DNA of 64,000 nucleotides from Terriglobia bacterium (GTDB taxonomy: Bacteria; Acidobacteriota; Terriglobia; Terriglobales; Acidobacteriaceae), in contig JAIQFC010000020.1 of assembly GCA_020073465.1 (NCBI GenBank), forward strand, positions 1-64,000, given 5' to 3'. Below are positions 1 through 64,000 of the stretch, in pieces. Every line of letters begins with the position of its first letter. Within the stretch, counting starts at the first letter, position 1. The notes beneath the pieces were generated by a model that was not told where the DNA came from, did no database searches, and saw only the letters and a program-made list of their open reading frames with translations. The translations under genes and the position numbers were made by a program.

Positions 1-305
1 GTTTCGTCGGCGCCTTGCACGGTGAGGTTCTCGCCGAAGAGACCGGGGGCGCAATGGAAGTGGTGTTCCTTCTCCCACCACGGCCAATGGTCGGCCGGGT
101 AGGCGTAGATCGCCTTGTCCGGCCCGCCATGCTTTTCGAGATTGGCTTGGCTGTCACCGGCGATGTTGGTGGGGCGGACCACGACGCTTGCGCCGGAAAT
201 CGGTTTCTTGGCGATGGCCGAGATGACCGGCTCGCCCGCCTGTTCGCCGAGCCGGTGGGGACGGGCCACATTGACCGAAAGGAGCTTCAGTTCGAGCGCG
301 CTCAT
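1..305 (-). CDS. MOSC domain protein (3' part beyond window)
   Basis: The reverse strand reads an ATG start two bases after the stop of the aminotransferase, then a typical MOSC (molybdenum cofactor sulfurase C-terminal) N-terminus of the YiiM type: LKLLSVNVARP near the start, then HGGPDKAIYAYP and LFGENLT around residues 60-95. The family carries sulfur or binds molybdenum cofactor and often supports detoxification reductases; the exact partner is unknown here. About 101 codons are present and the frame runs off the left edge. The two-base spacing to the aminotransferase suggests one transcript. A second, unrelated MOSC N-terminus of a different sequence style occurs near 2.9 kb. Confidence 0.85.
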   Translation of the reverse strand, partial: MSALELKLLSVNVARPHRLGEQAGEPVISAIAKKPISGASVVVRPTNIAGDSQANLEKHGGPDKAIYAYPADHWPWWEKEHHFHCAPGLFGENLTVQGADE

Positions 306-307
306 GC

Positions 308-1726
308 TCACCGCACTCCCAAATCCCTGGCCGTCATGTCGAGGCAGAGTTTCGCTTTGACCAGAAGTTTTTCCACCTCTTCCTCGGCGATGACAAGGGG
401 AGGGGCGAGCACCATCGTATCGCGGATCGCGCGCATGATGAGCCCGTTGTGGAAGCAATGATCGCGGCAGATCATCCCCGCATGGCCGAGCTTCTCGAAA
501 TGGCGGCGTGTGTTCTTGTCCGCCACCATTTCCATCGCGCCCAGCATGCCGATGCCCCGCACCTCGCCGATCAGCGGATGGTCTTCGAAGGTCTCGCGCA
601 GGCGGTGCTGGAAATAAGGGCCGATGCGTTTCTTCACGCGGCTCACGATGCGTTCGCGTTCGAGGATTTCCAGATTCTTTAACGCGACCGCAGAGGCCAC
701 TGGATGGCCGGAATAGGTGTAGCCGTGGACGAGTTCTTCTTCCGCGCCAGCGATCGCATCGCCCATGCGCTTGCCCAGCGACACTGCCGAGATCGGCTGG
801 TAACCCGAGGAAAGCCCTTTCGCCATGGTCATGATGTCGGGCTCGAGCCCATAGGCCTCGCTTCCGAACCATGAACCCAGCCGTCCGAAGCCGGTGACGA
901 CTTCGTCCGTATGCAGAAGAATGTCGTGTTTCTTGCAGATGCGCGCCATCTCCGGCCAATAGCTCGAAGGCGGAACGATCAGCCCGCCGGCGCCCTGCAC
1001 CGGTTCGGCCGAGAAGGAGGCGATACGGTCAGGTCCGATCTCCTGGATGATCTGCTCGGTCGCGCGCGCGATCGCGATGCCGAACTCGTCTGGCGTGACG
1101 TCGCCATAGCCGCCTTCCTTCGCGCCATACCAATAGGGCGTTGGCGCCTTGGCGAATCCCGGTAAGGGCAAATCCCATTGCGGATGCATCGGTGTCAGCC
1201 CCGACAACGACGCTGTCGCCATGGTGACGCCGTGATAAGACGAGGCGCGCGAGAGATGGATCTTCTTGTCCCGCTTGCCCATCAGATTCCAGTAATAGCG
1301 GATCAGCTTCAGCGCCGTGTCGTTTGCCTCCGAACCGGAATTGGCGAACAGCACGCGGTCATGGCCCTTGGGCGTCAGCTTTGTCAGCTTCGCCGACAAT
1401 TCGGCGGTCCACGGGTTCGTCGTCTTGAAGAAGTGGTTGTAATAGGGAAGCGTGTTGAGCGCATCGCATCCGGCCTTGGCGAGCTCGCGATTGCCGTAGC
1501 CGAGCTGCACGCACCATAGGCCGGACATGCCGTCGATCAGCTTCTTGCCATCGGAATCCCAGATGTAGATTCCCTTGGCCCGGGTGATAACGCGCACGCC
1601 TTCGGCGACGAGCGAGCGCGTTTCGGTAAACGGGTGGATGTGGTGGGCGGCGTCGAGCGCGCGCCAATGCCGCGTCTTGCTCTTGGGCTTAGGCTTGGAG
1701 AGCTTGGTTGATTTCGCGGCCGACAT
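308..1726 (-). CDS. class III PLP aminotransferase (putrescine/beta-alanine--pyruvate type)
   Basis: A 472-residue fold-type I, class III (omega) aminotransferase. It shows the PLP-binding SGSEAND segment, the HTDEVVTGFGR aspartate motif and the PLP lysine in TMAKGLSSGYQP, plus a C-terminal R-A-I-R-D substrate segment typical of SpuC-like putrescine or beta-alanine:pyruvate transaminases. It would transfer the terminal amino group of a diamine or omega-amino acid to pyruvate in the cytoplasm. A GAGGA ribosome site lies 7 bases before the ATG. The neighbouring PuuD-like hydrolase fragment fits a gamma-glutamyl-putrescine route. Sequence style is alphaproteobacterial rather than acidobacterial. 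The exact amino donor cannot be fixed from sequence. Confidence 0.88.
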   Translation of the reverse strand: MSAAKSTKLSKPKPKSKTRHWRALDAAHHIHPFTETRSLVAEGVRVITRAKGIYIWDSDGKKLIDGMSGLWCVQLGYGNRELAKAGCDALNTLPYYNHFFKTTNPWTAELSAKLTKLTPKGHDRVLFANSGSEANDTALKLIRYYWNLMGKRDKKIHLSRASSYHGVTMATASLSGLTPMHPQWDLPLPGFAKAPTPYWYGAKEGGYGDVTPDEFGIAIARATEQIIQEIGPDRIASFSAEPVQGAGGLIVPPSSYWPEMARICKKHDILLHTDEVVTGFGRLGSWFGSEAYGLEPDIMTMAKGLSSGYQPISAVSLGKRMGDAIAGAEEELVHGYTYSGHPVASAVALKNLEILERERIVSRVKKRIGPYFQHRLRETFEDHPLIGEVRGIGMLGAMEMVADKNTRRHFEKLGHAGMICRDHCFHNGLIMRAIRDTMVLAPPLVIAEEEVEKLLVKAKLCLDMTARDLGVR

Positions 1727-1790
1727 TAGGATTCCTCAAGCGATGGCCTTGATGCTAACATAACGTTGGGTTCGCGCAGGGGGTATTGCG

Positions 1791-2420
1791 ATGCGCATGA
1801 TCGGTCTTGTGATGGTGGCGCTTCTCATCGGCGCTGCGCCTGCGGCGGAGGCGGCACCTCCCAGCTATGCGGAACTCGTGGCCAAGCTGAAATCCGGCGA
1901 CACCGGAATCGATTATCAGGCCTTGCGCTTTGCCTATGCGGAGACGCCGGGTTTCGATCCCTATGCCCGCCCGGCGGTGGAGAAGCGCGATCTGATCCGC
2001 GCGATGAATTCGGGAAATCTCGACCAGGCGCAGGATTATGCCGACGAGATCCTGTCGGCCAATTACACCGACATGGATGCGCATTTTGCGTTCTTCCTGA
2101 TCTATGACCGGCGCGGCGAGAAGGCGAAGGCGGAATTTCACCTGACCGTGCTGCAGGGCCTGTTGAAGTCGTTCGCCGATTCGGGCGACGGCATGTCGGA
2201 GGACACCGCGATGATCGCGGTCGCCGTCCCCGAGGAATATGCCTATCTCGGATTGAAGGGCTATCAGGTGCTGCGGCAAGGGCTGGCGCCGAGCAGCGCG
2301 GGTCCGATGGATGTGTTCTCGGTCACCACGCAGGACAATCAGGGCACGACGATCTACTTCAATGCGCGCCGCATCCTGGCGAAGATGAAGAAGGCGCCCG
2401 AACCAGCCCCTGCGCCTTAG
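1791..2420 (+). CDS. DUF4919-type exported protein
   Basis: A 209-residue protein with an N-terminal signal peptide (MRMIGLVMVALLIGAAPAAEA, cleavage after about residue 21). The mature part resembles DUF4919 proteins of Caulobacterales and related Alphaproteobacteria: an IDYQALRFAYAETPGFDPYA segment, helical repeats, SGDGMSEDTA, and a closing TTIYFNARRIL strand. No enzymatic residues are evident and no function is known. It is divergent from the aminotransferase with only about 64 bases between the starts, so the two promoters must overlap. It ends just before a long inverted repeat that could terminate it. The Pro/Ala-rich tail is unremarkable. Confidence 0.75.
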   Translation: MRMIGLVMVALLIGAAPAAEAAPPSYAELVAKLKSGDTGIDYQALRFAYAETPGFDPYARPAVEKRDLIRAMNSGNLDQAQDYADEILSANYTDMDAHFAFFLIYDRRGEKAKAEFHLTVLQGLLKSFADSGDGMSEDTAMIAVAVPEEYAYLGLKGYQVLRQGLAPSSAGPMDVFSVTTQDNQGTTIYFNARRILAKMKKAPEPAPAP

Positions 2421-2447
2421 ACCTTTATAAGTGTCATGGCCCGCTCC

Positions 2448-2509
2448 TCATCCTGAGGAACGAAAGCCGCCCCGTCCTTCGACAAGCTCAGGATGAGGGG
2501 CGGCTTTCG
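2448..2509. terminator. inverted-repeat terminator of alphaproteobacterial REP style
   Basis: A 13-bp perfect inverted repeat (CGAAAGCCGCCCC at 2461-2473 with its complement at 2497-2509) encloses the phrase CCTTCGACAAGCTCAGGATG. It is preceded by CCTCATCCTGAGGAAC. Repeats of this wording are common at gene ends in Alphaproteobacteria. It sits between two convergent genes and could stop transcription from both. It supports a different taxonomic origin for the left end of the window. Confidence 0.6.
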
Positions 2510-2542
2510 TGTCTCGAAGGATGCGGGCCATGCGAAATCTTC

Positions 2543-2965
2543 CTACCGCCGCTTCGGCTGTGCGTGGCTCGCCATCGCCTCGCCGAAGGAGGCGAAGATC
2601 GCGCGGCTGACCGCGTTCTCCGCGAATTTCCACTCCGGATGCCATTGCACGCCGAGCAGATAGGCAGGCGCGGTTTTCATGCTGACCGCCTCGATCGCGC
2701 CATCGGGGGCCTTGGCTTCGACGGTCAACGGTTTCGCCAGCGCGTCGATCCCCTGCCCATGCAGCGAATTGACCGCGAATTTATCCATGCTGGCTTTGTT
2801 CGGTCCGCCATGGACGCTCAGGTCCGCCTGGCGGTCTCCATCGAGATTCAGGGTGCGCAGGCGGACGGGACCAGACACCGGCTGTTTGAAGATCCCGGTA
2901 TTGATGGTCGTTCCGTTGTAGACTGCAAGCCGAGGCCGCGCGACATTCAGGGAAAGCAGCTTCAT
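2543..2965 (-). CDS. chimeric frame: MOSC N-terminus joined to PuuD-type hydrolase C-terminus
   Basis: One continuous 140-codon frame with two unrelated halves. Residues 1-58 are a MOSC N-terminus (MKLLSLNVARPRL, then VHGGPNKA). From about residue 60 the frame becomes the C-terminus of a class I glutamine amidotransferase of the gamma-glutamyl-GABA hydrolase (PuuD) type, with VNSLHGQGID and the GVQWHPEW motif carrying the catalytic His and Glu. The nucleophilic Cys and first half of the hydrolase are missing, as is the rest of the MOSC domain, so neither activity is expected. The switch is at about 2789-2794. The hydrolase half fits the putrescine genes to the left; the MOSC half fits the acidobacterial DNA to the right. 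Confidence 0.7.
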   Translation of the reverse strand: MKLLSLNVARPRLAVYNGTTINTGIFKQPVSGPVRLRTLNLDGDRQADLSVHGGPNKASMDKFAVNSLHGQGIDALAKPLTVEAKAPDGAIEAVSMKTAPAYLLGVQWHPEWKFAENAVSRAIFASFGEAMASHAQPKRR

Positions 2966-3117
2966 ATTCGAAACCTCACGACGATGGAACCGTGCGCCCA
3001 GGGGTCGGCGGGGTTCTAGTTAGATGTCGGGGACTCGGAGAAAGACGCAGCCTCTCACGGGTGGCCCCTTTATGGGAATGCTGCATGCCTGCGCTGCGGC
3101 GATACCGGGATCGTCGT

Positions 3118-3147
3118 TTGCCCTAACACTCCGCACTTCTATAAAAT
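3118..3147 (+). promoter_or_regulatory. candidate sucCD promoter
   Basis: A good -10 box (TATAAA, within TATAAAAT) lies about 70 bases upstream of the sucC start, with a TTGCCC -35-like hexamer 16 bases before it. The rest of the ~250-base gap back to the divergent MOSC start shows no gene. The call rests on motif match and position only. Confidence 0.45.
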
Positions 3148-3217
3148 CGGTAGTTTGCTGCCCGGACGTCTAAGCCGCAAGCACGTTCCTCCCGATTCTT
3201 AGCTGACGAGCATCATT

Positions 3218-4414
<1,197 letters not shown>

Positions 4415-4433
4415 TTAAAGAGGACATCTATTT

Positions 4434-5318
4434 ATGGCAATCCTGGTTGATAAGAACACGCGGGTGCTGGTGCAGGGGCTGACCGGACGGGAGGGCACGT
4501 TCCACGCCAAGGCCAGTGCGGCGTACGGCACACAGATTGTTGGCGGCGTGACTCCGGGCAAGGGCGGTACGACTCATGAAGGCTGGCCGATTTTCAACAC
4601 CGTGCGCGAGGCGGCCGAGGCGACCGGTGCGAACGCCGCCGTGATTTTCGTGCCGCCGCCGTTTGCCGCCGACGCCATCATGGAAGCAGCCGATGCTGAA
4701 CTCGACCTTATCGTGTGCATCACGGAAGGAATTCCGACGCTCGACATGGTGAAGGCCTGGGAATTCCTGCAAGACCGCCGCTCGCGCCTGATCGGACCCA
4801 ACTGCCCGGGAATTATCTCTCCCGGAAAATGCAAGATCGGCATCATGCCCGCGTCGATTCACAAGGAGGGCTCGGTCGGCATCGTTTCGCGATCCGGGAC
4901 CCTGACCTATGAGGCCGTGCACCAGCTTACGCAACGCGGGATCGGACAATCGACGGCGATTGGCATCGGGGGCGATCCTATCATCGGCACGAACTTTGTC
5001 GACGCGCTGGATCTGTTCAACCGTGATCCCGAGACCGAGGCGGTGATCATGATCGGCGAGATTGGCGGGAATGCCGAGGAAACCGCCGCGGAATTTGTGA
5101 AGACTCACATGAAGAAGCCAGTAGTAGGCTTCATCGCCGGTCAGACTGCGCCGCCGGGACGCCGCATGGGGCACGCCGGAGCCATCATCTCGGGCGGTAA
5201 AGGAACGGCGGCCGAAAAGATCAAGGCTTTGGAATCCGCAGGCATTCGCGTAGCGAAGTCGCCGGCGGCAATCGGCGAAACTCTGGCGGCTGCTCTTGGA
5301 ACACCAGCAAGAGCGTAA
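4434..5318 (+). CDS. sucD: succinyl-CoA synthetase alpha subunit
   Basis: A 294-residue alpha subunit. It shows the CoA-binding Rossmann start ([12 protein letters not shown]), [19 protein letters not shown], and the active-site region around [17 protein letters not shown], in which the histidine is the one phosphorylated during the reaction. Length matches the family (about 290). It is the partner of the beta subunit just upstream. An AGAGGACA ribosome site stands about 9 bases before the ATG. The gene is followed by short hairpins and then ndk, which uses and balances the nucleoside triphosphate the complex makes. Confidence 0.97.
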
Positions 5319-5410
5319 GTTTTACCAACGACTAGAACTGGTCTCATGATGTTCCGGAAGGAAGGTGCGGGTCCCCTCAGGGGCTGAAGCCCGCATTCTT
5401 ATTGACCGAT

Positions 5411-5437
5411 AACGGCACGGCTAGAAGCCGTGCCGTT
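5411..5437. repeat. 12-bp hairpin of the GGCT-AAGCC family between sucD and ndk
   Basis: AACGGCACGGCT and its exact complement flank a 3-base loop. A smaller relative, GGGGCTGAAGCCC, lies at 5379-5391. No T-run follows, so it is a weak terminator candidate; it may instead be a dispersed repeat or an RNA-stabilising element inside the sucCD-ndk transcript. Similar hairpins with an -CT(a/g)AAG- core occur elsewhere in the window. Confidence 0.6.
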
Positions 5438-5491
5438 CCCAAAACCATTTGTGAAACCAGTCCTAATGACCAAGGACCCACGACTGAACCT

Positions 5492-5917
5492 ATGAAGACT
5501 CTGCAACGCACTTTTACCATCGTTAAACCGGACGCCGTACGCAAGAACGCGGTCGGCGACATCATCGAACAATTTGAAAAAAACGGCTTCCGCATTCTCG
5601 CCATGAAGATGCTGGAGATCTCCAAGCATCAGGCGGAGCAGTTCTACGCCGTGCATGCGAGCAGGCCCTTTTTCAGCACGCTGACCGACTTCATGTCGAG
5701 CGGCCCCATCGTGGTGCTGGCCCTGGAAAAAGAAAATGCGATTGCCGACCTGCGCAAGCTCATGGGCGCAACCAACCCGGCCAACGCGGAAGAGGGCACC
5801 ATTCGCAAGAAATGGGCCACTAATATCGAGCACAACGCAATTCATGGCTCGGACGCGGAAGATACGGCGCGCTTTGAGTTGAGCTTCTTCTTTGCGGGAT
5901 ACGAGCTGGCAAAATAA
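5492..5917 (+). CDS. ndk: nucleoside diphosphate kinase
   Basis: A 141-residue NDK. It shows [19 protein letters not shown] at the start and the phosphohistidine motif [16 protein letters not shown], in which the first His of NAIHGSD is the phosphorylated residue. It equilibrates nucleoside triphosphates, here naturally paired with succinyl-CoA synthetase. Length matches the family (about 140), so the start is taken at the ATG just before KTLQRTF rather than at an in-frame upstream ATG that would add 30 unconserved residues. It lies about 170 bases after sucD behind two small hairpins. Confidence 0.96.
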
Positions 5918-5918
5918 G

Positions 5919-5992
5919 TTCTCGGTTCTCAGTTCTCAGTGTCTGAGGCCAAGATTGGTTTTGCTGACAACCGAACACTGAGAACGAGAACT
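5919..5992. repeat. inverted 'TTCTCAG' word repeat between ndk and tautomerase
   Basis: The left arm repeats the word TTCTC(A/G)G three times and ends with GTTCTCAGTGT. The right arm carries ACACTGAGAACGAGAAC, the inverted copy, about 30 bases later. The pair fills the ndk-tautomerase gap and could fold into a long hairpin in the transcript. It belongs to a set of degenerate word repeats seen at several gene ends in this window. Confidence 0.6.
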
Positions 5993-5996
5993 GCTT

Positions 5997-6185
5997 ATGC
6001 CGATGGTCCAAATCACGATGTTGGAAGGACGCACCGCCGATCAGAAGCGCAAGATCGCCAAGCGGATTACCGATGCCCTAGTCGAGGAGGCGGGGGCGCG
6101 GCGCGAGGGAATCGTGGTGGCCTTCCACGAGGTGTCGAAAGAGAGCTATGCTTCCGGCGGCGAGTTGATGATCGACAAGAAGTGA
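5997..6185 (+). CDS. 4-oxalocrotonate tautomerase-family protein
   Basis: A 62-residue protein of the 4-OT family. After removal of the initiator Met the first residue is the catalytic Pro (PMVQITMLEGRT), and an Arg-rich helix and GIVVAFHEV strand follow as in the 60-80 residue hexameric members. Such enzymes keto-enol tautomerise 2-hydroxymuconate-like acids, but many bacterial copies have unknown substrates; no aromatic meta-cleavage genes lie nearby. It follows ndk in the same direction after the inverted word repeat. Confidence is high for family, low for substrate. Confidence 0.85.
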   Translation: MPMVQITMLEGRTADQKRKIAKRITDALVEEAGARREGIVVAFHEVSKESYASGGELMIDKK

Positions 6186-6252
6186 CTTCGCCGCAAGGGT
6201 TCGCGGGCGAGGCTCCATCGACTTCGCTCAGGACGGGCCCGCGCCACACAGC

Positions 6253-6540
6253 CTATGCCAGCGGCTCGAAAAGGTGGCCTTCCACACGGTCAGCAATCTT
6301 GGGCAGGTCCTTCCGGGCGTACTGCAGGAAATGTGGAGCGACGCGATGCGCTTCGAGCGCCGCATCATCCTTGTACTGCTCGTAGATGAAGAAGCGGCGG
6401 GATTCGGTTTTATGCCGGTGAACCTGGTACATCGCACAGCCCGGCTCTTTGCGTGATTCCTCGGTAAGTTTCCCGAAAAGTGTGGCCACGTCGACCTCGT
6501 GACCGACCTTCGCCATCCACGTCACCGCCAACACCACCAT
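6253..6540 (-). CDS. antibiotic biosynthesis monooxygenase (ABM) domain protein
   Basis: A 95-residue ABM/YgiN-type ferredoxin-like protein. The start is the ATG before VVLAVTWMAK, chosen because AAGGAG lies 7 bases upstream; an upstream in-frame ATG lacks one. The family pattern is visible: EPGCAMYQVHRHKTESRRFFIYEQY, then AHRVAPHFLQYARK with the conserved histidine region. These small dimers act as cofactor-free oxygenases of quinols, or as haem-degrading or stress proteins; the role here is unknown. It is convergent with the tautomerase and its tail abuts a short 'gacttcgctcaggac' repeat remnant. It lies just downstream of purA on the same strand. Confidence 0.8.
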   Translation of the reverse strand: MVVLAVTWMAKVGHEVDVATLFGKLTEESRKEPGCAMYQVHRHKTESRRFFIYEQYKDDAALEAHRVAPHFLQYARKDLPKIADRVEGHLFEPLA

Positions 6541-6583
6541 CGCTTGCTCCTTAGCGCTGAACATGCCAACTTGGGAAGAGATT

Positions 6584-7909
6584 CTAGGCCTTCCCGGCGG
6601 CTGTCTTCAACTCTGCAACAAACTCGTCCATGAAGATCGTGTGGTCCCGGTCCGGTCCGGTGGATACCATGCCGATCTTCGCTCCGGTTTCCTTCTCCAA
6701 AAAGGCCAAATATTCTTTAGTCTGGCGCGGCAGCTTGTCGAACTTCGTAATGCCCTCGGTCGAAGTCTTCCAGCCCGGAAACCTGCGATAGACACACTCG
6801 ATCTTGTCGTAGCCGCTGGCCTGGGCGGGCGCTTCCATCGTCTGCTTGCCGTCAATCTTATAGCTCATACAGATGGGGATTTCTGCAAGTTCATCCAGCA
6901 CGTCGAGCTTGGTCACGACCAGCCAGTTGATGCCGTTGATCATGCCCGCGTAACGCAGCAGCGGCAAATCCAGCCACCCCGTGCGCCGCGGGCGTCCGGT
7001 GACTGCACCGTATTCGTTGCCCCGTTTGCGCAACTGCTCTCCCGCCGGCCCCTTCTCCTCGCTGGGGAACGGCCCCTCACCCACGCGGGTGCAGTAGGCC
7101 TTGGTGATTCCGATGACGGAAGTGATGGCGTTCGGAGCAACGCCGGTGCCGATCACGGCGCCGCCGGAAGTTGCGCTGGACGACGTCACAAAAGGATAGG
7201 TGCCATGGTCGATGTCGAGCATGGTGCCCTGTGCGCCTTCAAACAAAATAGATTCCCCATTCGCAAACGCCTGGTTCAGCAAAACCGCGGTGTCACACGC
7301 GAAGGGAGCAACTTTCTCCGCTGCCTGAGCGTACTCCGCATACATCCTGTCGGCGTCCAGCGGTTCGGAGTTGAAGAGCGCATGCGCGATCATGTTTTTC
7401 TCGCGAACTGCATTTTCGATGTGCTTCTTCAACAGATCGAGGTCCAGCAGATCCGCGACACGCAAACCGCGGCGTCCCATCTTATCCTCGTACGCTGGCC
7501 CGATCCCCCGTGAGGTTGTGCCGATCTTGACCCGCCCAGGAGCATTCTCAGCCGCCAGTTCAATCATCCGGTGATACGGCAAGATGACGTGCGCCCGGTT
7601 GGAGACGAAAAGATTGCCATCAACCTTCACGCCGGCTTCCCGCAGCGCGCCAACCTCCTTGAGAAAGGCAAGCGGGTCGAGAACCACGCCATTCCCAATC
7701 ACACTACGGCATCCGGCGCGCAGCACTCCGCAAGGCACCAACTGGAGAATGAATTTCTTGCCGTTGATGATGACGGTGTGGCCGGCGTTATGGCCGCCGG
7801 CATAGCGGGCAACCACGGAGAAGCTCTCCGAGAGCACGTCGACGATCTTGCCCTTGCCCTCATCGCCCCACTGGGCGCCTACGATCACCGCAGTCTTGCC
7901 TTTTTTCAA
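6584..7909 (-). CDS. purA: adenylosuccinate synthetase
   Basis: Catalyses IMP + Asp + GTP to adenylosuccinate, the first AMP-specific step of purine synthesis. It shows the GTP-binding start VIVGAQWGDEGKGKIVD, HNAGHTV, the catalytic His, the GTTSRGIGPAYEDK block and TKLDVLD for guanine binding near the end. No ATG fits. The likely start is the TTG before KKGKTAVIV, which has GGAG six bases upstream and gives 441 residues; another in-frame TTG 24 bases further up lacks a ribosome site. Homologues begin only a few residues before the P-loop, which supports the shorter start. Confidence 0.95.
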   Translation of the reverse strand: MKKGKTAVIVGAQWGDEGKGKIVDVLSESFSVVARYAGGHNAGHTVIINGKKFILQLVPCGVLRAGCRSVIGNGVVLDPLAFLKEVGALREAGVKVDGNLFVSNRAHVILPYHRMIELAAENAPGRVKIGTTSRGIGPAYEDKMGRRGLRVADLLDLDLLKKHIENAVREKNMIAHALFNSEPLDADRMYAEYAQAAEKVAPFACDTAVLLNQAFANGESILFEGAQGTMLDIDHGTYPFVTSSSATSGGAVIGTGVAPNAITSVIGITKAYCTRVGEGPFPSEEKGPAGEQLRKRGNEYGAVTGRPRRTGWLDLPLLRYAGMINGINWLVVTKLDVLDELAEIPICMSYKIDGKQTMEAPAQASGYDKIECVYRRFPGWKTSTEGITKFDKLPRQTKEYLAFLEKETGAKIGMVSTGPDRDHTIFMDEFVAELKTAAGKA

Positions 7910-7933
7910 GTCCGACTCCGTCAGGGATCTCAA

Positions 7934-8268
7934 GTAAACACACGGACGCGCGCTTCAACCGGGGGTCGCACACTCCTTGCCCGCAGGATTCCTTCACTAA
8001 GAAATTACAGGGATATGAGCGGAGAAGACGTGTACAAGTAATTCTAGCGTTCCCCGACAGGGAATAGCAACGCCGTGGGTCCGTCCCGTTGAAGGAGTGA
8101 TACGAAACCATTCTGGACGGAAAAATGACGGCTTGCGCGTGGGCATTGGCTACACAACGGATCGTGATTTCAACAGTCCCCCACGCCTTCTCGGGACAAG
8201 ATCTCGAACCTTTGCTGCACAAGCTGAACGCCTCGCAGGGTTGTAGCAGTCACGGAAGCAGTCTCATT
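7934..8268. other. intergenic stretch between purA and tRNA-Pro
   Basis: About 335 bases with no credible coding frame on either strand: frames are short, lack ribosome sites and match no family I recognise. It must contain the purA leader and promoter (reading left) and the upstream half of the tRNA promoter. I see no riboswitch-like fold that I can defend. Confidence 0.5.
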
Positions 8269-8274
8269 TATAAT
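8269..8274 (+). promoter_or_regulatory. consensus -10 box of the tRNA-Pro gene
   Basis: A perfect TATAAT ends 9 bases before the 5' end of the tRNA, the expected place for a stable-RNA promoter. No good -35 hexamer sits at 16-18 bases; TTGTAG is 22 bases upstream. The call rests on the exact -10 and its position. Confidence 0.6.
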
Positions 8275-8283
8275 CGGAGCAGT

Positions 8284-8360
8284 CGGGGCGTAGCGCAGCC
8301 TGGTAGCGCACCTGCCTTGGGCGCAGGGGGTCGTAGGTTCAAATCCTATCGCCCCGACCA
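8284..8360 (+). tRNA. tRNA-Pro (anticodon UGG)
   Basis: A complete 77-base cloverleaf with encoded CCA. The acceptor arms are CGGGGCG and CGCCCCG with discriminator A. The D-arm stem is GCGC/GCGC, the anticodon stem CCTGC/GCAGG encloses the loop CTTGGGC, giving anticodon TGG at 8318-8320. The T-arm carries GGTTCAAATCC. It reads all or most CCN proline codons. It stands alone between purA and the 2-oxoacid dehydrogenase E2 gene, a place sometimes used by integrating elements, but no integrase or duplicated tRNA end was seen. Confidence 0.97.
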
Positions 8361-8467
8361 ACTATCCTTGCAGAGGCCGCGGCAATCATCTGGCCTGTGC
8401 TTTCGCACTTCATGACGCGCTTTCTGGCTGTGCGCGTTCTTGCGCCAATCCAGGTCCACGACTCTCC

Positions 8468-9673
8468 TCAGCCCAGCCACTTCAACGGCTCGTGAATCGC
8501 CTGGGCCAGGTCGTTCATGAAGACGGCAGCCCGAGCGCCGTCGGTCACGCGGTGGTCGCACGACAAGGTCAGTGTCGTCATGGGGCGGACTGCAGGTTTC
8601 CCGTCGACGGCCAGGACACGGTCGCGAATCGCGCCCACAGCCAGGATTGCCGCTTGCGGTGGAGTGATGATCGCGCTGAAGGCATCTACCTGATACATGC
8701 CGAGATTGCTGATTGTGAACGTCGCATCGGCAATATCAGCAGGGCGCAGCCTGCCGGCACGGGCGCGTTCGGCAACATCGCGGCGTTGCGCCGCGATATC
8801 CGGGAGACCCGCCGTGTGAGCATTGCGGATCACCGCGGCGACCACCCCGTCGTCCACGGCGATCGCGACGGCTACGTTCACGTAATCGTGAAGACGAATG
8901 CCTTCCGTGCTCCAACTTGCATTCAAGCGAGGATGCTTGAGTAGAACCCGCGCCACGAGCGCGACCAGCAAGTCGGTGTGAGTGACCCGAACCCTGTGCG
9001 TTCGCTCGATTTCCGCGACGATACCGCTGCGATAGGTGTCGAGTGCGCTCGCTTCAACTTCGCGGCTCACAAAGAAGTGGGGCACGGTAGTCCAACTCTG
9101 GGTGGTGCGTTCAGCCATGAGGCGGCCGATTGAGGTAGGGACCTCGATCTTACCCTCTTGCTGGCTGACCGGAGCCCCGGACGCTGGCGCGGCGGCCGCC
9201 TGCACGTCGGCGGCGAGGATTTCTCCATCCGCACCAGAGCCGCGGAGACTTGCGATGTCGACTCCGAGTTCTTTGGCTAAGCGTCGGGCCTTGGGAGAGA
9301 TTCTTGCGGCGCCGCGCGAGGCCGCTGAGTCAGTAGCGCCGGGTGCGGCGGCAGTCGCAGGTTCAGTCTTTGTGGCGGAAGCAGCCCGTGCTGCAGGCGC
9401 AGCTTGCGTGGTGTCTTCGGCAGGAGGCTGTTCTCCAGGAGCCACGATCCAGGCAATCGTCTGACCCACCGGAATGTCGGCGCCAGCTGAGGCTTTGATT
9501 CCGGCGAGAATGCCGTCGGCGGGCGCTTCGACTTCGAGAACGGCTTTGTCGGTTTCTACTTCGAGGAGGGGTTCGCCCTTGGTGACGCGGTCGCCTTCCT
9601 TCTTCCGCCAGGCAATGAGCTTGCCGGTTTCCTGCGCCATCTCGAGGGCGGGCATTACAACGCTGAAGGCCAT
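8468..9673 (-). CDS. dihydrolipoamide acyltransferase (E2) of a 2-oxoacid dehydrogenase
   Basis: A 401-residue E2. A lipoyl domain covers residues 1-75, with the lipoylated Lys in EVETDKAVLEVEAP. An Ala/Pro/Thr-rich linker follows, then a peripheral subunit-binding domain around 124-158 (ARISPKARRLAKELGVD). The catalytic domain ends with SCDHRVTDGARAA, holding the His and Asp of the acyltransferase site. It takes the acyl group from E1 onto CoA. It is the last gene of the leftward operon, downstream of the M24 protein. No E3 gene accompanies it. The acyl group cannot be told from sequence; acetoin- and branched-chain-type complexes are both possible. Confidence 0.92.
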   Translation of the reverse strand: MAFSVVMPALEMAQETGKLIAWRKKEGDRVTKGEPLLEVETDKAVLEVEAPADGILAGIKASAGADIPVGQTIAWIVAPGEQPPAEDTTQAAPAARAASATKTEPATAAAPGATDSAASRGAARISPKARRLAKELGVDIASLRGSGADGEILAADVQAAAAPASGAPVSQQEGKIEVPTSIGRLMAERTTQSWTTVPHFFVSREVEASALDTYRSGIVAEIERTHRVRVTHTDLLVALVARVLLKHPRLNASWSTEGIRLHDYVNVAVAIAVDDGVVAAVIRNAHTAGLPDIAAQRRDVAERARAGRLRPADIADATFTISNLGMYQVDAFSAIITPPQAAILAVGAIRDRVLAVDGKPAVRPMTTLTLSCDHRVTDGARAAVFMNDLAQAIHEPLKWLG

Positions 9674-9707
9674 AGTCGCTTGGTTGGGGAAGGGCTTGCT
9701 ATGGCCT

Positions 9708-11054
9708 TCAGCCCGAAACTCCTACCCGCTCAGTTTTCGCGCTGGCCTCAATCATGTCCAGCACGCGCTCGCTGGGCGCAGCTTCGGTTTCTCGCGTGGT
9801 GGGCAGAGGTCCGTTCACGGTGTGATAGTGCGCGCCTGCCACCAGAAGTTCTTCCGCCGGGAATCGCGTGATGACTTCGTGCCCCGTCGGCGTAACTACG
9901 ATTTCTTCCTCGATCCGTGCCGCACTCCAACCGTCGGTCGAGGGCCAGAAGGTCTCCAGCGCGAATACCATACCCGGCTTGATCTCGACCGGATGTTCGA
10001 AGGAGACAAGGCGGCTGATCACCGGCTTCTCCCAGATGGCCAGGCCGATGCCGTGTCCATATTGCAGGGCGAAGCAGGATTCTTCGTTGGGGAAACCGAA
10101 CTCCTCGGCTTTGGGCCAGACGGCAGCAATCTCGGCGGTCGTGCGTCCAGGACGAACCAGTTCAATTGCCGCATCGAGATATTCGCGGCAACGCTTGTAG
10201 GCATCGACCATCGCGTGCGACGCGTAGCCCACGGTGAAGCAGCGATAGTAGCAGGTGCGGTATCCCATGTAGGAATGCAGGATGTCGTAGTACACGGGAT
10301 CTCCCGGGCGGAGAACGCGGTCGGAAAACACGTGCGGGTGCGGATTGCAGCGCTCGCCGGAAATGGCATTGACTGCCTCGACGTATTCCGAGCCGAGATC
10401 GTAGAGGACCTTGCTCACGAGTCCGACCGCCTCGTTCTCGCGCAACCCGGGCTTCATGGCGCGATAGAGTTCGTCGTAAGCGGCGTCGACCATCATCGCG
10501 GAGGTATTGAGCAGCGAAATCTCATCCTGCGTCTTGATCACGCGCGCGTCGGACATCAGTTGCTGCCCGTCGACAACCTTGATGCCTTCCTTTTGCAGAG
10601 CGAACAGAACAGGCAGCTCGATGATGTCGACGCCGACGGGCTCCTTGTGCAGGCCACGCATTTCAAGTTCAATGCGGATCTTTTTCGCGACATCTTCGGC
10701 GCGGCCCATCTCCGGCGACATAGCGCCCCGCAGGACCGAAATGCCCGCCCGCGAGCGTCCGTCGAGCCAGGGACAATTCAGCTGATGGTGTTTGGCGGCA
10801 GAGCCGAAGTCCCAGAGGATGGGCTCGTCATTCTGAGGCAACAGGGTAAAACGGTTGGCCTTGTCCTGCGCCCACGTACCGATGTGCGTGGAGGTCAGGT
10901 AGCGCACATTGTTCATGTCAAAACAGAGCAGCGCGCCCATCGACGACTTGGCCAGCAAATCTTTGGCCTTGGCCAGACGCTCGCGGCGCAAGCGGTCGAA
11001 GTCGATGCGGTTTTCCCAATCGACTGCCATCGTTCCGTGAGTTTTCAGTGCCAT
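9708..11054 (-). CDS. M24-fold protein related to Xaa-Pro peptidases and DddP
   Basis: A 448-residue creatinase/aminopeptidase-P fold protein. An N-terminal domain (GALLCFDMNNVRYLTSTHIG) precedes the pita-bread catalytic domain. Of the usual metal ligands, the first Asp (PVYYDILHS), the His (QYGHGIGLA) and both Glu (VFALETFW and RIEEEIVV) can be seen. At the place of the second Asp, the motif reads GYRTCYYRCF, with Cys/Tyr instead. Length and wording recall the DMSP lyase DddP (about 447 residues), but the altered ligand makes DMSP cleavage doubtful. GGAGG lies 7 bases before the ATG. It sits inside the E1-E2 operon, so a link to substrate cleavage or release is inferred. Confidence 0.8.
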   Translation of the reverse strand: MALKTHGTMAVDWENRIDFDRLRRERLAKAKDLLAKSSMGALLCFDMNNVRYLTSTHIGTWAQDKANRFTLLPQNDEPILWDFGSAAKHHQLNCPWLDGRSRAGISVLRGAMSPEMGRAEDVAKKIRIELEMRGLHKEPVGVDIIELPVLFALQKEGIKVVDGQQLMSDARVIKTQDEISLLNTSAMMVDAAYDELYRAMKPGLRENEAVGLVSKVLYDLGSEYVEAVNAISGERCNPHPHVFSDRVLRPGDPVYYDILHSYMGYRTCYYRCFTVGYASHAMVDAYKRCREYLDAAIELVRPGRTTAEIAAVWPKAEEFGFPNEESCFALQYGHGIGLAIWEKPVISRLVSFEHPVEIKPGMVFALETFWPSTDGWSAARIEEEIVVTPTGHEVITRFPAEELLVAGAHYHTVNGPLPTTRETEAAPSERVLDMIEASAKTERVGVSG

Positions 11055-11083
11055 AGTTACGCCTCCAGCTTCATCTCTTCGCT

Positions 11084-11130
11084 GCTGGCTCTCAGCTCCT
11101 GGCTTCTAGCTTCTTGGGAACTGGCAGCTG
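11084..11130. repeat. 'GCTTCTGG/AGCTCCT' word repeat between operon genes
   Basis: The gap between the E1beta and M24 genes carries degenerate tandem copies of CTGGCTTCTAGCTTC-like words, ending in GGGAACTGGCAGCTG. It is one of several such word arrays in the window. It separates genes of a single operon, so it is not a simple operon boundary. Confidence 0.45.
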
Positions 11131-12117
11131 CTACGACCGTTTGCACATGGATCGGGCCGCTTCGTATACCGTCTCTTCCGTCGGCACGGTCACGTCCTCG
11201 AGCGGCGGAGAGAACGGGATCGGTACATGCATCGCACCCATTCGCTTCACCGGTGCGTCGAGATCGTAGAAAGCCCCTTCGGCAATCACCGCCGCAATCT
11301 CTGCGGTTACTCCGTAGCGCCCGTAACCTTCATCGAGCACGATCACGCGCGACGTTTTCTTCGCCGATTCAATCATAGTCTTCTGGTCGAGCGGCCACGT
11401 AGTCCGCGGATCGATGACTTCTACGCTGATGCCCTCTTTCTCCAACAAAGTCGCCGCGCCCAGACCAACCTGGACCATGCTGCTCGTGGCCACGATCGTG
11501 ATGTCGTCACCTTCGCGCTTCACGTCGGCCACTCCCAAGGGAATCGTGTAGTCCTCCTCGGGAACTGGCCCCTTCAGCTTGTACATCATCTTGTCTTCGA
11601 AGAAGACCACGGGATTCTCGTCGCGAATCGCCGTCTTGAGCAAACCTTTGGCGTCGTAGGGAGTGGACGGCAAGACCACTTTCAATCCCGGTACATGGCT
11701 GAACCACGCGTGCAGCGACTGCGAGTGCTGCGCCGCGGATCGCCGCGTCGCGCCCAGCGTGGTGCGCATCACCATCGGGACTCTCCAGTGGCCGCCCGAC
11801 ATGTAGTGCACTTTGGCCGCCTGGTTGACCATCTGGTCCATAGTCAACGTAAGAAAGTCGCCGAACATGATGTCGACAACGGGACGCATGCCGGTCATCG
11901 CAGCGCCCACCGCCACACCCGTGAAGCCCGCTTCGGAGATGGGCGTGTCGACCACGCGCTCCGCGCCGAATTCCTCGACCAATCCAGAAAGTACTTTGAA
12001 CGGGGTCCCGGCTTCGGCCACGTCTTCGCCGAAAATGCACACGTGCGAGTCACGACGCATCTCTTCCGCGAGCGCCTCACGCACCGCCTGCGCAAATGTC
12101 AGCTCGCGCTCAGGCAT
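11131..12117 (-). CDS. 2-oxoacid dehydrogenase E1 beta subunit
   Basis: A 328-residue transketolase-fold E1 beta. It shows ELTFAQAVREALAEEMRRD, the FGEDVAEAGTPFKV segment with the TPP-activating Glu, TPISEAGFTGVAVGAA, and a C-terminal domain with VIDPRTTWPLDQKTM. With E1 alpha it decarboxylates a 2-oxoacid and transfers the acyl group to E2. The ATG before PERELTF overlaps the end of E1 alpha by 8 bases (ATGCCTGA), so the two are translationally coupled. An in-frame start 17 codons upstream would overlap much more and adds unconserved residues. Confidence 0.93.
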   Translation of the reverse strand: MPERELTFAQAVREALAEEMRRDSHVCIFGEDVAEAGTPFKVLSGLVEEFGAERVVDTPISEAGFTGVAVGAAMTGMRPVVDIMFGDFLTLTMDQMVNQAAKVHYMSGGHWRVPMVMRTTLGATRRSAAQHSQSLHAWFSHVPGLKVVLPSTPYDAKGLLKTAIRDENPVVFFEDKMMYKLKGPVPEEDYTIPLGVADVKREGDDITIVATSSMVQVGLGAATLLEKEGISVEVIDPRTTWPLDQKTMIESAKKTSRVIVLDEGYGRYGVTAEIAAVIAEGAFYDLDAPVKRMGAMHVPIPFSPPLEDVTVPTEETVYEAARSMCKRS

Positions 12118-13114
12118 AAACGTGCTTCTCCACTTCTTCCACGCTGGGATAGGGCGCGGCGATGGCAAACTTCACCGCAGATTCCATCTCGGAGCGCACC
12201 TCGGCGGCAATGCTCTCCAGAGAGGCAGCGTCGGCATAGCCCTGCGCCAGCAACCAGTTCAAATGGAGTTTGATGGGATCGCGATCGGTCTTCCAGTGTT
12301 GCTCTTCCTGCTTCGAGCGGTAGTACTCGCGATTGATGTCGCCGACGTGATGTCCGCTATAGCGATAGGTGTCGGCCTGCAGGAAAGCTGGCCCTTCCCC
12401 GGCGCGCGCGCGCCGCACCAACCGCGACGCGATTTCATTCACCGCGCGAACGTTCTGGCCATCAACACTCGCGGCTTCCAGTCCAAAAGCAGTGGCGCGA
12501 CCGAGAATTGTCCCAGCTGTCGTTTCCGTGTAATGCGTGTATTCGTTGTAGAGATTGTTCTCACAGACATAGATTACGGGCAGCTTCCACAGCTGCGCGA
12601 GATTCATGACTTCGTAAAGCGACCCCTGCCCAAGCGCTCCTTCCCCGAAGAAGCAAACCGCCACGCGGTCCGTTCCCAGCCGTTTGGCCGCAAACGCCGC
12701 GCCCGTGGCGATGCCCACGCTGCCGCCCACGATCGCGTTCGCACCCAGGTTGCCGGTCGCCGGATCGGCGATGTGCATGGATCCACCCTTGCCCCGGCAA
12801 TATCCGGCTTCCTTCCCAAGCAACTCAGCAAACATACGATCGGGAGACGCTCCCTTGGCAAGACAATGTCCGTGCCCACGGTGCGTGCTCGTGATGTAGT
12901 CGTCCCGGCGAAGCGCCTCACAGATGCCCACCGCCACGGCCTCTTCGCCGCTGTAAAGATGCGCGAGCCCCGGCATGAGCGCGCGCGTGTAGAGCTCATT
13001 CACCTGCTCTTCAAAGAGGCGAATGCTCACCATCTGCCGATAGACGCGAAGCCACTTCTCTCTTTCGGCGGAGACCTCGGGTCCCGCGTCGGGCCTGGTG
13101 GTAGCCGTCGTCAC
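12110..13114 (-). CDS. 2-oxoacid dehydrogenase E1 alpha subunit (acetoin/pyruvate-like)
   Basis: A 334-residue thiamine-diphosphate E1 alpha. It shows HLYSGEEAVAVGI, the STHRGHGHCLAKG loop, GKGGSMHI, and the TPP/Mg motif GEGALGQGSLYEVMNLAQLWKLP followed by VCENNLYNEY. These features are shared by acetoin dehydrogenase AcoA and pyruvate-type E1 alpha. The start is GTG, overlapping the stop of the dehydrogenase gene before it by four bases (GTGA). The gene order regulator-dehydrogenase-E1alpha-E1beta-M24-E2 is not one I know from a named pathway. Substrate remains open. Confidence 0.92.
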   Translation of the reverse strand: MTTATTRPDAGPEVSAEREKWLRVYRQMVSIRLFEEQVNELYTRALMPGLAHLYSGEEAVAVGICEALRRDDYITSTHRGHGHCLAKGASPDRMFAELLGKEAGYCRGKGGSMHIADPATGNLGANAIVGGSVGIATGAAFAAKRLGTDRVAVCFFGEGALGQGSLYEVMNLAQLWKLPVIYVCENNLYNEYTHYTETTAGTILGRATAFGLEAASVDGQNVRAVNEIASRLVRRARAGEGPAFLQADTYRYSGHHVGDINREYYRSKQEEQHWKTDRDPIKLHLNWLLAQGYADAASLESIAAEVRSEMESAVKFAIAAPYPSVEEVEKHVYA

Positions 13115-14016
13115 TTCGCAACTCCTTCAGTCACCGGAGTCGAGACTCCCGACATGGCAGCCAGCACATCAAACATGCAGGCAAAATCCAGTTTGGCCAT
13201 TCCCATGCCGCGTGCTGCAGTCAGAAATTCATTGCTCACCGCGGTTGTCGGCAAGGGGACATCCAACTGGCGGCCGAGGTCCATTGCCAGCACCATATCC
13301 TTCTGCATCATGTTCACATCGAACCACGCCTCATCGGGCTGCTGCAGCACGAAAGGCCCGCGGTACTGAATCATGGGCGAGGCCACCGCACTGTGCGTGA
13401 GCACATCCACAGCAACTTCCCGGGCAATGCCGCTTTTTTCCGCCAGCAGCACACCTTCCGAGAACGCCAGCATCTGCACCGCGAGACTGAGGTTGGTGGC
13501 AATCTTCATGGCCAGCGCCAAGCCGTTGTCGCCGACGTAGGTCACCTTCGGACCGATGTCGAGGAGCAGAGGCTTCACCTTCTCAAAAGTCTCACGCCGT
13601 CCGCCGACCATGACTGACAACTTCCCTTCCTGCAAAGTGATCACGCTGCCCGATACCGGCGAATCCACCATGTCGGCGCCGCGTTCGCGCACCTTCGCCG
13701 CCAACGCGCGGCTCACCGCGGGACTCACCGTGCTCATGTCGATGTAGAACTTTCCGGGACCGAGGCCGGCGAGGAGTCCTTCAGGACCTTCGGTGATCGC
13801 GCTGATCGCAGCCGCGTTGGTCACCATGGCAAATGTGTAGTCAGACGCGCTCGCTACCGCGCGTGGCGAGTCAGCCCACTGCATGCCCTTGCCGATCAAC
13901 CACTGCGCTTTCGAGCGCGTGCGGTTGTAGCCCGTGACCGTGTGCCCCTTGCCCAGCAGCCGGTTCACCATCTGGCTGCCCATTACCCCAAGGCCGATAA
14001 ACCCTACTTTCGCCAT
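13111..14016 (-). CDS. 3-hydroxyisobutyrate dehydrogenase-family oxidoreductase
   Basis: A 301-residue beta-hydroxyacid dehydrogenase. It shows the NAD(P)-binding start VGFIGLGVMGSQMVNRL, the substrate motif DSPVSGS near residue 120, and the catalytic Lys in KIATNLSLAVQM near 170. The family includes 3-hydroxyisobutyrate dehydrogenase and tartronate semialdehyde reductase. The ATG before AKVGFIG is preceded by GGAGG at 8 bases; an upstream in-frame start would add 34 unrelated residues. It is the first enzyme gene after the regulator and overlaps E1 alpha. It probably handles a short beta-hydroxy acid in the same pathway. Confidence 0.9.
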   Translation of the reverse strand: MAKVGFIGLGVMGSQMVNRLLGKGHTVTGYNRTRSKAQWLIGKGMQWADSPRAVASASDYTFAMVTNAAAISAITEGPEGLLAGLGPGKFYIDMSTVSPAVSRALAAKVRERGADMVDSPVSGSVITLQEGKLSVMVGGRRETFEKVKPLLLDIGPKVTYVGDNGLALAMKIATNLSLAVQMLAFSEGVLLAEKSGIAREVAVDVLTHSAVASPMIQYRGPFVLQQPDEAWFDVNMMQKDMVLAMDLGRQLDVPLPTTAVSNEFLTAARGMGMAKLDFACMFDVLAAMSGVSTPVTEGVAK

Positions 14017-14047
14017 CCGTTCCTGCCTCCAAAACTTTCCGAGTAAA

Positions 14048-14779
14048 TCAATGTGCGTTCTGCTTGCCAGGAGCTCGCTTGTCGGGTGAAGCGTGGCTGT
14101 CCTCACGCACTTGTTCAAGGTGTGCCTTCATCGCTTCCCGCGCCTTCTCGGAGTCGCGCCGCTCCATGGCCTCAAGAATCCGCTTGTGATGAAACTGGCC
14201 GCGCTCCGGGCCACCTGGAATCCTGAAGATTCCCAGGCGCTGCTCCCGCAACAAGCCAACGATCGAATCGATCAGGGAAAGGATCAGCGGGTTCGCCGCC
14301 GCCTCCGCCAGCGCCAGGTGAAAATCCAGGTCTGCCTCGATGTAGGCGTCGGCGTCCTGTCCGGCCCGGTCCATCACCGCCACCGCCTCGCGCATAGTCG
14401 TGAGATCAGATTCCTGGGCGCGAGTGGCCGCGAGGGCCGCGATTTCCGGCTCCAGGATGGCACGCACCTCGGCCAGGTGAGTCGAACCTTCCGGCTGACC
14501 AATTTTCGCCATCAGGTCGAGGGACTGGCGAACGGCATGCGAGGTACCATCAGTGATGAAGGTTCCGCGCCCGGAATACGCTTCCACTAATCCTTTTTCG
14601 CGGAGCGCCTTCACGGCTTCGCGCACCGCAGTCCGGCTCACTCCGAAGCGTTGTGCCAAGTCGCGCTCGGCAGGAAGCTGATCGCCAGGCTTGAGTGCAC
14701 CTTTGAGGATGGATTCTTCGATCTGCTGAACGATCTGTTCGTAGAGCCGCGACGTTCGAACCAGCTTGTACACTGCCAT
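14048..14779 (-). CDS. FadR/GntR-family transcriptional regulator
   Basis: A 243-residue regulator with an N-terminal winged helix (LYEQIVQQIEESILKGALKPGDQLPAERDLAQRFGVSRTAVREAVKALREKG, read in pieces) and a C-terminal all-helical FCD ligand domain with a D-x3-H pattern (EADLDFHLALAEAAANP) and a late HH pair (GQFHHKRILEAME) for metal and organic-acid binding. The chosen ATG has GGAGGG only two bases upstream; longer in-frame starts at 14845 or 14884 are possible. It heads the leftward operon and lies next to exact FadR-type operators, so it probably represses both divergent transcripts until an organic-acid inducer binds. Confidence 0.9.
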   Translation of the reverse strand: MAVYKLVRTSRLYEQIVQQIEESILKGALKPGDQLPAERDLAQRFGVSRTAVREAVKALREKGLVEAYSGRGTFITDGTSHAVRQSLDLMAKIGQPEGSTHLAEVRAILEPEIAALAATRAQESDLTTMREAVAVMDRAGQDADAYIEADLDFHLALAEAAANPLILSLIDSIVGLLREQRLGIFRIPGGPERGQFHHKRILEAMERRDSEKAREAMKAHLEQVREDSHASPDKRAPGKQNAH

Positions 14780-14903
14780 ACCCTCCGCATGACGAGCGGC
14801 GAAACCGGTCAGGCGACCGATTATGGTCCGGCTACTATACCGCATATCCACTGCGACTGCCGGAGTTTGTTGGGCTGAAGACATGGTCTGGTATTAGGTA
14901 TGG

Positions 14904-14927
14904 TGGTATGACCAATTCAAAATACCA
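14904..14927. promoter_or_regulatory. FadR-type operator(s) upstream of the regulator gene
   Basis: TGGTATGACCA (14904-14914) is a perfect match to the TGGTnnnACCA operator of FadR-subfamily GntR proteins. A second arrangement overlaps it: TGGTAT at 14904-14909 is repeated in inverted form as ATACCA at 14922-14927. The site lies about 125 bases before the regulator's start and 190 bases before the receptor gene, so one repressor could govern both directions. Confidence 0.7.
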
Positions 14928-15052
14928 CACGAAGTTTTCAGTTTGCAACTGATTCCCGCAAGAGCATTGGGCCACATCGAGTTGGGCAAGCGCCAGCAGA
15001 AATCCACTCGCTGCGTTCCGGGCAAGGCGACCTATTCAAGAAATGAATTTGC

Positions 15053-15092
15053 TTGACACTGTTTCCCAGATAGTGGTATGGCTGTCGGACCA
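15053..15092 (+). promoter_or_regulatory. promoter of the TonB-dependent receptor with overlapping operator half-sites
   Basis: A consensus TTGACA -35 (15053-15058) is followed after 18 bases by TATGGC as a weak -10. The -10 is embedded in TGGTATG (15074-15080), the same half-site wording as the operator near 14.9 kb, and a matching GACCA lies at 15088-15092. Repressor binding here would block polymerase directly. ACGGAGGAG follows 6 bases before the receptor ATG. Confidence 0.55.
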
Positions 15093-15113
15093 GAATTCTG
15101 ACGGAGGAGCTCT

Positions 15114-18100
15114 ATGCTATCCCGCACTCTCGGAACCGCCCGGCTTGGAGGTGGTGGTTCGAGGACAGCCGCCACAACCATCCTGCTCGCCACAATCAGC
15201 GTCCTAGCACTGTGTCTGTCGTCGTGGTCGCAATCGACAGCAGGACGTGTCCTGGGTACGGTGACCGATCAGAGCGGAGCAGCCGTTGCCGGTGCGACGG
15301 TTGTCGTTACCGACGTGCAGCGCGGCACCTCGCGCAATCTAACAACCGACGAAGATGGCACTTACGTCGCCCCGGATCTGCAGCCCGGCACTTACAAGAT
15401 CCACGTCGAGTCCAAGGGCTTCAAGTCCGCGGAGCGCCCCAACGTGCTGATCGAGGTTGCGACCGACGTGCGCGCCGACTTTACGCTTCAGCCCGGCAAT
15501 GTTTCGGAAGTTGTGACGGTGAATGAAGACATTCCCCTGGTCAATACCACGTCCGCCACGCTCGGGGGCACGCTCAGCAACAAAGAGATCAACGATCTGC
15601 CGCTGAATGGCCGCAACTATGAAAACCTGCTGCAACTGCGTCCGGGCATCATGCGTTATCCGGGTGGGGGCTTCTCCACTACGAGCAGCAACGGCCTTCG
15701 CGCTGAAGATAATGCTTACCTGGTGGACGGTCTGTTCAACAGCGAGCCCTTCTCCGGCCAGAGCATCATCAATGGAGCGGGCATCGCCGGGGACTCGGCG
15801 ACCATCCTCCCCGTCGACGCCATACAGGAATTTAATGTCCAGCAGAGTCCTTCCGCCGAATACGGCTGGAAGCCCGGCACCATCGTCAACGTGGGCTTGA
15901 AATCAGGGACGAACCAGATCCACGGCAGCGCGTATGCCTTCGGTCGCGACACGCCGCTCGACGCGCGCAACTGGTTCAACACCGTGGCCTCCGGACCCAA
16001 AAATCCGAGAAACCTCGAGCAGTTTGGCGGCACGGCCGGCGGGGCCTTAGTCAAAGACAAGGTGTTCTACTTTGGAGCCTATGAGGGCCAGCGCTACACG
16101 GTGGGCAATACCAGCCAACTCGGGACCTGGGCCACGGTTCCCTTGCCGGACGCCGAAAATTGCATGTTCATTACGGGCGATTGCGCTAACAGCATTCCGG
16201 ATGCGATCGCGGACGTGCATGCGGCCTTTCTCGCCGATGCGACTCCCACCGATGTGAGTCAAGTCAGCCTTCAGATCGCGGGCTGCACCTTCACTCCTCC
16301 CAACACGGTGAGCTGCAACGGCAAAGGTTTCCCGACCAACGACGGCACCAACCCGAACGGTCCCACGACCCTCAACTATGGTTTGTCCAATACGGTGAAT
16401 TCCGACAACGCGGTGGCCAAGATTGACTACAACTTGAACCAGCGCAACACCCTCAGCACGATGTATTTCTTCGGCAACAATTCAGGCACAGTGGCAGACG
16501 CCCAGCAGATACAGACGCAGTGGCTGACTCAGATCCACACGCGGGCGCAGGTCTTTGGCGAGAATTGGACATTCGTTCCCAATTCGAATTGGGTGAATGA
16601 AGCTCGCTTCGGCTACAACCGCCTTTACCAGCCAACGTTTACCAACGATCACACCACGCAGGCATCGTCCTACGGACTGGACACCGGCGTGACCAACCCG
16701 CTCTACGGCGGACTGCCCCGCATCAACATCGCTGACTTCTACATCTTCCCGAATGAACTCGGCGGGTTTAACTGGCCCAAGGTGCAAGGACCCGACACCC
16801 GCATGCAGTTCGTCGACCACGTCTCCTACACGCACGGCAAGAACGCCTTCAAGTTTGGTGGAGAACTGCATCGGGATGCCTTCAGCGGCGGCGCTTACGG
16901 CGGAGCTCGCGGCAGAATCAAGTTCGGGTTGGGGGGACAAACACTAGCCCAGCCGATCGAAGATTTCTTCGCCGGTTTCTCGTCGCACGCCAGCCTTCTG
17001 GTCGGCGACCCAACACGTCATATTCACAATTGGGGCCTGGCCGGCTTCGTGCAGGACGACTGGCGAGCCACAAAGAGTCTGACCATCAATCTGGGGTTGC
17101 GCTACGAAGTCAATACCGTCATCAAGGAGGATCACAACCTTCTGGGCAACTTCAGCCCGACCGCCGGGCTCGAACAGGTCGGCATGCAGATTAAGTCCCC
17201 GTACAACGGCGATCACAAAAATTTTGCGCCTCGCATTGGCTTCGCGTGGGACGCCACGGGGAACGGGCGAACGGTGGTCCGCGGCGGATTCGGCCTGATG
17301 TACGAAACTCTGAACTGGGAATCGTTTCTCGCCCTAAACAACTCCATGGGCTTGGCCACTGTCCCGACGGGCGCCATTATCGATGCAAGCCAGAACACGG
17401 CTGGAGGCACCATCGCGGTTGGCACGGTGAATTTTACCGGCTCCGATCCCACCAGCGGCGGAATTAATTGGGACCCGGCCATCACCGGCATTGCGGGAAC
17501 CGTCTTCCCCACGACGCCCCTCAATTGCTTCGACAATCCCTGCAGCATGATGGGAGTCGATCCCAATCTGAAGACACCCTACGTCTACACTTGGACGCTC
17601 AACATCCAGCACTCCTTCACGCCCAATCTCTCTCTGGAATTGGGTTACGTTGGCAACCACGGCTCGAGATTGGTCGGTATCCGGGACATCAATCAGGTAA
17701 ATCCTGCCTTGGATGACGGCTCTGAGCAGGCGGGGCGACCTTTCAACGCCCAGTTCCCGTACCTGGCCCAGATCTTCCAGATGGGGAATATCTATCGATC
17801 GAACTACAACGGTCTGCAGGCCACGCTGACTTCGCGGAACTTCCACGGTCTCAGCATGGTCGCCGGCTACACCTACTCGCATGCACTGGACATGGTGGGC
17901 GCCAACTGGGATTTCGGTGCGGGCCTGGGCCTTCCCTCCGACAGCACAAACTACCAGCGGGAATATGCCAGCAGCGACTTCGACATGCGCCACCGCTTGA
18001 CCGTGTCGCTTACCTACCTGGTCCCGGGCAAGAAGGGCTTTGGACAGATGCTGGAAGGCTGGCAGATCAACACCATCACGTCGCTAAACGGCGCGCAGCC

Positions 18101-18695
18101 CTGGGGCGTGATGGATGCTGGGACCGATGTCAGTCTGACCGGCGAAGCCAATGATCGATGGAACTTCTTCGGGAACCCGAAGGATTTCAAATCAACGTCT
18201 GTTGGGATTCCGTTCTTTCCTGGAAGCGGAGACGTTACCAGCACGACTCCCACGGGAAATGCGAATTGTGATGGAAAGGCTCTCGCGATGGACGGGGGCA
18301 CCCCGGGTCTAGCGATCGCATCGCTCGCCAACTTCGGTTGCTATGCCAAGGGCAACTCGTACATGATTCCTCCACCACAGGGCACGTTTGGCACCATGGG
18401 CCGCAACATCTTCCGCGACACGGGATTCAAGAACGTGGATTTGTCGGTGGCCAAGAACTTCAAGTGGGGCGAGCGCTTTGGGGCGCAGTTCCGCGTTGAG
18501 TTCTTCAATATCCTGAATCACCCCAACTTCGCCAATCCGTTTGGCGGACAGAACGGGTGGGCACACAACGATCCTTCAGGAGGCGGCGGGTTCTTCGGTT
18601 GTTCCTGCGCCACGCCCGACGTGGCCGCTTCCAATCCGGTCATCGGATCCGGCGGCAGCCGCGCCATTCAGTTGGGCTTGAAGTTGACCTTCTAG
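15114..18695 (+). CDS. large TonB-dependent receptor with carboxypeptidase-regulatory N-domain
   Basis: A 1193-residue outer-membrane receptor of the type abundant in Acidobacteriota. A signal peptide occupies about residues 1-40 (cleavage near SWSQSTA). A carboxypeptidase regulatory-like Ig domain follows (GRVLGTVTDQSGAAVAGATV, to about 125), then a plug with ATLGGTLSNKEINDLPLNGRN, and a long beta-barrel ending in the aromatic QLGLKLTF. It should import a large or bulky substrate with TonB energy. The strong ribosome site and divergent FadR-type promoter link it to the oxidation operon. A hairpin terminator stands just behind it. Confidence 0.93.
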   Translation: MLSRTLGTARLGGGGSRTAATTILLATISVLALCLSSWSQSTAGRVLGTVTDQSGAAVAGATVVVTDVQRGTSRNLTTDEDGTYVAPDLQPGTYKIHVESKGFKSAERPNVLIEVATDVRADFTLQPGNVSEVVTVNEDIPLVNTTSATLGGTLSNKEINDLPLNGRNYENLLQLRPGIMRYPGGGFSTTSSNGLRAEDNAYLVDGLFNSEPFSGQSIINGAGIAGDSATILPVDAIQEFNVQQSPSAEYGWKPGTIVNVGLKSGTNQIHGSAYAFGRDTPLDARNWFNTVASGPKNPRNLEQFGGTAGGALVKDKVFYFGAYEGQRYTVGNTSQLGTWATVPLPDAENCMFITGDCANSIPDAIADVHAAFLADATPTDVSQVSLQIAGCTFTPPNTVSCNGKGFPTNDGTNPNGPTTLNYGLSNTVNSDNAVAKIDYNLNQRNTLSTMYFFGNNSGTVADAQQIQTQWLTQIHTRAQVFGENWTFVPNSNWVNEARFGYNRLYQPTFTNDHTTQASSYGLDTGVTNPLYGGLPRINIADFYIFPNELGGFNWPKVQGPDTRMQFVDHVSYTHGKNAFKFGGELHRDAFSGGAYGGARGRIKFGLGGQTLAQPIEDFFAGFSSHASLLVGDPTRHIHNWGLAGFVQDDWRATKSLTINLGLRYEVNTVIKEDHNLLGNFSPTAGLEQVGMQIKSPYNGDHKNFAPRIGFAWDATGNGRTVVRGGFGLMYETLNWESFLALNNSMGLATVPTGAIIDASQNTAGGTIAVGTVNFTGSDPTSGGINWDPAITGIAGTVFPTTPLNCFDNPCSMMGVDPNLKTPYVYTWTLNIQHSFTPNLSLELGYVGNHGSRLVGIRDINQVNPALDDGSEQAGRPFNAQFPYLAQIFQMGNIYRSNYNGLQATLTSRNFHGLSMVAGYTYSHALDMVGANWDFGAGLGLPSDSTNYQREYASSDFDMRHRLTVSLTYLVPGKKGFGQMLEGWQINTITSLNGAQPWGVMDAGTDVSLTGEANDRWNFFGNPKDFKSTSVGIPFFPGSGDVTSTTPTGNANCDGKALAMDGGTPGLAIASLANFGCYAKGNSYMIPPPQGTFGTMGRNIFRDTGFKNVDLSVAKNFKWGERFGAQFRVEFFNILNHPNFANPFGGQNGWAHNDPSGGGGFFGCSCATPDVAASNPVIGSGGSRAIQLGLKLTF

Positions 18696-18728
18696 AGCAC
18701 CCAGTTGGTTTAAGGGGGAGGGGGTAAG

Positions 18729-18758
18729 GGCCGGACGCAATTCCGTCCGGCCTTTTTT
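18729..18758 (+). terminator. rho-independent terminator after the receptor gene
   Basis: A 9-bp GC-rich stem (GGCCGGACG with its complement), a 6-base loop and a run of six T. It begins 33 bases after the receptor stop, so most transcripts probably end here and the hydrolase downstream may have lower or separate expression. Confidence 0.88.
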
Positions 18759-18802
18759 CATCGGCTCTCGGAATGGCAACTCCAAAGGAAAGTTCCTTCA
18801 CT

Positions 18803-20026
18803 ATGAGAAGAAAACAATACTCTGTTTTTCTGGCGGGCTGGTCGGCGCTCTTTGCGTTGTTGTCCGCGAACTCATTCGCCCAGGAGCAGCGCGAGCGCAC
18901 GATCGAAGAAATCAAGACCGAAGCGATTCATCGCGCTGAGGTTGGGCAATATCCGCTGATCGGGCTCGATCCCGCGGACGTCAGAGAAGCCTTCCAAAGT
19001 ATTCATACGGCCGACAAGGACGAATGGGCTGCCGCCTTCATGCACGTCGCGGATCGCTATTTCAATGAAGCGAAGTCGCGGGAGAAATCTGATCCGGACA
19101 AGGCGAATGCTGACTACGTTCGCGCCTGGCGGCTGTACTCCTTCGGACGCTGGCCGATTCCGGCCTCTTCGGGCAAGCAGCGCGCCTACGAAAAAGCGAT
19201 CGAAGCGTTCCTTGCGCACGCGCGCTTCTTCGATCCTCCACTTGAGGTCGTGCACATTCCGTTCGAAGGCAAGGAGATCATTGGCTACCTGCGCCTGCCC
19301 AAAAACGCGAAAGGCCCTGTGCCGCTGGTGATCGCGGTCAACGGCCTAGACAGCCGCAAGGAAGACCTGACAGAAAGCTTCGGCGCTATTCTTCCCTTCG
19401 GCATCGGATTCCTCGCGGTCGATGGTCCCGGCACCGGTCAAGCTCCCATCAAGGTGAGCGAAACTTCCGAGCGCATGCTCTCGCGAGTCATCGATTACGC
19501 GCAGTCGCGGCCTGAGATCGACAAGAACCGCATCGCCTTCCACGGCGTCAGTTGGGGTGCCTACTGGGCTACGAAGATGGCTATTGTCGAGCGGGCTCGC
19601 CTGCGTGGCGTCAGCGGGCAATCTCCGCCGGTCGACAGGTTCTTTCAGAAGGAATTCCTGATGAACTCGCTTCTGGGAAATCGTGAGTATCTCTTCGATC
19701 AGGTGCCCGCGCTCATGAACATCCTTGAAGGCGTTCACACGCTGGAGGAGATGGGCGAGTACCTGCCCAAGATGTCCCTCGTCCACCAGGGCCTGCTCGG
19801 CAAGCCGATGGTGCCTATGCTCATCCTCGCAGGTGCCCTGGATACCCAAGTGCCCATCGAGGACGAATACTTGCTGCTAAGCAAGGGTGACGTGCCGAAA
19901 GAGGCGTGGATCAATCCGCAAGGCGGGCATCTCGGACGGCAGGTCGGGGTCTGGCCTGATCCTCTGATCTTCAAGCAGGTGATTATCCCCTGGCTGGTGA
20001 AGACTCTGGAACCGCCAACGCACTAG
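18803..20026 (+). CDS. exported alpha/beta hydrolase (FrsA/DHPON-hydrolase-like)
   Basis: A 407-residue alpha/beta hydrolase with a signal peptide (VFLAGWSALFALLSANSFAQ). A helical N-terminal domain to about residue 150 precedes the hydrolase core. Visible are DGPGTGQA (oxyanion region), the nucleophile elbow GVSWGAY, the acid in GALDTQVP and the His in NPQGGHLG. The layout resembles 2,6-dihydroxypseudooxynicotine hydrolase and FrsA-type esterases, which cut C-C or ester bonds. The ATG before RRKQYSV is preferred; AAAGGAAAG lies 12 bases upstream and the signal peptide then starts properly. It lies between receptor and carrier, suggesting periplasmic trimming of the imported compound. Confidence 0.82.
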   Translation: MRRKQYSVFLAGWSALFALLSANSFAQEQRERTIEEIKTEAIHRAEVGQYPLIGLDPADVREAFQSIHTADKDEWAAAFMHVADRYFNEAKSREKSDPDKANADYVRAWRLYSFGRWPIPASSGKQRAYEKAIEAFLAHARFFDPPLEVVHIPFEGKEIIGYLRLPKNAKGPVPLVIAVNGLDSRKEDLTESFGAILPFGIGFLAVDGPGTGQAPIKVSETSERMLSRVIDYAQSRPEIDKNRIAFHGVSWGAYWATKMAIVERARLRGVSGQSPPVDRFFQKEFLMNSLLGNREYLFDQVPALMNILEGVHTLEEMGEYLPKMSLVHQGLLGKPMVPMLILAGALDTQVPIEDEYLLLSKGDVPKEAWINPQGGHLGRQVGVWPDPLIFKQVIIPWLVKTLEPPTH

Positions 20027-20047
20027 ACCGCCGCAGAAAACTACCGA

Positions 20048-21340
20048 ATGTCTACTGCCATTTCTCTGCCTGATTCCGCTACGCCGATCTCCGGCAACAA
20101 GCCGTTCTACGCGTCTCTCTGGGTGCAGGTGGTGTTCGCCATCGTGGCCGCCGTGGCGCTCGGTTACTTCAGCCCGGCACGCGCCATCGCCATGAAGCCT
20201 CTGGGCGACGCATTCATTCGCCTGATCACGATGATCATCACGATCATCATCTTCTGCACCGTGGTCACCGGCATCGCCGGCATGCAGGATTTGAAGAAAG
20301 TGGGTCGCGTCGGCGGCAAAGCCCTTCTGTATTTCGAAATCGTCTCTACCTTCGCGCTGGTGGTTGGCTTGATCGTCGGCAACGTGGTTCGACCCGGCAG
20401 TGGCTTCCACGTGAACCCGGCATCCTTGGATACCGCCGCCGTCAGCGAATACACCGGCCAGGCCAAGGCGCAGAGCGTCACCGAGTTTCTGATGCACATC
20501 ATCCCCACCACGGTGACCGATGCGTTCGACAAAGGCGACATTCTGCAGGTAGTGTTCGTCTCGCTTCTTTTTGGCCTTGCGCTCTCCGCGGCGGGAAAAC
20601 GGGGGAAGGTTCTATTCGAGATCCTCGAGTCGTTGACCTCTGTCATCTTCCGGGTGGTGAACATCGTGATGCGGTTCGCTCCCATCGGCGCTTTCGGCGC
20701 CATGGCGTTCACCGTCGGCAAATATGGACTTGCTTCGCTTGGACCACTGGTCAAGCTGATTGGGACGTTCTACGTCACCTCGATTCTTTTCGTGCTGGTT
20801 GTGCTTGGCGCCATTGCCCGGGCGGCGGGTTTCAGCATCGTGAAGTTTCTCCTTCACATCAAGGAGGAGGTCCTGCTGGTCTTGGCTACCAGTTCGTCGG
20901 AGACCGCCATTCCCACCCTCATGGAGAAGCTCGAAAAGCTGGGCTGCTCGCGCTCTCTCGTTGCGCTGGTCGTGCCAACAGGCTACACATTCAACACCGA
21001 CGGCAGCAGCCTCTACATGACCCTGGCTGCGCTGTTTGTCGCCCAGGCTACGAATACTCATCTGACGTTGTTGCAGCAAATGACGATCTTTTCGGTCGCG
21101 GTCCTGACCTCCAAAGGTGCGAGCGGAGTGCAAGGAGCCTCCTTCATCGCGCTGGTCGCGACGCTTTCGGTGGTTCCCGCGATACCGGTGGCCGGGATGG
21201 CATTGATCCTGGGCATCGACCGCTTCATGAGCATGTTCCGTGCCTTGGTGAACATGGTCGGCAACGGCGTGGCCACTCTCGTCGTGGCACGATGGGAGAA
21301 CGAACTCGACCGCGAAGGATTGCAGGACAGGCTTGGGTGA
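20048..21340 (+). CDS. dicarboxylate:cation symporter (DctA-like, DAACS family)
   Basis: A 430-residue inner-membrane carrier with about eight helices and the two hairpin-loop motifs of the glutamate/C4-dicarboxylate family: the serine-rich [19 protein letters not shown] and the [19 protein letters not shown] helix, then [14 protein letters not shown] and [16 protein letters not shown] with the substrate-binding Asp/Arg-type residues. The wording is closest to DctA. It would take up succinate, malate, aspartate or a related acid with protons or sodium. It starts 21 bases after the hydrolase stop, so the two are co-transcribed. Within this locus it probably completes import across the inner membrane. 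Confidence 0.9.
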
Positions 21341-21466
21341 ACCGCCGGGCGCGAGTACCGAAACGGGTCGTAACTCTTTCGTAACTATCCCGTCTGCACA
21401 TTTTTCGTTGCACTTTAACACCGGTGAAATATCTTGCAAGTAGCATTGTTTGAGGAGGCCGGCCGC

Positions 21467-21991
21467 ATGGGTTCAGCGCGAGTGTCGAAGTCGCTGCCAC
21501 TTCAAGTAGCCGCCGTCTGCTATCGCAGACGCGGGAGTGCGGTCGAATTCCTGCTGGTCAACACCAACGGCGGCGGCAAGTGGACTTTTCCAAAGGGCTC
21601 GCCCGATGCGCGCCTTTCGCATAGCCAGGCGGCGGAGCGCGAAGCTGCGGAAGAAGCCGGAGCGCTGGGCACGATCGAGCCGCGCCACTTCCATCTCTAC
21701 ATTCATTCCAAGGGCGTGTTCTGGCAACCGGGTGGCGTGCAGGAGTTCGTGGTCAAGGCCTTCCTGATGCACGTTCATCAGGTCCGGCGTCCCGACGAGG
21801 ACTTGCGGCGGCCAACGTGGTTTAGTTCCGGGGAGGCGAAACGCCGCCTCGCCAAGGGCCGCGAGGTGAAATATGCCAACGAACTCGAGGCCGTGATCGA
21901 TCGAGCCACGGCACGCATCAACTTCCACGGCGAGCTGTGGGGAGCGCAATCCACGTCGCGCAACGGCCGGGCTGCGGCAGCCCAGTCGTAG
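21467..21991 (+). CDS. NUDIX hydrolase
   Basis: A 174-residue NUDIX protein. The box reads G-SPDAR-...-AAEREAAEEAGALG, retaining the REAxEEAG core that binds metal and pyrophosphate, although the first conserved Glu of the box is not obvious. The context WTFPKGSPD...SQAAEREAAEEAG recalls diadenosine polyphosphate and diphosphoinositol-type hydrolases. The ATG with GAGGAGG eight bases upstream is chosen over a TTG eleven codons earlier. It is followed closely by an exported protein gene of unknown role. The substrate cannot be named. Confidence 0.85.
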   Translation: MGSARVSKSLPLQVAAVCYRRRGSAVEFLLVNTNGGGKWTFPKGSPDARLSHSQAAEREAAEEAGALGTIEPRHFHLYIHSKGVFWQPGGVQEFVVKAFLMHVHQVRRPDEDLRRPTWFSSGEAKRRLAKGREVKYANELEAVIDRATARINFHGELWGAQSTSRNGRAAAAQS

Positions 21992-22010
21992 AATTGGATT
22001 GATCTCGGCG

Positions 22011-22643
22011 ATGTTCCGCATATCTCTGCTCCTATTTAGTCTTGCCATGCCGTCTATGAGCCAGTCTTCACCCTTGAAGACGTGCCATTCGGTTGTGTTG
22101 ACGGGAAGACTTTCAGCCGGCGGTCGCTACGAAGAGGCAATCGGTGAGGATTTGGTCTTTCGTTTGGATCCGGAGCGCCTCGGGCCCAACGGCCAACTCA
22201 ATGGCTGGAATATCAGCTTGGTTGCTTCGCGGGACGAGAACCACGACTACATCTATCCTGTGAACCCTCCCTTGCGTTTCAACGGACTGCAAATCCTTGG
22301 CCCGAGTTATGGCGATAACACCAAGGCCTCACTTGACCACCCTCATGAAATGCGGTTTGTGGTCGATCCCGCGGACTACCGACGGATCTGGCCGCTGGTG
22401 ACAAACGCTCTTTGGCCTTACTACGCTCCCAATCCGGACAAGGTCGCGGACGAGTACTTCAACATGCTCAAGACGCTGCGCACTGGCCAGCTGATGTTCA
22501 CTGTGACATCTTACGATGCCGACCCAGGGTCAGGTTCCATCCGATATGTCAGCTTCCGGTCCGAGTTCCGGGCTCCGGAGAACTTTGCCTTCGATCCCAG
22601 GTTGAAACCGCAGGAGGTTGAATGCCCTGCTCCTGCCGAGTGA
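22011..22643 (+). CDS. exported protein of unknown function
   Basis: A 210-residue protein with a signal peptide (FRISLLLFSLAMPSMSQS). The mature part begins with a beta-rich segment, TCHSVVLTGRLSAGGRYEEAIGEDLVFRLDPE, then SLVASRDENHDYIYPVNPPLRF and a helix with PYYAPNPDKVADEYFNMLKTLRTGQ. I recognise no named family; it may be a small beta-sandwich domain. The ATG is preferred to an upstream TTG four codons earlier. It starts 19 bases after the NUDIX gene. No catalytic motif is visible. Confidence 0.7.
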   Translation: MFRISLLLFSLAMPSMSQSSPLKTCHSVVLTGRLSAGGRYEEAIGEDLVFRLDPERLGPNGQLNGWNISLVASRDENHDYIYPVNPPLRFNGLQILGPSYGDNTKASLDHPHEMRFVVDPADYRRIWPLVTNALWPYYAPNPDKVADEYFNMLKTLRTGQLMFTVTSYDADPGSGSIRYVSFRSEFRAPENFAFDPRLKPQEVECPAPAE

Positions 22644-22713
22644 CGTCCCCAGCGCTGCTTATTCCGGACATCTTCTTCCTTCCGCACTTCTCGTGAGACC
22701 ATAGTCCCAGCCC

Positions 22714-24708
22714 ATGATTCAGCTTTCCGGCGCCGGAAAACGCTTCGGCCACAAACTCCTGTTCGAGAACGTCGACTGGCTGATCACGTCGCACGACCGC
22801 ATCGGCCTCGTGGGCGCGAACGGCACGGGCAAGTCGACGCTGATGAAGATCCTGGCCGGGCTCGACACGCTTGACTATGGCGCGCTCACCATCGCCAAGG
22901 GCACGTCCGCCGGATATCTTCCGCAGGATGGGCTCTCGCTCTCCGGCCGCACGGTCTTTGCCGAGTGCATGTCGGTGTTTGCCGAGCTGCGGGCGATGGA
23001 ACAGGAACTGGAAACGCTCACGCACCAGATTGCGGAACTCGACCACACCAGCAGCGAGTATGCCGACGTCGCCGACCGCTATCACCGGCTGGAGCACGAG
23101 TTTCGAACGAGAGATGGCTACTCGATCGAAGCAGAGGTGGGCCGGGTGCTAATGGGTTTGGGGTTTGGCAAGGAAGACTGGCAGCGCCGGACCGAGGAGT
23201 TCTCCGGCGGCTGGCAGATGCGGCTGGCGCTGGCCAAGTTGTTGCTGCAGAAACCGACGCTTCTACTGCTCGACGAACCGACGAACCATCTGGACCTCGA
23301 AGCGCGCAACTGGCTGGAAGAGTATCTGCACGATTATCCACACTCCTTCGTGCTCATCTCGCATGACCGCTACTTCCTCGATGTAACCGTCAGCAAAATT
23401 GCAGAAATCTGGAACAAGCGGTTCTGGTTCTACACCGGAAACTACGACAAGTTTCTAGCGCAAAAGACGCAACGTAACGAGCAGCTGCAAGCCGCGTATC
23501 GCAACCAGCGCGAGCGGATTGAACAGCTGGAAGTCTTCATCAACCGGTTCCGTTATCAGGCGACTAAAGCGAAGCAGGTGCAGAGCCGCATCAAGGAACT
23601 CGAGAAAATCGAGCGGATCGAGATTCCACCGGAGGAGAAGACCATTCACTTCTCGTTTCCGCAGCCGAAGGCCAGCGGCCGCATTGTGGCCGAATTTGAG
23701 AACGTGGCTAAGAGCTACGGAGAAAAGGAGGTCTTCCGTAGCGTCAGTTTCATGATCGAGCGTGCCGACCGGATCGCGCTGGTGGGAGTGAACGGAGCAG
23801 GAAAGTCTACGCTTATCAAGCTGCTCGCCGGCTCAGAACCGCTCACCGCGGGCGGGTTCCGGTTGGGACACAACGTCCAGGCCGACTACTTCGCACAGGA
23901 CCAGTACAAAGAACTCAACCCTGATGCGCGCATCATTGACGATCTCGGTGACCTGTCGCCGCACTCGACGCAGACCGAACTGCGCAGCCTGCTCGGATGC
24001 TTCCTGTTTTCCGAAGACGATGTGTTCAAGAAAATCGGCGTGCTTTCCGGGGGAGAGCGCGGCCGCTATGCCCTGCTGCGCCTGCTGCTGCATCCGGCGA
24101 ACTTTCTACTGCTGGACGAACCCACCAACCACCTGGACTTGCGTGCGAAAGACGTCCTGCTGAATGCGCTCATGGAGTACACCGGAACGGTCATCTTCGT
24201 CTCACACGATCGCTATTTCATCGATAAACTCGCGACGCGCGTCTTCGAGGTCGGTGACGGGAACGTCGAGGTGTATCCCGGAAACTATGAGGACTATCTC
24301 TGGCGAAAGCAGGGCGGATCGCAAGCCGTGCCGACACTGGAGGATGTTCCCGGTGCAAGCCTGCCAAGAAATGAGCCCCCCACCGCCTCAGATCTCAGGC
24401 ACCCCACCGCGATCCACCCATCGAACGGAAATAGCGCACCCGACACCGTGGCCTCGCCCGAAGCAACGAAGTCCAAGCGGTTGAATCCCATCAAGCGTAA
24501 GCAGATGCAAGACCGTATCTACGAACTGGAAGCGGAAATCTCGCGCGTGGAAGCTGCGATCATGCATTGTGAAACGGAACTCCAGAGCTTCACCAGCGCC
24601 AACGAAAGCCAGCGTCAATCGCAGGAACTCGATCAGCACAAGGCAAGCCACGCTGCGCTTCTCCAAGAATGGGAAGAACTCGCCGAAACCCTGCAGGGGT
24701 CGGACTAG
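22714..24708 (+). CDS. ABC-F ATPase (ribosome-associated)
   Basis: A 664-residue protein with two ABC domains and no membrane part, as in the ABC-F family that acts on ribosomes. Walker A sites are GANGTGKST at residues 34-42 and GVNGAGKST near 357; signature and Walker B blocks are FSGGWQMRLALAKLL with LLLLDEPTNHLDLE, and LSGGERGRYALLRLL with LLLDEPTNHLDL. The charged linker lies between about 240 and 320. A C-terminal coiled coil (KRKQMQDRIYELEAEISRVE) resembles the Uup/YheS type. It probably resolves stalled translation; antibiotic protection cannot be judged from sequence. It is monocistronic. Confidence 0.92.
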   Translation: MIQLSGAGKRFGHKLLFENVDWLITSHDRIGLVGANGTGKSTLMKILAGLDTLDYGALTIAKGTSAGYLPQDGLSLSGRTVFAECMSVFAELRAMEQELETLTHQIAELDHTSSEYADVADRYHRLEHEFRTRDGYSIEAEVGRVLMGLGFGKEDWQRRTEEFSGGWQMRLALAKLLLQKPTLLLLDEPTNHLDLEARNWLEEYLHDYPHSFVLISHDRYFLDVTVSKIAEIWNKRFWFYTGNYDKFLAQKTQRNEQLQAAYRNQRERIEQLEVFINRFRYQATKAKQVQSRIKELEKIERIEIPPEEKTIHFSFPQPKASGRIVAEFENVAKSYGEKEVFRSVSFMIERADRIALVGVNGAGKSTLIKLLAGSEPLTAGGFRLGHNVQADYFAQDQYKELNPDARIIDDLGDLSPHSTQTELRSLLGCFLFSEDDVFKKIGVLSGGERGRYALLRLLLHPANFLLLDEPTNHLDLRAKDVLLNALMEYTGTVIFVSHDRYFIDKLATRVFEVGDGNVEVYPGNYEDYLWRKQGGSQAVPTLEDVPGASLPRNEPPTASDLRHPTAIHPSNGNSAPDTVASPEATKSKRLNPIKRKQMQDRIYELEAEISRVEAAIMHCETELQSFTSANESQRQSQELDQHKASHAALLQEWEELAETLQGSD

Positions 24709-24825
24709 TTCCATTCCCGTTTCCGCACCCGTACACCATCTTCCGTAATCTCGGTGAACCACTTACCAGTGTGCGATAGTCAGCTTGGCCAAAGGGCCAG
24801 CAACTTTAAATTTCAGGATCCACCC

Positions 24826-25365
24826 ATGGAGCGGCGCCAGCCCGAGGACGCCGCGCGGGAACCGAAGGAAGGTCGCATGCTCCAGTCGTCAGACAACTCT
24901 TTCCTGAAGCCCAATTCGCCGGCTTCCAACCCCAACGCCTATAACCCCGTCAAGAACGTTACCGCCCCCATTGATCAAGCCACCATCGGCCGCACGCTCG
25001 TGATCAAGGGCGAAATCAGCGGCTCCGAAGCTCTTTATATCGATGGCCGCATCGAAGGCAAGATTGTCATGCCCGAAAGCCGCGTTACCATTGGACGCAA
25101 CGGCAGGGTCGATGCCAGTATCAGTGCCCGCGAAGTCGTCGTGATGGGCAAGGTTACCGGCAACATCGAGTGCAGCGATCGCGTCGACATCCGCAGCGAA
25201 GGCTCAGTCAGCGGAGATATTTCCACCGTGCGCATCAGCGTGGAAGACGGTGCTGCGCTCAAAGGCGGCATCCAGGTGCGCGCCGAGGGCAAGCCGGAAA
25301 AGGCGCAGAACCAGCAGGCAAAGTCCGAACAGCCAAAGGCTCTGGCCGCAACCGCCAGCGCGTAG
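24826..25365 (+). CDS. bactofilin
   Basis: A polymer-forming cytoskeletal protein of 179 residues (162 if the second ATG at 24877, which has AAGGAAGG five bases upstream, is the true start). The central beta-helix shows the family pattern TIGRTLVIKGEISGSEALYIDGRIEGKI, then GRNGRVDASISAREVVVMGKVTGNI and SGDISTVRISVEDGAALKGGI. Disordered tails flank it, as usual. Bactofilins form non-nucleotide filaments that place wall or polarity proteins. No peptidoglycan peptidase gene lies beside it. It ends before a strong terminator hairpin. Confidence 0.93.
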   Translation: MERRQPEDAAREPKEGRMLQSSDNSFLKPNSPASNPNAYNPVKNVTAPIDQATIGRTLVIKGEISGSEALYIDGRIEGKIVMPESRVTIGRNGRVDASISAREVVVMGKVTGNIECSDRVDIRSEGSVSGDISTVRISVEDGAALKGGIQVRAEGKPEKAQNQQAKSEQPKALAATASA

Positions 25366-25388
25366 GACACAGCCTCCAAGGCATAAAC

Positions 25389-25420
25389 AAAGGGCACGCT
25401 AAAGCGTGCCCTTTGCGTTT
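25389..25420. terminator. terminator hairpin after bactofilin gene
   Basis: AAAGGGCACGCT pairs perfectly with AGCGTGCCCTTT across a 2-base loop, followed by GCGTTTTCT. Both flanks are A/T-rich, so it can serve the rightward bactofilin and the leftward msrB transcript. Its CGCTaaAGCG centre also matches the dispersed hairpin family of this window. Confidence 0.75.
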
Positions 25421-25464
25421 TCTCGGCTTTTGCAGCCCTTCTCCGCGGGTTCTGCGATTGAGCC

Positions 25465-25869
25465 TTACTTCTTCTCCTCGGGCTTCAAGTCCAGCGCCGC
25501 CGAATTCATGCAGTAGCGCAGACCGGTTGGGGCGGGGCCATCCTCAAACACATGCCCCAGATGGGCATCGCATTTCGCACACCGGACTTCGGTGCGCACC
25601 ATGCCGTAGCTCGAATCCTTGTGCTCGATGACCTTGCCTTGTTCGGCGGCCTGATAGAAACTGGGCCAACCGGACCCGGAATCGAACTTCGTCGTCGAGT
25701 CGAATAACGGCTCACCGCAGCAGACACAGTGATACACGCCGGAATCTTTCGTCTTCCAGTACTTGCCGGTAAAGGCACGCTCCGTGCCTGCTTCCCGCGT
25801 GACGTGGTACTGCTCGGGGGTAAGTTTCTGCTTCCACTCCGTCTCATCTTTCACAATCTTGTCTGCCAT
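25465..25869 (-). CDS. msrB: peptide-methionine (R)-S-oxide reductase
   Basis: A 134-residue MsrB that repairs R-methionine sulfoxide in proteins. It carries both zinc-binding CxxC pairs (CVCCGEPLF and [12 protein letters not shown]), the [10 protein letters not shown] segment, and the catalytic Cys in RYCMNSAAL. Length matches the single-domain cytoplasmic form; there is no signal peptide and no fused MsrA. It is monocistronic and convergent with the bactofilin gene, and tail-to-head with a flavin reductase gene on the same strand 74 bases upstream. Confidence 0.95.
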
Positions 25870-25943
25870 CGATCACTCCGTTTGGATGATTCTGCTCGTC
25901 AACAATTAGATGTGCCGTGGGCTCAAAAGTGGCAACTGCACTG

Positions 25944-26444
25944 CTATTCCTCAATCTCCTCCCCCACCTTCCGGTACTTTCCCCGAAAAAACAGCAGCGG
26001 CTGTCCCTCGCGCACTACCGTATCCTCTACCTCCGCGATGAAGATGGTATGGTCACCCGCCACCTCCGCCGAGTGCAGACGGCATTCCAAAAAAGCCAGG
26101 GACCCGTGCAGCACGGGAGTGCCGTGCCTGGTCCGGTCAAATCGTGCCCCGGCTTCCTCTTCCGCGTGCTCATGCGTGCGCTCGGCACGCGCGTAATACT
26201 CCGAAATCGCCCGCTGCCCTTCACTCAGCACGTTGATCCCAAAACGCTTCTTGGCATGCAGGTGGGCGTGGGTGCGCGTCTTATGGTCCACACACACGAG
26301 CACCAGCAGGGGATCAAGCGACACCGAGGCAAATGCGTTGGCAGTCATGCCGTGAACTTCGCCGTCCAGGTCTACGGTAATGATGGTCACCCCGGTGGCG
26401 AAGCAGCCCATCGCTTTTCGGAATTCGGCTGAGTTCAGGGTCAT
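25944..26444 (-). CDS. flavin reductase-like split-barrel protein
   Basis: A 166-residue FMN-binding split-barrel protein. It shows the family start FRKAMGCFATGVTIIT, the flavin loop GMTANAFASVSLDPLLVLVCV, and the late FLECRLHSAEVAGDHTIFIAEV strand pair with the conserved GDH. HpaC/NmoB-type members reduce free FMN with NAD(P)H for partner oxygenases. It lies back-to-back with the F420 operon, about 100 bases between starts, and could be co-regulated with it. The only long gap in the F420 pathway here is the flavin-dependent dehydro-F420 reduction step, so a link is worth testing but is inference. Confidence 0.85.
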   Translation of the reverse strand: MTLNSAEFRKAMGCFATGVTIITVDLDGEVHGMTANAFASVSLDPLLVLVCVDHKTRTHAHLHAKKRFGINVLSEGQRAISEYYARAERTHEHAEEEAGARFDRTRHGTPVLHGSLAFLECRLHSAEVAGDHTIFIAEVEDTVVREGQPLLFFRGKYRKVGEEIEE

Positions 26445-26544
26445 CCGTTGAATTGCCTACAGTACCATGACGCAGGTGCCAATCCTGATTCTGACTCCTG
26501 TATCATCTATCAATCGCACAGGGCAAAGCTACCGAGAGAGCAAA

Positions 26545-27750
26545 GTGAACCTGATCGGCATCCCCGCGGCTACCGCTGAACGTTCGCCATGTTGTCGTTC
26601 CGTGCTGAAGGATCTTCACCCCGGCCATCCGATCTCGCGCGAAACCGCCCTGTGTCTGATCCGCTGCTCCGATGACGATCTGCCAGAACTCCTGGCCGCT
26701 GCACGCGCTGCCAAGGAGCGCTTTAAGCCCGGTATCGTAACTTATTCGCGCAAGGTTTTTCTGCCTCTGACAAATCTCTGTCGCGACTACTGCGGCTATT
26801 GCATCTTCCGCCGCGATCCCGGCGATCCCGGCGCGCACACGATGACTCCCGAAGAAGTCCTTTCCGTGGCCCGTGCCGGAGAGAAGATGGGATGCACCGA
26901 GGCTCTCTTCAGCCTCGGCGACAAGCCGGAACTTCTGTTCCCCGAGATGCGGGAGACTCTCCGCCGTCTGGGCTACAAGTCCACGCTGCACTACCTGGAA
27001 GCCATGTGCGAACTCGTCCTGAGGGAGACCAGCCTGCTGCCGCACCCCAATCCCGGCCTGCTCAGCGCCGAATGGATTGCCCGTCTGGCCGCCGTCTCGC
27101 CCAGCATGGGGCTGATGCTGGAGACCACCAATGCCGGTCTACTCCGCCCCGGTGCGGCCCACGATAATGCCCCCGACAAAGTCCCGGCCAGGCGCCTGCG
27201 TACGATCGAGGAGGCGGGCCGGCAGAGAGTTCCCTTCACCACCGGACTGCTCATCGGCATCGGAGAATCCCCGGAAGACCGCGTCGAAACCCTGCTGGCC
27301 ATCCGCGACCTGCACGAGCGCTACGGCAATATCCAGGAAGTGATCGTGCAGAACTTTCGCGTCAAGCCGGCGATTCCTATGGCGGACTGGCCTGAACCCG
27401 GCCAAGGCGACATGCTCCGCGCCGTGGCGGTAGCTCGCTTGTTACTGCCCAACGTCAATATTCAGGCCCCACCCAACCTCTCCGCGCCATACTATGAAGA
27501 GTTGCTGGATGCTGGTATCAACGATTGGGGAGGAATTTCGCCGCTGACCCCGGACTACATCAATCCGGAAAAACCCTGGCCGCACCTGGCGCAACTGCGC
27601 CTGCGCAGCGAGGCCAAGGGATTCGAATTGCGCCAGCGTTTGCCCGTCTATCCCGAGTTTCTGCCGGCAGTGATGGCCAAGCCTGGTCTGCTTTCTGACC
27701 GGCTGCACACCGCCGTCGATCCTCAAGGCTTTGCCCGGAGGGCAGCATGA
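26545..27750 (+). CDS. cofG: F420 biosynthesis radical SAM subunit CofG
   Basis: A 401-residue (GTG start) radical SAM enzyme that with CofH joins aminoribityl-uracil and tyrosine into the deazaflavin ring Fo. The iron-sulfur motif is CRDYCGYC within LTNLCRDYCGYCIFRRDPG, followed by GCTEALFSLGDKPE, LEAMCELVL and TNAGLLRPG typical of CofG. An ATG 26 codons earlier is an alternative start. It opens an operon in which the next gene overlaps its stop (ATGA). CofG and CofH are separate here, unlike the fused FbiC of Actinobacteria. Confidence 0.94.
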   Translation: MNLIGIPAATAERSPCCRSVLKDLHPGHPISRETALCLIRCSDDDLPELLAAARAAKERFKPGIVTYSRKVFLPLTNLCRDYCGYCIFRRDPGDPGAHTMTPEEVLSVARAGEKMGCTEALFSLGDKPELLFPEMRETLRRLGYKSTLHYLEAMCELVLRETSLLPHPNPGLLSAEWIARLAAVSPSMGLMLETTNAGLLRPGAAHDNAPDKVPARRLRTIEEAGRQRVPFTTGLLIGIGESPEDRVETLLAIRDLHERYGNIQEVIVQNFRVKPAIPMADWPEPGQGDMLRAVAVARLLLPNVNIQAPPNLSAPYYEELLDAGINDWGGISPLTPDYINPEKPWPHLAQLRLRSEAKGFELRQRLPVYPEFLPAVMAKPGLLSDRLHTAVDPQGFARRAA

Positions 27751-28736
27751 TCTGCGTCCTTACCGGCGGGACAGGTGGTGCGAAGTTCGTCGATGGCCTA
27801 CGCCAGGTTATGCCCTCCGAGGAGATCACGCTGGTCGTCAACACCGGCGACGATCTGCTGTGGTGGGGACTCTACGTTTCCCCCGACATCGATTCCATCA
27901 CCTACGTGCTCTCGGGCATGCTCAGCCGCGAGCGCGGCTGGGGGGTCAAGGGCGACACCTTCCTCTGTTTGCAGGCCATGGGACAACTTGGCGAGCCTAC
28001 ATGGTTCCACACCGGCGACCGCGATCTGGCCGTTCACCTGCTTCGTTCGCGCCTGCTGGCCGAGGGCAGAACGCTCTCGGAAGCTACGTCGATCGTCTGC
28101 GGCAAGCTGGGCGTCAAGGCCCGCATTTTGCCCATGAGCAACTCGCGGGTAGAGACCCGCGTGGATACGCCGATCGGCGAGCTGAGCTTCGAAGAGTATT
28201 TCGTGCAGCGCTGGTATCAGGACCCGGTCAAATCGGTGCGCTTCGCAGGGGCCTCCGATGCCGAGCCCGCTCCCGGAGTGATCGAAGCTATTACCTCGGC
28301 GGACGCTGTCCTATTGGCGCCGAGCAATCCCGTCACCAGTATTGGTCCGATTCTTGCTGTGCCCGGCATTCGGGAAGCTTTGCTCAGCGCCCGGGGCAAG
28401 ATCGCCGCCATTAGCCCTATCGTGGGGAACTCTCCGGTCGCCGGTCCTGCAGGAATCCTCATGGCCGCGCAGGGCCTGCCTTGCTCAATTGCCGGAGTAG
28501 CCCAGGCCTACGAGGATTTTCTCGATATCCTGGTCTGCGACACGCGCGATGCTCGTGCGGCCGACGCCCTACGTAAGAACGGCCTGCGCGTACAGTGCAC
28601 CCAGACCATCATGCGTTCCGCCGAAGACAAGGCTGCACTCGCCCGCGAGGTGCTCGCGCTGGTTTCTCCTGCACCAAGTTCAGCTGAATCCTCAACCTCC
28701 GACACCAGCTTCCGACCCCTGGGCCGACAACCGTGA
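27747..28736 (+). CDS. cofD: 2-phospho-L-lactate (or PEP) transferase CofD
   Basis: A 329-residue CofD/FbiA. The start is MICVLTGGTGGAKFVDGL, followed by VNTGDDLLWWGLYVSPDID, RGWGVKGDTFLC and the later APSNPVTSIGPILAV, all standard for the family. It moves the phospho-three-carbon unit from the CofC-made GPP-linked donor to Fo, making F420-0 or its dehydro form. The ATG overlaps the cofG stop by four bases and its own stop overlaps the cofC start. The C-terminal 30 residues are Ser/Pro-rich and unconserved. Confidence 0.95.
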   Translation: MICVLTGGTGGAKFVDGLRQVMPSEEITLVVNTGDDLLWWGLYVSPDIDSITYVLSGMLSRERGWGVKGDTFLCLQAMGQLGEPTWFHTGDRDLAVHLLRSRLLAEGRTLSEATSIVCGKLGVKARILPMSNSRVETRVDTPIGELSFEEYFVQRWYQDPVKSVRFAGASDAEPAPGVIEAITSADAVLLAPSNPVTSIGPILAVPGIREALLSARGKIAAISPIVGNSPVAGPAGILMAAQGLPCSIAGVAQAYEDFLDILVCDTRDARAADALRKNGLRVQCTQTIMRSAEDKAALAREVLALVSPAPSSAESSTSDTSFRPLGRQP

Positions 28737-29389
28737 TCCTCGTCCCCGTCAAGAACCTTGCTGCCGCGAAGCAGCGGCTGGCTTCCGTGCTCGACCAAGC
28801 CTCACGCACCGCACTGGCCCAAGCCATGCTTTCTGACGTTCTTTCAACGCTGTACAACTGGAAGAACAGCCCCGCGGTCGCCCTCGTCACGAGCGATCCC
28901 TACGCGACCGAACTCGCCCGCCGGTACGAGTTCGAAGTCATCCCTGACCTTCAGAATCCGGGAGAGACTGGTGCCATCGAGATGGCGACAGTGATTTGTG
29001 AACAGAGGGGTGTCGACAGCACGCTCGTGATCCCTGCCGACATTCCACTCATCCAATCGTGGGAGCTCGACGAAATCCTGAAACAGGCTCCCACCGAGGG
29101 CAGCGTGCTGGTTCCGGCCGCCGATGGACGCGGCACCAACGCCGCCTTGCGCCGGCCGGCGAATCTGTTCCCGCTGCGCTTCGGCAACGATAGCTTCAAA
29201 CCGCATCATGCCGCTGCGCGGGCGACGAGTAAGCCCTGCGTGGTGCTCAACCTGCCGGGCATCGCCGTTGATGTCGACAATCCCTCCGACCTGCAGCAAC
29301 TCCTCTCCCTGCCCGGCGAAACCCGCGCCCAGAGCCTGGCTCGAGAGTGGGATCTGGAGGACCGTCTGCAGGCCACCGGCTCGCAATAA
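28733..29389 (+). CDS. cofC: phospholactate/PEP guanylyltransferase CofC
   Basis: A 218-residue nucleotidyltransferase. Visible are the GTP-binding start ILVPVKNLAAAKQRLASVL, the metal Asp in VIPADIPLI, and AADGRGTNAALRRP, the CofC/FbiD signature. It activates 2-phospho-L-lactate, phosphoenolpyruvate or 3-phosphoglycerate with GTP; which one cannot be read here. GTG start overlapping the cofD stop (GTGA). A 117-base gap with a 14-base GC palindrome at 29421-29434 separates it from cofE. Confidence 0.93.
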   Translation: MILVPVKNLAAAKQRLASVLDQASRTALAQAMLSDVLSTLYNWKNSPAVALVTSDPYATELARRYEFEVIPDLQNPGETGAIEMATVICEQRGVDSTLVIPADIPLIQSWELDEILKQAPTEGSVLVPAADGRGTNAALRRPANLFPLRFGNDSFKPHHAAARATSKPCVVLNLPGIAVDVDNPSDLQQLLSLPGETRAQSLAREWDLEDRLQATGSQ

Positions 29390-29506
29390 TTGTGGGAATA
29401 TCGGGGGGCAAACGAGACTTGCCCGCCGGCGGGCCATGCAGGCTCCATTACAATGGCTCGCAGTCCTGCGAGTCCTTCTCCGGCGAGAGGGACACCGCAC
29501 GTTCCT

Positions 29507-30304
29507 ATGCCACGCTCTCAACGGAAACGAAATACCACCCCTAGGCGTTCCGGCTCCGAACTCCGCGTCATCCCGATCCCATTCGCCGATGAAGTCCGTC
29601 CCGGCGATTCGCTGGTTGACACGCTCCTCAAATCTCTTCGTAAACACAGACTCTCATTCCGCGCAGGCGACATCCTGGTCCTCAAACACAAAGTTGTTTC
29701 CAAGTCCGAAGGCCGCCTAGTCGATCTAGAGGGAATTCACCCCTCCCCCGACTCTGTGGCCTGGGCCAAGAAATACAACCTCGATGCCCGCGTCATAGAG
29801 CTCGCTGTGCGCGAGAGCCGCTCTGTCATTCGGCGAAAGAATGGCGTGCTTATCACCGAAACGCACCACGGCTTCCTCTGTGCAAACAGCGGGATCGACG
29901 TCTCCAACGTCGACGGAGGCCGCCACGCACTGCTCCTCCCCAAAGATCCCGATCGTTCCGCTGCCCGCCTCCATCGCGATCTCAACAACCGTACCGGCCA
30001 TGCCATCCCGGTCATCATTACCGACAGTTTTGGCCGCCCCTGGCGCGAAGGCCTGACCGAATACGCCATCGGCATCGCGGGTATGAAGCCGCTGCGCGAT
30101 GACCGAGGACGCCGCGATCCGCAAGGGTACAAACTGCGAGTCAGCCTCGAGGCCGTGGCAGACGAACTCGCTTGTGCCGCGGGACTGATGTGCGGAAAAC
30201 TCAACCGGACCCCGGCCTGCATCGTGCGCGGATTCAATTACGACCCTGGCCGAGGCCGCACGCGCGACCTGCTCCGTCCTGCAGATACCGATCTCTTCCG
30301 CTAA
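29507..30304 (+). CDS. cofE: F420-0:gamma-glutamyl ligase CofE
   Basis: A ligase of about 265 residues that adds glutamates to F420-0. It shows GDILVLKHKVVSKSEGR, NGVLITETHHGFLCANSGID, and ITDSFGRPWREGLTEYAIGIAGM with the metal and phosphate-binding residues. It lacks the C-terminal FMN-reductase domain of actinobacterial FbiB, so it is the single-domain archaeal type. Start is uncertain: ATG at 29507 is closest to family length, ATG at 29453 and TTG at 29390 are in frame, and none has a good ribosome site. A Lys/Arg-rich stretch precedes the conserved core. Confidence 0.92.
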   Translation: MPRSQRKRNTTPRRSGSELRVIPIPFADEVRPGDSLVDTLLKSLRKHRLSFRAGDILVLKHKVVSKSEGRLVDLEGIHPSPDSVAWAKKYNLDARVIELAVRESRSVIRRKNGVLITETHHGFLCANSGIDVSNVDGGRHALLLPKDPDRSAARLHRDLNNRTGHAIPVIITDSFGRPWREGLTEYAIGIAGMKPLRDDRGRRDPQGYKLRVSLEAVADELACAAGLMCGKLNRTPACIVRGFNYDPGRGRTRDLLRPADTDLFR

Positions 30305-30348
30305 ACTGTTGCAGAGACCTTGCAAGCTACGTCTCTACGGAGGAAGCC

Positions 30349-31581
30349 GTGCCTCGCGAACTCTCCCCTTCGGAATTGGAAAGCTTCCGCTCGCTGGGCT
30401 GGGCGGGAGTTACGCCGATGCTCTCGCCCACAGTGCGTCGGGCCCTGGATCGTGTCCTCGAGACCCAGAATGGAGGTACGCTCTCTCTCGACGAGTGCTT
30501 CACTCTCGCCCACTCCACCGGGGACGACCTCCTCGGCTTGCTGGTTGCGGCCGATTTGCTGCGCTCCGAACTGGCCGGGAACCTCGTCACCTATGTAGTC
30601 AACCGCAATATCAATTTCACCAATGTGTGTTTCGTGGGATGCAAGTTCTGCGCCTTCAGCCGCGGCCCGCGCGAATCCGACAGTTACTTCCTCAGCCTTG
30701 AAGAGGTCGCGCGAAAGTCGGTCGAAGCCTGGCAGTTGGGCGCGACTGAAGTCTGCATCCAGGGCGGACTGCCACACGGTCTGCCCCCCTTCTACTACCG
30801 CGACATCCTGCGTGCCGTGAAGAACGCTGTGCCGGGCATGCACATCCACGCCTTCTCGCCCATGGAGATCGTCTACGGCGTCGAACTCACGGGCATGCCG
30901 CTCGCCGACTATCTCTCGATGCTGCGGGATAATGGCCTGGGCACTCTGCCCGGTACCGCCGCTGAGATTCTCGATGACGAGGTCCGCATGGTCCTGTCGC
31001 GCAACAAGCTATCCACTGCACAATGGATCGAAGTCATCCGCACCGCCCATCGCTGTGGCATCCGCACTACTTCGACCATGATGTACGGGCACATGGAAAC
31101 GCCCGCGCACTGGGTACGGCAGATGCTCTTGATACGCGAGATGCAACAGGACACTGGGGGCTTCACCGAGTTCGTCCCTCTTGGCTTCGTGCACCAGAAC
31201 ACGCTGCTCTTCCAGCAGGGACTGGCCCGCAGCGGTCCGACGCTCGCCGAGCACCTGAAAGTTCACGCTCTCGCCCGCATATTGCTGGCGGGATCGATCA
31301 ACAACATTCAGGTGTCGTGGGTAAAACTGAACCGGAAGCTCTCACAACTCTGCCTGCACGCGGGTGCCAACGACTACGGTGGAACGCTGATGGAAGAAAA
31401 TATTTCCCGCGAGGCCGGGGCGACGGCTGGTCAATACACCAGCCCGGAAGACTTTCAGTCGTTGATTCTTGAGATCGGCCGCATTCCCGCCGAGCGCAAT
31501 ACCAGTTACTCACGAATCAACATCAAAGTGCCGCTGGAGCAGTTCACCGCCGAAGTAGGACTGGAGCCGGAATTTGCATGA
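30349..31581 (+). CDS. cofH: F420 biosynthesis radical SAM subunit CofH
   Basis: A 410-residue radical SAM enzyme, partner of CofG in Fo synthesis. The cluster motif is CFVGCKFCAF in NINFTNVCFVGCKFCAFSRG; further blocks are GATEVCIQGGLPH, HIHAFSPMEI and TTSTMMYGHMETP, which separate CofH from menaquinone-route MqnC/MqnE relatives. The GTG before PRELSPSE has GGAGG six bases upstream and is chosen over longer unsupported starts. It follows cofE after about 44 bases and precedes npdG by 10. Confidence 0.94.
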   Translation: MPRELSPSELESFRSLGWAGVTPMLSPTVRRALDRVLETQNGGTLSLDECFTLAHSTGDDLLGLLVAADLLRSELAGNLVTYVVNRNINFTNVCFVGCKFCAFSRGPRESDSYFLSLEEVARKSVEAWQLGATEVCIQGGLPHGLPPFYYRDILRAVKNAVPGMHIHAFSPMEIVYGVELTGMPLADYLSMLRDNGLGTLPGTAAEILDDEVRMVLSRNKLSTAQWIEVIRTAHRCGIRTTSTMMYGHMETPAHWVRQMLLIREMQQDTGGFTEFVPLGFVHQNTLLFQQGLARSGPTLAEHLKVHALARILLAGSINNIQVSWVKLNRKLSQLCLHAGANDYGGTLMEENISREAGATAGQYTSPEDFQSLILEIGRIPAERNTSYSRINIKVPLEQFTAEVGLEPEFA

Positions 31582-31591
31582 GGAAGCAAGC

Positions 31592-32287
31592 ATGAGCGCC
31601 GCTGGGTCGCGTCCCATTGCCATTCTTGGAGGTACTGGCCCCGCCGGCCTGGGCCTCGCCCTGCGCTGGGCGCGCGCAGGAGAAACCATCATCATTGGCT
31701 CCCGCGATGCCCAACGCGCGCAAGCGGCCGCCGCGTTGGTCAAACTGAGCATCGGAGACCAGGCCAATATCTCCGGCATGGAGAACAGCTCCGCCTGCGC
31801 CGCCGCTGACATTCTGATGCTCACCGTCCCGTTCGAGAGCCAAGCCACGCTGCTCAAGCAGCTCAAGCCTGCAATCAGCCCGGGCAGTATTCTCATCGAC
31901 GCCACTGTCCCGCTGGCCGCCGGAGTGGGCGGACGTGCCTCGCGGACTCTGGGCGTCTGGCAGGGTTCGGCCGCGCAGCAGGCTGCCGAACTCGTTCCCA
32001 AGGACGTGAGCGTGGTTGCGGCCTTCCACAACGTCTCCGCCGACCTGCTTAACGGAGACAACCCCCTCGACTGCGACGTCATCGTCTGCAGCGACGATTC
32101 CGACGCCGCTCAGCTCACGCGCGATCTCGCAGCAAAGATTCCGGGAATCCGCGCCATCGACGGAGGCAAGCTGGAAAACTCGCGCATCTTGGAGCAGATC
32201 ACCGCCTTGCTCATCGGCCTCAACATCCGCCACAAGGGCCACGCGGGAATCCGCATCACCGGTCTTCCGTTGGAATCGTATCGATAG
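31592..32287 (+). CDS. F420H2:NADP oxidoreductase-like protein
   Basis: A 231-residue NpdG/FNO-family protein. The dinucleotide motif reads IAILGGTGPAGLGLALRWARAG, followed by IIGSRDAQRA (phosphate of NADP), LTVPFES and AFHNVSADLL. It passes hydride between NADPH and F420, so this operon both makes and charges the cofactor. GAGGAAG lies five bases before the ATG, and the stop of cofH is 10 bases upstream. The next gene runs in the opposite direction. No F420-dependent end enzyme was recognised in the window. Confidence 0.9.
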   Translation: MSAAGSRPIAILGGTGPAGLGLALRWARAGETIIIGSRDAQRAQAAAALVKLSIGDQANISGMENSSACAAADILMLTVPFESQATLLKQLKPAISPGSILIDATVPLAAGVGGRASRTLGVWQGSAAQQAAELVPKDVSVVAAFHNVSADLLNGDNPLDCDVIVCSDDSDAAQLTRDLAAKIPGIRAIDGGKLENSRILEQITALLIGLNIRHKGHAGIRITGLPLESYR

Positions 32288-32310
32288 GAGCCGCCCCGGG
32301 GTTTTGCTTC

Positions 32311-33606
32311 TTAATGGAACCGGGTCGTGCGCCAAAGCGCAATTCCGCAGCTTCCCAGCAGGGCTAGCATCGCGGCCGTAATGGTCGCCGCCCAGCTCAG
32401 GTGAATGTTCACGCTCGGCATGCGGGCCATCGTGGCCAGCACCATGAAGATTGCGGTCGTACCGCCGATGAGCAGCCAGTCGAGAAGAGTCCGGCGGTTC
32501 GATCCCACCCTGAATTCCCGGCCTTCCATGCTGGCACGAACATAGCCGTTTTCAACCCCATATCGTTGACCTTCCCGATCCGCCGCATCTTGCCAGGACG
32601 CGTGCTCTCGCTCGGTAGCCGACGACAAAGCGATCGCCACGGCTCCCAGCGCCATCACGATCGATCCCCCGATCACCTCGACATACAGCCGATGGCCCCC
32701 GCCGCGCAGTTCGTGAAAGACCAGCACTCCCCACAGCAATCCCCAGAGCTGATTCGTGTTGGAGAGGGGAATGCCGCGGCTGATGCCGACGTACTTTGTG
32801 GCGTACTGCTGGAACAGATCGCCAATGACCCAGATGAATCCTCCCATCATCAGCCAGAAGAGCACAGACCGGCTGCTCTGCAACTCATGCCACAGGGGAA
32901 CTGCTCCTCGGTATCCGACGGCCAGGAACGTCATCGTCAGCAGCTCTCCGACGGTAAAGAAAGTCACAAAGGAGAGCGGATTCATGCCGGTCAGATATGC
33001 CTTCCGGTAGGGGATGTACATCGTTCCCCACAGAACTCCCGCACCGAGGGCTGCCATCACACCCAGCATGGCCCTGCCGGGCGCAGCCTGGCTGGTGGAG
33101 GCGATTGCTAACAGGGTTGCTCCTGCGAACATTCCGATCGCGCCGCCCAGTACTCCGAGCCAGCGTTTCCATCCTGCATAGTGCAACTCGTTGAACAACA
33201 GAAAACCCCATAGGATTCCGAGCAGGCTGTTCGAATTCCACAGAGGAAAGGCAATACTTAACCCAACGTCACGAATGGCGTATATCGTCAGCGTGTTAGC
33301 GACCGCCCACATACAACCGGCGATCACTGCCCAGATCACCAGATGAGGCGCTTGCAGGACGTCGCTGCGAACGTGCGCCGTGCCGCGTACGAACGCCGGC
33401 ACGCTCCAGCGCGCGAGAAAAACACCAAAGACCATGATGAGGGAGACTGTGATGGGCGAGACATCTGGACTTACCAGTTTAATTGGCGCTTCTGCCCCGC
33501 CGAGCCAGGCGCCGGCTGCGAACCCGCAGAATATTCCCAGAGCCTGCAACCTGCGCAGACGACCGGACTGCATGGAATTTTCAACCACGGCAACCGTGAC
33601 GTCCAC
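32311..33606 (-). CDS. glucose/ribose-porter-type membrane transporter with extra C-terminal helices
   Basis: A 431-residue drug/metabolite-superfamily protein of the GRP (GlcU/RbsU-like) or RhaT-like type. About ten helices are visible to residue 330, with internal repeat motifs FPLWNSNSLLGILWGFLLFNEL and PLSNTNQLWGLLWGVLVFHEL. A hydrophilic loop (330-370) and two more helices follow, which the core family lacks. It would move a sugar across the inner membrane. Start is GTG with GGAGG five bases upstream. A 42-residue membrane protein gene ends 15 bases before it. Confidence 0.82.
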   Translation of the reverse strand: MDVTVAVVENSMQSGRLRRLQALGIFCGFAAGAWLGGAEAPIKLVSPDVSPITVSLIMVFGVFLARWSVPAFVRGTAHVRSDVLQAPHLVIWAVIAGCMWAVANTLTIYAIRDVGLSIAFPLWNSNSLLGILWGFLLFNELHYAGWKRWLGVLGGAIGMFAGATLLAIASTSQAAPGRAMLGVMAALGAGVLWGTMYIPYRKAYLTGMNPLSFVTFFTVGELLTMTFLAVGYRGAVPLWHELQSSRSVLFWLMMGGFIWVIGDLFQQYATKYVGISRGIPLSNTNQLWGLLWGVLVFHELRGGGHRLYVEVIGGSIVMALGAVAIALSSATEREHASWQDAADREGQRYGVENGYVRASMEGREFRVGSNRRTLLDWLLIGGTTAIFMVLATMARMPSVNIHLSWAATITAAMLALLGSCGIALWRTTRFH

Positions 33607-33621
33607 GCTTCCTCCAGCTGA

Positions 33622-33750
33622 TCAGCGAAGCTCATGCAACAACACCAGTCCCGCCACCAGCACAATCATGGGAATCCAGAAATGAATGTCGGTAGCGACC
33701 ACGCCAAAAAGGCTACCGAGTGCGGCTCGTCCGTTTTCTTCATCCGGCAT
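33622..33750 (-). CDS. 42-residue single-helix membrane protein
   Basis: A short frame with AGGAG six bases before its ATG. The product starts MPDEENGRAALGSLFG and ends with one hydrophobic helix, WIPMIVLVAGLVLLHELR, so about residues 24-40 span the membrane. It lies 15 bases before the GTG start of the sugar-type transporter on the same strand, implying one transcript. It may be a small subunit or stability factor of that transporter; that is inference. No family is known to me. Confidence 0.6.
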   Translation of the reverse strand: MPDEENGRAALGSLFGVVATDIHFWIPMIVLVAGLVLLHELR

Positions 33751-33827
33751 TCGTGACTCCTAGCTCCCCGCAGAGACTACACGGGTCGAGAAACCCTGTC
33801 CACATGGACTCTGGGCACGCTCTTCTG

Positions 33828-35018
33828 TTACTCCAGCGCATAGTCGATTTTGATGCCCCGCTGCATCATTTCCTCCAGGAACAGGTCGGCGGGGACATCC
33901 CGCTCCTGCAATACGGCGCCGCGCTTGCCGATTGCTCCCGAAGCCAGCATCTGCACGACAATGGACGCGGGGAACGCGGTCGTACGCATCATCGCGCTCA
34001 TATCTGTCTTTGCGTCATAGTGGTCCACCATTGTGAACGAGGCCACGCGTCCTTTCAGGCGCCCGCCCAGCAAGCCGCGAACTCCCGGACCGTGTACCGA
34101 TTCGTGCGCCTCTAACCGCATGATGCACACGTCCGGACCTTTGCTGGCAAACTTGCCTTCGAAGAGCTTGGACATTACCGCGCGGGGAGCGATTTCTGTG
34201 TTGCCCACCTTGATTTTTTCACTGGAAAACAGCCCCAGTTCCTTTAGCTCACACAGCAAGTCGTAGTGTCCCGGGTAGCGCAGCGTTTTTTCAAAGCACT
34301 CTCCGACTCTGCCGGCAAACGTTTCGGGCAGAGTGGAGGTCCCGCCCGACGTTTGAAACGCGACCAGCGGCGAGAACCCCGGAAGATGGAAGTCTTCCGG
34401 CTCAGTAAGAGCCTCCACGGTCACCAGCTTGCCCTGCCGCAGGATGCGGGCGGGCTCCACATATTCGTTGATCAATCCTTCAACCGAGAAGACCAGTTGA
34501 TAGTGGAAAGGCGGCATGGGGGCTTCCGGAAGACCTCCGACGTAAAGCTTCAAGGCATCTGCCCGGCCGCCCAACCGTCGCACCAATTCGCCTCCAAGAA
34601 TTGACGCCATGCCCGGCGAGAGCCCGCAATCCGGCGCAATCGCCACACCGCACTTCTCGGCCTTGTTCGCGAGCGCCAATTCCTGACGCACCACCGTGTT
34701 GTTGCCGCCCAGATCTGCGAAGTGGCAACGGGCCTCCACCGCAGCCTTGGCCAATCCGAAATTCAGAAAGTAGGGCACAGCTGAGAGTGCCGCGTCGTGC
34801 CCGCGCATGAGCTTAGCGGCGGCTTTTCCGTCACTGGCGTCAAGCGCCACGGCGCGAACTTTCTTGTCCCCGGTAATGCGATTCACGCGGGCTGCGACCT
34901 TCCGCGCGCGCTTCGAGTCGCTGTCAGCGAGTGTGACCGAATCTACCCGGGCGGTGCGCGCCATATCAAAGGCCGCTGCCGATCCCATCATTCCCGAACC
35001 AATCACTAAGAGTTTCAT
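33828..35018 (-). CDS. saccharopine dehydrogenase-family oxidoreductase
   Basis: A 396-residue enzyme with an N-terminal Rossmann fold (LLVIGSGMMGSAAAFDMAR, then LADSDSKRARKVA) and a C-terminal saccharopine-dehydrogenase domain (APDCGLSPGMASILGGEL, GLPEAPMPPFHYQLVFS, YPGHYDLLCELKELGLFS). Relatives include lysine 6- and lysine epsilon-dehydrogenases and carboxynorspermidine-type reductases. It probably acts on an amino-acid imine with NAD(P). It is upstream of, and on the same strand as, the small membrane protein and the transporter. Precise substrate unknown. Confidence 0.85.
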   Translation of the reverse strand: MKLLVIGSGMMGSAAAFDMARTARVDSVTLADSDSKRARKVAARVNRITGDKKVRAVALDASDGKAAAKLMRGHDAALSAVPYFLNFGLAKAAVEARCHFADLGGNNTVVRQELALANKAEKCGVAIAPDCGLSPGMASILGGELVRRLGGRADALKLYVGGLPEAPMPPFHYQLVFSVEGLINEYVEPARILRQGKLVTVEALTEPEDFHLPGFSPLVAFQTSGGTSTLPETFAGRVGECFEKTLRYPGHYDLLCELKELGLFSSEKIKVGNTEIAPRAVMSKLFEGKFASKGPDVCIMRLEAHESVHGPGVRGLLGGRLKGRVASFTMVDHYDAKTDMSAMMRTTAFPASIVVQMLASGAIGKRGAVLQERDVPADLFLEEMMQRGIKIDYALE

Positions 35019-35301
35019 ATGAGTCCCCTCCGGTAAGAATTGTGTGTGCGGTCCTTCAGCGAATTCCGTGCGCCATCTCGGGCTGGCCCATACACGGGCG
35101 GTGTAAAACGCGTCTGGATCGGAACTTCTGGATTATGAAGTCGTATGTCGGAGACTGTGGACTTCAACTAAGCGCAGGAATGCGCAGTGGGGCTAGAGCC
35201 CTGAGGGGAAGAGCCGCTCGCAGACGTAACGGCGAATGTCCAGTCTAAGATTGGTCACACGTTCATCATAGCACCGTTAGAACAAAGAGCCGCCGGTACT
35301 C

Positions 35302-36705
35302 CTAGTCCTCAACGCCCTGCTCCGTGATCTGCTCCGACGGCTCTCCGCCCACCATGGCCTGCGCCACCATCAACTGCCGCGCCTCGACGCGAATCTTGGG
35401 TAATTGCACTGCAAACCACCATGCTCCCGCGAGGGAGGCCAATCCGCCAATGGCTACGGTAAGCGGTGCACCCAGCCGGTCCGAGAGCGCTCCCCCGAGC
35501 AGCGCCCCAACCGGGGCCATGCCCATGAACATCATCGAATAGACTGCCATGGTGCGCCCCCGCATTGCGTCCGGCACCATCGCCTGAATCAGCGTGTTCG
35601 AAGATGCCATCTGCAACATGATGAAGTATCCCACCGGAAGAAGCAGGATCACCGACACCCAGAACGACTTTGACACCGCAAACAGCATCAGACTCACGCC
35701 AAAACCCGCGCAGCATACGGTGACCCACCGTCCGAGCCCTTTCACTCCCGAGCGTACAGCCAGAGTCAGCGCTCCCAGCAGCGCTCCTACGCCGGTAGCA
35801 CCCATGAGGATGCCCAGCCGCACGGCACCCAAATCTCTGGACCCGATCAGCGAGGCAAACTCCTGCCCCCCGCTGTGCAAGATGCGGTCCGCAAAAATTG
35901 GCATCAGTACTACGTAAGGCATTCCTGTAATGCTGACCACGCCCAACAACGTCAACAACGCTCGAATCGGCGCTGTGTGCCTGACGAACTGGAATCCTTC
36001 AATGATGTGTTCGAGCGGCGAGGCATGTCGCGAAACTCTTGGAGGAGCGTGCACATCCATCATCAGCAGCCCGATGATCACCGCGATGTAGCTCACACCG
36101 TTGGCGAAGAAGCACCAGCCTTCACCCAGCTTCGCCACCAGGATTCCTGCCACTGCCGGCCCGATCACGCGAGCCCCGTTAAACATGGAAGAATTGAGCG
36201 CGATGGCATTCATCAAGTCTTCTTTGCCCACCATGTCCACCAGGAAAGCCTGGCGACCGGGAATATCGAACGCGTTGACGACTCCGAGGAGCGCAGCCAG
36301 GACGAATATCAGCCAGACTCGACCTTCCACTTCATGGGAGAGCGTCAGAGCCGCCAAGATAAATGCCAACAACATCGACGCAATTTGCGTGCCGATGACT
36401 ACGCGCTGCCGGTTGAAACGATCGGCCGTGATCCCACCGATGGGCGCAAAAAGGAACACTGGAATCTGGCTGGCAAATCCGACCGCGCCAAGCTTCAAGC
36501 CCGATCCCGTCAACCGGTAGACGAGCCACGACTGGGCCACGCTCTGCATCCAGGTGCCGACCAGCGAGATGAGTTGTCCGCTGAAGAAAAGTTGGAAGTT
36601 CCGGTGCCGAAGCGCCCGGCCTGCCGCCTGCCACCGCGATGTGTGGCCTGAAGCCGCCTCATCGCCGCTCGCCGCATGATTGTTAGCGATCTTCGAATCT
36701 GCCAC
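35302..36705 (-). CDS. MFS exporter (EntS-like, MFS_3 type)
   Basis: A 467-residue major-facilitator protein with twelve helices. It shows NFQLFFSGQLISLVGTWMQSVAQSWLVYRLT, typical of the enterobactin-exporter/MFS_3 group, then GGITADRFNRQRVVI (loop 2-3 motif) and AMRGRTMAVYSMMFMGMAPVGALLGG (loop 8-9). N- and C-terminal tails are hydrophilic. Substrate cannot be named; no siderophore genes lie near. Start is GTG. The ~265-base gap to the divergent PilZ gene holds both promoters and no gene that I can support. About 280 bases downstream of its start region lies a GGGCTAGAGCCCT hairpin near 35.19 kb. Confidence 0.85.
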   Translation of the reverse strand: MADSKIANNHAASGDEAASGHTSRWQAAGRALRHRNFQLFFSGQLISLVGTWMQSVAQSWLVYRLTGSGLKLGAVGFASQIPVFLFAPIGGITADRFNRQRVVIGTQIASMLLAFILAALTLSHEVEGRVWLIFVLAALLGVVNAFDIPGRQAFLVDMVGKEDLMNAIALNSSMFNGARVIGPAVAGILVAKLGEGWCFFANGVSYIAVIIGLLMMDVHAPPRVSRHASPLEHIIEGFQFVRHTAPIRALLTLLGVVSITGMPYVVLMPIFADRILHSGGQEFASLIGSRDLGAVRLGILMGATGVGALLGALTLAVRSGVKGLGRWVTVCCAGFGVSLMLFAVSKSFWVSVILLLPVGYFIMLQMASSNTLIQAMVPDAMRGRTMAVYSMMFMGMAPVGALLGGALSDRLGAPLTVAIGGLASLAGAWWFAVQLPKIRVEARQLMVAQAMVGGEPSEQITEQGVED

Positions 36706-36970
36706 GTTTGCTTCTTGGATGACGCTGGGTCAGGCTACGCATCACTATATCGTGACCGTCACGGTCCAGCCGAGCAGGCGCTGGCAGCGCGTTTTCCACA
36801 GCCACGGTGCGATGAAGGGCAGCCCACGGCGGCCTGTACAGCGTGCAAGTCTAAGCGTGTGACCAATTTGGGAAAGTCAGGCATCTGTTACCAACTTGCA
36901 ACTTCTCCGGCGTCCCAACTTGCGGTACAGTCGCCTGTGCGCTCCCCCGGCGACTCGCAACCAGGCCTCT

Positions 36971-37429
36971 ATGACGACTCCTCCAGTTCGGGTTGAACGC
37001 CGCGCCGGTCAGAGATTCTCTTTCCTTCTTCCTGTCTCATTGCGCGAGAGTTCAAGTGGAACGGAGGGTCTGGGCTTCACGCAGGACCTCAGTTCTCGCG
37101 GGGTCTTCTTTTTCACCGATGCTGCATTGCATGAAGGTGGCGAGATCGAACTGACTCTTAACATGCCCTCCGAGATCACGCTGGGCGAGACCATGCGGGT
37201 GCGTTGCCGTGGCCGCGTCCTGCGGGTGGTCAAGCGATCCGACCCAGGCTTGCTGGAAGTTCCCGCTCGGAGCGAAACCAAGGTCGGAGTCGCTGTTCGC
37301 TTCGACGGATACGAATATCTTCCGGAGGCCGCGGACGGGCCAGCGACATTCCAGCGCGTTTCTTCTCTACACGGCCATGGCGAAGAAGAACAGCCTCTCC
37401 GAGGGCTTGCGCACGTGCCGCCTCTTTGA
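36971..37429 (+). CDS. PilZ-domain protein
   Basis: A 152-residue protein with one PilZ-like domain. The first c-di-GMP motif RxxxR may be R-x-E-R-R near the start (VRVERRAGQRFSF), and the second, D/NxSxxG, is DLSSRGVFF. A long beta-barrel follows (GGEIELTLNMPSEI, RVLRVVKRSD, VGVAVRFDGYEYLP). It could bind c-di-GMP and act on motility or polysaccharide systems. It lies in front of the CpaE-like gene and may be linked to pilus or secretion control. The C-terminal 25 residues are unconserved. Confidence 0.8.
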   Translation: MTTPPVRVERRAGQRFSFLLPVSLRESSSGTEGLGFTQDLSSRGVFFFTDAALHEGGEIELTLNMPSEITLGETMRVRCRGRVLRVVKRSDPGLLEVPARSETKVGVAVRFDGYEYLPEAADGPATFQRVSSLHGHGEEEQPLRGLAHVPPL

Positions 37430-37688
37430 GTTGGGGATTCGGCCTCTGCTGCCCTCGGCGAACGTCGCTACTCCGGTTTCTACCTCTTTTGAATCCTTTT
37501 CAAGGGCTTCACTTTGCCTTACAATGATCCGTAATTCGGACCAGTCGCTTCAGGATTCTTCTTTGTGCACCTCTCGTCGCTGTCGCTCTTCATGCTTTCG
37601 CGCCCAGAGTTTTCGCGCGGATCGCGCGCTGGGATTGCTGCGGCCCATTACCTAAGTCATTTGGCGGGGAGTACGTTCTCTTTCTAAC

Positions 37689-38960
37689 ATGCAAACACCG
37701 AGAGAAATCAGCGAGAACCGCGCAATGCATGGGATCGCCGTAGCCCTCCTCACCGAGGACCAGGAGCACTTATCCGCGCTGCAGAATCGCCTCGAAGCTA
37801 CGCGCCTGGGGCACGCTGTGTTCAGTCATGCCGGCTTTCCGGCTGGTCCGACCGACTCGATTCTTCGCCAGATCCAGGAGTCCCGCGCAGAGGTAGTTAT
37901 CGTCGATATCTCTCCGAAGGATCCGCAGCGAGCGATCACCGCCATTGAACTGATTCGCGCGACCACGCTGCAGATCGCCATTTTTGCCAACGGCGAGATG
38001 ACCCAGCCTGCGTCCATCGTCGCCAGCATGCGCGCGGGGGCCGGGGAGTATCTGGATACGAATGCCGGATCCGAGGCATTGCTGGAGGCTCTCACCCGTT
38101 ACAGTTCGACGCGCACTCGCGCCCGCGGTACTGCCGGGAAGGCTCGCATTTTCACCTTCCTGAGCGCCAAGGGAGGGGCCGGATCAACCACTGCCGCCGT
38201 AAACACCGCGGTTGCCCTGCAACAGGCTCATGGCGATGTAGTTCTAGTGGATTTTGCGCCCATCGGCCACGCTTCCCTGCACCTGAACCTGCACCCGCAG
38301 TTCGGCGTGCTGGATGCCCTGCAAAACCTTCACCGCCTCGACGTGTCGCTGCTTGACGGCCTCATGACAACTACGAAAGAAGGTCTACACCTTCTTGCCG
38401 GCCCTCAGCAGCCCTATCAGACTGAGCCGACACCGGCAGAACTTGCGCGCCTTTTCGATCTGCTCGTGAATCACTACCGATTCGTGATCGTCGATGGCTC
38501 CAGCCGCCTCGATCCCACAACGCGTCTGCTCTCCGATCTCTCGAATGCTGTTCTCGTGGTCGCTCAGACCGACGTAGTTTCCCTGTGGAGCGCCAGCCGC
38601 ATCCACGCCTTCCTTGAAGAAGGGACCGGCCGCAACCGCATGCGGATGGTTCTGAATCGTTACAAGAAGATTCCCGGCTTCACCGACGAGGACATCGAGA
38701 AGGCCACCAGTTGCAGGGTTTTGTGGAAGATTCCAAACGCGTATAACGCCATCTCGCCGGCGATCGATCACGGTACGCCGGTCGTCCTGCAGGAAGGCCC
38801 AGAGATTAGCCGCTCTTTCCACGCGTTGGCTACCGCTCTCGCAGAAGCTGGCGCCAATCCCGATGGCAGTCTCGATCTGGTCTACGGTCAGGAGAAACCC
38901 GAAGCCAGAAAGAAACCCCTGGCCCGCCCCAACCTCTCGCCCATTCGCGCCGGTCAGTAA
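37689..38960 (+). CDS. CpaE/TadZ-like ATPase with receiver-like N-domain
   Basis: A 423-residue protein. The N-terminal ~135 residues form a receiver-like domain (VALLTEDQEHLSALQNRLEA, then EVVIVDISPKDPQRAI). The C-terminal ParA/MinD domain begins at about residue 152 with the deviant Walker A SAKGGAGSTTAAVNTAVAL, then DFAPIGHASLHLNLHPQFGVLD and IVDGSSRLD. TadZ/CpaE proteins place Flp/Tad pilus machinery at poles. No tadA, tadB, tadC or pilin gene is beside it, so it is an orphan here. The 258 bases before it hold no gene I can support. Confidence 0.85.
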   Translation: MQTPREISENRAMHGIAVALLTEDQEHLSALQNRLEATRLGHAVFSHAGFPAGPTDSILRQIQESRAEVVIVDISPKDPQRAITAIELIRATTLQIAIFANGEMTQPASIVASMRAGAGEYLDTNAGSEALLEALTRYSSTRTRARGTAGKARIFTFLSAKGGAGSTTAAVNTAVALQQAHGDVVLVDFAPIGHASLHLNLHPQFGVLDALQNLHRLDVSLLDGLMTTTKEGLHLLAGPQQPYQTEPTPAELARLFDLLVNHYRFVIVDGSSRLDPTTRLLSDLSNAVLVVAQTDVVSLWSASRIHAFLEEGTGRNRMRMVLNRYKKIPGFTDEDIEKATSCRVLWKIPNAYNAISPAIDHGTPVVLQEGPEISRSFHALATALAEAGANPDGSLDLVYGQEKPEARKKPLARPNLSPIRAGQ

Positions 38961-38964
38961 GATC

Positions 38965-39082
38965 AGTACCCAGTTGCCAGTACCCAGCGGAACTGTGCAA
39001 AATTACAGCACTCTTTGAGAGCTCAGGAAAGCTACGAGAAACCACGCGGAAAAGCGTGCCGTGGATGGCTAGTACTGGGTAC
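38965..39082. repeat. inverted 'GTACCCAG' word repeat
   Basis: CAGTACCCAGTTGCCAGTA and a following CCCAG begin a few bases after the CpaE stop; the inverted form AGTACTGGGTAC lies at 39071-39082, just before the next gene's end. Together they bracket the convergent gap between two genes and could form a long stem. The same word occurs in tandem at 43992-44022. Confidence 0.55.
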
Positions 39083-39088
39083 CGACAA

Positions 39089-39628
39089 TTAGTTTCTGGT
39101 CGCGGGCGCCGGTCCCGCATCCTGCGGAAAGAGCTTGAACACGACGTCGCGGGTGCGCGAACTCACTTTCTTGTCCGCATCCGTTGAGTTCTGGCTCAGC
39201 GTACCCTTCAGCACGTAATAAGCCTCGTCGCCGGGATTCTTTCCCTCCCCGCGCTGGATGGTTCCTTTGAACTCAAACCAAACCCCATGCACCGTCTCGG
39301 TGGTGAAGTTCAGCTTAGTGCCCTCGAGTTTGCCCGACTTGAAAAACTGGTCGAGAAATGCCCCTTTGTCGCTCTCGCCCTCGCCGTAACGCGATACAAA
39401 TCCGGTCACGTGTCCCTCGTCCTCCACTGTTACCTGCAGGAATTCACCTTCCTTCAGGAAGGTGTACATTCCGGAGAATTCCTGTCCTGCCCTGGGGTCC
39501 TTTGTGGGCTTGGAGGCGTTCTGGGCGCCGGCGCCAGGCGCGGGCTTGGCATCCTGAGCATTGAGGGTGAGACAGAACGTTGCTAGCAACGCAACCAGAA
39601 TCAGGAAGATGGCCCGCCAATCCCTCAT
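39089..39628 (-). CDS. exported protein of unknown function
   Basis: A 179-residue protein with a signal peptide (WRAIFLILVALLATFCLTLNAQ). A Pro/Ala/Lys-rich spacer follows, then a compact beta-rich domain: GQEFSGMYTFLKEGEFLQVTVEDEGHV, GEGESDKGAFLDQFFKSG, and TTETVHGVWFEFKGTIQRGEGK. The pattern of alternating strands looks like a lipocalin-like or small beta-barrel fold, but I recognise no named family. It is divergent from the long TonB gene with about 115 bases between. Similar proteins occur in other Acidobacteriota, by my recollection; function unknown. Confidence 0.7.
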   Translation of the reverse strand: MRDWRAIFLILVALLATFCLTLNAQDAKPAPGAGAQNASKPTKDPRAGQEFSGMYTFLKEGEFLQVTVEDEGHVTGFVSRYGEGESDKGAFLDQFFKSGKLEGTKLNFTTETVHGVWFEFKGTIQRGEGKNPGDEAYYVLKGTLSQNSTDADKKVSSRTRDVVFKLFPQDAGPAPATRN

Positions 39629-39742
39629 ATTTGTGTCTCCCCCGGCTCAGTGCCAATCCTACCACTGGAGGGGCGGGTCAGTGCCGTACTCCCCATTTGC
39701 CCTCACGGCTACCCCAAACCGCACTTTCCCATCTAACATAGG

Positions 39743-41551
39743 ATGATGCATGCTTCGGGCCCCGTCCAAGTGGCAGAACCGCGCTCGCAGCACTGGGTCC
39801 CCGACATGCGGCTCCGAGTTGAACTCCCGCCCTGGCATCAAACCTTCCTCGGCAACCTTCTCGATCTGGTGAAGCGGCCCGAGCCTTTGCGACTAGAACT
39901 GACCTCCGCGCCCGCCCCGTTCTGGCCCGATGTGTTTGTGAAGCGTGGCCTTCCCTGGCGCCGATTCGTGGAGTCGGCTGGGTATCACGTCCTCGCGTTC
40001 GTTGTGTTCATTGCGTTTTCCCGGCTTCTCGAGCTGCATCCGCAGCCCGCGCCCCGTCCTACCTTCGAGCACTCCCAGGTGATCTACTACCAACCGGCGG
40101 AATACCTGCCGCCGCTCGACACTCGACGCGTCGACCCTGCTCCGCCGAGGAAGGCAGATCCTGAATTCTCGCGGCAGCCGATCATTTCGGTGCCGCCGGA
40201 GGCGGACAACCGAACACAGACGATCGTCACCCCTCCCAACGTCAAGCTGAAGCAGGATGTACGCCTGCCCAACATCGTGGCATGGTCGGATAGGCCGGAA
40301 CTGCCGATTGCCCCAGCGCCGCTGGTTCCGGCGGCGAGCATCTCGCGCCTGAGTCCGCAGCTGGAAACGTCGGTGGTAGCTCCTCCACCGGACCCGACCC
40401 GTCTGGTCGGCCATCGGGATACGCTGGCGATGCAGACTGCTGTAGTCGCTCCGCCGCCTGATCTTTCTGTTGCCACGAAAACGGCATTTCAAGCTCCTCA
40501 GCCAGCCGTTATCGAGCCACCGCCAAGCGTTGCCATCCCTTCTGCCCGTCCGCTGGGAGAGCTCAACATCGCTCGCTCGTCCGTAATTGCTCCGGTTCCA
40601 CAGCTGGCCGTCGGCGAACAGCGGGCAATCCCGGGCGTCGCAGGCCGACGACCGGGCGTTGCGCCTCAAGTGGTACCCCCGCCGCCCTCGCTCGCAGGAT
40701 CTTCATCGGCGGCCGCAGGCGGACGCGTCATCGCCCTCAACCTCCATCCGGCGGTGGGTGCTCCCGCTGTGACGCCCCAGGGAAATCGCCGTGGAGCTTT
40801 TGCGGCCACGCCGGAGGGCCATTCCGGGGCCTCCGGTGATCCTGGAGTGTCGCCGGGAAGTGCGTCTGGCACGAACGGTTCTGGCAAGGGCAACGCCAAG
40901 GAAGGTGGAAATGGAAGCGGGTCACGAAATGGAAGCAGCGATCTTCCCGCGGGGCTCTACGTGGGCAAAGCAGCTGATCCAGCGAAGAACGGACCCGTGG
41001 CCGGCGACCCTGCTCCAAAGAGTTTCGGCCCGTCAGCCTCGGTGAATCCCAGGCTCATGGCGAGCCTTCCGCCGCCACGTGTATCCAGCGTGCCAGCACG
41101 TTCTCTGCAGCCGGAAAGCGCGACGAAGCTCTCCGAAGCCGAACGCGCTGTATTCGGCCCTCGAAGGTTCTACTCCCTGACCCTGAACATGCCGAACCTG
41201 AACTCGGCTGGCGGAAGCTGGGTCATCCGCTTTGCGGAACTGAAGCAAAGTTCGAGTTCGAACCCAGATGACCTTTCCGCCCCCGCCGCCACGCGTAAAG
41301 TTGATCCGGCATATCCTCTGGAGTTGATGCGTCAGAATGTCGCTGGAACAGTTATTCTTTACGCAGTCATTCACGCCGATGGCAGTGTGGGCAATGTCCG
41401 AGTTCTCAGCAGTGTCGATGACCGCCTTGACCAGTTCGCCAGTCAGGCCGTCTCGCAATGGCGATTCCAACCCGCCACAAGGAACGGCACCGCAGTCGAT
41501 GTGGAAGCTACCTTCCACATTCCCTTCCGGCCCAGCCGGCCGGGCTTTTGA
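39743..41551 (+). CDS. long TonB-family energy transducer
   Basis: A 602-residue protein with a TonB C-terminal domain. A cytoplasmic N-terminus of about 75 residues leads to one membrane helix (GYHVLAFVVFIAFSRLLEL). A very long Pro-rich and Gly/Ser-rich periplasmic section (PPPPSL, GSRNGSSDLPAG) spans about residues 100-490. The C-terminal domain starts near DPAYPLELMRQNVAGTVILYAV and ends with VDVEATFHIPF. TonB proteins are usually 240-350 residues, so the spacer is unusually long. No exbB/exbD genes are nearby. It could energise the large receptor upstream in the window. Confidence 0.85.
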   Translation: MMHASGPVQVAEPRSQHWVPDMRLRVELPPWHQTFLGNLLDLVKRPEPLRLELTSAPAPFWPDVFVKRGLPWRRFVESAGYHVLAFVVFIAFSRLLELHPQPAPRPTFEHSQVIYYQPAEYLPPLDTRRVDPAPPRKADPEFSRQPIISVPPEADNRTQTIVTPPNVKLKQDVRLPNIVAWSDRPELPIAPAPLVPAASISRLSPQLETSVVAPPPDPTRLVGHRDTLAMQTAVVAPPPDLSVATKTAFQAPQPAVIEPPPSVAIPSARPLGELNIARSSVIAPVPQLAVGEQRAIPGVAGRRPGVAPQVVPPPPSLAGSSSAAAGGRVIALNLHPAVGAPAVTPQGNRRGAFAATPEGHSGASGDPGVSPGSASGTNGSGKGNAKEGGNGSGSRNGSSDLPAGLYVGKAADPAKNGPVAGDPAPKSFGPSASVNPRLMASLPPPRVSSVPARSLQPESATKLSEAERAVFGPRRFYSLTLNMPNLNSAGGSWVIRFAELKQSSSSNPDDLSAPAATRKVDPAYPLELMRQNVAGTVILYAVIHADGSVGNVRVLSSVDDRLDQFASQAVSQWRFQPATRNGTAVDVEATFHIPFRPSRPGF

Positions 41552-41576
41552 GAGCTCAGCTCTCAGAGAACCGAGA

Positions 41577-43817
41577 CTACCGCCTGGCCGCTTTCCCTTT
41601 CTCCAGGGCCGCGTAGATCGCGGAGTCGGCGCAGACTTCATAGTAGGCCCGCTCGGTCCAGCCCTTCACGGAAAAGTCGTTGGTATCAATGCGCGGAACG
41701 CGGCTTTCCCGCACCACGATCTTCCGGAAGATATCCCGATCGACGGGGACGGTCCCGCTGAAGAGCCGGTACTCTCCCTTGTCCGAGGACGCGAATGACG
41801 CCGGCAGTTTCACCTTCAGCGGTTCCAGCGAAATCTCCTGCCGCAGCTTGCGGAATGCGGCTTCGTTCATGCGAATCCCGCTCAGGTTGAAGCTGAGAAC
41901 TACGTCCTCGGGGTTTCCGCCGGGCTCCGGATCCGCCGCCTGGAATGCGTAAACGTGGAATGGGCCCGCTTGCGCCTCCATCACCTTGCGCGCCCGTTTG
42001 TTGCACGACGAGAGACGGTCACTTTCGTTCAGAGCCTCGGAAATCATGATCTGATGCTCACCGTCCATCAGGTAGAGCGGAGCTGACTCCTGCAGGGTAA
42101 TGCCGATTCCCAACTCCAGCGGAGGCATCCCGGAACGCTGCACCAGTTCGTTATACCCACGTACTATCTCGATAATCTCGCGCGCCAGCACGCACGCGCG
42201 GCTCACCGCCAATCCGCGTTCACCCTCGCGCTCCAGAATCGCCAGAATGATGGCGTCGCCTTCCAGAAATACCTTCTGCGCACCATACTTAGCGAGAAGC
42301 TTGTTGACCGGATCATAAAAATTCAGGCTGAAGTAGGACGCCGGATTCAGCCCCTTCTCCATCAAAGTGCGCGTTAGCCGCGTGGAATCGCGGACGTCGG
42401 CCTTCAGCACAACGTGGCGCAGCACGCGCTCCGCATCCGGCTCCTGCTGCTCCTCTGGCAACAGGAATTCGTAAAGCGTGCCGTTCACCCGCGAGAGCTC
42501 CCGCAGCCGCTCGTTTCCCACCAGGCTCACCGCGTCGAGGGCGCCATTCAGGATATCCAGCCGCCGCAAGTCGCGGTGATAGTGGAAGAAGTCCTGCAAA
42601 AAGCGCGCCGCCACCTTCGCCCGCTCCGCTCCACGACAGCTCGCAACCTTGGCCACTGCCGCATACAGGTTGTTCGGAGAAAGCCGCCCATGATCCTGAA
42701 TCATGCGCTCCACACGGTCACATTCCGTCCGGTCGATGAGAGCGTTCTTCAACTGCTGTGGATTGATGCGGGGAGCGTACTCGCTCAGCAAAGGCACGAC
42801 GTGATATGACGCGATGACGTTTTCCATCACGCCTTCGTCTTCCAACAGCCGCACCCACGCCGCCAGCCGTTCCTGCTGCGCCAGGCCCTCGTCGCTCGAT
42901 TCGGGAGTTCCGCTCCCCACCAGGGAGCGAGCATTCTCCGGGACGTTCATCCAGCTTTCAATCGCCTCTCCGGTGGTTTCCTCGCCATAGAGGGAACGCA
43001 GAAATCCCGAGACGATCTCCCGCAGGCGCCCGTAGCGGTCGGGATCGCGATCCCAGTTGCCGAGCATCACGTAGTGCTCGGCGCACAGAAAGTCATCGCG
43101 CCCGTCTTCAGAAAACGCCAGCCGGTTCACAAACAGAGCGTAGGTGTCAGCATCCTGGCCAACTCCACGCTCGCCGAACAGAGATCGGCGCGTCCGGGCC
43201 AGCGTGCCCTTCTCGATTTCGCGCAGCGTCTCGAACAGCTCTTGCCCGGTTTTGCGCAAAATGATCTTCTTGCGTACCTGGAATGTCCCCAGCCGCTCGC
43301 CGTGCTCCAGGGCCTTTTGTTGCCGTGAACCATCGTAGCTCTTGAGTTGGACGCGACAGCGCTCCAGCACGTGGGCGAACTGCTGGTTCATCTCGTAGCG
43401 CAGAAACTTCATGACGGCCAGCCGCGCCAGCAAATCGACCGCGACTTTGCCTTCCTTCTTGGCCCGGTTCAGCGCCGCCGTGTGCAACTCGGCCAGCACG
43501 GACTTCCACTCTGCCGGTTCGCTTTTCGCGCGGGCAGTGCCGGCTTGTTGCCTCATCCAGGAGGGCGCTCGCGAAGCAGCCACGCTGGCCGCCTCCGCCG
43601 CCAGCAAGCCTTCCAGTTCGCCGTGGCGCGCGATCAGTTTTGCGATCTGCGTCCGCGCTGCTTCCACAAAGCGGGGGCTCAGGACCACATCATGCCGCAG
43701 GTTGTCGACCCCGACAGAAAGTCCTTCGAGTGAAATGGATGGTGTGGAAGCGGACAACTCCGGCGCCGCCGCTTTTTCCGGCGCTCCGCCTAGTCCAAAG
43801 ATGGGGATGCGTGGCAC
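41577..43817 (-). CDS. 746-residue protein with class III nucleotidyl cyclase-like domain
   Basis: The N-terminal ~465 residues are mostly helical, with no family I recognise. A class III cyclase-like domain follows at about 468-630: VVLKADVRDSTRLTRTL supplies the first metal Asp, VFLEGDAIILAIL the second, and the transition-state Asn and Arg are visible in EALNESDRLSS. A further domain to the end is beta-rich (LSFNLSGIRMNEAAF, FSVKGWTERAYYEVCA). The base-choosing Lys and Asp are not obvious, so ATP versus GTP versus no activity is open. It is convergent with the long TonB gene, separated by 25 bases holding a short palindrome. No signal peptide. Confidence 0.6.
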   Translation of the reverse strand: MPRIPIFGLGGAPEKAAAPELSASTPSISLEGLSVGVDNLRHDVVLSPRFVEAARTQIAKLIARHGELEGLLAAEAASVAASRAPSWMRQQAGTARAKSEPAEWKSVLAELHTAALNRAKKEGKVAVDLLARLAVMKFLRYEMNQQFAHVLERCRVQLKSYDGSRQQKALEHGERLGTFQVRKKIILRKTGQELFETLREIEKGTLARTRRSLFGERGVGQDADTYALFVNRLAFSEDGRDDFLCAEHYVMLGNWDRDPDRYGRLREIVSGFLRSLYGEETTGEAIESWMNVPENARSLVGSGTPESSDEGLAQQERLAAWVRLLEDEGVMENVIASYHVVPLLSEYAPRINPQQLKNALIDRTECDRVERMIQDHGRLSPNNLYAAVAKVASCRGAERAKVAARFLQDFFHYHRDLRRLDILNGALDAVSLVGNERLRELSRVNGTLYEFLLPEEQQEPDAERVLRHVVLKADVRDSTRLTRTLMEKGLNPASYFSLNFYDPVNKLLAKYGAQKVFLEGDAIILAILEREGERGLAVSRACVLAREIIEIVRGYNELVQRSGMPPLELGIGITLQESAPLYLMDGEHQIMISEALNESDRLSSCNKRARKVMEAQAGPFHVYAFQAADPEPGGNPEDVVLSFNLSGIRMNEAAFRKLRQEISLEPLKVKLPASFASSDKGEYRLFSGTVPVDRDIFRKIVVRESRVPRIDTNDFSVKGWTERAYYEVCADSAIYAALEKGKAARR

Positions 43818-43991
43818 TTTCGCCCAAACACTCCTCGGAAGTCGCTGATTTCACATGTACATATCGAGGCTAGCATGGGGGTCAGCGCCCGCCAAAGTTA
43901 CCTAGGTTACGGGGAGTGACGATACGCGGGGTGTTAGGAAAAGCGGAACTTCGGCAATGTCGAAGCCGACCGTCGTTGATTCTGTGTTTTG

Positions 43992-44022
43992 CTCGGTACT
44001 GGGTACTCGGTACTGGGTACTG
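43992..44022. repeat. tandem 14-mer (CTCGGTACTGGGTA) at gene end
   Basis: Two exact tandem copies of CTCGGTACTGGGTA are followed by CTG, ending at the stop codon of the peptidase gene on the reverse strand. It is a member of the word-repeat set, and its word matches the inverted pair at 38965-39082. Confidence 0.7.
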
Positions 44023-44023
44023 C

Positions 44024-45718
44024 TTACTGACTCTTCTTCCTTGCTGCCTCAAACTCATCGCCCTTCTGCCAGTCCACTAGCTTTGGCAAACTCGCCGCCT
44101 CCCAGCCCAGGGCGAATCCGAAGCGCGCTACTGCGCTGTCACCGGTGAAATCCATTTCCGGATGGTACTCGTCGCTCGGCTGGTGATAGTGCTTCTCGAC
44201 GTACTCTCGGTCCTGCGCCAACCCCCAGGCTTCGTCGTGGCCCTTAAACTTCATCCCTTCATTGATGGAGAACGCAGGAATGCCAACCCGGGCCAGGCTG
44301 AAATGGTCGGAGCGGTAGAAGTGCCCTGCCTCGGGACGCGCATCCGGACGGATCGCCATCCGAAACTCTTTCGCCATCGCCTCGACGACCGGATAGAAAG
44401 TTGTCCGCTCCGCGCCGGAAACTTCGACCTCCTGGGGCGCGCCCAACGGCTTCACGTCGTCGTAATTCAAATCCAGGGCAATCTTCCCGGCGGGAATCGG
44501 CGGATGCTTGCCCAGATATTCCGACCCCAGCAGTCCCTGCTCTTCGGCTGTCACCGCCGCGAAGATGATCGACCGGCGCGGCCTCTGCGCCGCCGATCCA
44601 AAGGCTCGCGCCAACTCCAGCAGGATGCCGCAACCTGTGGCGTTGTCGTCGGCACCATTGAAAATGTTGTCCCCCGGCAAGTCCGGGCGGATGCCAAAGT
44701 GATCGTAGTGCGCGGTGTACATCACCGCTTCGTCCTTGAGATTGCGGTCGGAACCCTGCAAAATTGCCACCACGTTGTTCGACTCAAAATTCCGGACCTT
44801 GCTCACCATGTGAGCCTTGAGTTTCGCGCCGAAGTTCACCGGACGAAAATCCCGCGAACGGGCTTCCACCATCATCTTGTCGAGATCCATGCCGGAGGCC
44901 GCGGCCAGTTTCTTTGCCACATCGAGATGCACCCATGACGCGACTTTCAGCGCGGGGCCCTCCAGCTTCAAAGCAGCTTTCTCGCCGGAATTCGAATTCC
45001 GCACGACTTCCCACGGATAGCTCGCCATCTCGGTCTGGTGGACGAGGATCACGCCCACGGCGCCCTTGCGGGCCGCCTGTTCATACTTGTAGGTCCAGCG
45101 TCCATAGTAGGTAAGCTCCTTGCCTTTGAAGAATTTGGGATCATCGGACGGCGGCTCGTTCACCAGCATCAGCAGCACCTTGCCGCGCACGTCCACCCCC
45201 TTGTAGTCGTCCCAGTTGTACTCCGGGGCTTCGATTCCGTATCCCACATAAACGATGTCGGCATCGATCTCGGACTCGGGCTGCTGCGTCTGGTCATACG
45301 CAACATACTGGTCGAGAGGCTTCAGGCGCATTGCCCCGCCCGACTTGGGCTGCAGCGAGAATGTGGTCTCGGGCAGGGTTGTGATTCCGACCAGGGGAAC
45401 CTTCTGCATGTAGCTGCCGCCGTCGCCCGCCGGCTTCAGTCCGTACTCTGCAAACTGGGTTGCGATGTACTCGGCGGCGATGTCTCCGCCACGCTGTCCC
45501 GTGCCCCGCCCTTCGAGCAGATCGTGCGACAGGTAGCGCACATGCCAGCGGATGTGCTCCGGATTGATGGTCTCCAGCGCATTGAAAGCTGCCCCGGGCA
45601 GCCGCACCGAGACGTCCTTCCCACCCTTCGAGCCACCAGCTCCACCCTCGGCCCACACGGATGCACTCAGCGCAGCAAAGAGGCAGGCAAGCACACCTCT
45701 CCTCAGGATTTCTGCCAT
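44024..45718 (-). CDS. exported M28-family metallopeptidase with PA-like insert
   Basis: A 564-residue zinc peptidase. A signal peptide (GVLACLFAALSASVWA) leads to the mature part. A protease-associated insert around 150-290 (YVGYGIEAPEYNWDDYKGVDVRGK) precedes the M28 core. Zinc and catalytic residues are visible in MYTAHYDHFGIRP (His, Asp), IFNGADDNATG (Asp), AVTAEEQGLLGSEYL (catalytic Glu pair) and SDHFSLARVGIPAFSI (late His). It would remove N-terminal amino acids in the periplasm. The ATG before AEILRR is taken because the signal peptide then starts correctly; an earlier in-frame ATG adds 13 residues. Confidence 0.9.
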   Translation of the reverse strand: MAEILRRGVLACLFAALSASVWAEGGAGGSKGGKDVSVRLPGAAFNALETINPEHIRWHVRYLSHDLLEGRGTGQRGGDIAAEYIATQFAEYGLKPAGDGGSYMQKVPLVGITTLPETTFSLQPKSGGAMRLKPLDQYVAYDQTQQPESEIDADIVYVGYGIEAPEYNWDDYKGVDVRGKVLLMLVNEPPSDDPKFFKGKELTYYGRWTYKYEQAARKGAVGVILVHQTEMASYPWEVVRNSNSGEKAALKLEGPALKVASWVHLDVAKKLAAASGMDLDKMMVEARSRDFRPVNFGAKLKAHMVSKVRNFESNNVVAILQGSDRNLKDEAVMYTAHYDHFGIRPDLPGDNIFNGADDNATGCGILLELARAFGSAAQRPRRSIIFAAVTAEEQGLLGSEYLGKHPPIPAGKIALDLNYDDVKPLGAPQEVEVSGAERTTFYPVVEAMAKEFRMAIRPDARPEAGHFYRSDHFSLARVGIPAFSINEGMKFKGHDEAWGLAQDREYVEKHYHQPSDEYHPEMDFTGDSAVARFGFALGWEAASLPKLVDWQKGDEFEAARKKSQ

Positions 45719-46082
45719 AAATAGTCGTCTCCCCCAACGAAGCGGCGTGGCTCGCATGGAAGAATGCTCAGCTCTTGGTTAAGGACTTAGGGAATTGTAA
45801 CGGACGACAACGGATTTTCGCCGCCGTTAAGCAGAGGACCATCCCACACGGGAGGGCAAGCACTACCGCGTTCACCTGCGAAAAGCAGTGGGCAGTGGTC
45901 AGTGGATAGCAGCCAGGGGCCAGCACTCAGGCCCGGACTGCGTAGTGTCCAGGACCGAGTCGGGTCGTTGTCGCCGGCCCAACTGGGGACAATTAGTGTT
46001 CCGCCTTGTTGTTACCTGCGAAATCAGCGAAATCTGCGGCTGCCCTTGCTTTCCCGCGACCGCGGGATTAGTTCTTCGACCC
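45719..46082. other. intergenic region with AGTGG word repeat
   Basis: About 364 bases with no frame I can support. GCAGTGGGCAGTGGTCAG occurs at 45885-45902, part of the word-repeat set. TCCCGCG and CGCGGGA form a small hairpin near 46.05-46.07 kb just behind the redoxin gene, a possible weak terminator. The peptidase promoter must lie at the left end. Confidence 0.5.
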
Positions 46083-46628
46083 TCAACCCGCGCGGAAGTC
46101 CGGCACATCCTCGCCCGGCTTGAACAGGCGGACGGGCGGGGTCTTTCCAGTCTCGGCCATCCTGCGGCCCATCTCTTCGAAGTCGGCCTTCACCCACCCC
46201 ACGCTGGAGACTTCAATCTCGCCATCCTGGCCAATCCAGAAAACAGTGGGTACGTTGGTCAGCCCGTAGGCATTCGACGCGGGATAGCGGCTCGGATCGT
46301 CCAGCAGCACCGGGAACGTTACCCCAAACTCTTTCATGAACGCCGAGGTCGCCTTCGCATCGTCCTGGGAAACCCCGACCAGCGCCACATGCTTGCTCCC
46401 GTAGGCCCTGTACAGCCTCTCCAGAAATGGAAGCGCGTACTGGCACACCGGACACGACACCTTGAAGAATGCCAGCACCACCGGCCTTCGCCCCATCTCA
46501 TCGCGCAGCGCAAACGGCTTCCTGTCAATTGTTCTCAACTCAAACTCCGGCGCCTTCGTCCCCGCCGTCAATGCCGCCATCGTTCGTCCCCCAGTTCGTC
46601 TCTTGAAGAGATTTCGCAGCCAGCGCAT
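46083..46628 (-). CDS. AhpC/TSA-type redoxin
   Basis: A 181-residue thioredoxin-fold peroxiredoxin/redoxin. It shows APEFELRTIDRKPFALRDEMG and the redox centre FFKVSCPVCQYALPFLERLY, with CPVC as a CxxC pair, then NVPTVFWIGQDGEIEVS with the cis-Pro. The Cys pair points to a thiol peroxidase or disulfide reductase of the AhpC/TSA-Redoxin clan. There is no signal peptide, so a cytoplasmic site is likely; the basic N-terminus (RWLRNLFKRRTGGR) may be spurious if the second Met is the start. Physiological substrate unknown. Confidence 0.85.
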   Translation of the reverse strand: MRWLRNLFKRRTGGRTMAALTAGTKAPEFELRTIDRKPFALRDEMGRRPVVLAFFKVSCPVCQYALPFLERLYRAYGSKHVALVGVSQDDAKATSAFMKEFGVTFPVLLDDPSRYPASNAYGLTNVPTVFWIGQDGEIEVSSVGWVKADFEEMGRRMAETGKTPPVRLFKPGEDVPDFRAG

Positions 46629-46691
46629 GTTGCCCGTCCCTTAAGCTGCCTCATTTTAGATGATCCCGAATGCCCGCTGGATGGGGAATAG

Positions 46692-46777
46692 AGTGGTCAG
46701 TGGTCAGTGGTCAGTGGTCAGTTGCCGCGAGAGCCGCGGAGCGGCGGAAGAATGCAGCCCACGGCGCAAGCCGTGGG
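46692..46777. repeat. tandem AGTGGTC array followed by an ACGGC-GCCGT hairpin
   Basis: Four exact tandem copies of AGTGGTC lie at 46692-46719. At 46758-46777 CCCACGGC and its complement flank GCAA, a hairpin of the -GGCgcaaGCC- type. Further words (GAGCCGCGGAGCGGC, CAAGCCCCAGTGGGGC) fill the 220-base gap between the redoxin and the short TonB protein. No gene fits. Confidence 0.7.
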
Positions 46778-46849
46778 TAGAGAGTGGAACGAGAGGCAAG
46801 CCCCAGTGGGGCGAAAGAGACGCCATCACTCGCCCGGAGATACCAAGCG

Positions 46850-47374
46850 TCAGCGAAGCCCGCACTTCCACAAATAGAAGCATTTCGCTGAACGCACTCT
46901 AATCCTAATGTAGCTGGCAGGATCACAGATACATTGCCCCGCCGCTGCGATCGTGATGTGGCCCTGTGCCTCCTTCACTTCCGGCGCACGCTCCCCCACG
47001 TTACAACAGTCCCCGTCGTCCCAAAAAGCGAACGTGTATACCACTGAATACGTCACCGGATTGGTACAGCCCCGGCACTCGTACTCCGATTTCTCCGCGC
47101 TCTCCAAGGCGGCCTGGCTCAGAATGGGATGCCCGCTGACCACCTCAGCCGACTCAACGCCCCCATCCTTTCGGATTACGACTTGCACCTCCACATCTCC
47201 CGTGATCCGCGCCTGCCGCGCCAACGGCGGATAGACCAGCGGAGACAACTTGGTCAGCACGACCCCGGTCTCAGACGTTTTGCTGCTGCTGACGTCTTGA
47301 GCCGGGGCGCGACCAACCAATGCGACGCAGGACCCAGCAAGAAGAATCGTCACCAACAGACGCCGCGCCTTCAT
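46850..47374 (-). CDS. short TonB C-terminal-domain protein, cysteine-rich
   Basis: A 174-residue exported protein. A signal peptide or anchor (LLVTILLAGSCVALVGRAPAQ) leads to a TonB-like C-terminal domain: VYPPLARQARITGDVEVQVVIRKDGGVESAEVVSGHPILSQAALESA. The usual end of that domain is replaced by a Cys-rich tail (ECRGC, DDGDCCNVG, GQCICDP, AKCFYLWKCG). It lacks a Pro-rich spacer, so it is unlikely to reach outer-membrane receptors as classic TonB does. Such stand-alone TonB_C proteins are common in Acidobacteriota; role unknown. Confidence 0.75.
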   Translation of the reverse strand: MKARRLLVTILLAGSCVALVGRAPAQDVSSSKTSETGVVLTKLSPLVYPPLARQARITGDVEVQVVIRKDGGVESAEVVSGHPILSQAALESAEKSEYECRGCTNPVTYSVVYTFAFWDDGDCCNVGERAPEVKEAQGHITIAAAGQCICDPASYIRIRVRSAKCFYLWKCGLR

Positions 47375-47471
47375 GCTGGGATTTTAGTCCCACGATGCAC
47401 CGAACACCTAGATTTCGGGTAGTAGATCGCATGCCTCCTCTGTGTCCCCGTGACTCCGTGGTAAATTCTCT

Positions 47472-48461
47472 TCAAGGCATTTCCGCCTTCTGCAGAATCT
47501 TCCGCGCCAACCCCGTGAGCGCAACGCGTCCCAGCCGCTCCAAGGGAATCCATTTCCCACGAAGGCACGATGGTGTGGCATCGCGCCACACCCGCACCGT
47601 GTAATCCGTCACTGTGATCGAATGCCGGAGTGTGAACGACGGAGAGGACGCGCCATTCCCACCTTCCACCTCCGGCAACTCCCACATCCCGGCCATCAAC
47701 GACGCATCCCGCGGCCGCTGCACCAGAAATACCGACCCTTTCCGGCGATCGAGCGCGTAGTGAATCTCGCGCTTCTTTTGCGGCGCCAGCTTGGCAGCCC
47801 CGCCCAACTCCCCCCGTGTCGCACACATCTCAACCACCGGGCACGTCAAACACGCCGGCGCTCTGGGCGTGCAGACGGTTGCTCCCAACTCCATCACGGC
47901 CTGATTGAAGTCGCCCGGACGCTTCCCATCGAGCAGACTGCTAGCCGCGTCCCACATCGCTTCCCCGGCCAGCCGCTCACCTAACATTCTCTGCAGCACG
48001 CGTTCCACATTCCCATCGACGACCGCGACCGGCTCGCCAAACGCAATGCTGGCAATCGCCGCCGCCGTATATCGGCCTACGCCTGGTAGTTCGCGCAATC
48101 CCGCAGCTGTCGCCGGAAACTCTCCTCCATACTCACGCACCACGACCTTAGCCGCCGCGTGCAGCATGCGCGCCCTCCGGTAGTACCCGAGTCCGCTCCA
48201 CGCCGCCAGCACCGACGCCTCGCGCGCCGCCGCCAGCCTCTCCACCGTCGGAAACCGACGCAGGAACTCGTGATAGTGCTCGATCACCGCCGCCACCCGT
48301 GTCTGCTGCAGCATGATCTCCGACAGCCAAACCCGGTACGGATCGCGGCTTTCCCGCCAGGGCAAGTCGCGCGCATGGCGGTCATACCATCCAAGCAAAC
48401 GTCGCCGGAAATCCTTGCTCTGGTTGCGCCTTCCGACCTCAAGCTGCTTGCCTAAACTCAT
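47472..48461 (-). CDS. mutY: adenine DNA glycosylase
   Basis: A 329-residue A/G-specific glycosylase that removes A opposite 8-oxoguanine. It has the helix-hairpin-helix ELPGVGRYTAAAI with the catalytic Asp in VAVVDGNVERVLQR, the iron-sulfur motif C-x6-C-x2-C-x5-C (CTPRAPACLTCPVVEMC), and a C-terminal NUDIX-like domain for 8-oxoG (GSVFLVQRPRDASLMAGMWELP). GGGAG lies three bases before the chosen ATG; a much longer in-frame start would add 55 unconserved residues. It is divergent from a small-protein gene. Length is slightly short of the usual 350. Confidence 0.94.
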   Translation of the reverse strand: MSLGKQLEVGRRNQSKDFRRRLLGWYDRHARDLPWRESRDPYRVWLSEIMLQQTRVAAVIEHYHEFLRRFPTVERLAAAREASVLAAWSGLGYYRRARMLHAAAKVVVREYGGEFPATAAGLRELPGVGRYTAAAIASIAFGEPVAVVDGNVERVLQRMLGERLAGEAMWDAASSLLDGKRPGDFNQAVMELGATVCTPRAPACLTCPVVEMCATRGELGGAAKLAPQKKREIHYALDRRKGSVFLVQRPRDASLMAGMWELPEVEGGNGASSPSFTLRHSITVTDYTVRVWRDATPSCLRGKWIPLERLGRVALTGLARKILQKAEMP

Positions 48462-48649
48462 TTGCTCCCAATTCCACCAACCCACAGCGCCGGCTGCGAT
48501 TCTAATCGATTCGATGACTACTGCCCTACCCAGTGCCACCCAGTATGCCCCGCCATTGACCCCGTCCCCAGCGCACGAAATAATAGACGGGCCTGGCATC
48601 CGCACCATTCGCGTGAGTCCACTCACGCCCGAGTATCGCGAGGAGTGTC

Positions 48650-48880
48650 ATGAACGACTTCAACCGCAAGGTGGAAGACGCTTCGTCTCGTGTCGGCAAG
48701 ACTGTAGCCGATGCCGCCGAACGTCTGGAAAAAGAGATTCCGGAGTTCATCAAGTACCTGAACGACGAGGTTGTGCCCGCCGTGCGCCAGCACTCGACCA
48801 AGGCCCTGCGAGTGGCCAGCGAGAAGCTCACCGAACTGGCCGACTACATGGAGCAGCATCCGTCTTCGCCCAAGAAATGA
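48650..48880 (+). CDS. 76-residue helical protein
   Basis: A small, highly charged helical protein (FNRKVEDASSRVGKTVADA, AERLEKEIPEFIKYLND, ALRVASEKLTELADYMEQH), like many acidobacterial proteins related to apolipoprotein-type or CsbD-like stress helices, though I cannot name a family. GAGGAG lies eight to nine bases before the ATG. Its stop overlaps the start of the RlpA gene (ATGA), implying coupled translation. No signal peptide or membrane segment. Confidence 0.65.
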   Translation: MNDFNRKVEDASSRVGKTVADAAERLEKEIPEFIKYLNDEVVPAVRQHSTKALRVASEKLTELADYMEQHPSSPKK

Positions 48881-49734
48881 ACCGGACGGGTGCGCCCTTC
48901 GTCCGCGCAGCGCCAGTCTTCGTCCGGTTGATTGTGGGACAGTTGATCTCCATCCCGTCCACGATGATTCTGTTCGTCCTGCTGGCGCTGTCGCTGCTTA
49001 CCGCCTGCAACCATCCCAAGCAAGCGCGAGTAAATCCCCCTCCGCCACCCACTCCCGTCGAACAACCGCGCGCCACAGAACCAGCGAACGAGCCACGTCC
49101 TGAAAGCGCCACGAAGAGCAGCAGCCTGCCCGAGACCGAGACCTCGCCCGATCTGGCTGAACCGACCATTCCCGCCGATGCCACTCCCCTCGCCACCGAG
49201 ACCGGGCTCGCCAGTTGGTATGGCCCTCCCTACCACAACCGGCGCGGATCAAACGGCGAAGTCTACAACATGCATGCGATGACGGCCGCGCACCGCACCT
49301 TGCCACTGGGCTCGATCGTGCGCGTCACCAATGTCAAGACCGGGCGCACAGCGCTGGTCCGCATCACCGACCGAGGCCCTTTCATTCCCGGGCGCGTGGT
49401 TGATCTCTCGCTGGCCGCGGCCCGCAAGCTCGACATCTATCAACCCGGTATCGCTGAAGTGAAAGTCGAAGTCATGCAGACTCCCGCGCCGCTCGACTCG
49501 GGAGGGAAATGGGCGGTGCAGATTGGCGGGTTCCCGCATGAAGGCGCCGCCACCAAGCTTGCTGACCACCTCACACGCCGCTACCACACCGCCAAAGTGC
49601 TACGCTTCGCCAGTCCCGCGGGAGACTGGTGGATCCGCGTCCGCGTCCTTGACGATGATCACGAGCGGGCCAAGAAACTGGCAGCGGAAACCGAAACTCC
49701 CGAGGGTGCGGTCTTCCTGGTCAGGCTCGATTAG
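48877..49734 (+). CDS. RlpA-family lipoprotein with SPOR-like C-domain
   Basis: A 285-residue lipoprotein. A hydrophobic helix ends in the lipobox LLTAC (near residue 44), followed by a Pro/Thr-rich spacer. The double-psi beta-barrel shows GLASWYGPPYHNRRGSNGEVYN and VRITDRGPFIPGRVVDLSLAAARKL, with the catalytic-type Asp in TDRGPF. A SPOR-like repeat domain covers the end (GGKWAVQIGGFPHEGAATKLAD). RlpA proteins cut glycan strands lacking stem peptides at the septum. The ATG overlapping the previous stop is used; an ATG at 48964 right before the signal helix is an alternative. Confidence 0.85.
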   Translation: MNRTGAPFVRAAPVFVRLIVGQLISIPSTMILFVLLALSLLTACNHPKQARVNPPPPPTPVEQPRATEPANEPRPESATKSSSLPETETSPDLAEPTIPADATPLATETGLASWYGPPYHNRRGSNGEVYNMHAMTAAHRTLPLGSIVRVTNVKTGRTALVRITDRGPFIPGRVVDLSLAAARKLDIYQPGIAEVKVEVMQTPAPLDSGGKWAVQIGGFPHEGAATKLADHLTRRYHTAKVLRFASPAGDWWIRVRVLDDDHERAKKLAAETETPEGAVFLVRLD

Positions 49735-49831
49735 GCCTCAGATCGACCGCTTCGCGCACCAGGATAGAACTCTGACAGCCCCTCGCGGCGAATGTTATCG
49801 TTTCCGAAGCTGACTCTAGGCGAGACAAGAC

Positions 49832-50185
49832 ATGACTGATCCAACGACTGGTTGCCTGTTCTGCCGCATCATCCGCGGCGAGATTCCCTCCAAAAAGGTT
49901 CATGAAGATGAGCACGTTTACGCCTTCGAAGACCTCCATCCGCAAGCCCCGACGCACGTTCTCATCATCCCTAAGAAACACTTCGCCGGACTGAAAGAAG
50001 CGCAAGCTGAGGATGCGGAGGTGATTGGCCGCTGCCACCTCGCCGCTGCCGAGATTGCCCGCAAGCGCAACATTGAGCAGAGCTACCGTACCGTGCTCAA
50101 CGTCGGACCGGGCGCCGGGCAGTCGGTGTTCCACCTTCACGTGCACCTCGTCGGCGGGAGGCCACTCTCCTGGCCGCCAGGCTGA
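49832..50185 (+). CDS. HIT-family (HinT-type) nucleotide hydrolase
   Basis: A 117-residue HIT protein. It has CLFCRIIRGEIPSKKVHEDE at the start, ALIIPKKH-like DPQAPTHVLIIPKKHF in the middle, and the triad QSVFHLHVHLVGGRPLSWPPG, whose H-x-H-x-H is the catalytic histidine motif. The HinT/HINT1 type cleaves AMP-lysine or aminoacyl-adenylate phosphoramidates. CxxC near the start may bind zinc. Length matches the family (105-125). No ribosome site is evident but the conserved N-terminus fixes the start. Confidence 0.93.
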   Translation: MTDPTTGCLFCRIIRGEIPSKKVHEDEHVYAFEDLHPQAPTHVLIIPKKHFAGLKEAQAEDAEVIGRCHLAAAEIARKRNIEQSYRTVLNVGPGAGQSVFHLHVHLVGGRPLSWPPG

Positions 50186-50572
50186 GGGAGTGCTCGCCGC
50201 TCAGAGGTACGCCAAGCCCGGAGCACGAACGGACCTTAGCCGCCAGCAATGGAAGTCTGGAGACGGGATTCAACGACCGGACGCCCGGTTTCGTCGTCCG
50301 GTCCCTCGCCTGCGATGCCCGGTCCCGCCATTTCCCAGCCCGTACAACGCGGACAAAGCCCCAGTCCAGGGAAAACTCCCCCAAAGAGGCAAGGACCTTC
50401 TGCGGGCAAGGCAAATCGATTTACCTCCCGGCTCTGCAAACGCCTCTTTGGAATCATGGAGTTGGAATGGAATTATGTATAGCTCCAAGAAATACAGGCG
50501 GGACACACCAATTCCGCGCATATGAAATCAATAACTTGCGAGGATGTGCAGCGGGGTCGGGGGAGAAGCCGG
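50186..50572. other. 387-base gap without a recognised gene
   Basis: Small frames exist on both strands. The reverse frame 50236-50457 encodes a CPRC-containing 73-residue peptide, and the forward frame 50249-50482 a basic 77-residue one. Neither has a convincing ribosome site or family match. GACCGGACGCC and GTCGTCCGGTC near 50.28 kb form an imperfect hairpin that may end the HIT transcript. Confidence 0.4.
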
Positions 50573-51238
50573 CTACTGCACCGACGGGCTTTCCTCTTCC
50601 GGTGCCCCGTGCCGCCGCAGCAGTTGTGGCAGATTCTGCGAAAAGGCTGAGCGCGGGAGAACCATGTCGCACCCCACTTCGTGTGCCTTCTGCTTCAGGT
50701 CTCCCTGCACGTGCGACAGGAAACCAATGATCGAGGTGCCTTTCTTCAGCTTGCTCTTCAGTTTGGGAATCAGCGCCAGCGGCTTCGCGTTCACGTTGTT
50801 GAGGTCAAAAATGATCAGCGATGGCTTCTCTTCCCCATTCTGTTGCATCCGGTCGGACAGGTCGCTATCGTTCTTCACGAATTCGACCTTGACGTTGAGC
50901 TTGCGCGCCGTCTCCTGAATTTTCGCCTGGAAGAATAAATCGTCTACGAAGGCAAAGATGCGCGAGTTGGCATCGTCGCGAGCCGGCAAGGGCTCCGGCT
51001 CGGCCTGCGGGTACTGTGACCCAAACCCCGGACGCTGCCGTCCCGGCTTGCTTCCGTTATTGCCGCCGGCCAGCGCCGCGCGGTAACTGTGGTCCATCGG
51101 AGCGGTGTAGATGCCGTCCTGATTGTGACGGCTCTGCGCTGGTCCGGGCCGCTGCCCGCGTTGATTGTGAGGACGGCGCCCACGCCGCCTTCTGCCTCTC
51201 CCTCCGCCACCGGAGGGTCTTCCGGGTCCTGCGTTCAT
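50573..51238 (-). CDS. receiver-like protein with Arg/Gly-rich N-terminus
   Basis: A 221-residue protein. The first ~90 residues are disordered and rich in Gly, Arg and Gln (GGGGRGRRRRGRRPHNQRG), like RNA-binding RGG tails. From about residue 95 a receiver-like domain follows: IFAFVDDLFFQAKIQETARKL, then PSLIIFDLNNVNAKPL with a possible phospho-Asp, and TSIIGFLSHVQGDLKQKAHEVGCDMVLPRS. The conserved Lys of true receivers is replaced by Arg. No kinase is near. GAGAGG lies five bases before the ATG. RNA binding is inference from composition alone. Confidence 0.7.
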   Translation of the reverse strand: MNAGPGRPSGGGGRGRRRRGRRPHNQRGQRPGPAQSRHNQDGIYTAPMDHSYRAALAGGNNGSKPGRQRPGFGSQYPQAEPEPLPARDDANSRIFAFVDDLFFQAKIQETARKLNVKVEFVKNDSDLSDRMQQNGEEKPSLIIFDLNNVNAKPLALIPKLKSKLKKGTSIIGFLSHVQGDLKQKAHEVGCDMVLPRSAFSQNLPQLLRRHGAPEEESPSVQ

Positions 51239-51742
51239 AATCCTCTCAAGTTAAGGCGCACGTTGATCTTTTGCGTTGTGCGCCTGAAAAATTGCAAAGT
51301 CTTGCAGGTCTCAAGGTCGATTTGGACGTGATGACATGCGAACCGCAGTCCTGAACCCTCTGCGTGTTTGCGGGTTACAGCTGGACGCACTCAGAAACGA
51401 ACCCCAGCTCTTGAAACAAACTCTGAATCGCGAACGAAATCTAAAAAAGTTGCGTATCGGGTTTCTCGTTATCGGATCCGTCGCGCCACCTCGGAACTGG
51501 CTCGGGGCGCGGAAGGCCTACGCGGGAACGAGGCCACATGAGAACATCTTCATGGTACTCGTCCCTGCTGTACCGCGCAAGGGGGGATGTACCTAGCTTT
51601 TGCACAGGAGGACATGACTGTCTGTTCAGGCTTCGGGCTTCGGCTTGCGGGCTTCGGCGAGGCATTCTTGCCGAGCCATTTCTGCTTGCTCGTTGTGGGG
51701 GCAGATTCGCTGAAGCCTGAAAGCCGAAGCCAGAAGCCCCGC
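51239..51742. other. 504-base gap with inverted CTTCGGG/GAAGCC words
   Basis: The right part carries degenerate tandem CTTCGGGCTTCGGC words from 51625; TTCAGGCTTC (51625-51634) is matched in inverted form by GAAGCCTGAA (51712-51721), followed by more GAAGCC words. These flank the 3' end of the EAL-HDOD gene. A forward frame at 51336-51596 (86 codons) has no ribosome site and no family match, so I do not call it. Confidence 0.55.
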
Positions 51743-53005
51743 TCACGTTCCTGCCGAAACCTCCCGTCCCCATTGTTGCGCCTGCCAGTAGAGACTACCG
51801 ACTTCCTCCGCATCCAGATGCAGGCTGCCGACGATGCGATTCACGCACTCCCACTCCCCCGCCTCCTGCGCCAGCATCAGTTGATACACGGGCCCCAGCA
51901 CACTTGATTGGCCCAACAGCACCGCTTTGGTTTCACGATCCAGGGGAACTTTCTCCAGCACGTCTGCCATTTTCATTTCGAGCATGGCATCGATCAGCGA
52001 AAGCAGACCGAGCAAAAACAGATCTGACTCCCCGTGGGGCACGCGTGGGGCCAACAATTCGCCAAAGCGCGCTCGCACCAGCGCCGAGAGCAGCAAGTCG
52101 CTGGTCTTGTCCTGCCCCGCGCCGACCGCGGCCACCAGCCGCACCCAGCGCCGTACTTCCCGCTCGCCAAGAATCGCAAACGCATGCCGGATGGAGTGAA
52201 TTTCGCTCTTGAACGCGAACATCGCGGAGTTCATGTAGCGCAGCAGGCGATAGCAGATCGACGCCTCACCTTTGATCAGTTTCTCCAGCTTCACCAGATC
52301 GAGTTCGGGACGCGACACTGCCTCCAGCATGCGCAGGTAGTGCACGCGGTTGGCGGGCATGTGGCGCGTGGTCAAAACCTCCGGCCGGCGGAAGAAATAT
52401 CCCTGAAAGTAAACGAATCCCTGCTCGCGCGCCGCCTCAAACTCCTCGCGGGTTTCGACCTTCTCGGCCAGCATGCGGCAGCGCCAGGGTCCGTGGCGCC
52501 TGATCAAGGCCATGCGCTGTTCTGGCGTGGTCAGCTTCAACTCCACCTTGATAATGTCGGCGATTTCGGACAGGGGCTCGCGCGGGTCGTCCGCCACATA
52601 GTCATCGAGTGCGATCAAGTAGCCGGCTTCCTTCAGCCGCTGGCACGCCCCAACGACTTCCGCATCCGCCGGAACGCTCTCCAGGACCTCGACCACGGTT
52701 GATTGCGACGGCAGCAGGCGGACGAGCCCTCGCACCAGCGTGTCGCGGGTGCAATTCATGAACGCCCGCCGCCCGTCACACAGCACGTCCAGTCCCATCA
52801 GAAGGGAGCTATCGAGCGTCGACCGTGAGGCGGCATCCAGGTCCGAACAGGTGAACGCGTTCTCCAAGCCATCGCGAAACAGCAGCTCGTAGCCGAACAC
52901 GTTCTCCTCGCGGTCAAAGATCGGCTGCCGCGCCACATAGCGCAGTTGCTTCACCTCGCCGCTCTGGCTTTGAACGGAAGACGGGGCTGCAGAAAGGTTT
53001 CCCAC
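51743..53005 (-). CDS. EAL-HDOD (YuxH-like) signalling protein
   Basis: A 420-residue protein. The N-terminal ~200 residues are a reduced EAL domain (YVARQPIFDREENVFGYELLFRDG, VVEVLESVPAD, YLIALDDYV, IIKVELK). The usual EAL-type Glu and metal ligands are incomplete, so c-di-GMP hydrolysis is unlikely. The C-terminal HDOD domain spans about 205-400 (ISRPELDLVKLEKLIKGEASICYRLLRY in pieces, HSIRHAFAILGEREVRRW). Such proteins link second-messenger signals to motility or the cell cycle. It is monocistronic. The upstream ~85 bases hold the promoter. Confidence 0.87.
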   Translation of the reverse strand: MGNLSAAPSSVQSQSGEVKQLRYVARQPIFDREENVFGYELLFRDGLENAFTCSDLDAASRSTLDSSLLMGLDVLCDGRRAFMNCTRDTLVRGLVRLLPSQSTVVEVLESVPADAEVVGACQRLKEAGYLIALDDYVADDPREPLSEIADIIKVELKLTTPEQRMALIRRHGPWRCRMLAEKVETREEFEAAREQGFVYFQGYFFRRPEVLTTRHMPANRVHYLRMLEAVSRPELDLVKLEKLIKGEASICYRLLRYMNSAMFAFKSEIHSIRHAFAILGEREVRRWVRLVAAVGAGQDKTSDLLLSALVRARFGELLAPRVPHGESDLFLLGLLSLIDAMLEMKMADVLEKVPLDRETKAVLLGQSSVLGPVYQLMLAQEAGEWECVNRIVGSLHLDAEEVGSLYWQAQQWGREVSAGT

Positions 53006-53090
53006 CCAGAGACTATCGGCAACCAGGCCTGAAACTGCAGCTCAGGTCCGCTGTCCGTAGTTCTTAGCTTTCTCCAATGCTGGCGGGAGC

Positions 53091-54155
53091 TTAGTCCCCA
53101 AAACCGATACCGATGGCCTTGGCGGTGCGAACCAACTCGCCCTCGGGATCCACTGATTTCAGGTGGCCGATGGCGCGGGCGACGTCGACGGCGACAATCG
53201 CTCCGGCACGCAGCGCGACCATCTTGCCGAAGTTGCCTTCTGCGATCAGCTCGACTGCAGCTACTCCGAAGCGAGTGGCCAGCACACGGTCGTACGGGGA
53301 GGGCGAACCGCCGCGCTGGATGTGGCCCAACACGCTCACCCGCACTTCCTTGTTGGCAAAGAGGCCGATGGCGTCGCCGATGGTGTTGCCGACGGGCCAG
53401 CCGCGCGCCATCTGCTTCAATTCCGACGGCAGCTTGATGCCTTCGGCGACCACGACTATGGTGAAGTGCTTGCCGGCGCGCTCGCGGGCGGCGATGCAGT
53501 CACAAATACTCTTGAGGGTGAAAGGGATTTCGGGAATGAGGATCACGTGGGCCCCGCCGGCGATGCCGGCTTCGAGCGCAATCCATCCACAGTCACGCCC
53601 CATGACCTCGACCACGATGACGCGATGGTGCGAGGCGGCCGTGGTGTGAATCTTGTCGATGGCGTCGGTGACGGTGTGCAGCGCCGTGTCGAAACCGAAC
53701 GTCACCTCGGTTGCTGAGAGATCGTTGTCGATGGTCTTGGGCACGCCCACCAGCTTCAGGCCTTTCTGAAAAAGCTCGTGGCCGATCTTCTGCGAGCCGT
53801 CGCCGCCGATGGTGATGATGGCGTCGATGCCCAGCTTGTGCGCGTTGGCGATGACCTGGTCAGAAATGTCGCGGGTAACCTCCTGGCCGTTTTCCTCGGT
53901 CTTATATTGGAAAGGGTTGCCGCGGTTGGTGGTCCCGAGAATGGTGCCGCCACGAGGGAGAATGCCGCTGACTTCCTTCAGCGTGAGTTCAAAGGACTTT
54001 TCGGGCCAGATCAAGCCGTCGAAGCCGTCGGGGATGCCGATGACTTTCCAGTTGTACTTGAGGATGGCGGCCTTGGTGGCGGCGCGAATGACGGCGTTGA
54101 GACCGGGAGCGTCCCCGCCTCCGGTGGCGATGCCGATGCAGCGGATGTTGGACAT
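53091..54155 (-). CDS. pfkA: 6-phosphofructokinase (group with Lys124)
   Basis: A 354-residue PFK for the committed step of glycolysis. It shows GIATGGGDAPGLNAVIR, the nucleotide loop TIGGDGSQKIGHEL, the catalytic PKTIDNDL, EVMGRDCGWIALEAGIAGGA and GHIQRGGSPSPYDR. At the two residues that separate donors it has Gly in GGDGS (ATP-like) and Lys in PKTIDND (pyrophosphate-enzyme-like); this mix is known from Streptomyces-type enzymes that use ATP. Length is above the 320 of E. coli PfkA. Monocistronic; no allosteric statement can be made. Confidence 0.93.
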   Translation of the reverse strand: MSNIRCIGIATGGGDAPGLNAVIRAATKAAILKYNWKVIGIPDGFDGLIWPEKSFELTLKEVSGILPRGGTILGTTNRGNPFQYKTEENGQEVTRDISDQVIANAHKLGIDAIITIGGDGSQKIGHELFQKGLKLVGVPKTIDNDLSATEVTFGFDTALHTVTDAIDKIHTTAASHHRVIVVEVMGRDCGWIALEAGIAGGAHVILIPEIPFTLKSICDCIAARERAGKHFTIVVVAEGIKLPSELKQMARGWPVGNTIGDAIGLFANKEVRVSVLGHIQRGGSPSPYDRVLATRFGVAAVELIAEGNFGKMVALRAGAIVAVDVARAIGHLKSVDPEGELVRTAKAIGIGFGD

Positions 54156-54533
54156 GGGGTTCGTCGTTGGCCGCTAGTCGTCTGCAGTTGGTCGTTGTCT
54201 TGTCATTCCGAGTGTAGCGAGGAATCTGGGTGTGTGCCGATGCCGACGAGGACCTAGGTCCCTCGCTTTGCTCGGGATGACAGAACACAACTCATGGCGG
54301 TCCACTACGATCATACCGTTTCAGCATGCAGGGAGAGCAATGTTACGAGTGGGCGTAGAAAGAATCTGCTCCGACGTTCGAGGAGGATGGTTTCTGTGAC
54401 GGATGAACATTGCCATTCTTGGGGAGTCAGGTGCTTTGGAGGGAAAATCAAAAGCCCCACTTCTCGCAAAGAACGCGAGAAATGGGGCACCCAGGTTCGC
54501 AGGTCGGTTCAGGGGCCGGGCGCGCGGCAAATT
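54156..54533. repeat. dispersed repeats between pfkA and the Ig-like lipoprotein gene
   Basis: No gene fits these 378 bases. TGTCATTCCGAG (54201-54212) is matched by CTCGGGATGACA (54271-54282), a long inverted repeat of a wording common in Acidobacteriota genomes. At 54454-54488 GCCCCACTTCTCGC and GCGAGAAATGGGGC flank a 7-base loop, a strong hairpin that can end the leftward lipoprotein transcript. CGTTGGCCGCTAGTCGTCTG words lie at the pfkA end. Confidence 0.7.
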
Positions 54534-55172
54534 CTATTGCACGTGGATCGTCAAAGCCTGGCTGGTGAAGCCACAAAGAGTGGCTGAGACGTTCGTGGAC
54601 TGACCCGACGAACCGGCAAGGACCGTTCCTTGCCCACCAGTTATCGACGAGAAGACGGCCGTGTTTGAAATGTTCCAGGTTACTTCGTTCGTGACGTCCG
54701 TCTGGGGAAGGCCACCGAAGCTGGCCATAGCCGTGAACGTAACCAAATCATTCTCCTTTGGACTAGTGGTGTTCGCGGTCAGCGTCATCGCAGTCACGTT
54801 CGGGCACACGGTCACGGTGGCGGTGTTGCTTGCGGTTCCGTCCACGGCGGTGATGGTCGTTGTGCCTGGGGGATTGTTAATGACCGATGCAGCAAGAACC
54901 TTCCCGTTCGATTGACCCACGGTGGCGACAGACGTGTCGGAGGAAGTCCACAGACACTTGCCGGTGACGTTGGCAGTGCTGCCGTCGTCAAAGGTACCGG
55001 TGGCGATCATCTGCAGGCTTGCTCCAGGCACAATGGTCTGACCGGATGGACCAACGCTGATGCTGGTCAGAGTCGGATTCACAAAGAAGCCGCGGCAGCT
55101 TATGGCAAGGGCCAAGGTTGCGAGCACGGCGAGGGCGCCGGCCAAGCGGAGTTTGTGCTTCGTCGAGGACAT
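54534..55172 (-). CDS. BIG2-type Ig-like lipoprotein
   Basis: A 212-residue secreted lipoprotein. The signal ends in LALAISC (lipobox Cys near residue 26). Two bacterial Ig-like (BIG2) domains follow: LTSISVGPSGQTIVPGASLQM...STANVTGKCLWTSSDTSVATV and MTLTANTTSPKENDLVTFTAMAS...DVTNEVTWNISN. Such domains give surface adhesion or stalk modules; alone here, with no enzyme domain. The gene precedes the hairpin repeats to the left. Codon choice does not differ visibly from neighbours. Confidence 0.82.
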   Translation of the reverse strand: MSSTKHKLRLAGALAVLATLALAISCRGFFVNPTLTSISVGPSGQTIVPGASLQMIATGTFDDGSTANVTGKCLWTSSDTSVATVGQSNGKVLAASVINNPPGTTTITAVDGTASNTATVTVCPNVTAMTLTANTTSPKENDLVTFTAMASFGGLPQTDVTNEVTWNISNTAVFSSITGGQGTVLAGSSGQSTNVSATLCGFTSQALTIHVQ

Positions 55173-55566
55173 GTTCGTTGAGACTCCTTGGGCGCGCTTG
55201 CTGTGCTCAGAACAGGGGCGGCTCGAAAAATCCTGCCCAGTTGTTTAATGCCGTTGTCAAGGTCAGACAGCGGAGCTTCGCTCCGCCGGACAGCCCCTTC
55301 GACTTCGCTCAAGGCAGGCTTGGGCGGCTGTCCCCACATGATTCCCCTTCTTACAACAGCTCGGAAAAATTGTAGCAGAGAAAATCTCGGGCAACGTGCC
55401 CACCAGTACTAATGCCTAGAAGCGCGGAACCAGAGGCGGTAATGTGCCTCTGGAACAGAACGCCGCCTGTGAGCGGACTTGCACACAGGGTTACAAAAAA
55501 ATGAGAAAAGAAGAATGGCCAGCGCCGCCCTGGCGCTGGCCACTGAACACTGACATCAATGCCACG
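55173..55566. repeat. gap with GACTTCGCTCAAGGC repeat and hairpins
   Basis: About 394 bases without a gene I can support. GCGGAGC-TTC-GCTCCGC (55270-55286) is a tight hairpin. GGACAGCC (55288-55295) and GGCTGTCC (55326-55333) are the ends of a larger inverted unit whose centre carries CCTTCGACTTCGCTCAAGG, a dispersed repeat; a shorter relative occurs near 6.21 kb. The rest includes the lipoprotein promoter and the end of the YXWGXW gene. Confidence 0.65.
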
Positions 55567-56847
55567 TTACCGTCCCCGGCCAGGATGATGTTCCTTGTCC
55601 TGCTTCGGAGGGTTCTCCTTGTGGTCTTGCTTGGGAGCGGCCTCCCTGCGTGGTGCGCTCTCCTGACGCTTAGGAGCAGGCGGGGCGCTTTCGTGTCGTG
55701 GAGCATTCTCCCTCGGCGCGGTCTCACGCGGCTGCGGAGTTGGACGTGACTCCTGTTGCGGACGCGACTCGTGCTGCGGCGGAGGAGTGCTCTCGCGAGC
55801 CTTGTCACGCGGCTCGTACGTCGGATTGGTGCCTCTGTTCCCCTTGTCCTGATACATGGGGTTCGACTGCCGCTGGTTCTCGTTGTTCCTCGCTGGCGGA
55901 TTGGACGGTCGCTCGGGAGCGGCGTTCGATCCTTTTGAGTTCGGCGGAGTGAACGGGCGGTAACCCTCGTTGGATTTCGGCCGGTCTCCTGCGTTCGGAG
56001 GAGTAAACGGGCGATTCCCCGGCGCATTGGCACGATTCGGGTTCGCCGGAGTCATGGGACGGTCTCCACCGCGCTCCGGTCCGCGCGCCTCGCGGGGAGA
56101 TATTGTTGGCTGATGATAGGGCGCTCCGGCGGCCCTGGCCGGAACGACGGCATGGCGGCTGAAGTCGGCGGGTCGTGCCGTGGCGGCGATTTTGGGGCGT
56201 CCCTGGTTTACGCGCGCGAACAACTCGCGATTGCGGCTGGCAGCCTCGCGGTGCTGTTCCTGCGCGGCAAGCGGCTCCCGATGCCGTTCGTGCGATGCGA
56301 CTTCTTCTTCGCGGGTCGGACGCGCCATCACGCCTCCGGTGCCACCGTTGTAGCTCACGTTGTTCACCGTCGTGTTGTTGACGATGACCGTCTTGTTGTA
56401 GACGTTGGTCACATTGGTGACGTTCACATTGGTCACGCTACGGTTGTAGTGGAAGCGGTCGCGCTCCCAGTAGCCACCGGCAAAGCCGACGCCGGTGTAG
56501 CCGTAGCCATAATTGATGCCGCCATAGAAGCCGACGTGCGGGCCCCAGTAGCCGCGATGCCAGGCGTAGAAGCCCTCGTTCCATCCCCAATAGCCGGGGG
56601 TCCAGTACATGCCTACCGGAGCAAACACCCAGGTTCCGGGTACCCAGAAGTAGCCCTCGTCGTCATTCCAAGCCCAATATCCGGGCGTCCAGACGTAGCC
56701 GGGGCCGGGGCAAATGGGCTGCGCATAGACCGGCAGTGCAGGAGGGCCGATCCTCACGGAAATGAGGACCTGTGCGTAGGCGGCCGCAGAAAAAGAAATC
56801 ATCAAGATCGCGAATATAAGCCACCGTACTGGTCGATTGCGGTTCAT
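55567..56847 (-). CDS. YXWGXW-repeat exported protein with disordered tail
   Basis: A 426-residue protein. A signal peptide (LIFAILMISFSAAAYAQ) precedes tandem YXWGXW-like motifs: GYVWTPGYWAW, GYFWVPGTWVF, MYWTPGYWGW and AWHRGYWGPHVGFYGG. An Asn/Thr/Val-rich strand repeat follows (NVTNVTNVYNKTVIVNNTT). The C-terminal ~220 residues are disordered and rich in Pro, Arg, Asn and Glu. YXWGXW proteins occur in outer layers of many Gram-negatives; function unknown. The strongly basic/acidic repeat tail may bind surface polymers. Monocistronic. Confidence 0.85.
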   Translation of the reverse strand: MNRNRPVRWLIFAILMISFSAAAYAQVLISVRIGPPALPVYAQPICPGPGYVWTPGYWAWNDDEGYFWVPGTWVFAPVGMYWTPGYWGWNEGFYAWHRGYWGPHVGFYGGINYGYGYTGVGFAGGYWERDRFHYNRSVTNVNVTNVTNVYNKTVIVNNTTVNNVSYNGGTGGVMARPTREEEVASHERHREPLAAQEQHREAASRNRELFARVNQGRPKIAATARPADFSRHAVVPARAAGAPYHQPTISPREARGPERGGDRPMTPANPNRANAPGNRPFTPPNAGDRPKSNEGYRPFTPPNSKGSNAAPERPSNPPARNNENQRQSNPMYQDKGNRGTNPTYEPRDKARESTPPPQHESRPQQESRPTPQPRETAPRENAPRHESAPPAPKRQESAPRREAAPKQDHKENPPKQDKEHHPGRGR

Positions 56848-57069
56848 GGTTTCCCCTTTTGCCTCGTCACCTTTGACGACGAGGGCTCATTTAACGTTGG
56901 ACACAAGTTCGTGTTCGGCTGGTGAGCTGATTAAGGGTCTCTCATTCCGCCGTCACTGCCAAGTGCCCTTAGTACGAGTGTCCTTTCGGTATAAACCCCC
57001 AGGTTCCTAGGATGTTGCTAGGCCGGAAACTGCTTTGGAATCTGTTGGTTGGAGGTCTCCGACCGGCTC

Positions 57070-57231
57070 TCAGTAGTTTCCCTTGAAAGCACGGTAGATT
57101 ACGTAAATCCACGACAGGACTCCATGGACTATCGCCCACAAGATGGAGTGGTTGAGCTGGAACGACAGAATCATGGCCAGCGCAGCTCCCATGGAAATAC
57201 CAGCAGTCGCTGCCCCGCTTTTCGCGCTCAT
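57070..57231 (-). CDS. 53-residue membrane protein
   Basis: A short frame with a strong AAGGAGAC ribosome site five to six bases before its ATG. The product begins MSAKSGAATAGISMGAALAM and has two hydrophobic stretches: around residues 11-24 and the block SILWAIVHGVLSWIYVIYRA at 29-48. Small proteins with an ILWAIxHGxxxWxYVIY pattern occur in several phyla, by recollection, but no function is assigned. It lies 31 bases downstream of the DUF2203 gene on the same strand and is probably co-transcribed with it. Confidence 0.72.
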   Translation of the reverse strand: MSAKSGAATAGISMGAALAMILSFQLNHSILWAIVHGVLSWIYVIYRAFKGNY

Positions 57232-57262
57232 GACTGTCTCCTTGCGCTAATTTAGCTTTGTC

Positions 57263-57697
57263 TTAGTTCAGCTTCTTGGCCCGGGGAATGCGTTCGTCGA
57301 TGGGTTTGCGGCCGGCGAATCCTTCTTCCGTGCCGTGCCAGTGGGTGATGGCCGCTTCGCCCAGCTTCCAGCACAGCAACACGATCTGCCCCTCGACTTC
57401 GCAGGGGAAGTCGAGCAGTCCGATGTTGAGGTCCTTAACCTGGACGTCGATGGAGTCGATTTCGGCGAGAGCGTCGCGCACGCGCTGTTCGGCCTTGGCG
57501 CGCTCGGCCTTGCGTCGGGCGAGAGCGACGATGTCCAGATTCGTGCCGCCGTTGAGGAATACGCGATGAGCCATGGCTTGCATCTCGGCGTCGACTTCGT
57601 CCATCAGCTTCTTGCCGGCGATGGCGGTGCGCAGGAGTGATTCGAGCACAGGCAGGAGCGATTGGGCTTCATCGAGAGTGAACGTGCGGTCAGACAT
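57263..57697 (-). CDS. DUF2203 protein
   Basis: A 144-residue protein of DUF2203. It has FTLDEAQSLLPVLESLLRTA at the start, a central helical pair (AEMQAMAHRVFLNGGTNLD and AERAKAEQRVRDALAEI), and the family-defining end GLLDFPCEVEGQIVLLCWKLGEAAITHWHGTEEGFAGRKPI. Function is unknown; the conserved C-x-x-E and H-W-H residues could bind a metal. It is followed by the small membrane protein gene. About 220 bases separate it from the next gene, with a GGTCGTTAGTCGCTGG word near the start. Confidence 0.88.
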   Translation of the reverse strand: MSDRTFTLDEAQSLLPVLESLLRTAIAGKKLMDEVDAEMQAMAHRVFLNGGTNLDIVALARRKAERAKAEQRVRDALAEIDSIDVQVKDLNIGLLDFPCEVEGQIVLLCWKLGEAAITHWHGTEEGFAGRKPIDERIPRAKKLN

Positions 57698-57917
57698 AGG
57701 CTAAATTCTATTTTAGCGCATGCGGTGATTCGGTCGTTAGTCGCTGGCAAGTCTTATGGGCTAGCAGAAATCACGTAGGAAGAGCGGCCTCGGTTGTCTC
57801 TACTCCTTTATCCTCAAACCAGAAGCTATCTCATAAATGTCATGGGATTTGTTTCAGGTAGGTAGTGCTAACGCCCTGTCCACAAGGGATACGTGGAGTG
57901 ACGCAATACGCAGGCGT

Positions 57918-58829
57918 TCATGGCATCTGATCAAAGCAGTCCTGTGGGTTTCGCGAGACGATAGGAGGCATCCCTGGGCCTGTGGTAAGGCCACCCCGGC
58001 TGAGTGATCCCTGGTTAGCACCAAAGCGGGACGCTGCCCAGTCGCCCACGCGCATGAAATTTGCCGAAACAGCGTCCCCGCCATTGTCGTAGTAGACCTC
58101 GTAAGTCACAAGAATGGGTTTGGAAGCGAAGGATTCGATGTACTTGGCGAAGTCTGGATGACCCCAAAACTCCGTTCCACAGGTACCTGCTCTCCGGTCA
58201 TACTCCAAGTCGTAATGATCTGATTGGGCATACACGTCAGTTCTCTTGTGCCATCGCATCGGGACCGAGACGACACGCCGCGTTACAAAAAAGTCAATAG
58301 GCGTCCGGTTCGGATTGAGGACCAATAGTGGAGTCACGACGAACATAACGACTGCAAATGACACAACTCTGATCAGCTTGGGCCTAACAGTGGCGGGACT
58401 TGCAGGACGCACAAATTCGACGCAGGCGAAAACTGTGGCAACGAGTAGCAGGACTGCGGGAATGAACGCTTGGAGAGGATAACTTCCACCCCGGCTAACG
58501 TTGCGAGCGGCTGCGCGCAAAGCAGATGCCAGATAAATCCACTGTGCGAAAGCAGATGCTAGAACGAGAAGGCTCGCCGCTCGCCGTTTGTACAGACTGA
58601 CGAATGCGCCAACACCAAGACAGACCGATCCGGCGAGAGAAATCAACTCCAAGGCTGAGATCGGCCGTCCCCACACCGCGAACGCGATTAGAGCCAGCAC
58701 GGGTGTGACGGTCGCCACAGCCGTGACCCAATAGATGACGAATGAAATCATTGCATGCTGTGAATGAGCTTCGAGCCATAATACCAACTGCTGCAAAATC
58801 GCCATTTCACCAACAACCGCTGGGCGCAT
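57918..58829 (-). CDS. membrane protein of unknown function with soluble C-domain
   Basis: A 303-residue protein with about five membrane helices in its first 190 residues (FVIYWVTAVATVTPVLALIAF, LISLAGSVCLGVGAFVSLY, PAVLLLVATVFACVEFV, VVMFVVTPLLVLNP). A periplasmic or outside C-domain of about 110 residues follows (SDHYDLEYDRRAGTCGTEFWGHPDFAKYIESF). I recognise no family. An in-frame ATG eight codons later (before AILQQLV) may be the true start. It is downstream of, and on the same strand as, the amidase gene with 15 bases between; order suggests a shared transcript. Confidence 0.65.
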   Translation of the reverse strand: MRPAVVGEMAILQQLVLWLEAHSQHAMISFVIYWVTAVATVTPVLALIAFAVWGRPISALELISLAGSVCLGVGAFVSLYKRRAASLLVLASAFAQWIYLASALRAAARNVSRGGSYPLQAFIPAVLLLVATVFACVEFVRPASPATVRPKLIRVVSFAVVMFVVTPLLVLNPNRTPIDFFVTRRVVSVPMRWHKRTDVYAQSDHYDLEYDRRAGTCGTEFWGHPDFAKYIESFASKPILVTYEVYYDNGGDAVSANFMRVGDWAASRFGANQGSLSRGGLTTGPGMPPIVSRNPQDCFDQMP

Positions 58830-58844
58830 TTATGAGATGGGGCT

Positions 58845-60641
58845 CTAGAAACCCGGCGGGCGCTCCCCAACTGCCCCGAAGGCGTGTTCGAGTGCGAGTC
58901 CGGCGCTGGCCACGGTGCCTTCGTCGAAGAGGCGTCCGATCAGCGTGACGCCGTGGGGAACGCGGCGAGGCGGGTCGAACGTCGGCATTGGATTATTGGG
59001 GTCGGGAGCCCAGTCGCTGCGGGCTTTCGAGACTTCGATGAAGCCGGCACGCAAGGTGAGCGAAGGGTGTCCGGTGAAGTTGGCGATGGTGAGCATCTCG
59101 TCGCGAAGGGAGGGTACGAGAAGCAAGTCCACCTGGGAGAAGAGGCGAGCCATTTCCTCGGCCACCTTGCGGCGCAGGCGGTCAGCCTGTACGAAGTCTA
59201 CGGCGGAGAGGAAACGGGCCTGGCGAAAAATGTTGGGCCAGGCGTCGGGCACCTGGGCTTTGAGCTGGTTCACGCCGCCACTGAGCGTGAGTTCCTCGAA
59301 CGCCGCGGCACCTTCGGCGAAGAGGATCAGGTTCAGCGAGCCGTAGGGCCAGTCGGGGATCGAGACTTCGACCGGGACCATGCCCACTTTGCGTACGACG
59401 TCCACGGCGGCGCGGTCGACTTCGGTGGCGGGATTCTGGTCGAGCCACTGCGGGAAATAGCCGACGCGCAGGCCCCGCACGCTGGCCGCGGCGTCGAAGT
59501 CAAGATGGCTGGGCACGCTGGCTACGTCGCCAGCGTCGGGACCGGAGATGGCCTGCAGAACCAGCATGGCGTCTTCGACGGCGCGGGTCATGGGACCGAG
59601 CTTGTCGAGTGACCAGCAGAGCGTCATGGCGCCGGTGCGCGGGACACGGCCGTAGGTAGGGCGGAGACCAGTAATACCGCAGCGCATGCTGGGACTGATA
59701 ATGCTGCCCCCGGTTTCGCTCCCGATCGCGAAGCCAACTAACCCCGCGGCGGTGGCGGCGCCAGGACCTGCACTCGAACCCGACGAGGCTTCTTCGAGCA
59801 GCCACGGGTTCATCGTTTGTCCTCCGAACCAGATATCGTTGAGGGCGAGCGCGCCCAGGCTCAGTTTTGCGATGAGAACTGCGCCCGCATCGTGGAGGCG
59901 CTTGACCACTGCCGCGTCTTCGGCAGGCACACGGTTGCGGAAGGGCTCGGCACCGTAGGTGGTGGGGATTCCGGCGGTGTCGAGGAGATCTTTGCCGCCC
60001 CAGGGAATCCCATGCAGGGGTCCGCGGTACTTGCCCGCGGCAATTTCTTCGTCGGCTTTCTTGGCTTGCGCGAGCGCAAGGTCACGCGTGAGCGTGATGA
60101 TGCAGCGCAGCTTGGAATCGAACTGCTCGATGCGCTTCAGATAAATGCGGGTGAGGCGCTCGGAAGTGAGTTTGCGCTGTTCGATCCAGCGCGAAAGCTG
60201 GGTCACGGAGGCGAAGGCGATGTCGGCATCGTTTGGGGGTAGTGGGCCGGGATCAGTCTGGCTGCGCACGAAGCGGTCGCGGTCCGGTGCGACCTTCTGG
60301 CCGGGCAGGGTTGGGTTCCAGCGCGAGGCGGGGGCAAGCGACGGTTCGAGCGCAACCTTGCGCGGGCCGGTGCGGCGCTCGTAGAGCGATGCCATAGTTC
60401 TGCGCCAACTGCCTGCGGCGACAGCACGTTCGCTGGCGTTCATCTCAATCCGCACGAGCTTCTCGGCCTCGGCGAAGGTGGTGGGCGAGACTTCAGGTCC
60501 GACGGCAGGTCCGGTGCCAAATGCGGGCGGCGCGCCGGGTGGAAGGTCAGACGGATTCTGCGCCTGGCCGCGGAAGGCGGCGGCTGCACCGAGAACGCTG
60601 AGAGAGGTGAGGGCCAGGAATTGACGGCGGGATTTAGGCAT
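58845..60641 (-). CDS. exported amidase (amidase-signature family)
   Basis: A 598-residue amidase-signature enzyme. A Tat-type signal (KSRRQFLALTSLSVLGAAAAF) with the twin Arg leads to a Pro-rich linker of ~100 residues. The catalytic Lys is in HGIPWGGKDLLDTAG, the cis-Ser in EEASSGSSAGPGAAT and the nucleophilic Ser in GFAIGSETGGSIISP. It hydrolyses amide bonds of an unknown substrate in the periplasm; GatA-like role is excluded by the signal. The ATG before PKSRRQ is used since the Tat motif then begins the protein; longer frames add 41 unrelated residues. Confidence 0.9.
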   Translation of the reverse strand: MPKSRRQFLALTSLSVLGAAAAFRGQAQNPSDLPPGAPPAFGTGPAVGPEVSPTTFAEAEKLVRIEMNASERAVAAGSWRRTMASLYERRTGPRKVALEPSLAPASRWNPTLPGQKVAPDRDRFVRSQTDPGPLPPNDADIAFASVTQLSRWIEQRKLTSERLTRIYLKRIEQFDSKLRCIITLTRDLALAQAKKADEEIAAGKYRGPLHGIPWGGKDLLDTAGIPTTYGAEPFRNRVPAEDAAVVKRLHDAGAVLIAKLSLGALALNDIWFGGQTMNPWLLEEASSGSSAGPGAATAAGLVGFAIGSETGGSIISPSMRCGITGLRPTYGRVPRTGAMTLCWSLDKLGPMTRAVEDAMLVLQAISGPDAGDVASVPSHLDFDAAASVRGLRVGYFPQWLDQNPATEVDRAAVDVVRKVGMVPVEVSIPDWPYGSLNLILFAEGAAAFEELTLSGGVNQLKAQVPDAWPNIFRQARFLSAVDFVQADRLRRKVAEEMARLFSQVDLLLVPSLRDEMLTIANFTGHPSLTLRAGFIEVSKARSDWAPDPNNPMPTFDPPRRVPHGVTLIGRLFDEGTVASAGLALEHAFGAVGERPPGF

Positions 60642-60671
60642 AAAAAGCATTGTAGCGTGCGGATTGTGTGG

Positions 60672-60690
60672 CGCGGGCGCCTCGCCCGCG
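60672..60690. repeat. REP hairpin 1 near the RAYT gene
   Basis: CGCGGGCG and its complement CGCCCGCG flank a 3-base loop, in GTGGCGCGGGCGCCTCGCC context. It lies just upstream of the amidase start and is the left-most of three related GC hairpins around the REP-associated transposase. Confidence 0.75.
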
Positions 60691-60812
60691 AAGAGGTGTC
60701 TAGCGGCTGGGGAGCCGGGTAAAAAGATTGACCAATGCGGGAATTCAAAGACAGAGCTGGTCATCCGTCACAGACATTGGACATTCCGCTAGAGTCTACT
60801 TCCGTGGATAGA

Positions 60813-60833
60813 GTGGGCGGGCGAGGCGCCCAC
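60813..60833. repeat. REP hairpin 2 upstream of the RAYT gene
   Basis: GTGGGCG and CGCCCAC flank a GGCGAGG centre, followed by CCTACATTTTCGG. It is about 20 bases before the transposase start. Wording matches the hairpin on the far side, as expected for the target of a RAYT enzyme. Confidence 0.75.
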
Positions 60834-60853
60834 CCTACATTTTCGGAGCTGTC

Positions 60854-61342
60854 ATGTCCGGATACCACAGCTAAGAACATCCGAAATACGAGTACCGCAG
60901 GCGGCTTCCGCATTATCAGAGCGCTGCGGCGCCGCTATTCGTCACATTTGGAACGTTTGGGCGCTGGATTCTGCCGGAAGTGGCTCGCGATCTCGTGCTG
61001 CGGCATTGTCTGCACGATCATGGAACACGCATTCAGTTGTCAGCGGCAGTCGTGATGCCGAACCATGTTCATTTGCTCTTTTGGGCGTTGCGCGATGGAA
61101 GCGGGTGGCCTTTCCGTCTGGTTGACATCATGCATAGTCTGAAAAGTTCGTCGGCGCATACCGTGAACAGGCTGTTACGACGCGACGGTCCCGTCTGGGA
61201 GGAGGAGTCGTTTGATCATGTGTTGCGGTCGGACGAGAGTTGGGAGGAGAAGCGCGAGTACATTCGGCAGAATCCGGTGCGGGCGGGGCTGGTGAAGCGA
61301 GCGGAGGACTATCTGTGGTTATGGACCGACGCTTTCCGGTAG
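60854..61342 (+). pseudogene. REP-associated tyrosine transposase (RAYT), early stop codon
   Basis: An ATG with GGAG six bases upstream starts MSGYHS, then TAA at 60872-60874 interrupts the frame. The same frame continues with EHPKYEYRRRLPHYQSAAAP, LFVTFGTFGRWILPE and then a full HUH/Y1 transposase: VVMPNHVHLLFW (HUH motif), DIMHSLKSSSAHTVNRLL, WEEESFDHVLRSDESWEEK and KREYIRQNPVRAGLVKRAEDYLWLW with the catalytic Tyr. Only the stop at codon 7 breaks it. Re-initiation at GTG 60980 would give a 120-residue product still holding HUH and Tyr. It is bracketed by REP hairpins. RAYTs are single-copy enzymes that spread REPs. Confidence 0.8.
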
Positions 61343-61352
61343 TACAGGCATT

Positions 61353-61373
61353 GCGCGGGCGGGGCGCCCGCGC
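61353..61373. repeat. REP hairpin 3 downstream of the RAYT gene
   Basis: GCGCGGGCG and CGCCCGCGC flank GGG, followed by CACATTTTTCG. With hairpin 2 it makes a pair in the same orientation class around the transposase gene, separated from nadA's end by about 20 bases. It may also act as a terminator for nadA on the reverse strand. Confidence 0.78.
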
Positions 61374-61390
61374 CACATTTTTCGACTTAG

Positions 61391-62503
61391 CTACTGAATT
61401 TCCAGCATTCTGTCCAGAGCGACTCGTGCCCAGTGCTTCACGTCGTCTCTGACCTTAATCTGGTTGACCACGTTGCCTTCCACCAAGTTCTCGAGCGCCC
61501 AGCAGAGGTGTTGGGGAGAGATGCGGAACATGGTCGTGCACAGGCAGCCGGAATCATCGAGGGTGATGACTTTCTTGCCTTCGGCAGCAAATTCTTTGCC
61601 CATGCGGTTGACGAGGTGAATTTCGGTGCCGACAGCGAACATCGTGCCGGGACCAGCATCGCGGATGATCTTGAGCAGGCGTTCCGTAGAACCGAGGGCG
61701 TCGGCTTTCTGGCAGACTTCCCAACGGCACTCGGGATGCACGATCACCTTGATGCCCGGATATCTGGCTCGGACATGGTCGACGTGCTCGGGGAGGAAAC
61801 GCTGGTGGACCGCGCAGTGTCCCTTCCAGAGAATCACTTTGGCATTCTTCAGGCGGTCGGGGGTGAGGCCACCGTTCAGCATGTAGGGGTCCCAGACCAC
61901 CATCTCGTTCAGGGGGATACCCATTCCGAATCCGGTGTTGCGGCCGAGGTGTTGGTCTGGAAGGAAAAGCAGTTTGGAATTCTTCGCGAGGCCCCACTTC
62001 ATGGCGCCGGCAGCGTTGGCCGAAGTGCAGACCACGCCTCCACGCTCGCCAACGAAGGCTTTAATCGCAGCTGTCGAATTGATGTACGTGATCGGGGTGA
62101 TGCCGTCGCCTCCGTCCGTCGTCACTCCCGCGCGGACTAGTTGCTCCCAGCAGTCCTCGACCTGTGTGATCTCAGCCATGTCGGCCATGGAGCATCCGGC
62201 GTTCAGGTCGGGGAGAATCGTGATCTGGCCGGGACGGGAGAGGATGTCGGCGCTTTCGGCCATGAAGTGTACGCCGCAGAAAATGATGTATTTGCCGGCA
62301 GCCTTGCCGGCTTCTTTGGAGAGCTTGTAGGAATCTCCGCGGAAATCGGCGAAACGGATGACCTCATCCCGCTGGTAATGGTGACCAAGGATGACTGCCT
62401 CGCGGCCCAGAATCTCTCGGGCCAGACGAATGCGGTCGTCCATGGTGTGGTCGGGAAGGGTGAGATAGTTCTCCAGACTGCAAACTGCAGTAGCAGTACC
62501 CAC
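61391..62503 (-). CDS. nadA: quinolinate synthase
   Basis: A 370-residue NadA that condenses iminoaspartate with dihydroxyacetone phosphate to quinolinate for NAD synthesis. It has LGHHYQRDEVIRFADFRGDSYKLSK, the first Fe-S Cys in IIFCGVHFMAE, NAGCSMADMAEI, WKGHCAVHQRF and the last Cys region DDSGCLCTTMF. Only one 4Fe-4S cluster is needed, with three Cys ligands. The first ATG is used; a second at codon 21 is possible. nadB and nadC are not nearby. It is upstream of REP hairpin 3 on the reverse strand. Confidence 0.95.
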   Translation of the reverse strand: MGTATAVCSLENYLTLPDHTMDDRIRLAREILGREAVILGHHYQRDEVIRFADFRGDSYKLSKEAGKAAGKYIIFCGVHFMAESADILSRPGQITILPDLNAGCSMADMAEITQVEDCWEQLVRAGVTTDGGDGITPITYINSTAAIKAFVGERGGVVCTSANAAGAMKWGLAKNSKLLFLPDQHLGRNTGFGMGIPLNEMVVWDPYMLNGGLTPDRLKNAKVILWKGHCAVHQRFLPEHVDHVRARYPGIKVIVHPECRWEVCQKADALGSTERLLKIIRDAGPGTMFAVGTEIHLVNRMGKEFAAEGKKVITLDDSGCLCTTMFRISPQHLCWALENLVEGNVVNQIKVRDDVKHWARVALDRMLEIQ

Positions 62504-62993
62504 GTTAGTGACCCGCTTTCAGCTCCAACGACGCGTCGACGAAACTGCTTCGTCCACTCGACTTGGAACGGGGATGTTGAAAGCTTCCAGCGGCTCCAGC
62601 AGACTCACTGCGCCTTGAATTCAGCGCCCAGCCTGCGGGGATGTTGAAGCCACTTCTTGCTCGTACAAACAGTTGGATGCCCGAAAACAGTCGCGGGATA
62701 CTCTTTTCCGCAGCCTGCCGGGACTCCGATCACTATTGTGCATTGTAGGCACAAAGAGTGCAAGCTGATTGATGCCGGACAAGAAGGTCTTGACCACAGA
62801 GGACATAGGGATCAATCTGGCTGCACTCGCGAAAGCCGCCGCCATAGAAATCGTGTCAGCAGGCCACTCGATCCTGAGAGAAACTTAATCGTGGAAAAAG
62901 TTGTCTTAACACTCCCCGCGTTGGTTGCCGATGGAATACTCAGGGAATGGCGTTTCCCGCCAAACGGGCGGACAGTGAGCGCACGGTGGAGAC
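62504..62993. other. gap upstream of nadA with one possible tiny frame
   Basis: About 490 bases. It holds the nadA promoter region. A forward frame at 62772-62888 encodes 38 residues starting MPDKKVLTTEDIGINLAAL; it has no clear ribosome site and no family, so it stays a possibility only. Two copies of the phrase GGGGATGTTGAA occur at 62571-62582 and 62638-62649, a short direct repeat. Nothing else stands out. Confidence 0.4.
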
Positions 62994-63386
62994 GTGTACA
63001 AAATAGAGAAAAGCGACCTGGGATTTCACCTCACCTTTGGAGGCACCATCACGAAAGGTGAACTCGAGGAGTGGTACAAGGAGAGTGAACAGGTCTTGGC
63101 GACACAGCAGGTCCCATTCGGCGTAATCATTGATATGAGAACGCTGGCCCCGCTACCGGTCGAGGCGCAGGGAATAATGGTTCGGGGTCAATCGATGTAT
63201 CGCAGTCGTGGTATGCAACGCTCCTGTGTCATCCTGGAAGATCCCATCACCACAATCCAGTTCAGGCGCCTGGCCAAGCAATCCGGGATATTCCTATACG
63301 AACGATACATCGATGCTTCGGCGCACAAAGATTGGCGGCAACAAGCAGAGAAATGGGTCAAGGGCGCAGTCTGCCCCGGACGCTGA
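62994..63386 (+). CDS. 130-residue protein of unknown function (STAS-like fold possible)
   Basis: A 130-residue protein with a GTG start. Sequence: YKIEKSDLGFHLTFGGTITKGELEEWYKESE, then PFGVIIDMRTLAPLPVEAQGIMV and RSCVILEDPITTIQFRRLAKQSG, FLYERYIDASAHKDWRQQAEKW. The alternation of strand and helix with a central DMRTL segment resembles STAS/SpoIIAA-like proteins, but no phosphoserine motif is clear. Proteins like this occur beside sensory genes, by recollection. GGAGAC stands very close to the GTG, so the start is uncertain. No operon partner in the same direction. Confidence 0.6.
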   Translation: MYKIEKSDLGFHLTFGGTITKGELEEWYKESEQVLATQQVPFGVIIDMRTLAPLPVEAQGIMVRGQSMYRSRGMQRSCVILEDPITTIQFRRLAKQSGIFLYERYIDASAHKDWRQQAEKWVKGAVCPGR

Positions 63387-63448
63387 GGCTGGCTGCTCCC
63401 ACGTCATCTCTCCAGGTTGCCGGACGGACGCAACCCGGTGGCGCAGAG

Positions 63449-64000
63449 TCAGGCTTTTACTGGATGTTTGCGATTTTGGCACAGGCGCGCGATTTGGTCG
63501 AGGACGCGCTGGGCAACTTCCCACTTGGTGGTTTCAGGGACATCGATCACCTCACCCAACGTGATGATGGTTACGGCGTTGCGGTCGGAGTCGAAGCCTA
63601 TGCCCTGCCGGGACACATCGTTGACGACGATGGCGTCGAGATTCTTTGCCACTAACTTCTGGCGTGCATTCTCAAGAACGTTCTCGGTTTCGGCGGCGAA
63701 GCCGACCACGATCTGCGATTCCTTGCGCTGCGCAAGCTCCTTGAGAATGTCGGGCGTGGCCTCGAGTTCGAGCGTCATCGGGCCTTTACGCTTGATCTTC
63801 TGACCGGCAGCGACCTTGGGGCGATAATCCGACACCGCGGCTGTCTTGATCACCACGCTAGCCAGCGGAAGAAGCTTGAGGACTGCTTCCCGCATCTGTT
63901 CGGCGGATTCCACCCTTGTCACTTCAGCGGCACCGGGCGGAGTGAGAGTGGTCGGGCCGCTCACTAGAATCACGCGGGCCCCACGGCGCAGGGCCGCTTC
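63449..64000 (-). CDS. coaBC: CoaBC bifunctional enzyme, C-terminal (CoaB) part
   Basis: The 3' 183 codons of a phosphopantothenoylcysteine synthetase/decarboxylase; the frame runs off the right edge. It starts in the CoaB domain with ALRRGARVILVSGPTTLTPP, then KTAAVSDYRPKVAAGQKIKRKG with the KxKK-type phosphate loop, GFAAETENVLENARQKL, and the AIVVNDVSRQGIGFDSDRNAV cap. CoaB joins Cys to phosphopantothenate with CTP; the decarboxylase CoaC domain lies beyond the window. Essential for coenzyme A. Confidence 0.93.
   Translation of the reverse strand, partial: EAALRRGARVILVSGPTTLTPPGAAEVTRVESAEQMREAVLKLLPLASVVIKTAAVSDYRPKVAAGQKIKRKGPMTLELEATPDILKELAQRKESQIVVGFAAETENVLENARQKLVAKNLDAIVVNDVSRQGIGFDSDRNAVTIITLGEVIDVPETTKWEVAQRVLDQIARLCQNRKHPVKA

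Follow-up and report, generated by a model that had tools for sequence, protein, structure and literature searches.

A compact coenzyme F420 operon of an acidobacterium with a polar residue at the CofC acid site and no nitroreductase-family match in the host genome

Described F420 systems and the gene set of the locus

Described routes to coenzyme F420 differ in how a dehydro-F420 intermediate is dealt with. Mycobacterial FbiABCD starts from phosphoenolpyruvate (PEP) and passes through dehydro-F420-0, which is reduced by the C-terminal domain of FbiB; Thermomicrobium roseum has a stand-alone FbiE; the 3PG-F420 system of Mycetohabitans requires no reductase; and the archaeal cof pathway (Methanocaldococcus, Methanosarcina) has no FbiB-type reductase, a gap that PMC6450877 acknowledges as an open question. 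More generally, the C3 acid of the F420 linker and the reducer of dehydro-F420 in organisms without FbiB or FbiE are open questions in PMC6450877, PMC8498797 and PMC8764529.

The window, that is, the whole stretch of 64,000 nucleotides that was analysed, carries the intact genes cofG-cofD-cofC-cofE-cofH-fno, all on the forward strand and in the order given by the sequence-only reading, and this operon is, as predicted from family membership, a complete F420 biosynthesis gene set. Consistent with a cof-type operon, the five Cof proteins each scored above their curated NCBIfam cut-offs: cofG (26545 to 27750; FO synthase subunit 1, with the motif CRDYCGYC) matched TIGR03550 at 441.7 bits (cut-off 213.35), cofD (27747 to 28736; the transferase of the C3 acid to FO) TIGR01819 at 334.2 bits (cut-off 257.45), cofC (28733 to 29389; the guanylyltransferase that selects the C3 acid) TIGR03552 at 152 bits (cut-off 105), cofE (29390 to 30304; a single-domain glutamate ligase) TIGR01916 at 240.2 bits (cut-off 180.65) and cofH (30349 to 31581; FO synthase subunit 2) TIGR03551 at 495.4 bits (cut-off 374.1). 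The last gene, fno/npdG (31574 to 32287), encodes the NpdG-type F420H2:NADP oxidoreductase that had been claimed (TIGR01915, 232.4 bits; cut-off 149.8). The descriptions of CofG and CofH as separate genes, with one CX3CX2C motif apiece, and of CofE as a single domain in profile searches were also borne out, and the overlaps proposed between genes hold for cofG/cofD (ATGA, 27747 to 27750) and cofD/cofC (GTGA, 28733 to 28736) but for no other pair. The likely start of cofG is GTG 26545, which gives 401 amino acids, similar to the reading frames of several relatives (393 to 404 amino acids); the frame is open from ATG 26467, and those of other relatives are open longer. Candidate starts for cofE are TTG 29390, ATG 29453 and ATG 29507, that of cofH is probably GTG 30349 (in a frame open from 30172), and that of fno probably TTG 31574 or ATG 31592.

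The closest titled relatives of the CofD belong to Candidatus Sulfotelmatobacter, Acidobacteriaceae and Acidobacteria MAGs (80 to 88% identity), in agreement with the acidobacterial host proposed earlier; among solved structures it scored higher with Methanosarcina mazei CofD (3c3d, 261 bits) than with FbiA (6uvx, 188 bits). The statement that no flavin domain lies in the operon is literally true, but a PF01613 gene encoding a flavin-reductase-like protein of 166 amino acids, flvR (25944 to 26444, reverse strand), lies upstream, divergent from cofG and 100 bp from its start. The intervening stretch (26445 to 26544) is a possible shared control region, in which a simple scan found no sigma-70-type site (1.3 expected by chance there). 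The sequence-only reading overlooked flvR itself, the conservation of its association with F420 genes, and an odd residue in the CofC pocket.

The CofC acid site

The main new point is that, by alignment, Glu78 of this CofC (codon GAG, 28964 to 28966, forward strand) stands at the position of FbiD Leu92 and MycB3-CofC Met91, and that this position is polar across a large CofC clade. Leu92 of FbiD is a named PEP-binding side chain (PMC8764529), and its numbering was checked here. Characterised CofC pockets comprise Leu or Met at FbiD position 92, Lys17, Asp116, Thr148, Gly/Ser163 and Ser166; the CofC described here departs from this set with Glu78, its Lys, Gly and Ser positions are conserved, as are, by the alignment to solved structures, its Asp and Thr positions. 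Across an alignment of 139 rows, in which some organisms occur twice, position 92 is polar (Glu, His or Gln) in the majority of Acidobacteriota and also in those Rokubacteria and 'Deltaproteobacteria' MAGs that were examined. In the class alignment, Leu was assigned manually to FbiD and M. mazei on the basis of the motif, and for FbiD the numbering check confirmed it. At the thresholds used, only three columns, L3, Q14 and E78 in the numbering of the window's CofC, separate polar from hydrophobic sequences, and in the CofC tree the polar class approximates to a single lineage (one to two changes). We found no published biochemistry on a demonstrably polar-type CofC, and searches of open-licence PMC papers turned up none that dealt with the F420 chemistry of acidobacteria or with the CofC position-92 residue. 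That this unusual residue is common to many uncultured bacteria hints at another starting molecule for F420.

Among solved structures, the best match of this CofC was the 3-phosphoglycerate (3-PG) enzyme 7p97 (80.8 bits; 6bwg, 49 bits), as might be expected if 3-phospho-D-glycerate were converted to 3PG-F420 by the Mycetohabitans mechanism, for which no reductase would be required. However, the Ser/Thr found at the Ser162 position in 3PG-F420-type CofC is Gly151 here (codon 29183 to 29185, forward strand), all 113 of the 113 polar rows that are ungapped at this position likewise have Gly, and Met91 is replaced by Glu. Because Ser162 is diagnostic (PMC8764529), 3-PG of the Mycetohabitans kind is disfavoured, and we regard it as highly improbable. 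Of the three ways out of the reductase gap offered by the sequence-only reading, phospholactate remains, 3-PG of this kind is disfavoured, and the search of this genome revealed no separate reductase of the known, nitroreductase type. A related proposal, which we judge to be quite unlikely, is that the polar CofC clade (most Acidobacteriota, Rokubacteria and 'Deltaproteobacteria'/Binatia MAGs), with its hydrogen-bonding Glu, His or Gln, makes an F420 with a hydroxylated linker from 2-PG or 3-PG by a non-Mycetohabitans mechanism. PMC8764529 infers unknown producers of 3PG-F420-like cofactor in the environment; if the proposal is true, this clade would be a candidate for them. Counting against this proposal, main-chain carbonyls hold the hydroxyl in the Mycetohabitans enzyme, and Met91 is described as acting indirectly (PMC8764529).

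Reductase candidates and the proposed route

In the 99.99% complete host genome there were no matches to the nitroreductase family PF00881, in a search that was positive in 14 of 14 control genomes, and a search with an FbiE alignment gave no match at 1e-5. Since there was no nitroreductase-family match, neither the FbiB C-terminal domain nor FbiE was found anywhere in the genome, as a PEP route with either reductase would demand; the gap noted earlier for the operon is thus wider than claimed, and the genome-wide search suggested for an FbiB-type reductase elsewhere returned none. The gap is not peculiar to this soil acidobacterium: in Paracoccus alcaliphilus and Leisingera caerulea, too, the stretches that surround the F420 operon contain no annotated nitroreductase gene. 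The FbiE model was an alignment of five nitroreductases encoded beside cofD and that of T. roseum, and replaced TIGR03553, which was of little use as a reductase marker below its cut-off: with E values of up to 1 allowed, it matched 12 of the 14 controls and, at 1e-3, 29 of the 53 CofD-positive genomes of the phylum (52 above the CofD cut-off and the partial G234), none of them above the TIGR03553 cut-off. By eye, most of 12 fetched TIGR03553 loci presumably encode iodotyrosine-deiodinase-like nitroreductases.

FbiE was surveyed in 80 genomes with CofC and CofD, 39 of which were reached through loci and are of unstated completeness; most genomes without a PF00881 match were omitted as trivially negative, with G000 kept. 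It stood clear of other nitroreductases, scoring at least 204 bits in 10 of the 80 genomes against 119 for the next best place. Thirteen nitroreductases were fetched: the four in the FbiE range have the His of AP.xH and the [AS]P[LI]F motif, and the nine others (eight from polar genomes, one from a hydrophobic one) have neither. With 10 genomes not typable for CofC class (four of them FbiE-positive), FbiE was present in none of 56 polar genomes versus six of 14 hydrophobic (Leu/Ile) ones (Fisher 2.3e-5, kinship not corrected); four of these six fed the search model, and without them the comparison is 0 of 56 versus two of 10 (p 0.021). It is important to note that the 56 polar genomes amount to far fewer independent observations, because the polar class is essentially one CofC lineage. 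Within fetched cof loci, a nitroreductase HMM, which misses divergent members, matched in 0 of 53 polar versus four of 12 hydrophobic loci (15 further loci were untyped). In the polar genome G444, a SagB-type peptide dehydrogenase with this fold is encoded some 5.7 kb from cofC, and PF00881 matches lie similarly far away in G404 and G458. Nitroreductases of some kind are present in many other polar genomes. Hydrophobic-type proteobacterial operons showed no nitroreductase either, so that a missing nitroreductase alone is no proof of the route.

The best reading, in which our confidence is about even, is that the cofactor is built from a saturated phospho-acid, either 2-phospholactate or a phosphoglycerate, by a route that needs no reductase. 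Judging from family membership, CofG and CofH would make FO, CofC would activate a phosphorylated C3 acid with GTP, CofD would couple the activated acid to FO, CofE would add glutamates and Fno would pass hydride back and forth between NADP(H) and the finished cofactor. The CofC and CofD of the clade, whose hallmark is a polar residue (Glu78 in this CofC) that replaces the Leu or Met of the acid site in characterised enzymes, would take 2-phospho-L-lactate or 2- or 3-phosphoglycerate, not PEP, and no reductase would be needed because a saturated acid gives no dehydro-F420-0. Supporting this reading are the lack of PF00881 and FbiE matches in the host, the absence of FbiE from polar genomes, the location of Glu78 at the PEP-contact site and the closer similarity of the CofD to that of M. 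mazei than to FbiA. To our knowledge, there is no sequence marker for 2-phospholactate-specific CofC or CofD. Against the saturated-acid route, the CofD tree does not cleanly track the CofC classes (five changes, weak backbone), and, according to PMC6450877, no lactate kinase that yields 2-phospholactate has been identified. Assays of C3-acid specificity must use cognate CofC/CofD pairs (PMC8764529); the same study assayed the CofC of Ca. Entotheonella factor, and with the cognate pair a preference for PEP was gained.

The product of flvR belongs to the flavin-reductase family (PF01613, E 3.7e-43, 147.7 bits; cut-off 27); its nearest solved relative is component B of phenol 2-hydroxylase (1rz0, E 7.4e-36), and it fell below every NCBIfam cut-off listed for the named equivalogs StyB, HpaC, HsaB, FerA and RutF. 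Among 80 family genomes, flvR has 23 carriers (including G423, with one in-frame stop), 22 of them CofC-positive; it is thus present in 22 of 38 CofC-positive versus one of 42 CofC-negative genomes (p 2e-8, kinship not corrected). For these counts, four genomes with only 38 to 39% identity matches, G444 among them and three of the four CofC-positive, were not taken as carriers, four with only 49- to 59-bit CofC matches were taken as CofC-negative, and CofC-positive status was given to G452, whose match is partial, and to G404, whose match is divided between two places. The gene is divergent from cofG in 12 carriers, lies just upstream on the same strand in G448, and is the first operon gene in five titled relatives (L203 to L206 and L208); the CofC of L203 is the same as that of G448.

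This linkage would fit a reading in which CofC and CofD use PEP and dehydro-F420-0 is reduced by a non-nitroreductase enzyme, with flvR as the leading candidate in this lineage; according to PMC6450877, the reduction by FbiB requires FMNH2. We consider this reading credible but unlikely. The 16 of 38 CofC-positive family genomes without flvR, eight of which also have no PF00881 match, indicate that flvR is not the reductase throughout the clade; in addition, flvR and nitroreductases show no significant trade-off (p 0.19), the closest relatives of flvR are flavin reductases of two-component monooxygenases, and flvR directly adjoins a luciferase-like gene, K7, in seven genomes (G404, G452 and G458 among them). 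As a general replacement for FbiE, flvR was rejected for the clade, since some of its genomes, G415 and G428 for instance, have a six-gene operon but neither of the two proteins, and it is retained as a possible candidate reductase for this lineage only.

Alternatively, and at a probability that we would place just short of even, flvR may encode a flavin reductase that draws on or serves the F420 pool, perhaps by reducing FMN with F420H2 or NAD(P)H to supply a luciferase-like enzyme, with no role in F420 synthesis, which is compatible with the saturated-acid route. The adjacency of flvR and K7 points in this direction, as does the finding that all 15 of the 80 family genomes with K7 are CofC-positive. 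However, four of these 15 have no flvR, and 12 of the 23 flvR carriers have no K7, with flvR beside cofG in nine of the 12.

For the questions of linker acid and dehydro-F420 reducer, the host genome offers a clean case in that no nitroreductase-family protein was found, and a CofC clade recognisable by a single pocket residue reduces them to a small set of assays. The answer would also show which cofactor chemistry operates in many soil bacteria that are uncultured.

Comparison with described systems

Like the archaeal pathway, as set out in PMC6450877, the locus has separate CofG and CofH, a single-domain CofE and no FbiB-type reductase, and M. mazei CofD is its closest CofD among solved structures; unlike in archaea, the genes form one operon that includes fno, and CofC has Glu where M. 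mazei has Leu. The same families as in mycobacterial FbiABCD serve for FO, guanylylation, transfer and glutamylation, but here the operon contains neither an FbiC nor an FbiB fusion, and the genome gave no nitroreductase-fold match. In T. roseum, as here, cofC and cofD are separate and adjacent, whereas T. roseum, unlike this host, has a nitroreductase gene second after cofC and a Leu-type CofC. The Mycetohabitans enzyme (7P97) is the best structural match for a CofC that, in contrast, has neither the diagnostic serine nor Met91, which is Glu here. Lastly, the plasmid-borne cofGHDCE-npdG operons of Paracoccus and Leisingera resemble this one in being compact, with separate CofG and CofH, npdG and no annotated nitroreductase nearby, and differ from it in their Leu-type CofC, their gene order and the F420-type LLM gene attached to them.

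The F420 operon and the missing reductase

The sequence-only reading had described a compact, one-direction F420 operon of six genes, and cofG, cofD, cofC, cofE, cofH and fno were indeed intact on the + strand of the window (26545-32287), all exceeding the curated family cut-offs in a profile search. CofG and CofH had been taken to be separate proteins, and each carries a single CX3CX2C motif. The ATGA and GTGA overlaps that had been noted stand at cofG/cofD and cofD/cofC, respectively, with no such overlap certain at the remaining junctions. The host genome, of which the window is contig 28, measures 5.9 Mb and is 99.99% complete; among titled sequences, the operon's CofD is closest to those of Candidatus Sulfotelmatobacter and Acidobacteriaceae MAGs. 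An ABC importer, made up of a ProV-like ATPase (K1), a permease (K4) and an OpuAC-type binding protein (K2), lies downstream of many cof operons in the host's family; K1 was present in 11 and K2 in 9 of the 27 stretches compared (L149:684-2979, L161:4651-6919 and others), and none of these genes follows the window operon.

The earlier observation that the operon contains no dehydro-F420 reductase held, and the proposed genome-wide search for FbiB-type domains extended it: PF00881, the nitroreductase family of FbiE and the FbiB C-terminal domain, had no match in the whole host genome by profile search, versus matches in 14 of 14 control genomes, and the sole match to TIGR03553 scored 11.5 bits (E 0.68). 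The gap thus goes beyond the operon and extends to the entire nitroreductase family, within the reach of its Pfam model. PF00881 was likewise without a match in 14 of the 40 family genomes searched (38 with CofC, plus G121 and G400).

The CofC acid-site residue and the distribution of FbiE

When CofC was compared with characterised enzymes, as had also been suggested, the positions of FbiD Lys17, Asp116, Thr148, Gly163 and Ser166 were retained, and Glu78 was found at the position of MycB3-CofC Met91 and of FbiD Leu92, the side chain of which is reported to bind PEP (PMC8764529). Among 139 CofC rows, which contain certain organisms twice, 114 were polar at this position (Glu 97, His 13, Gln 4) and 25 had Leu, Ile or Met. 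Polar residues occurred in the Acidobacteriota examined other than family f48, in Rokubacteria, in two "Proteobacteria" MAGs and in all typable MAGs titled Deltaproteobacteria, Syntrophobacter or Binatia; hydrophobic residues occurred in archaea, Chloroflexota, T. roseum, Paracoccus, Leisingera, Paraburkholderia, Sphingobium and f48. In f48 (L075-L077, L079, L081), CofG and CofH match on one long, FbiC-like ORF and CofC is Leu-type, so the phylum Acidobacteriota holds two different F420 systems.

In the fetched cof loci, a nitroreductase HMM matched none of the 53 polar and 4 of the 12 hydrophobic ones; a further 15 of the 80 were untypable, 3 of them with a match. This HMM misses divergent members, such as that of the polar genome G444. 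There, a SagB-family peptide dehydrogenase gene with two PF00881 stretches (L161:3029-4588, on G444:C114) lies ~5.7 kb from cofC; its product scores 169.5 bits against TIGR03605 (cut-off 78.4) and was not matched as FbiE in the 80-genome alignment search. PF00881 matches lie at a similar distance from cofC in G404 (G404:C57) and G458 (G458:C439). The 80-genome search was made with an alignment of six nitroreductases, five from cof loci and one encoded next to cofC in T. roseum. Ten of the 80 chosen genomes had a place scoring at least 204 bits, the next place scoring 119. FbiE was identified in 0 of 56 polar versus 6 of 14 hydrophobic genomes, and in 4 of 10 untyped ones. When the four positives whose sequences had gone into the model were left out, the counts were 0 of 56 versus 2 of 10 (p 0.021). 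Both independent positives (L249, L261) show two sequence features, the AP.xH histidine and an [AS]P[LI]F motif, that are absent from the nine fetched non-FbiE proteins, eight of which come from polar genomes. Since the polar class nearly amounts to a single CofC lineage, independent events are fewer than these statistics suggest. Its rows require two changes on a carefully built CofC tree and a single one in 88% of bootstrap trees, in a bootstrap short of full convergence. On the CofD tree, the backbone of which is weak, the number is five.

Based on the complete operon, the lack of a nitroreductase-family match in the genome, the unusual Glu78-type residue that a large clade shares at a site reported to contact the substrate, and the lack of FbiE in all 56 polar genomes searched, we infer that CofC and CofD use a saturated acid, in which case the reductase step would be skipped. 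On chemical grounds, hydrogen bonding by Glu, Gln or His would suit a hydroxylated acid, such as 2- or 3-phosphoglycerate (2-PG or 3-PG).

A flavin-reductase-like gene beside cofG

The main rival to a saturated acid is that PEP is used together with an unrecognised reductase, for which flvR is a candidate in the host's lineage. This flavin-reductase-like gene (25944-26444, - strand), a match to PF01613, lies directly upstream of the operon and adjoins cofG; the host genome has a single further PF01613 match. The gene was matched at 1e-20 in 27 of 80 family genomes, of which 22 with 66-100% identity and G448 with 50% were counted as carriers. In favor of the rival, 22 of these 23 carriers have CofC, and flvR occurs in 1 of the 42 genomes lacking CofC (Fisher 2e-8, kinship uncorrected); however, flvR was not found in 16 of the 38 family genomes with CofC. 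Twelve of the carriers have flvR divergent from cofG, and G448 has it co-directional; in G404, G435, G436 and G452 it is a few kb from cofG, in the order outer-membrane beta-barrel gene, flvR, K7, K5. An flvR HMM matched 18 of the 80 fetched cof loci, every one acidobacterial by title: 11 divergent from cofG, two ~4 kb off and five on the same strand, these ranging from 23 bases ahead of the estimated start of cofG to 25 bases into the gene. Given its co-occurrence with CofC and placement near cofG, flvR seems to be part of the F420 biology of this lineage. G400 (L164:9457-10092) is the sole one of the 80 family genomes with a close flvR ortholog and no CofC match, perhaps reflecting operon loss or an assembly gap.

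The luciferase-like family K7 occurs in 15 of 80 family genomes, all 15 with CofC; it may depend on FMN or on F420, scoring under cut-off with both TIGR04020 (103 bits) and TIGR03619 (98.5 bits). In the host, K7 (L166:12029-13132) stands in a gene row (G000:C24, ~180-191 kb; L166:7974-19115) with a large outer-membrane-receptor-like gene, K5 (a protein of no assigned function) and molybdenum-hydroxylase-type genes (FAD_binding_5, CoxG and MoCoBD domains). A second host luciferase-like protein (G000:C24:196795-197862; L167:4895-5962) resembles F420-dependent methylene-H4MPT reductase (TIGR03555, 159 bits, under cut-off), and its gene is adjoined by ketopantoate-reductase-like and isopropylmalate-synthase-like genes.

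Comparison with known F420 systems

In the Mycetohabitans structure, the hydroxyl is held otherwise than through Met91 (PMC8764529). The diagnostic serine of that 3-PG enzyme was not found in polar CofC, being replaced by Gly in 113 of the 113 rows having a residue there, so any route from 3-PG would have to work by another mechanism. The operon in itself is ordinary, since an earlier paper had reported F420 genes in Acidobacteria (PMC8498797). Beyond this, the analysis adds three points, none of which was found in the literature searched: the lack of any reductase-family match across the host genome, a flavin reductase linked to F420 genes, and a CofC clade with a polar pocket residue.
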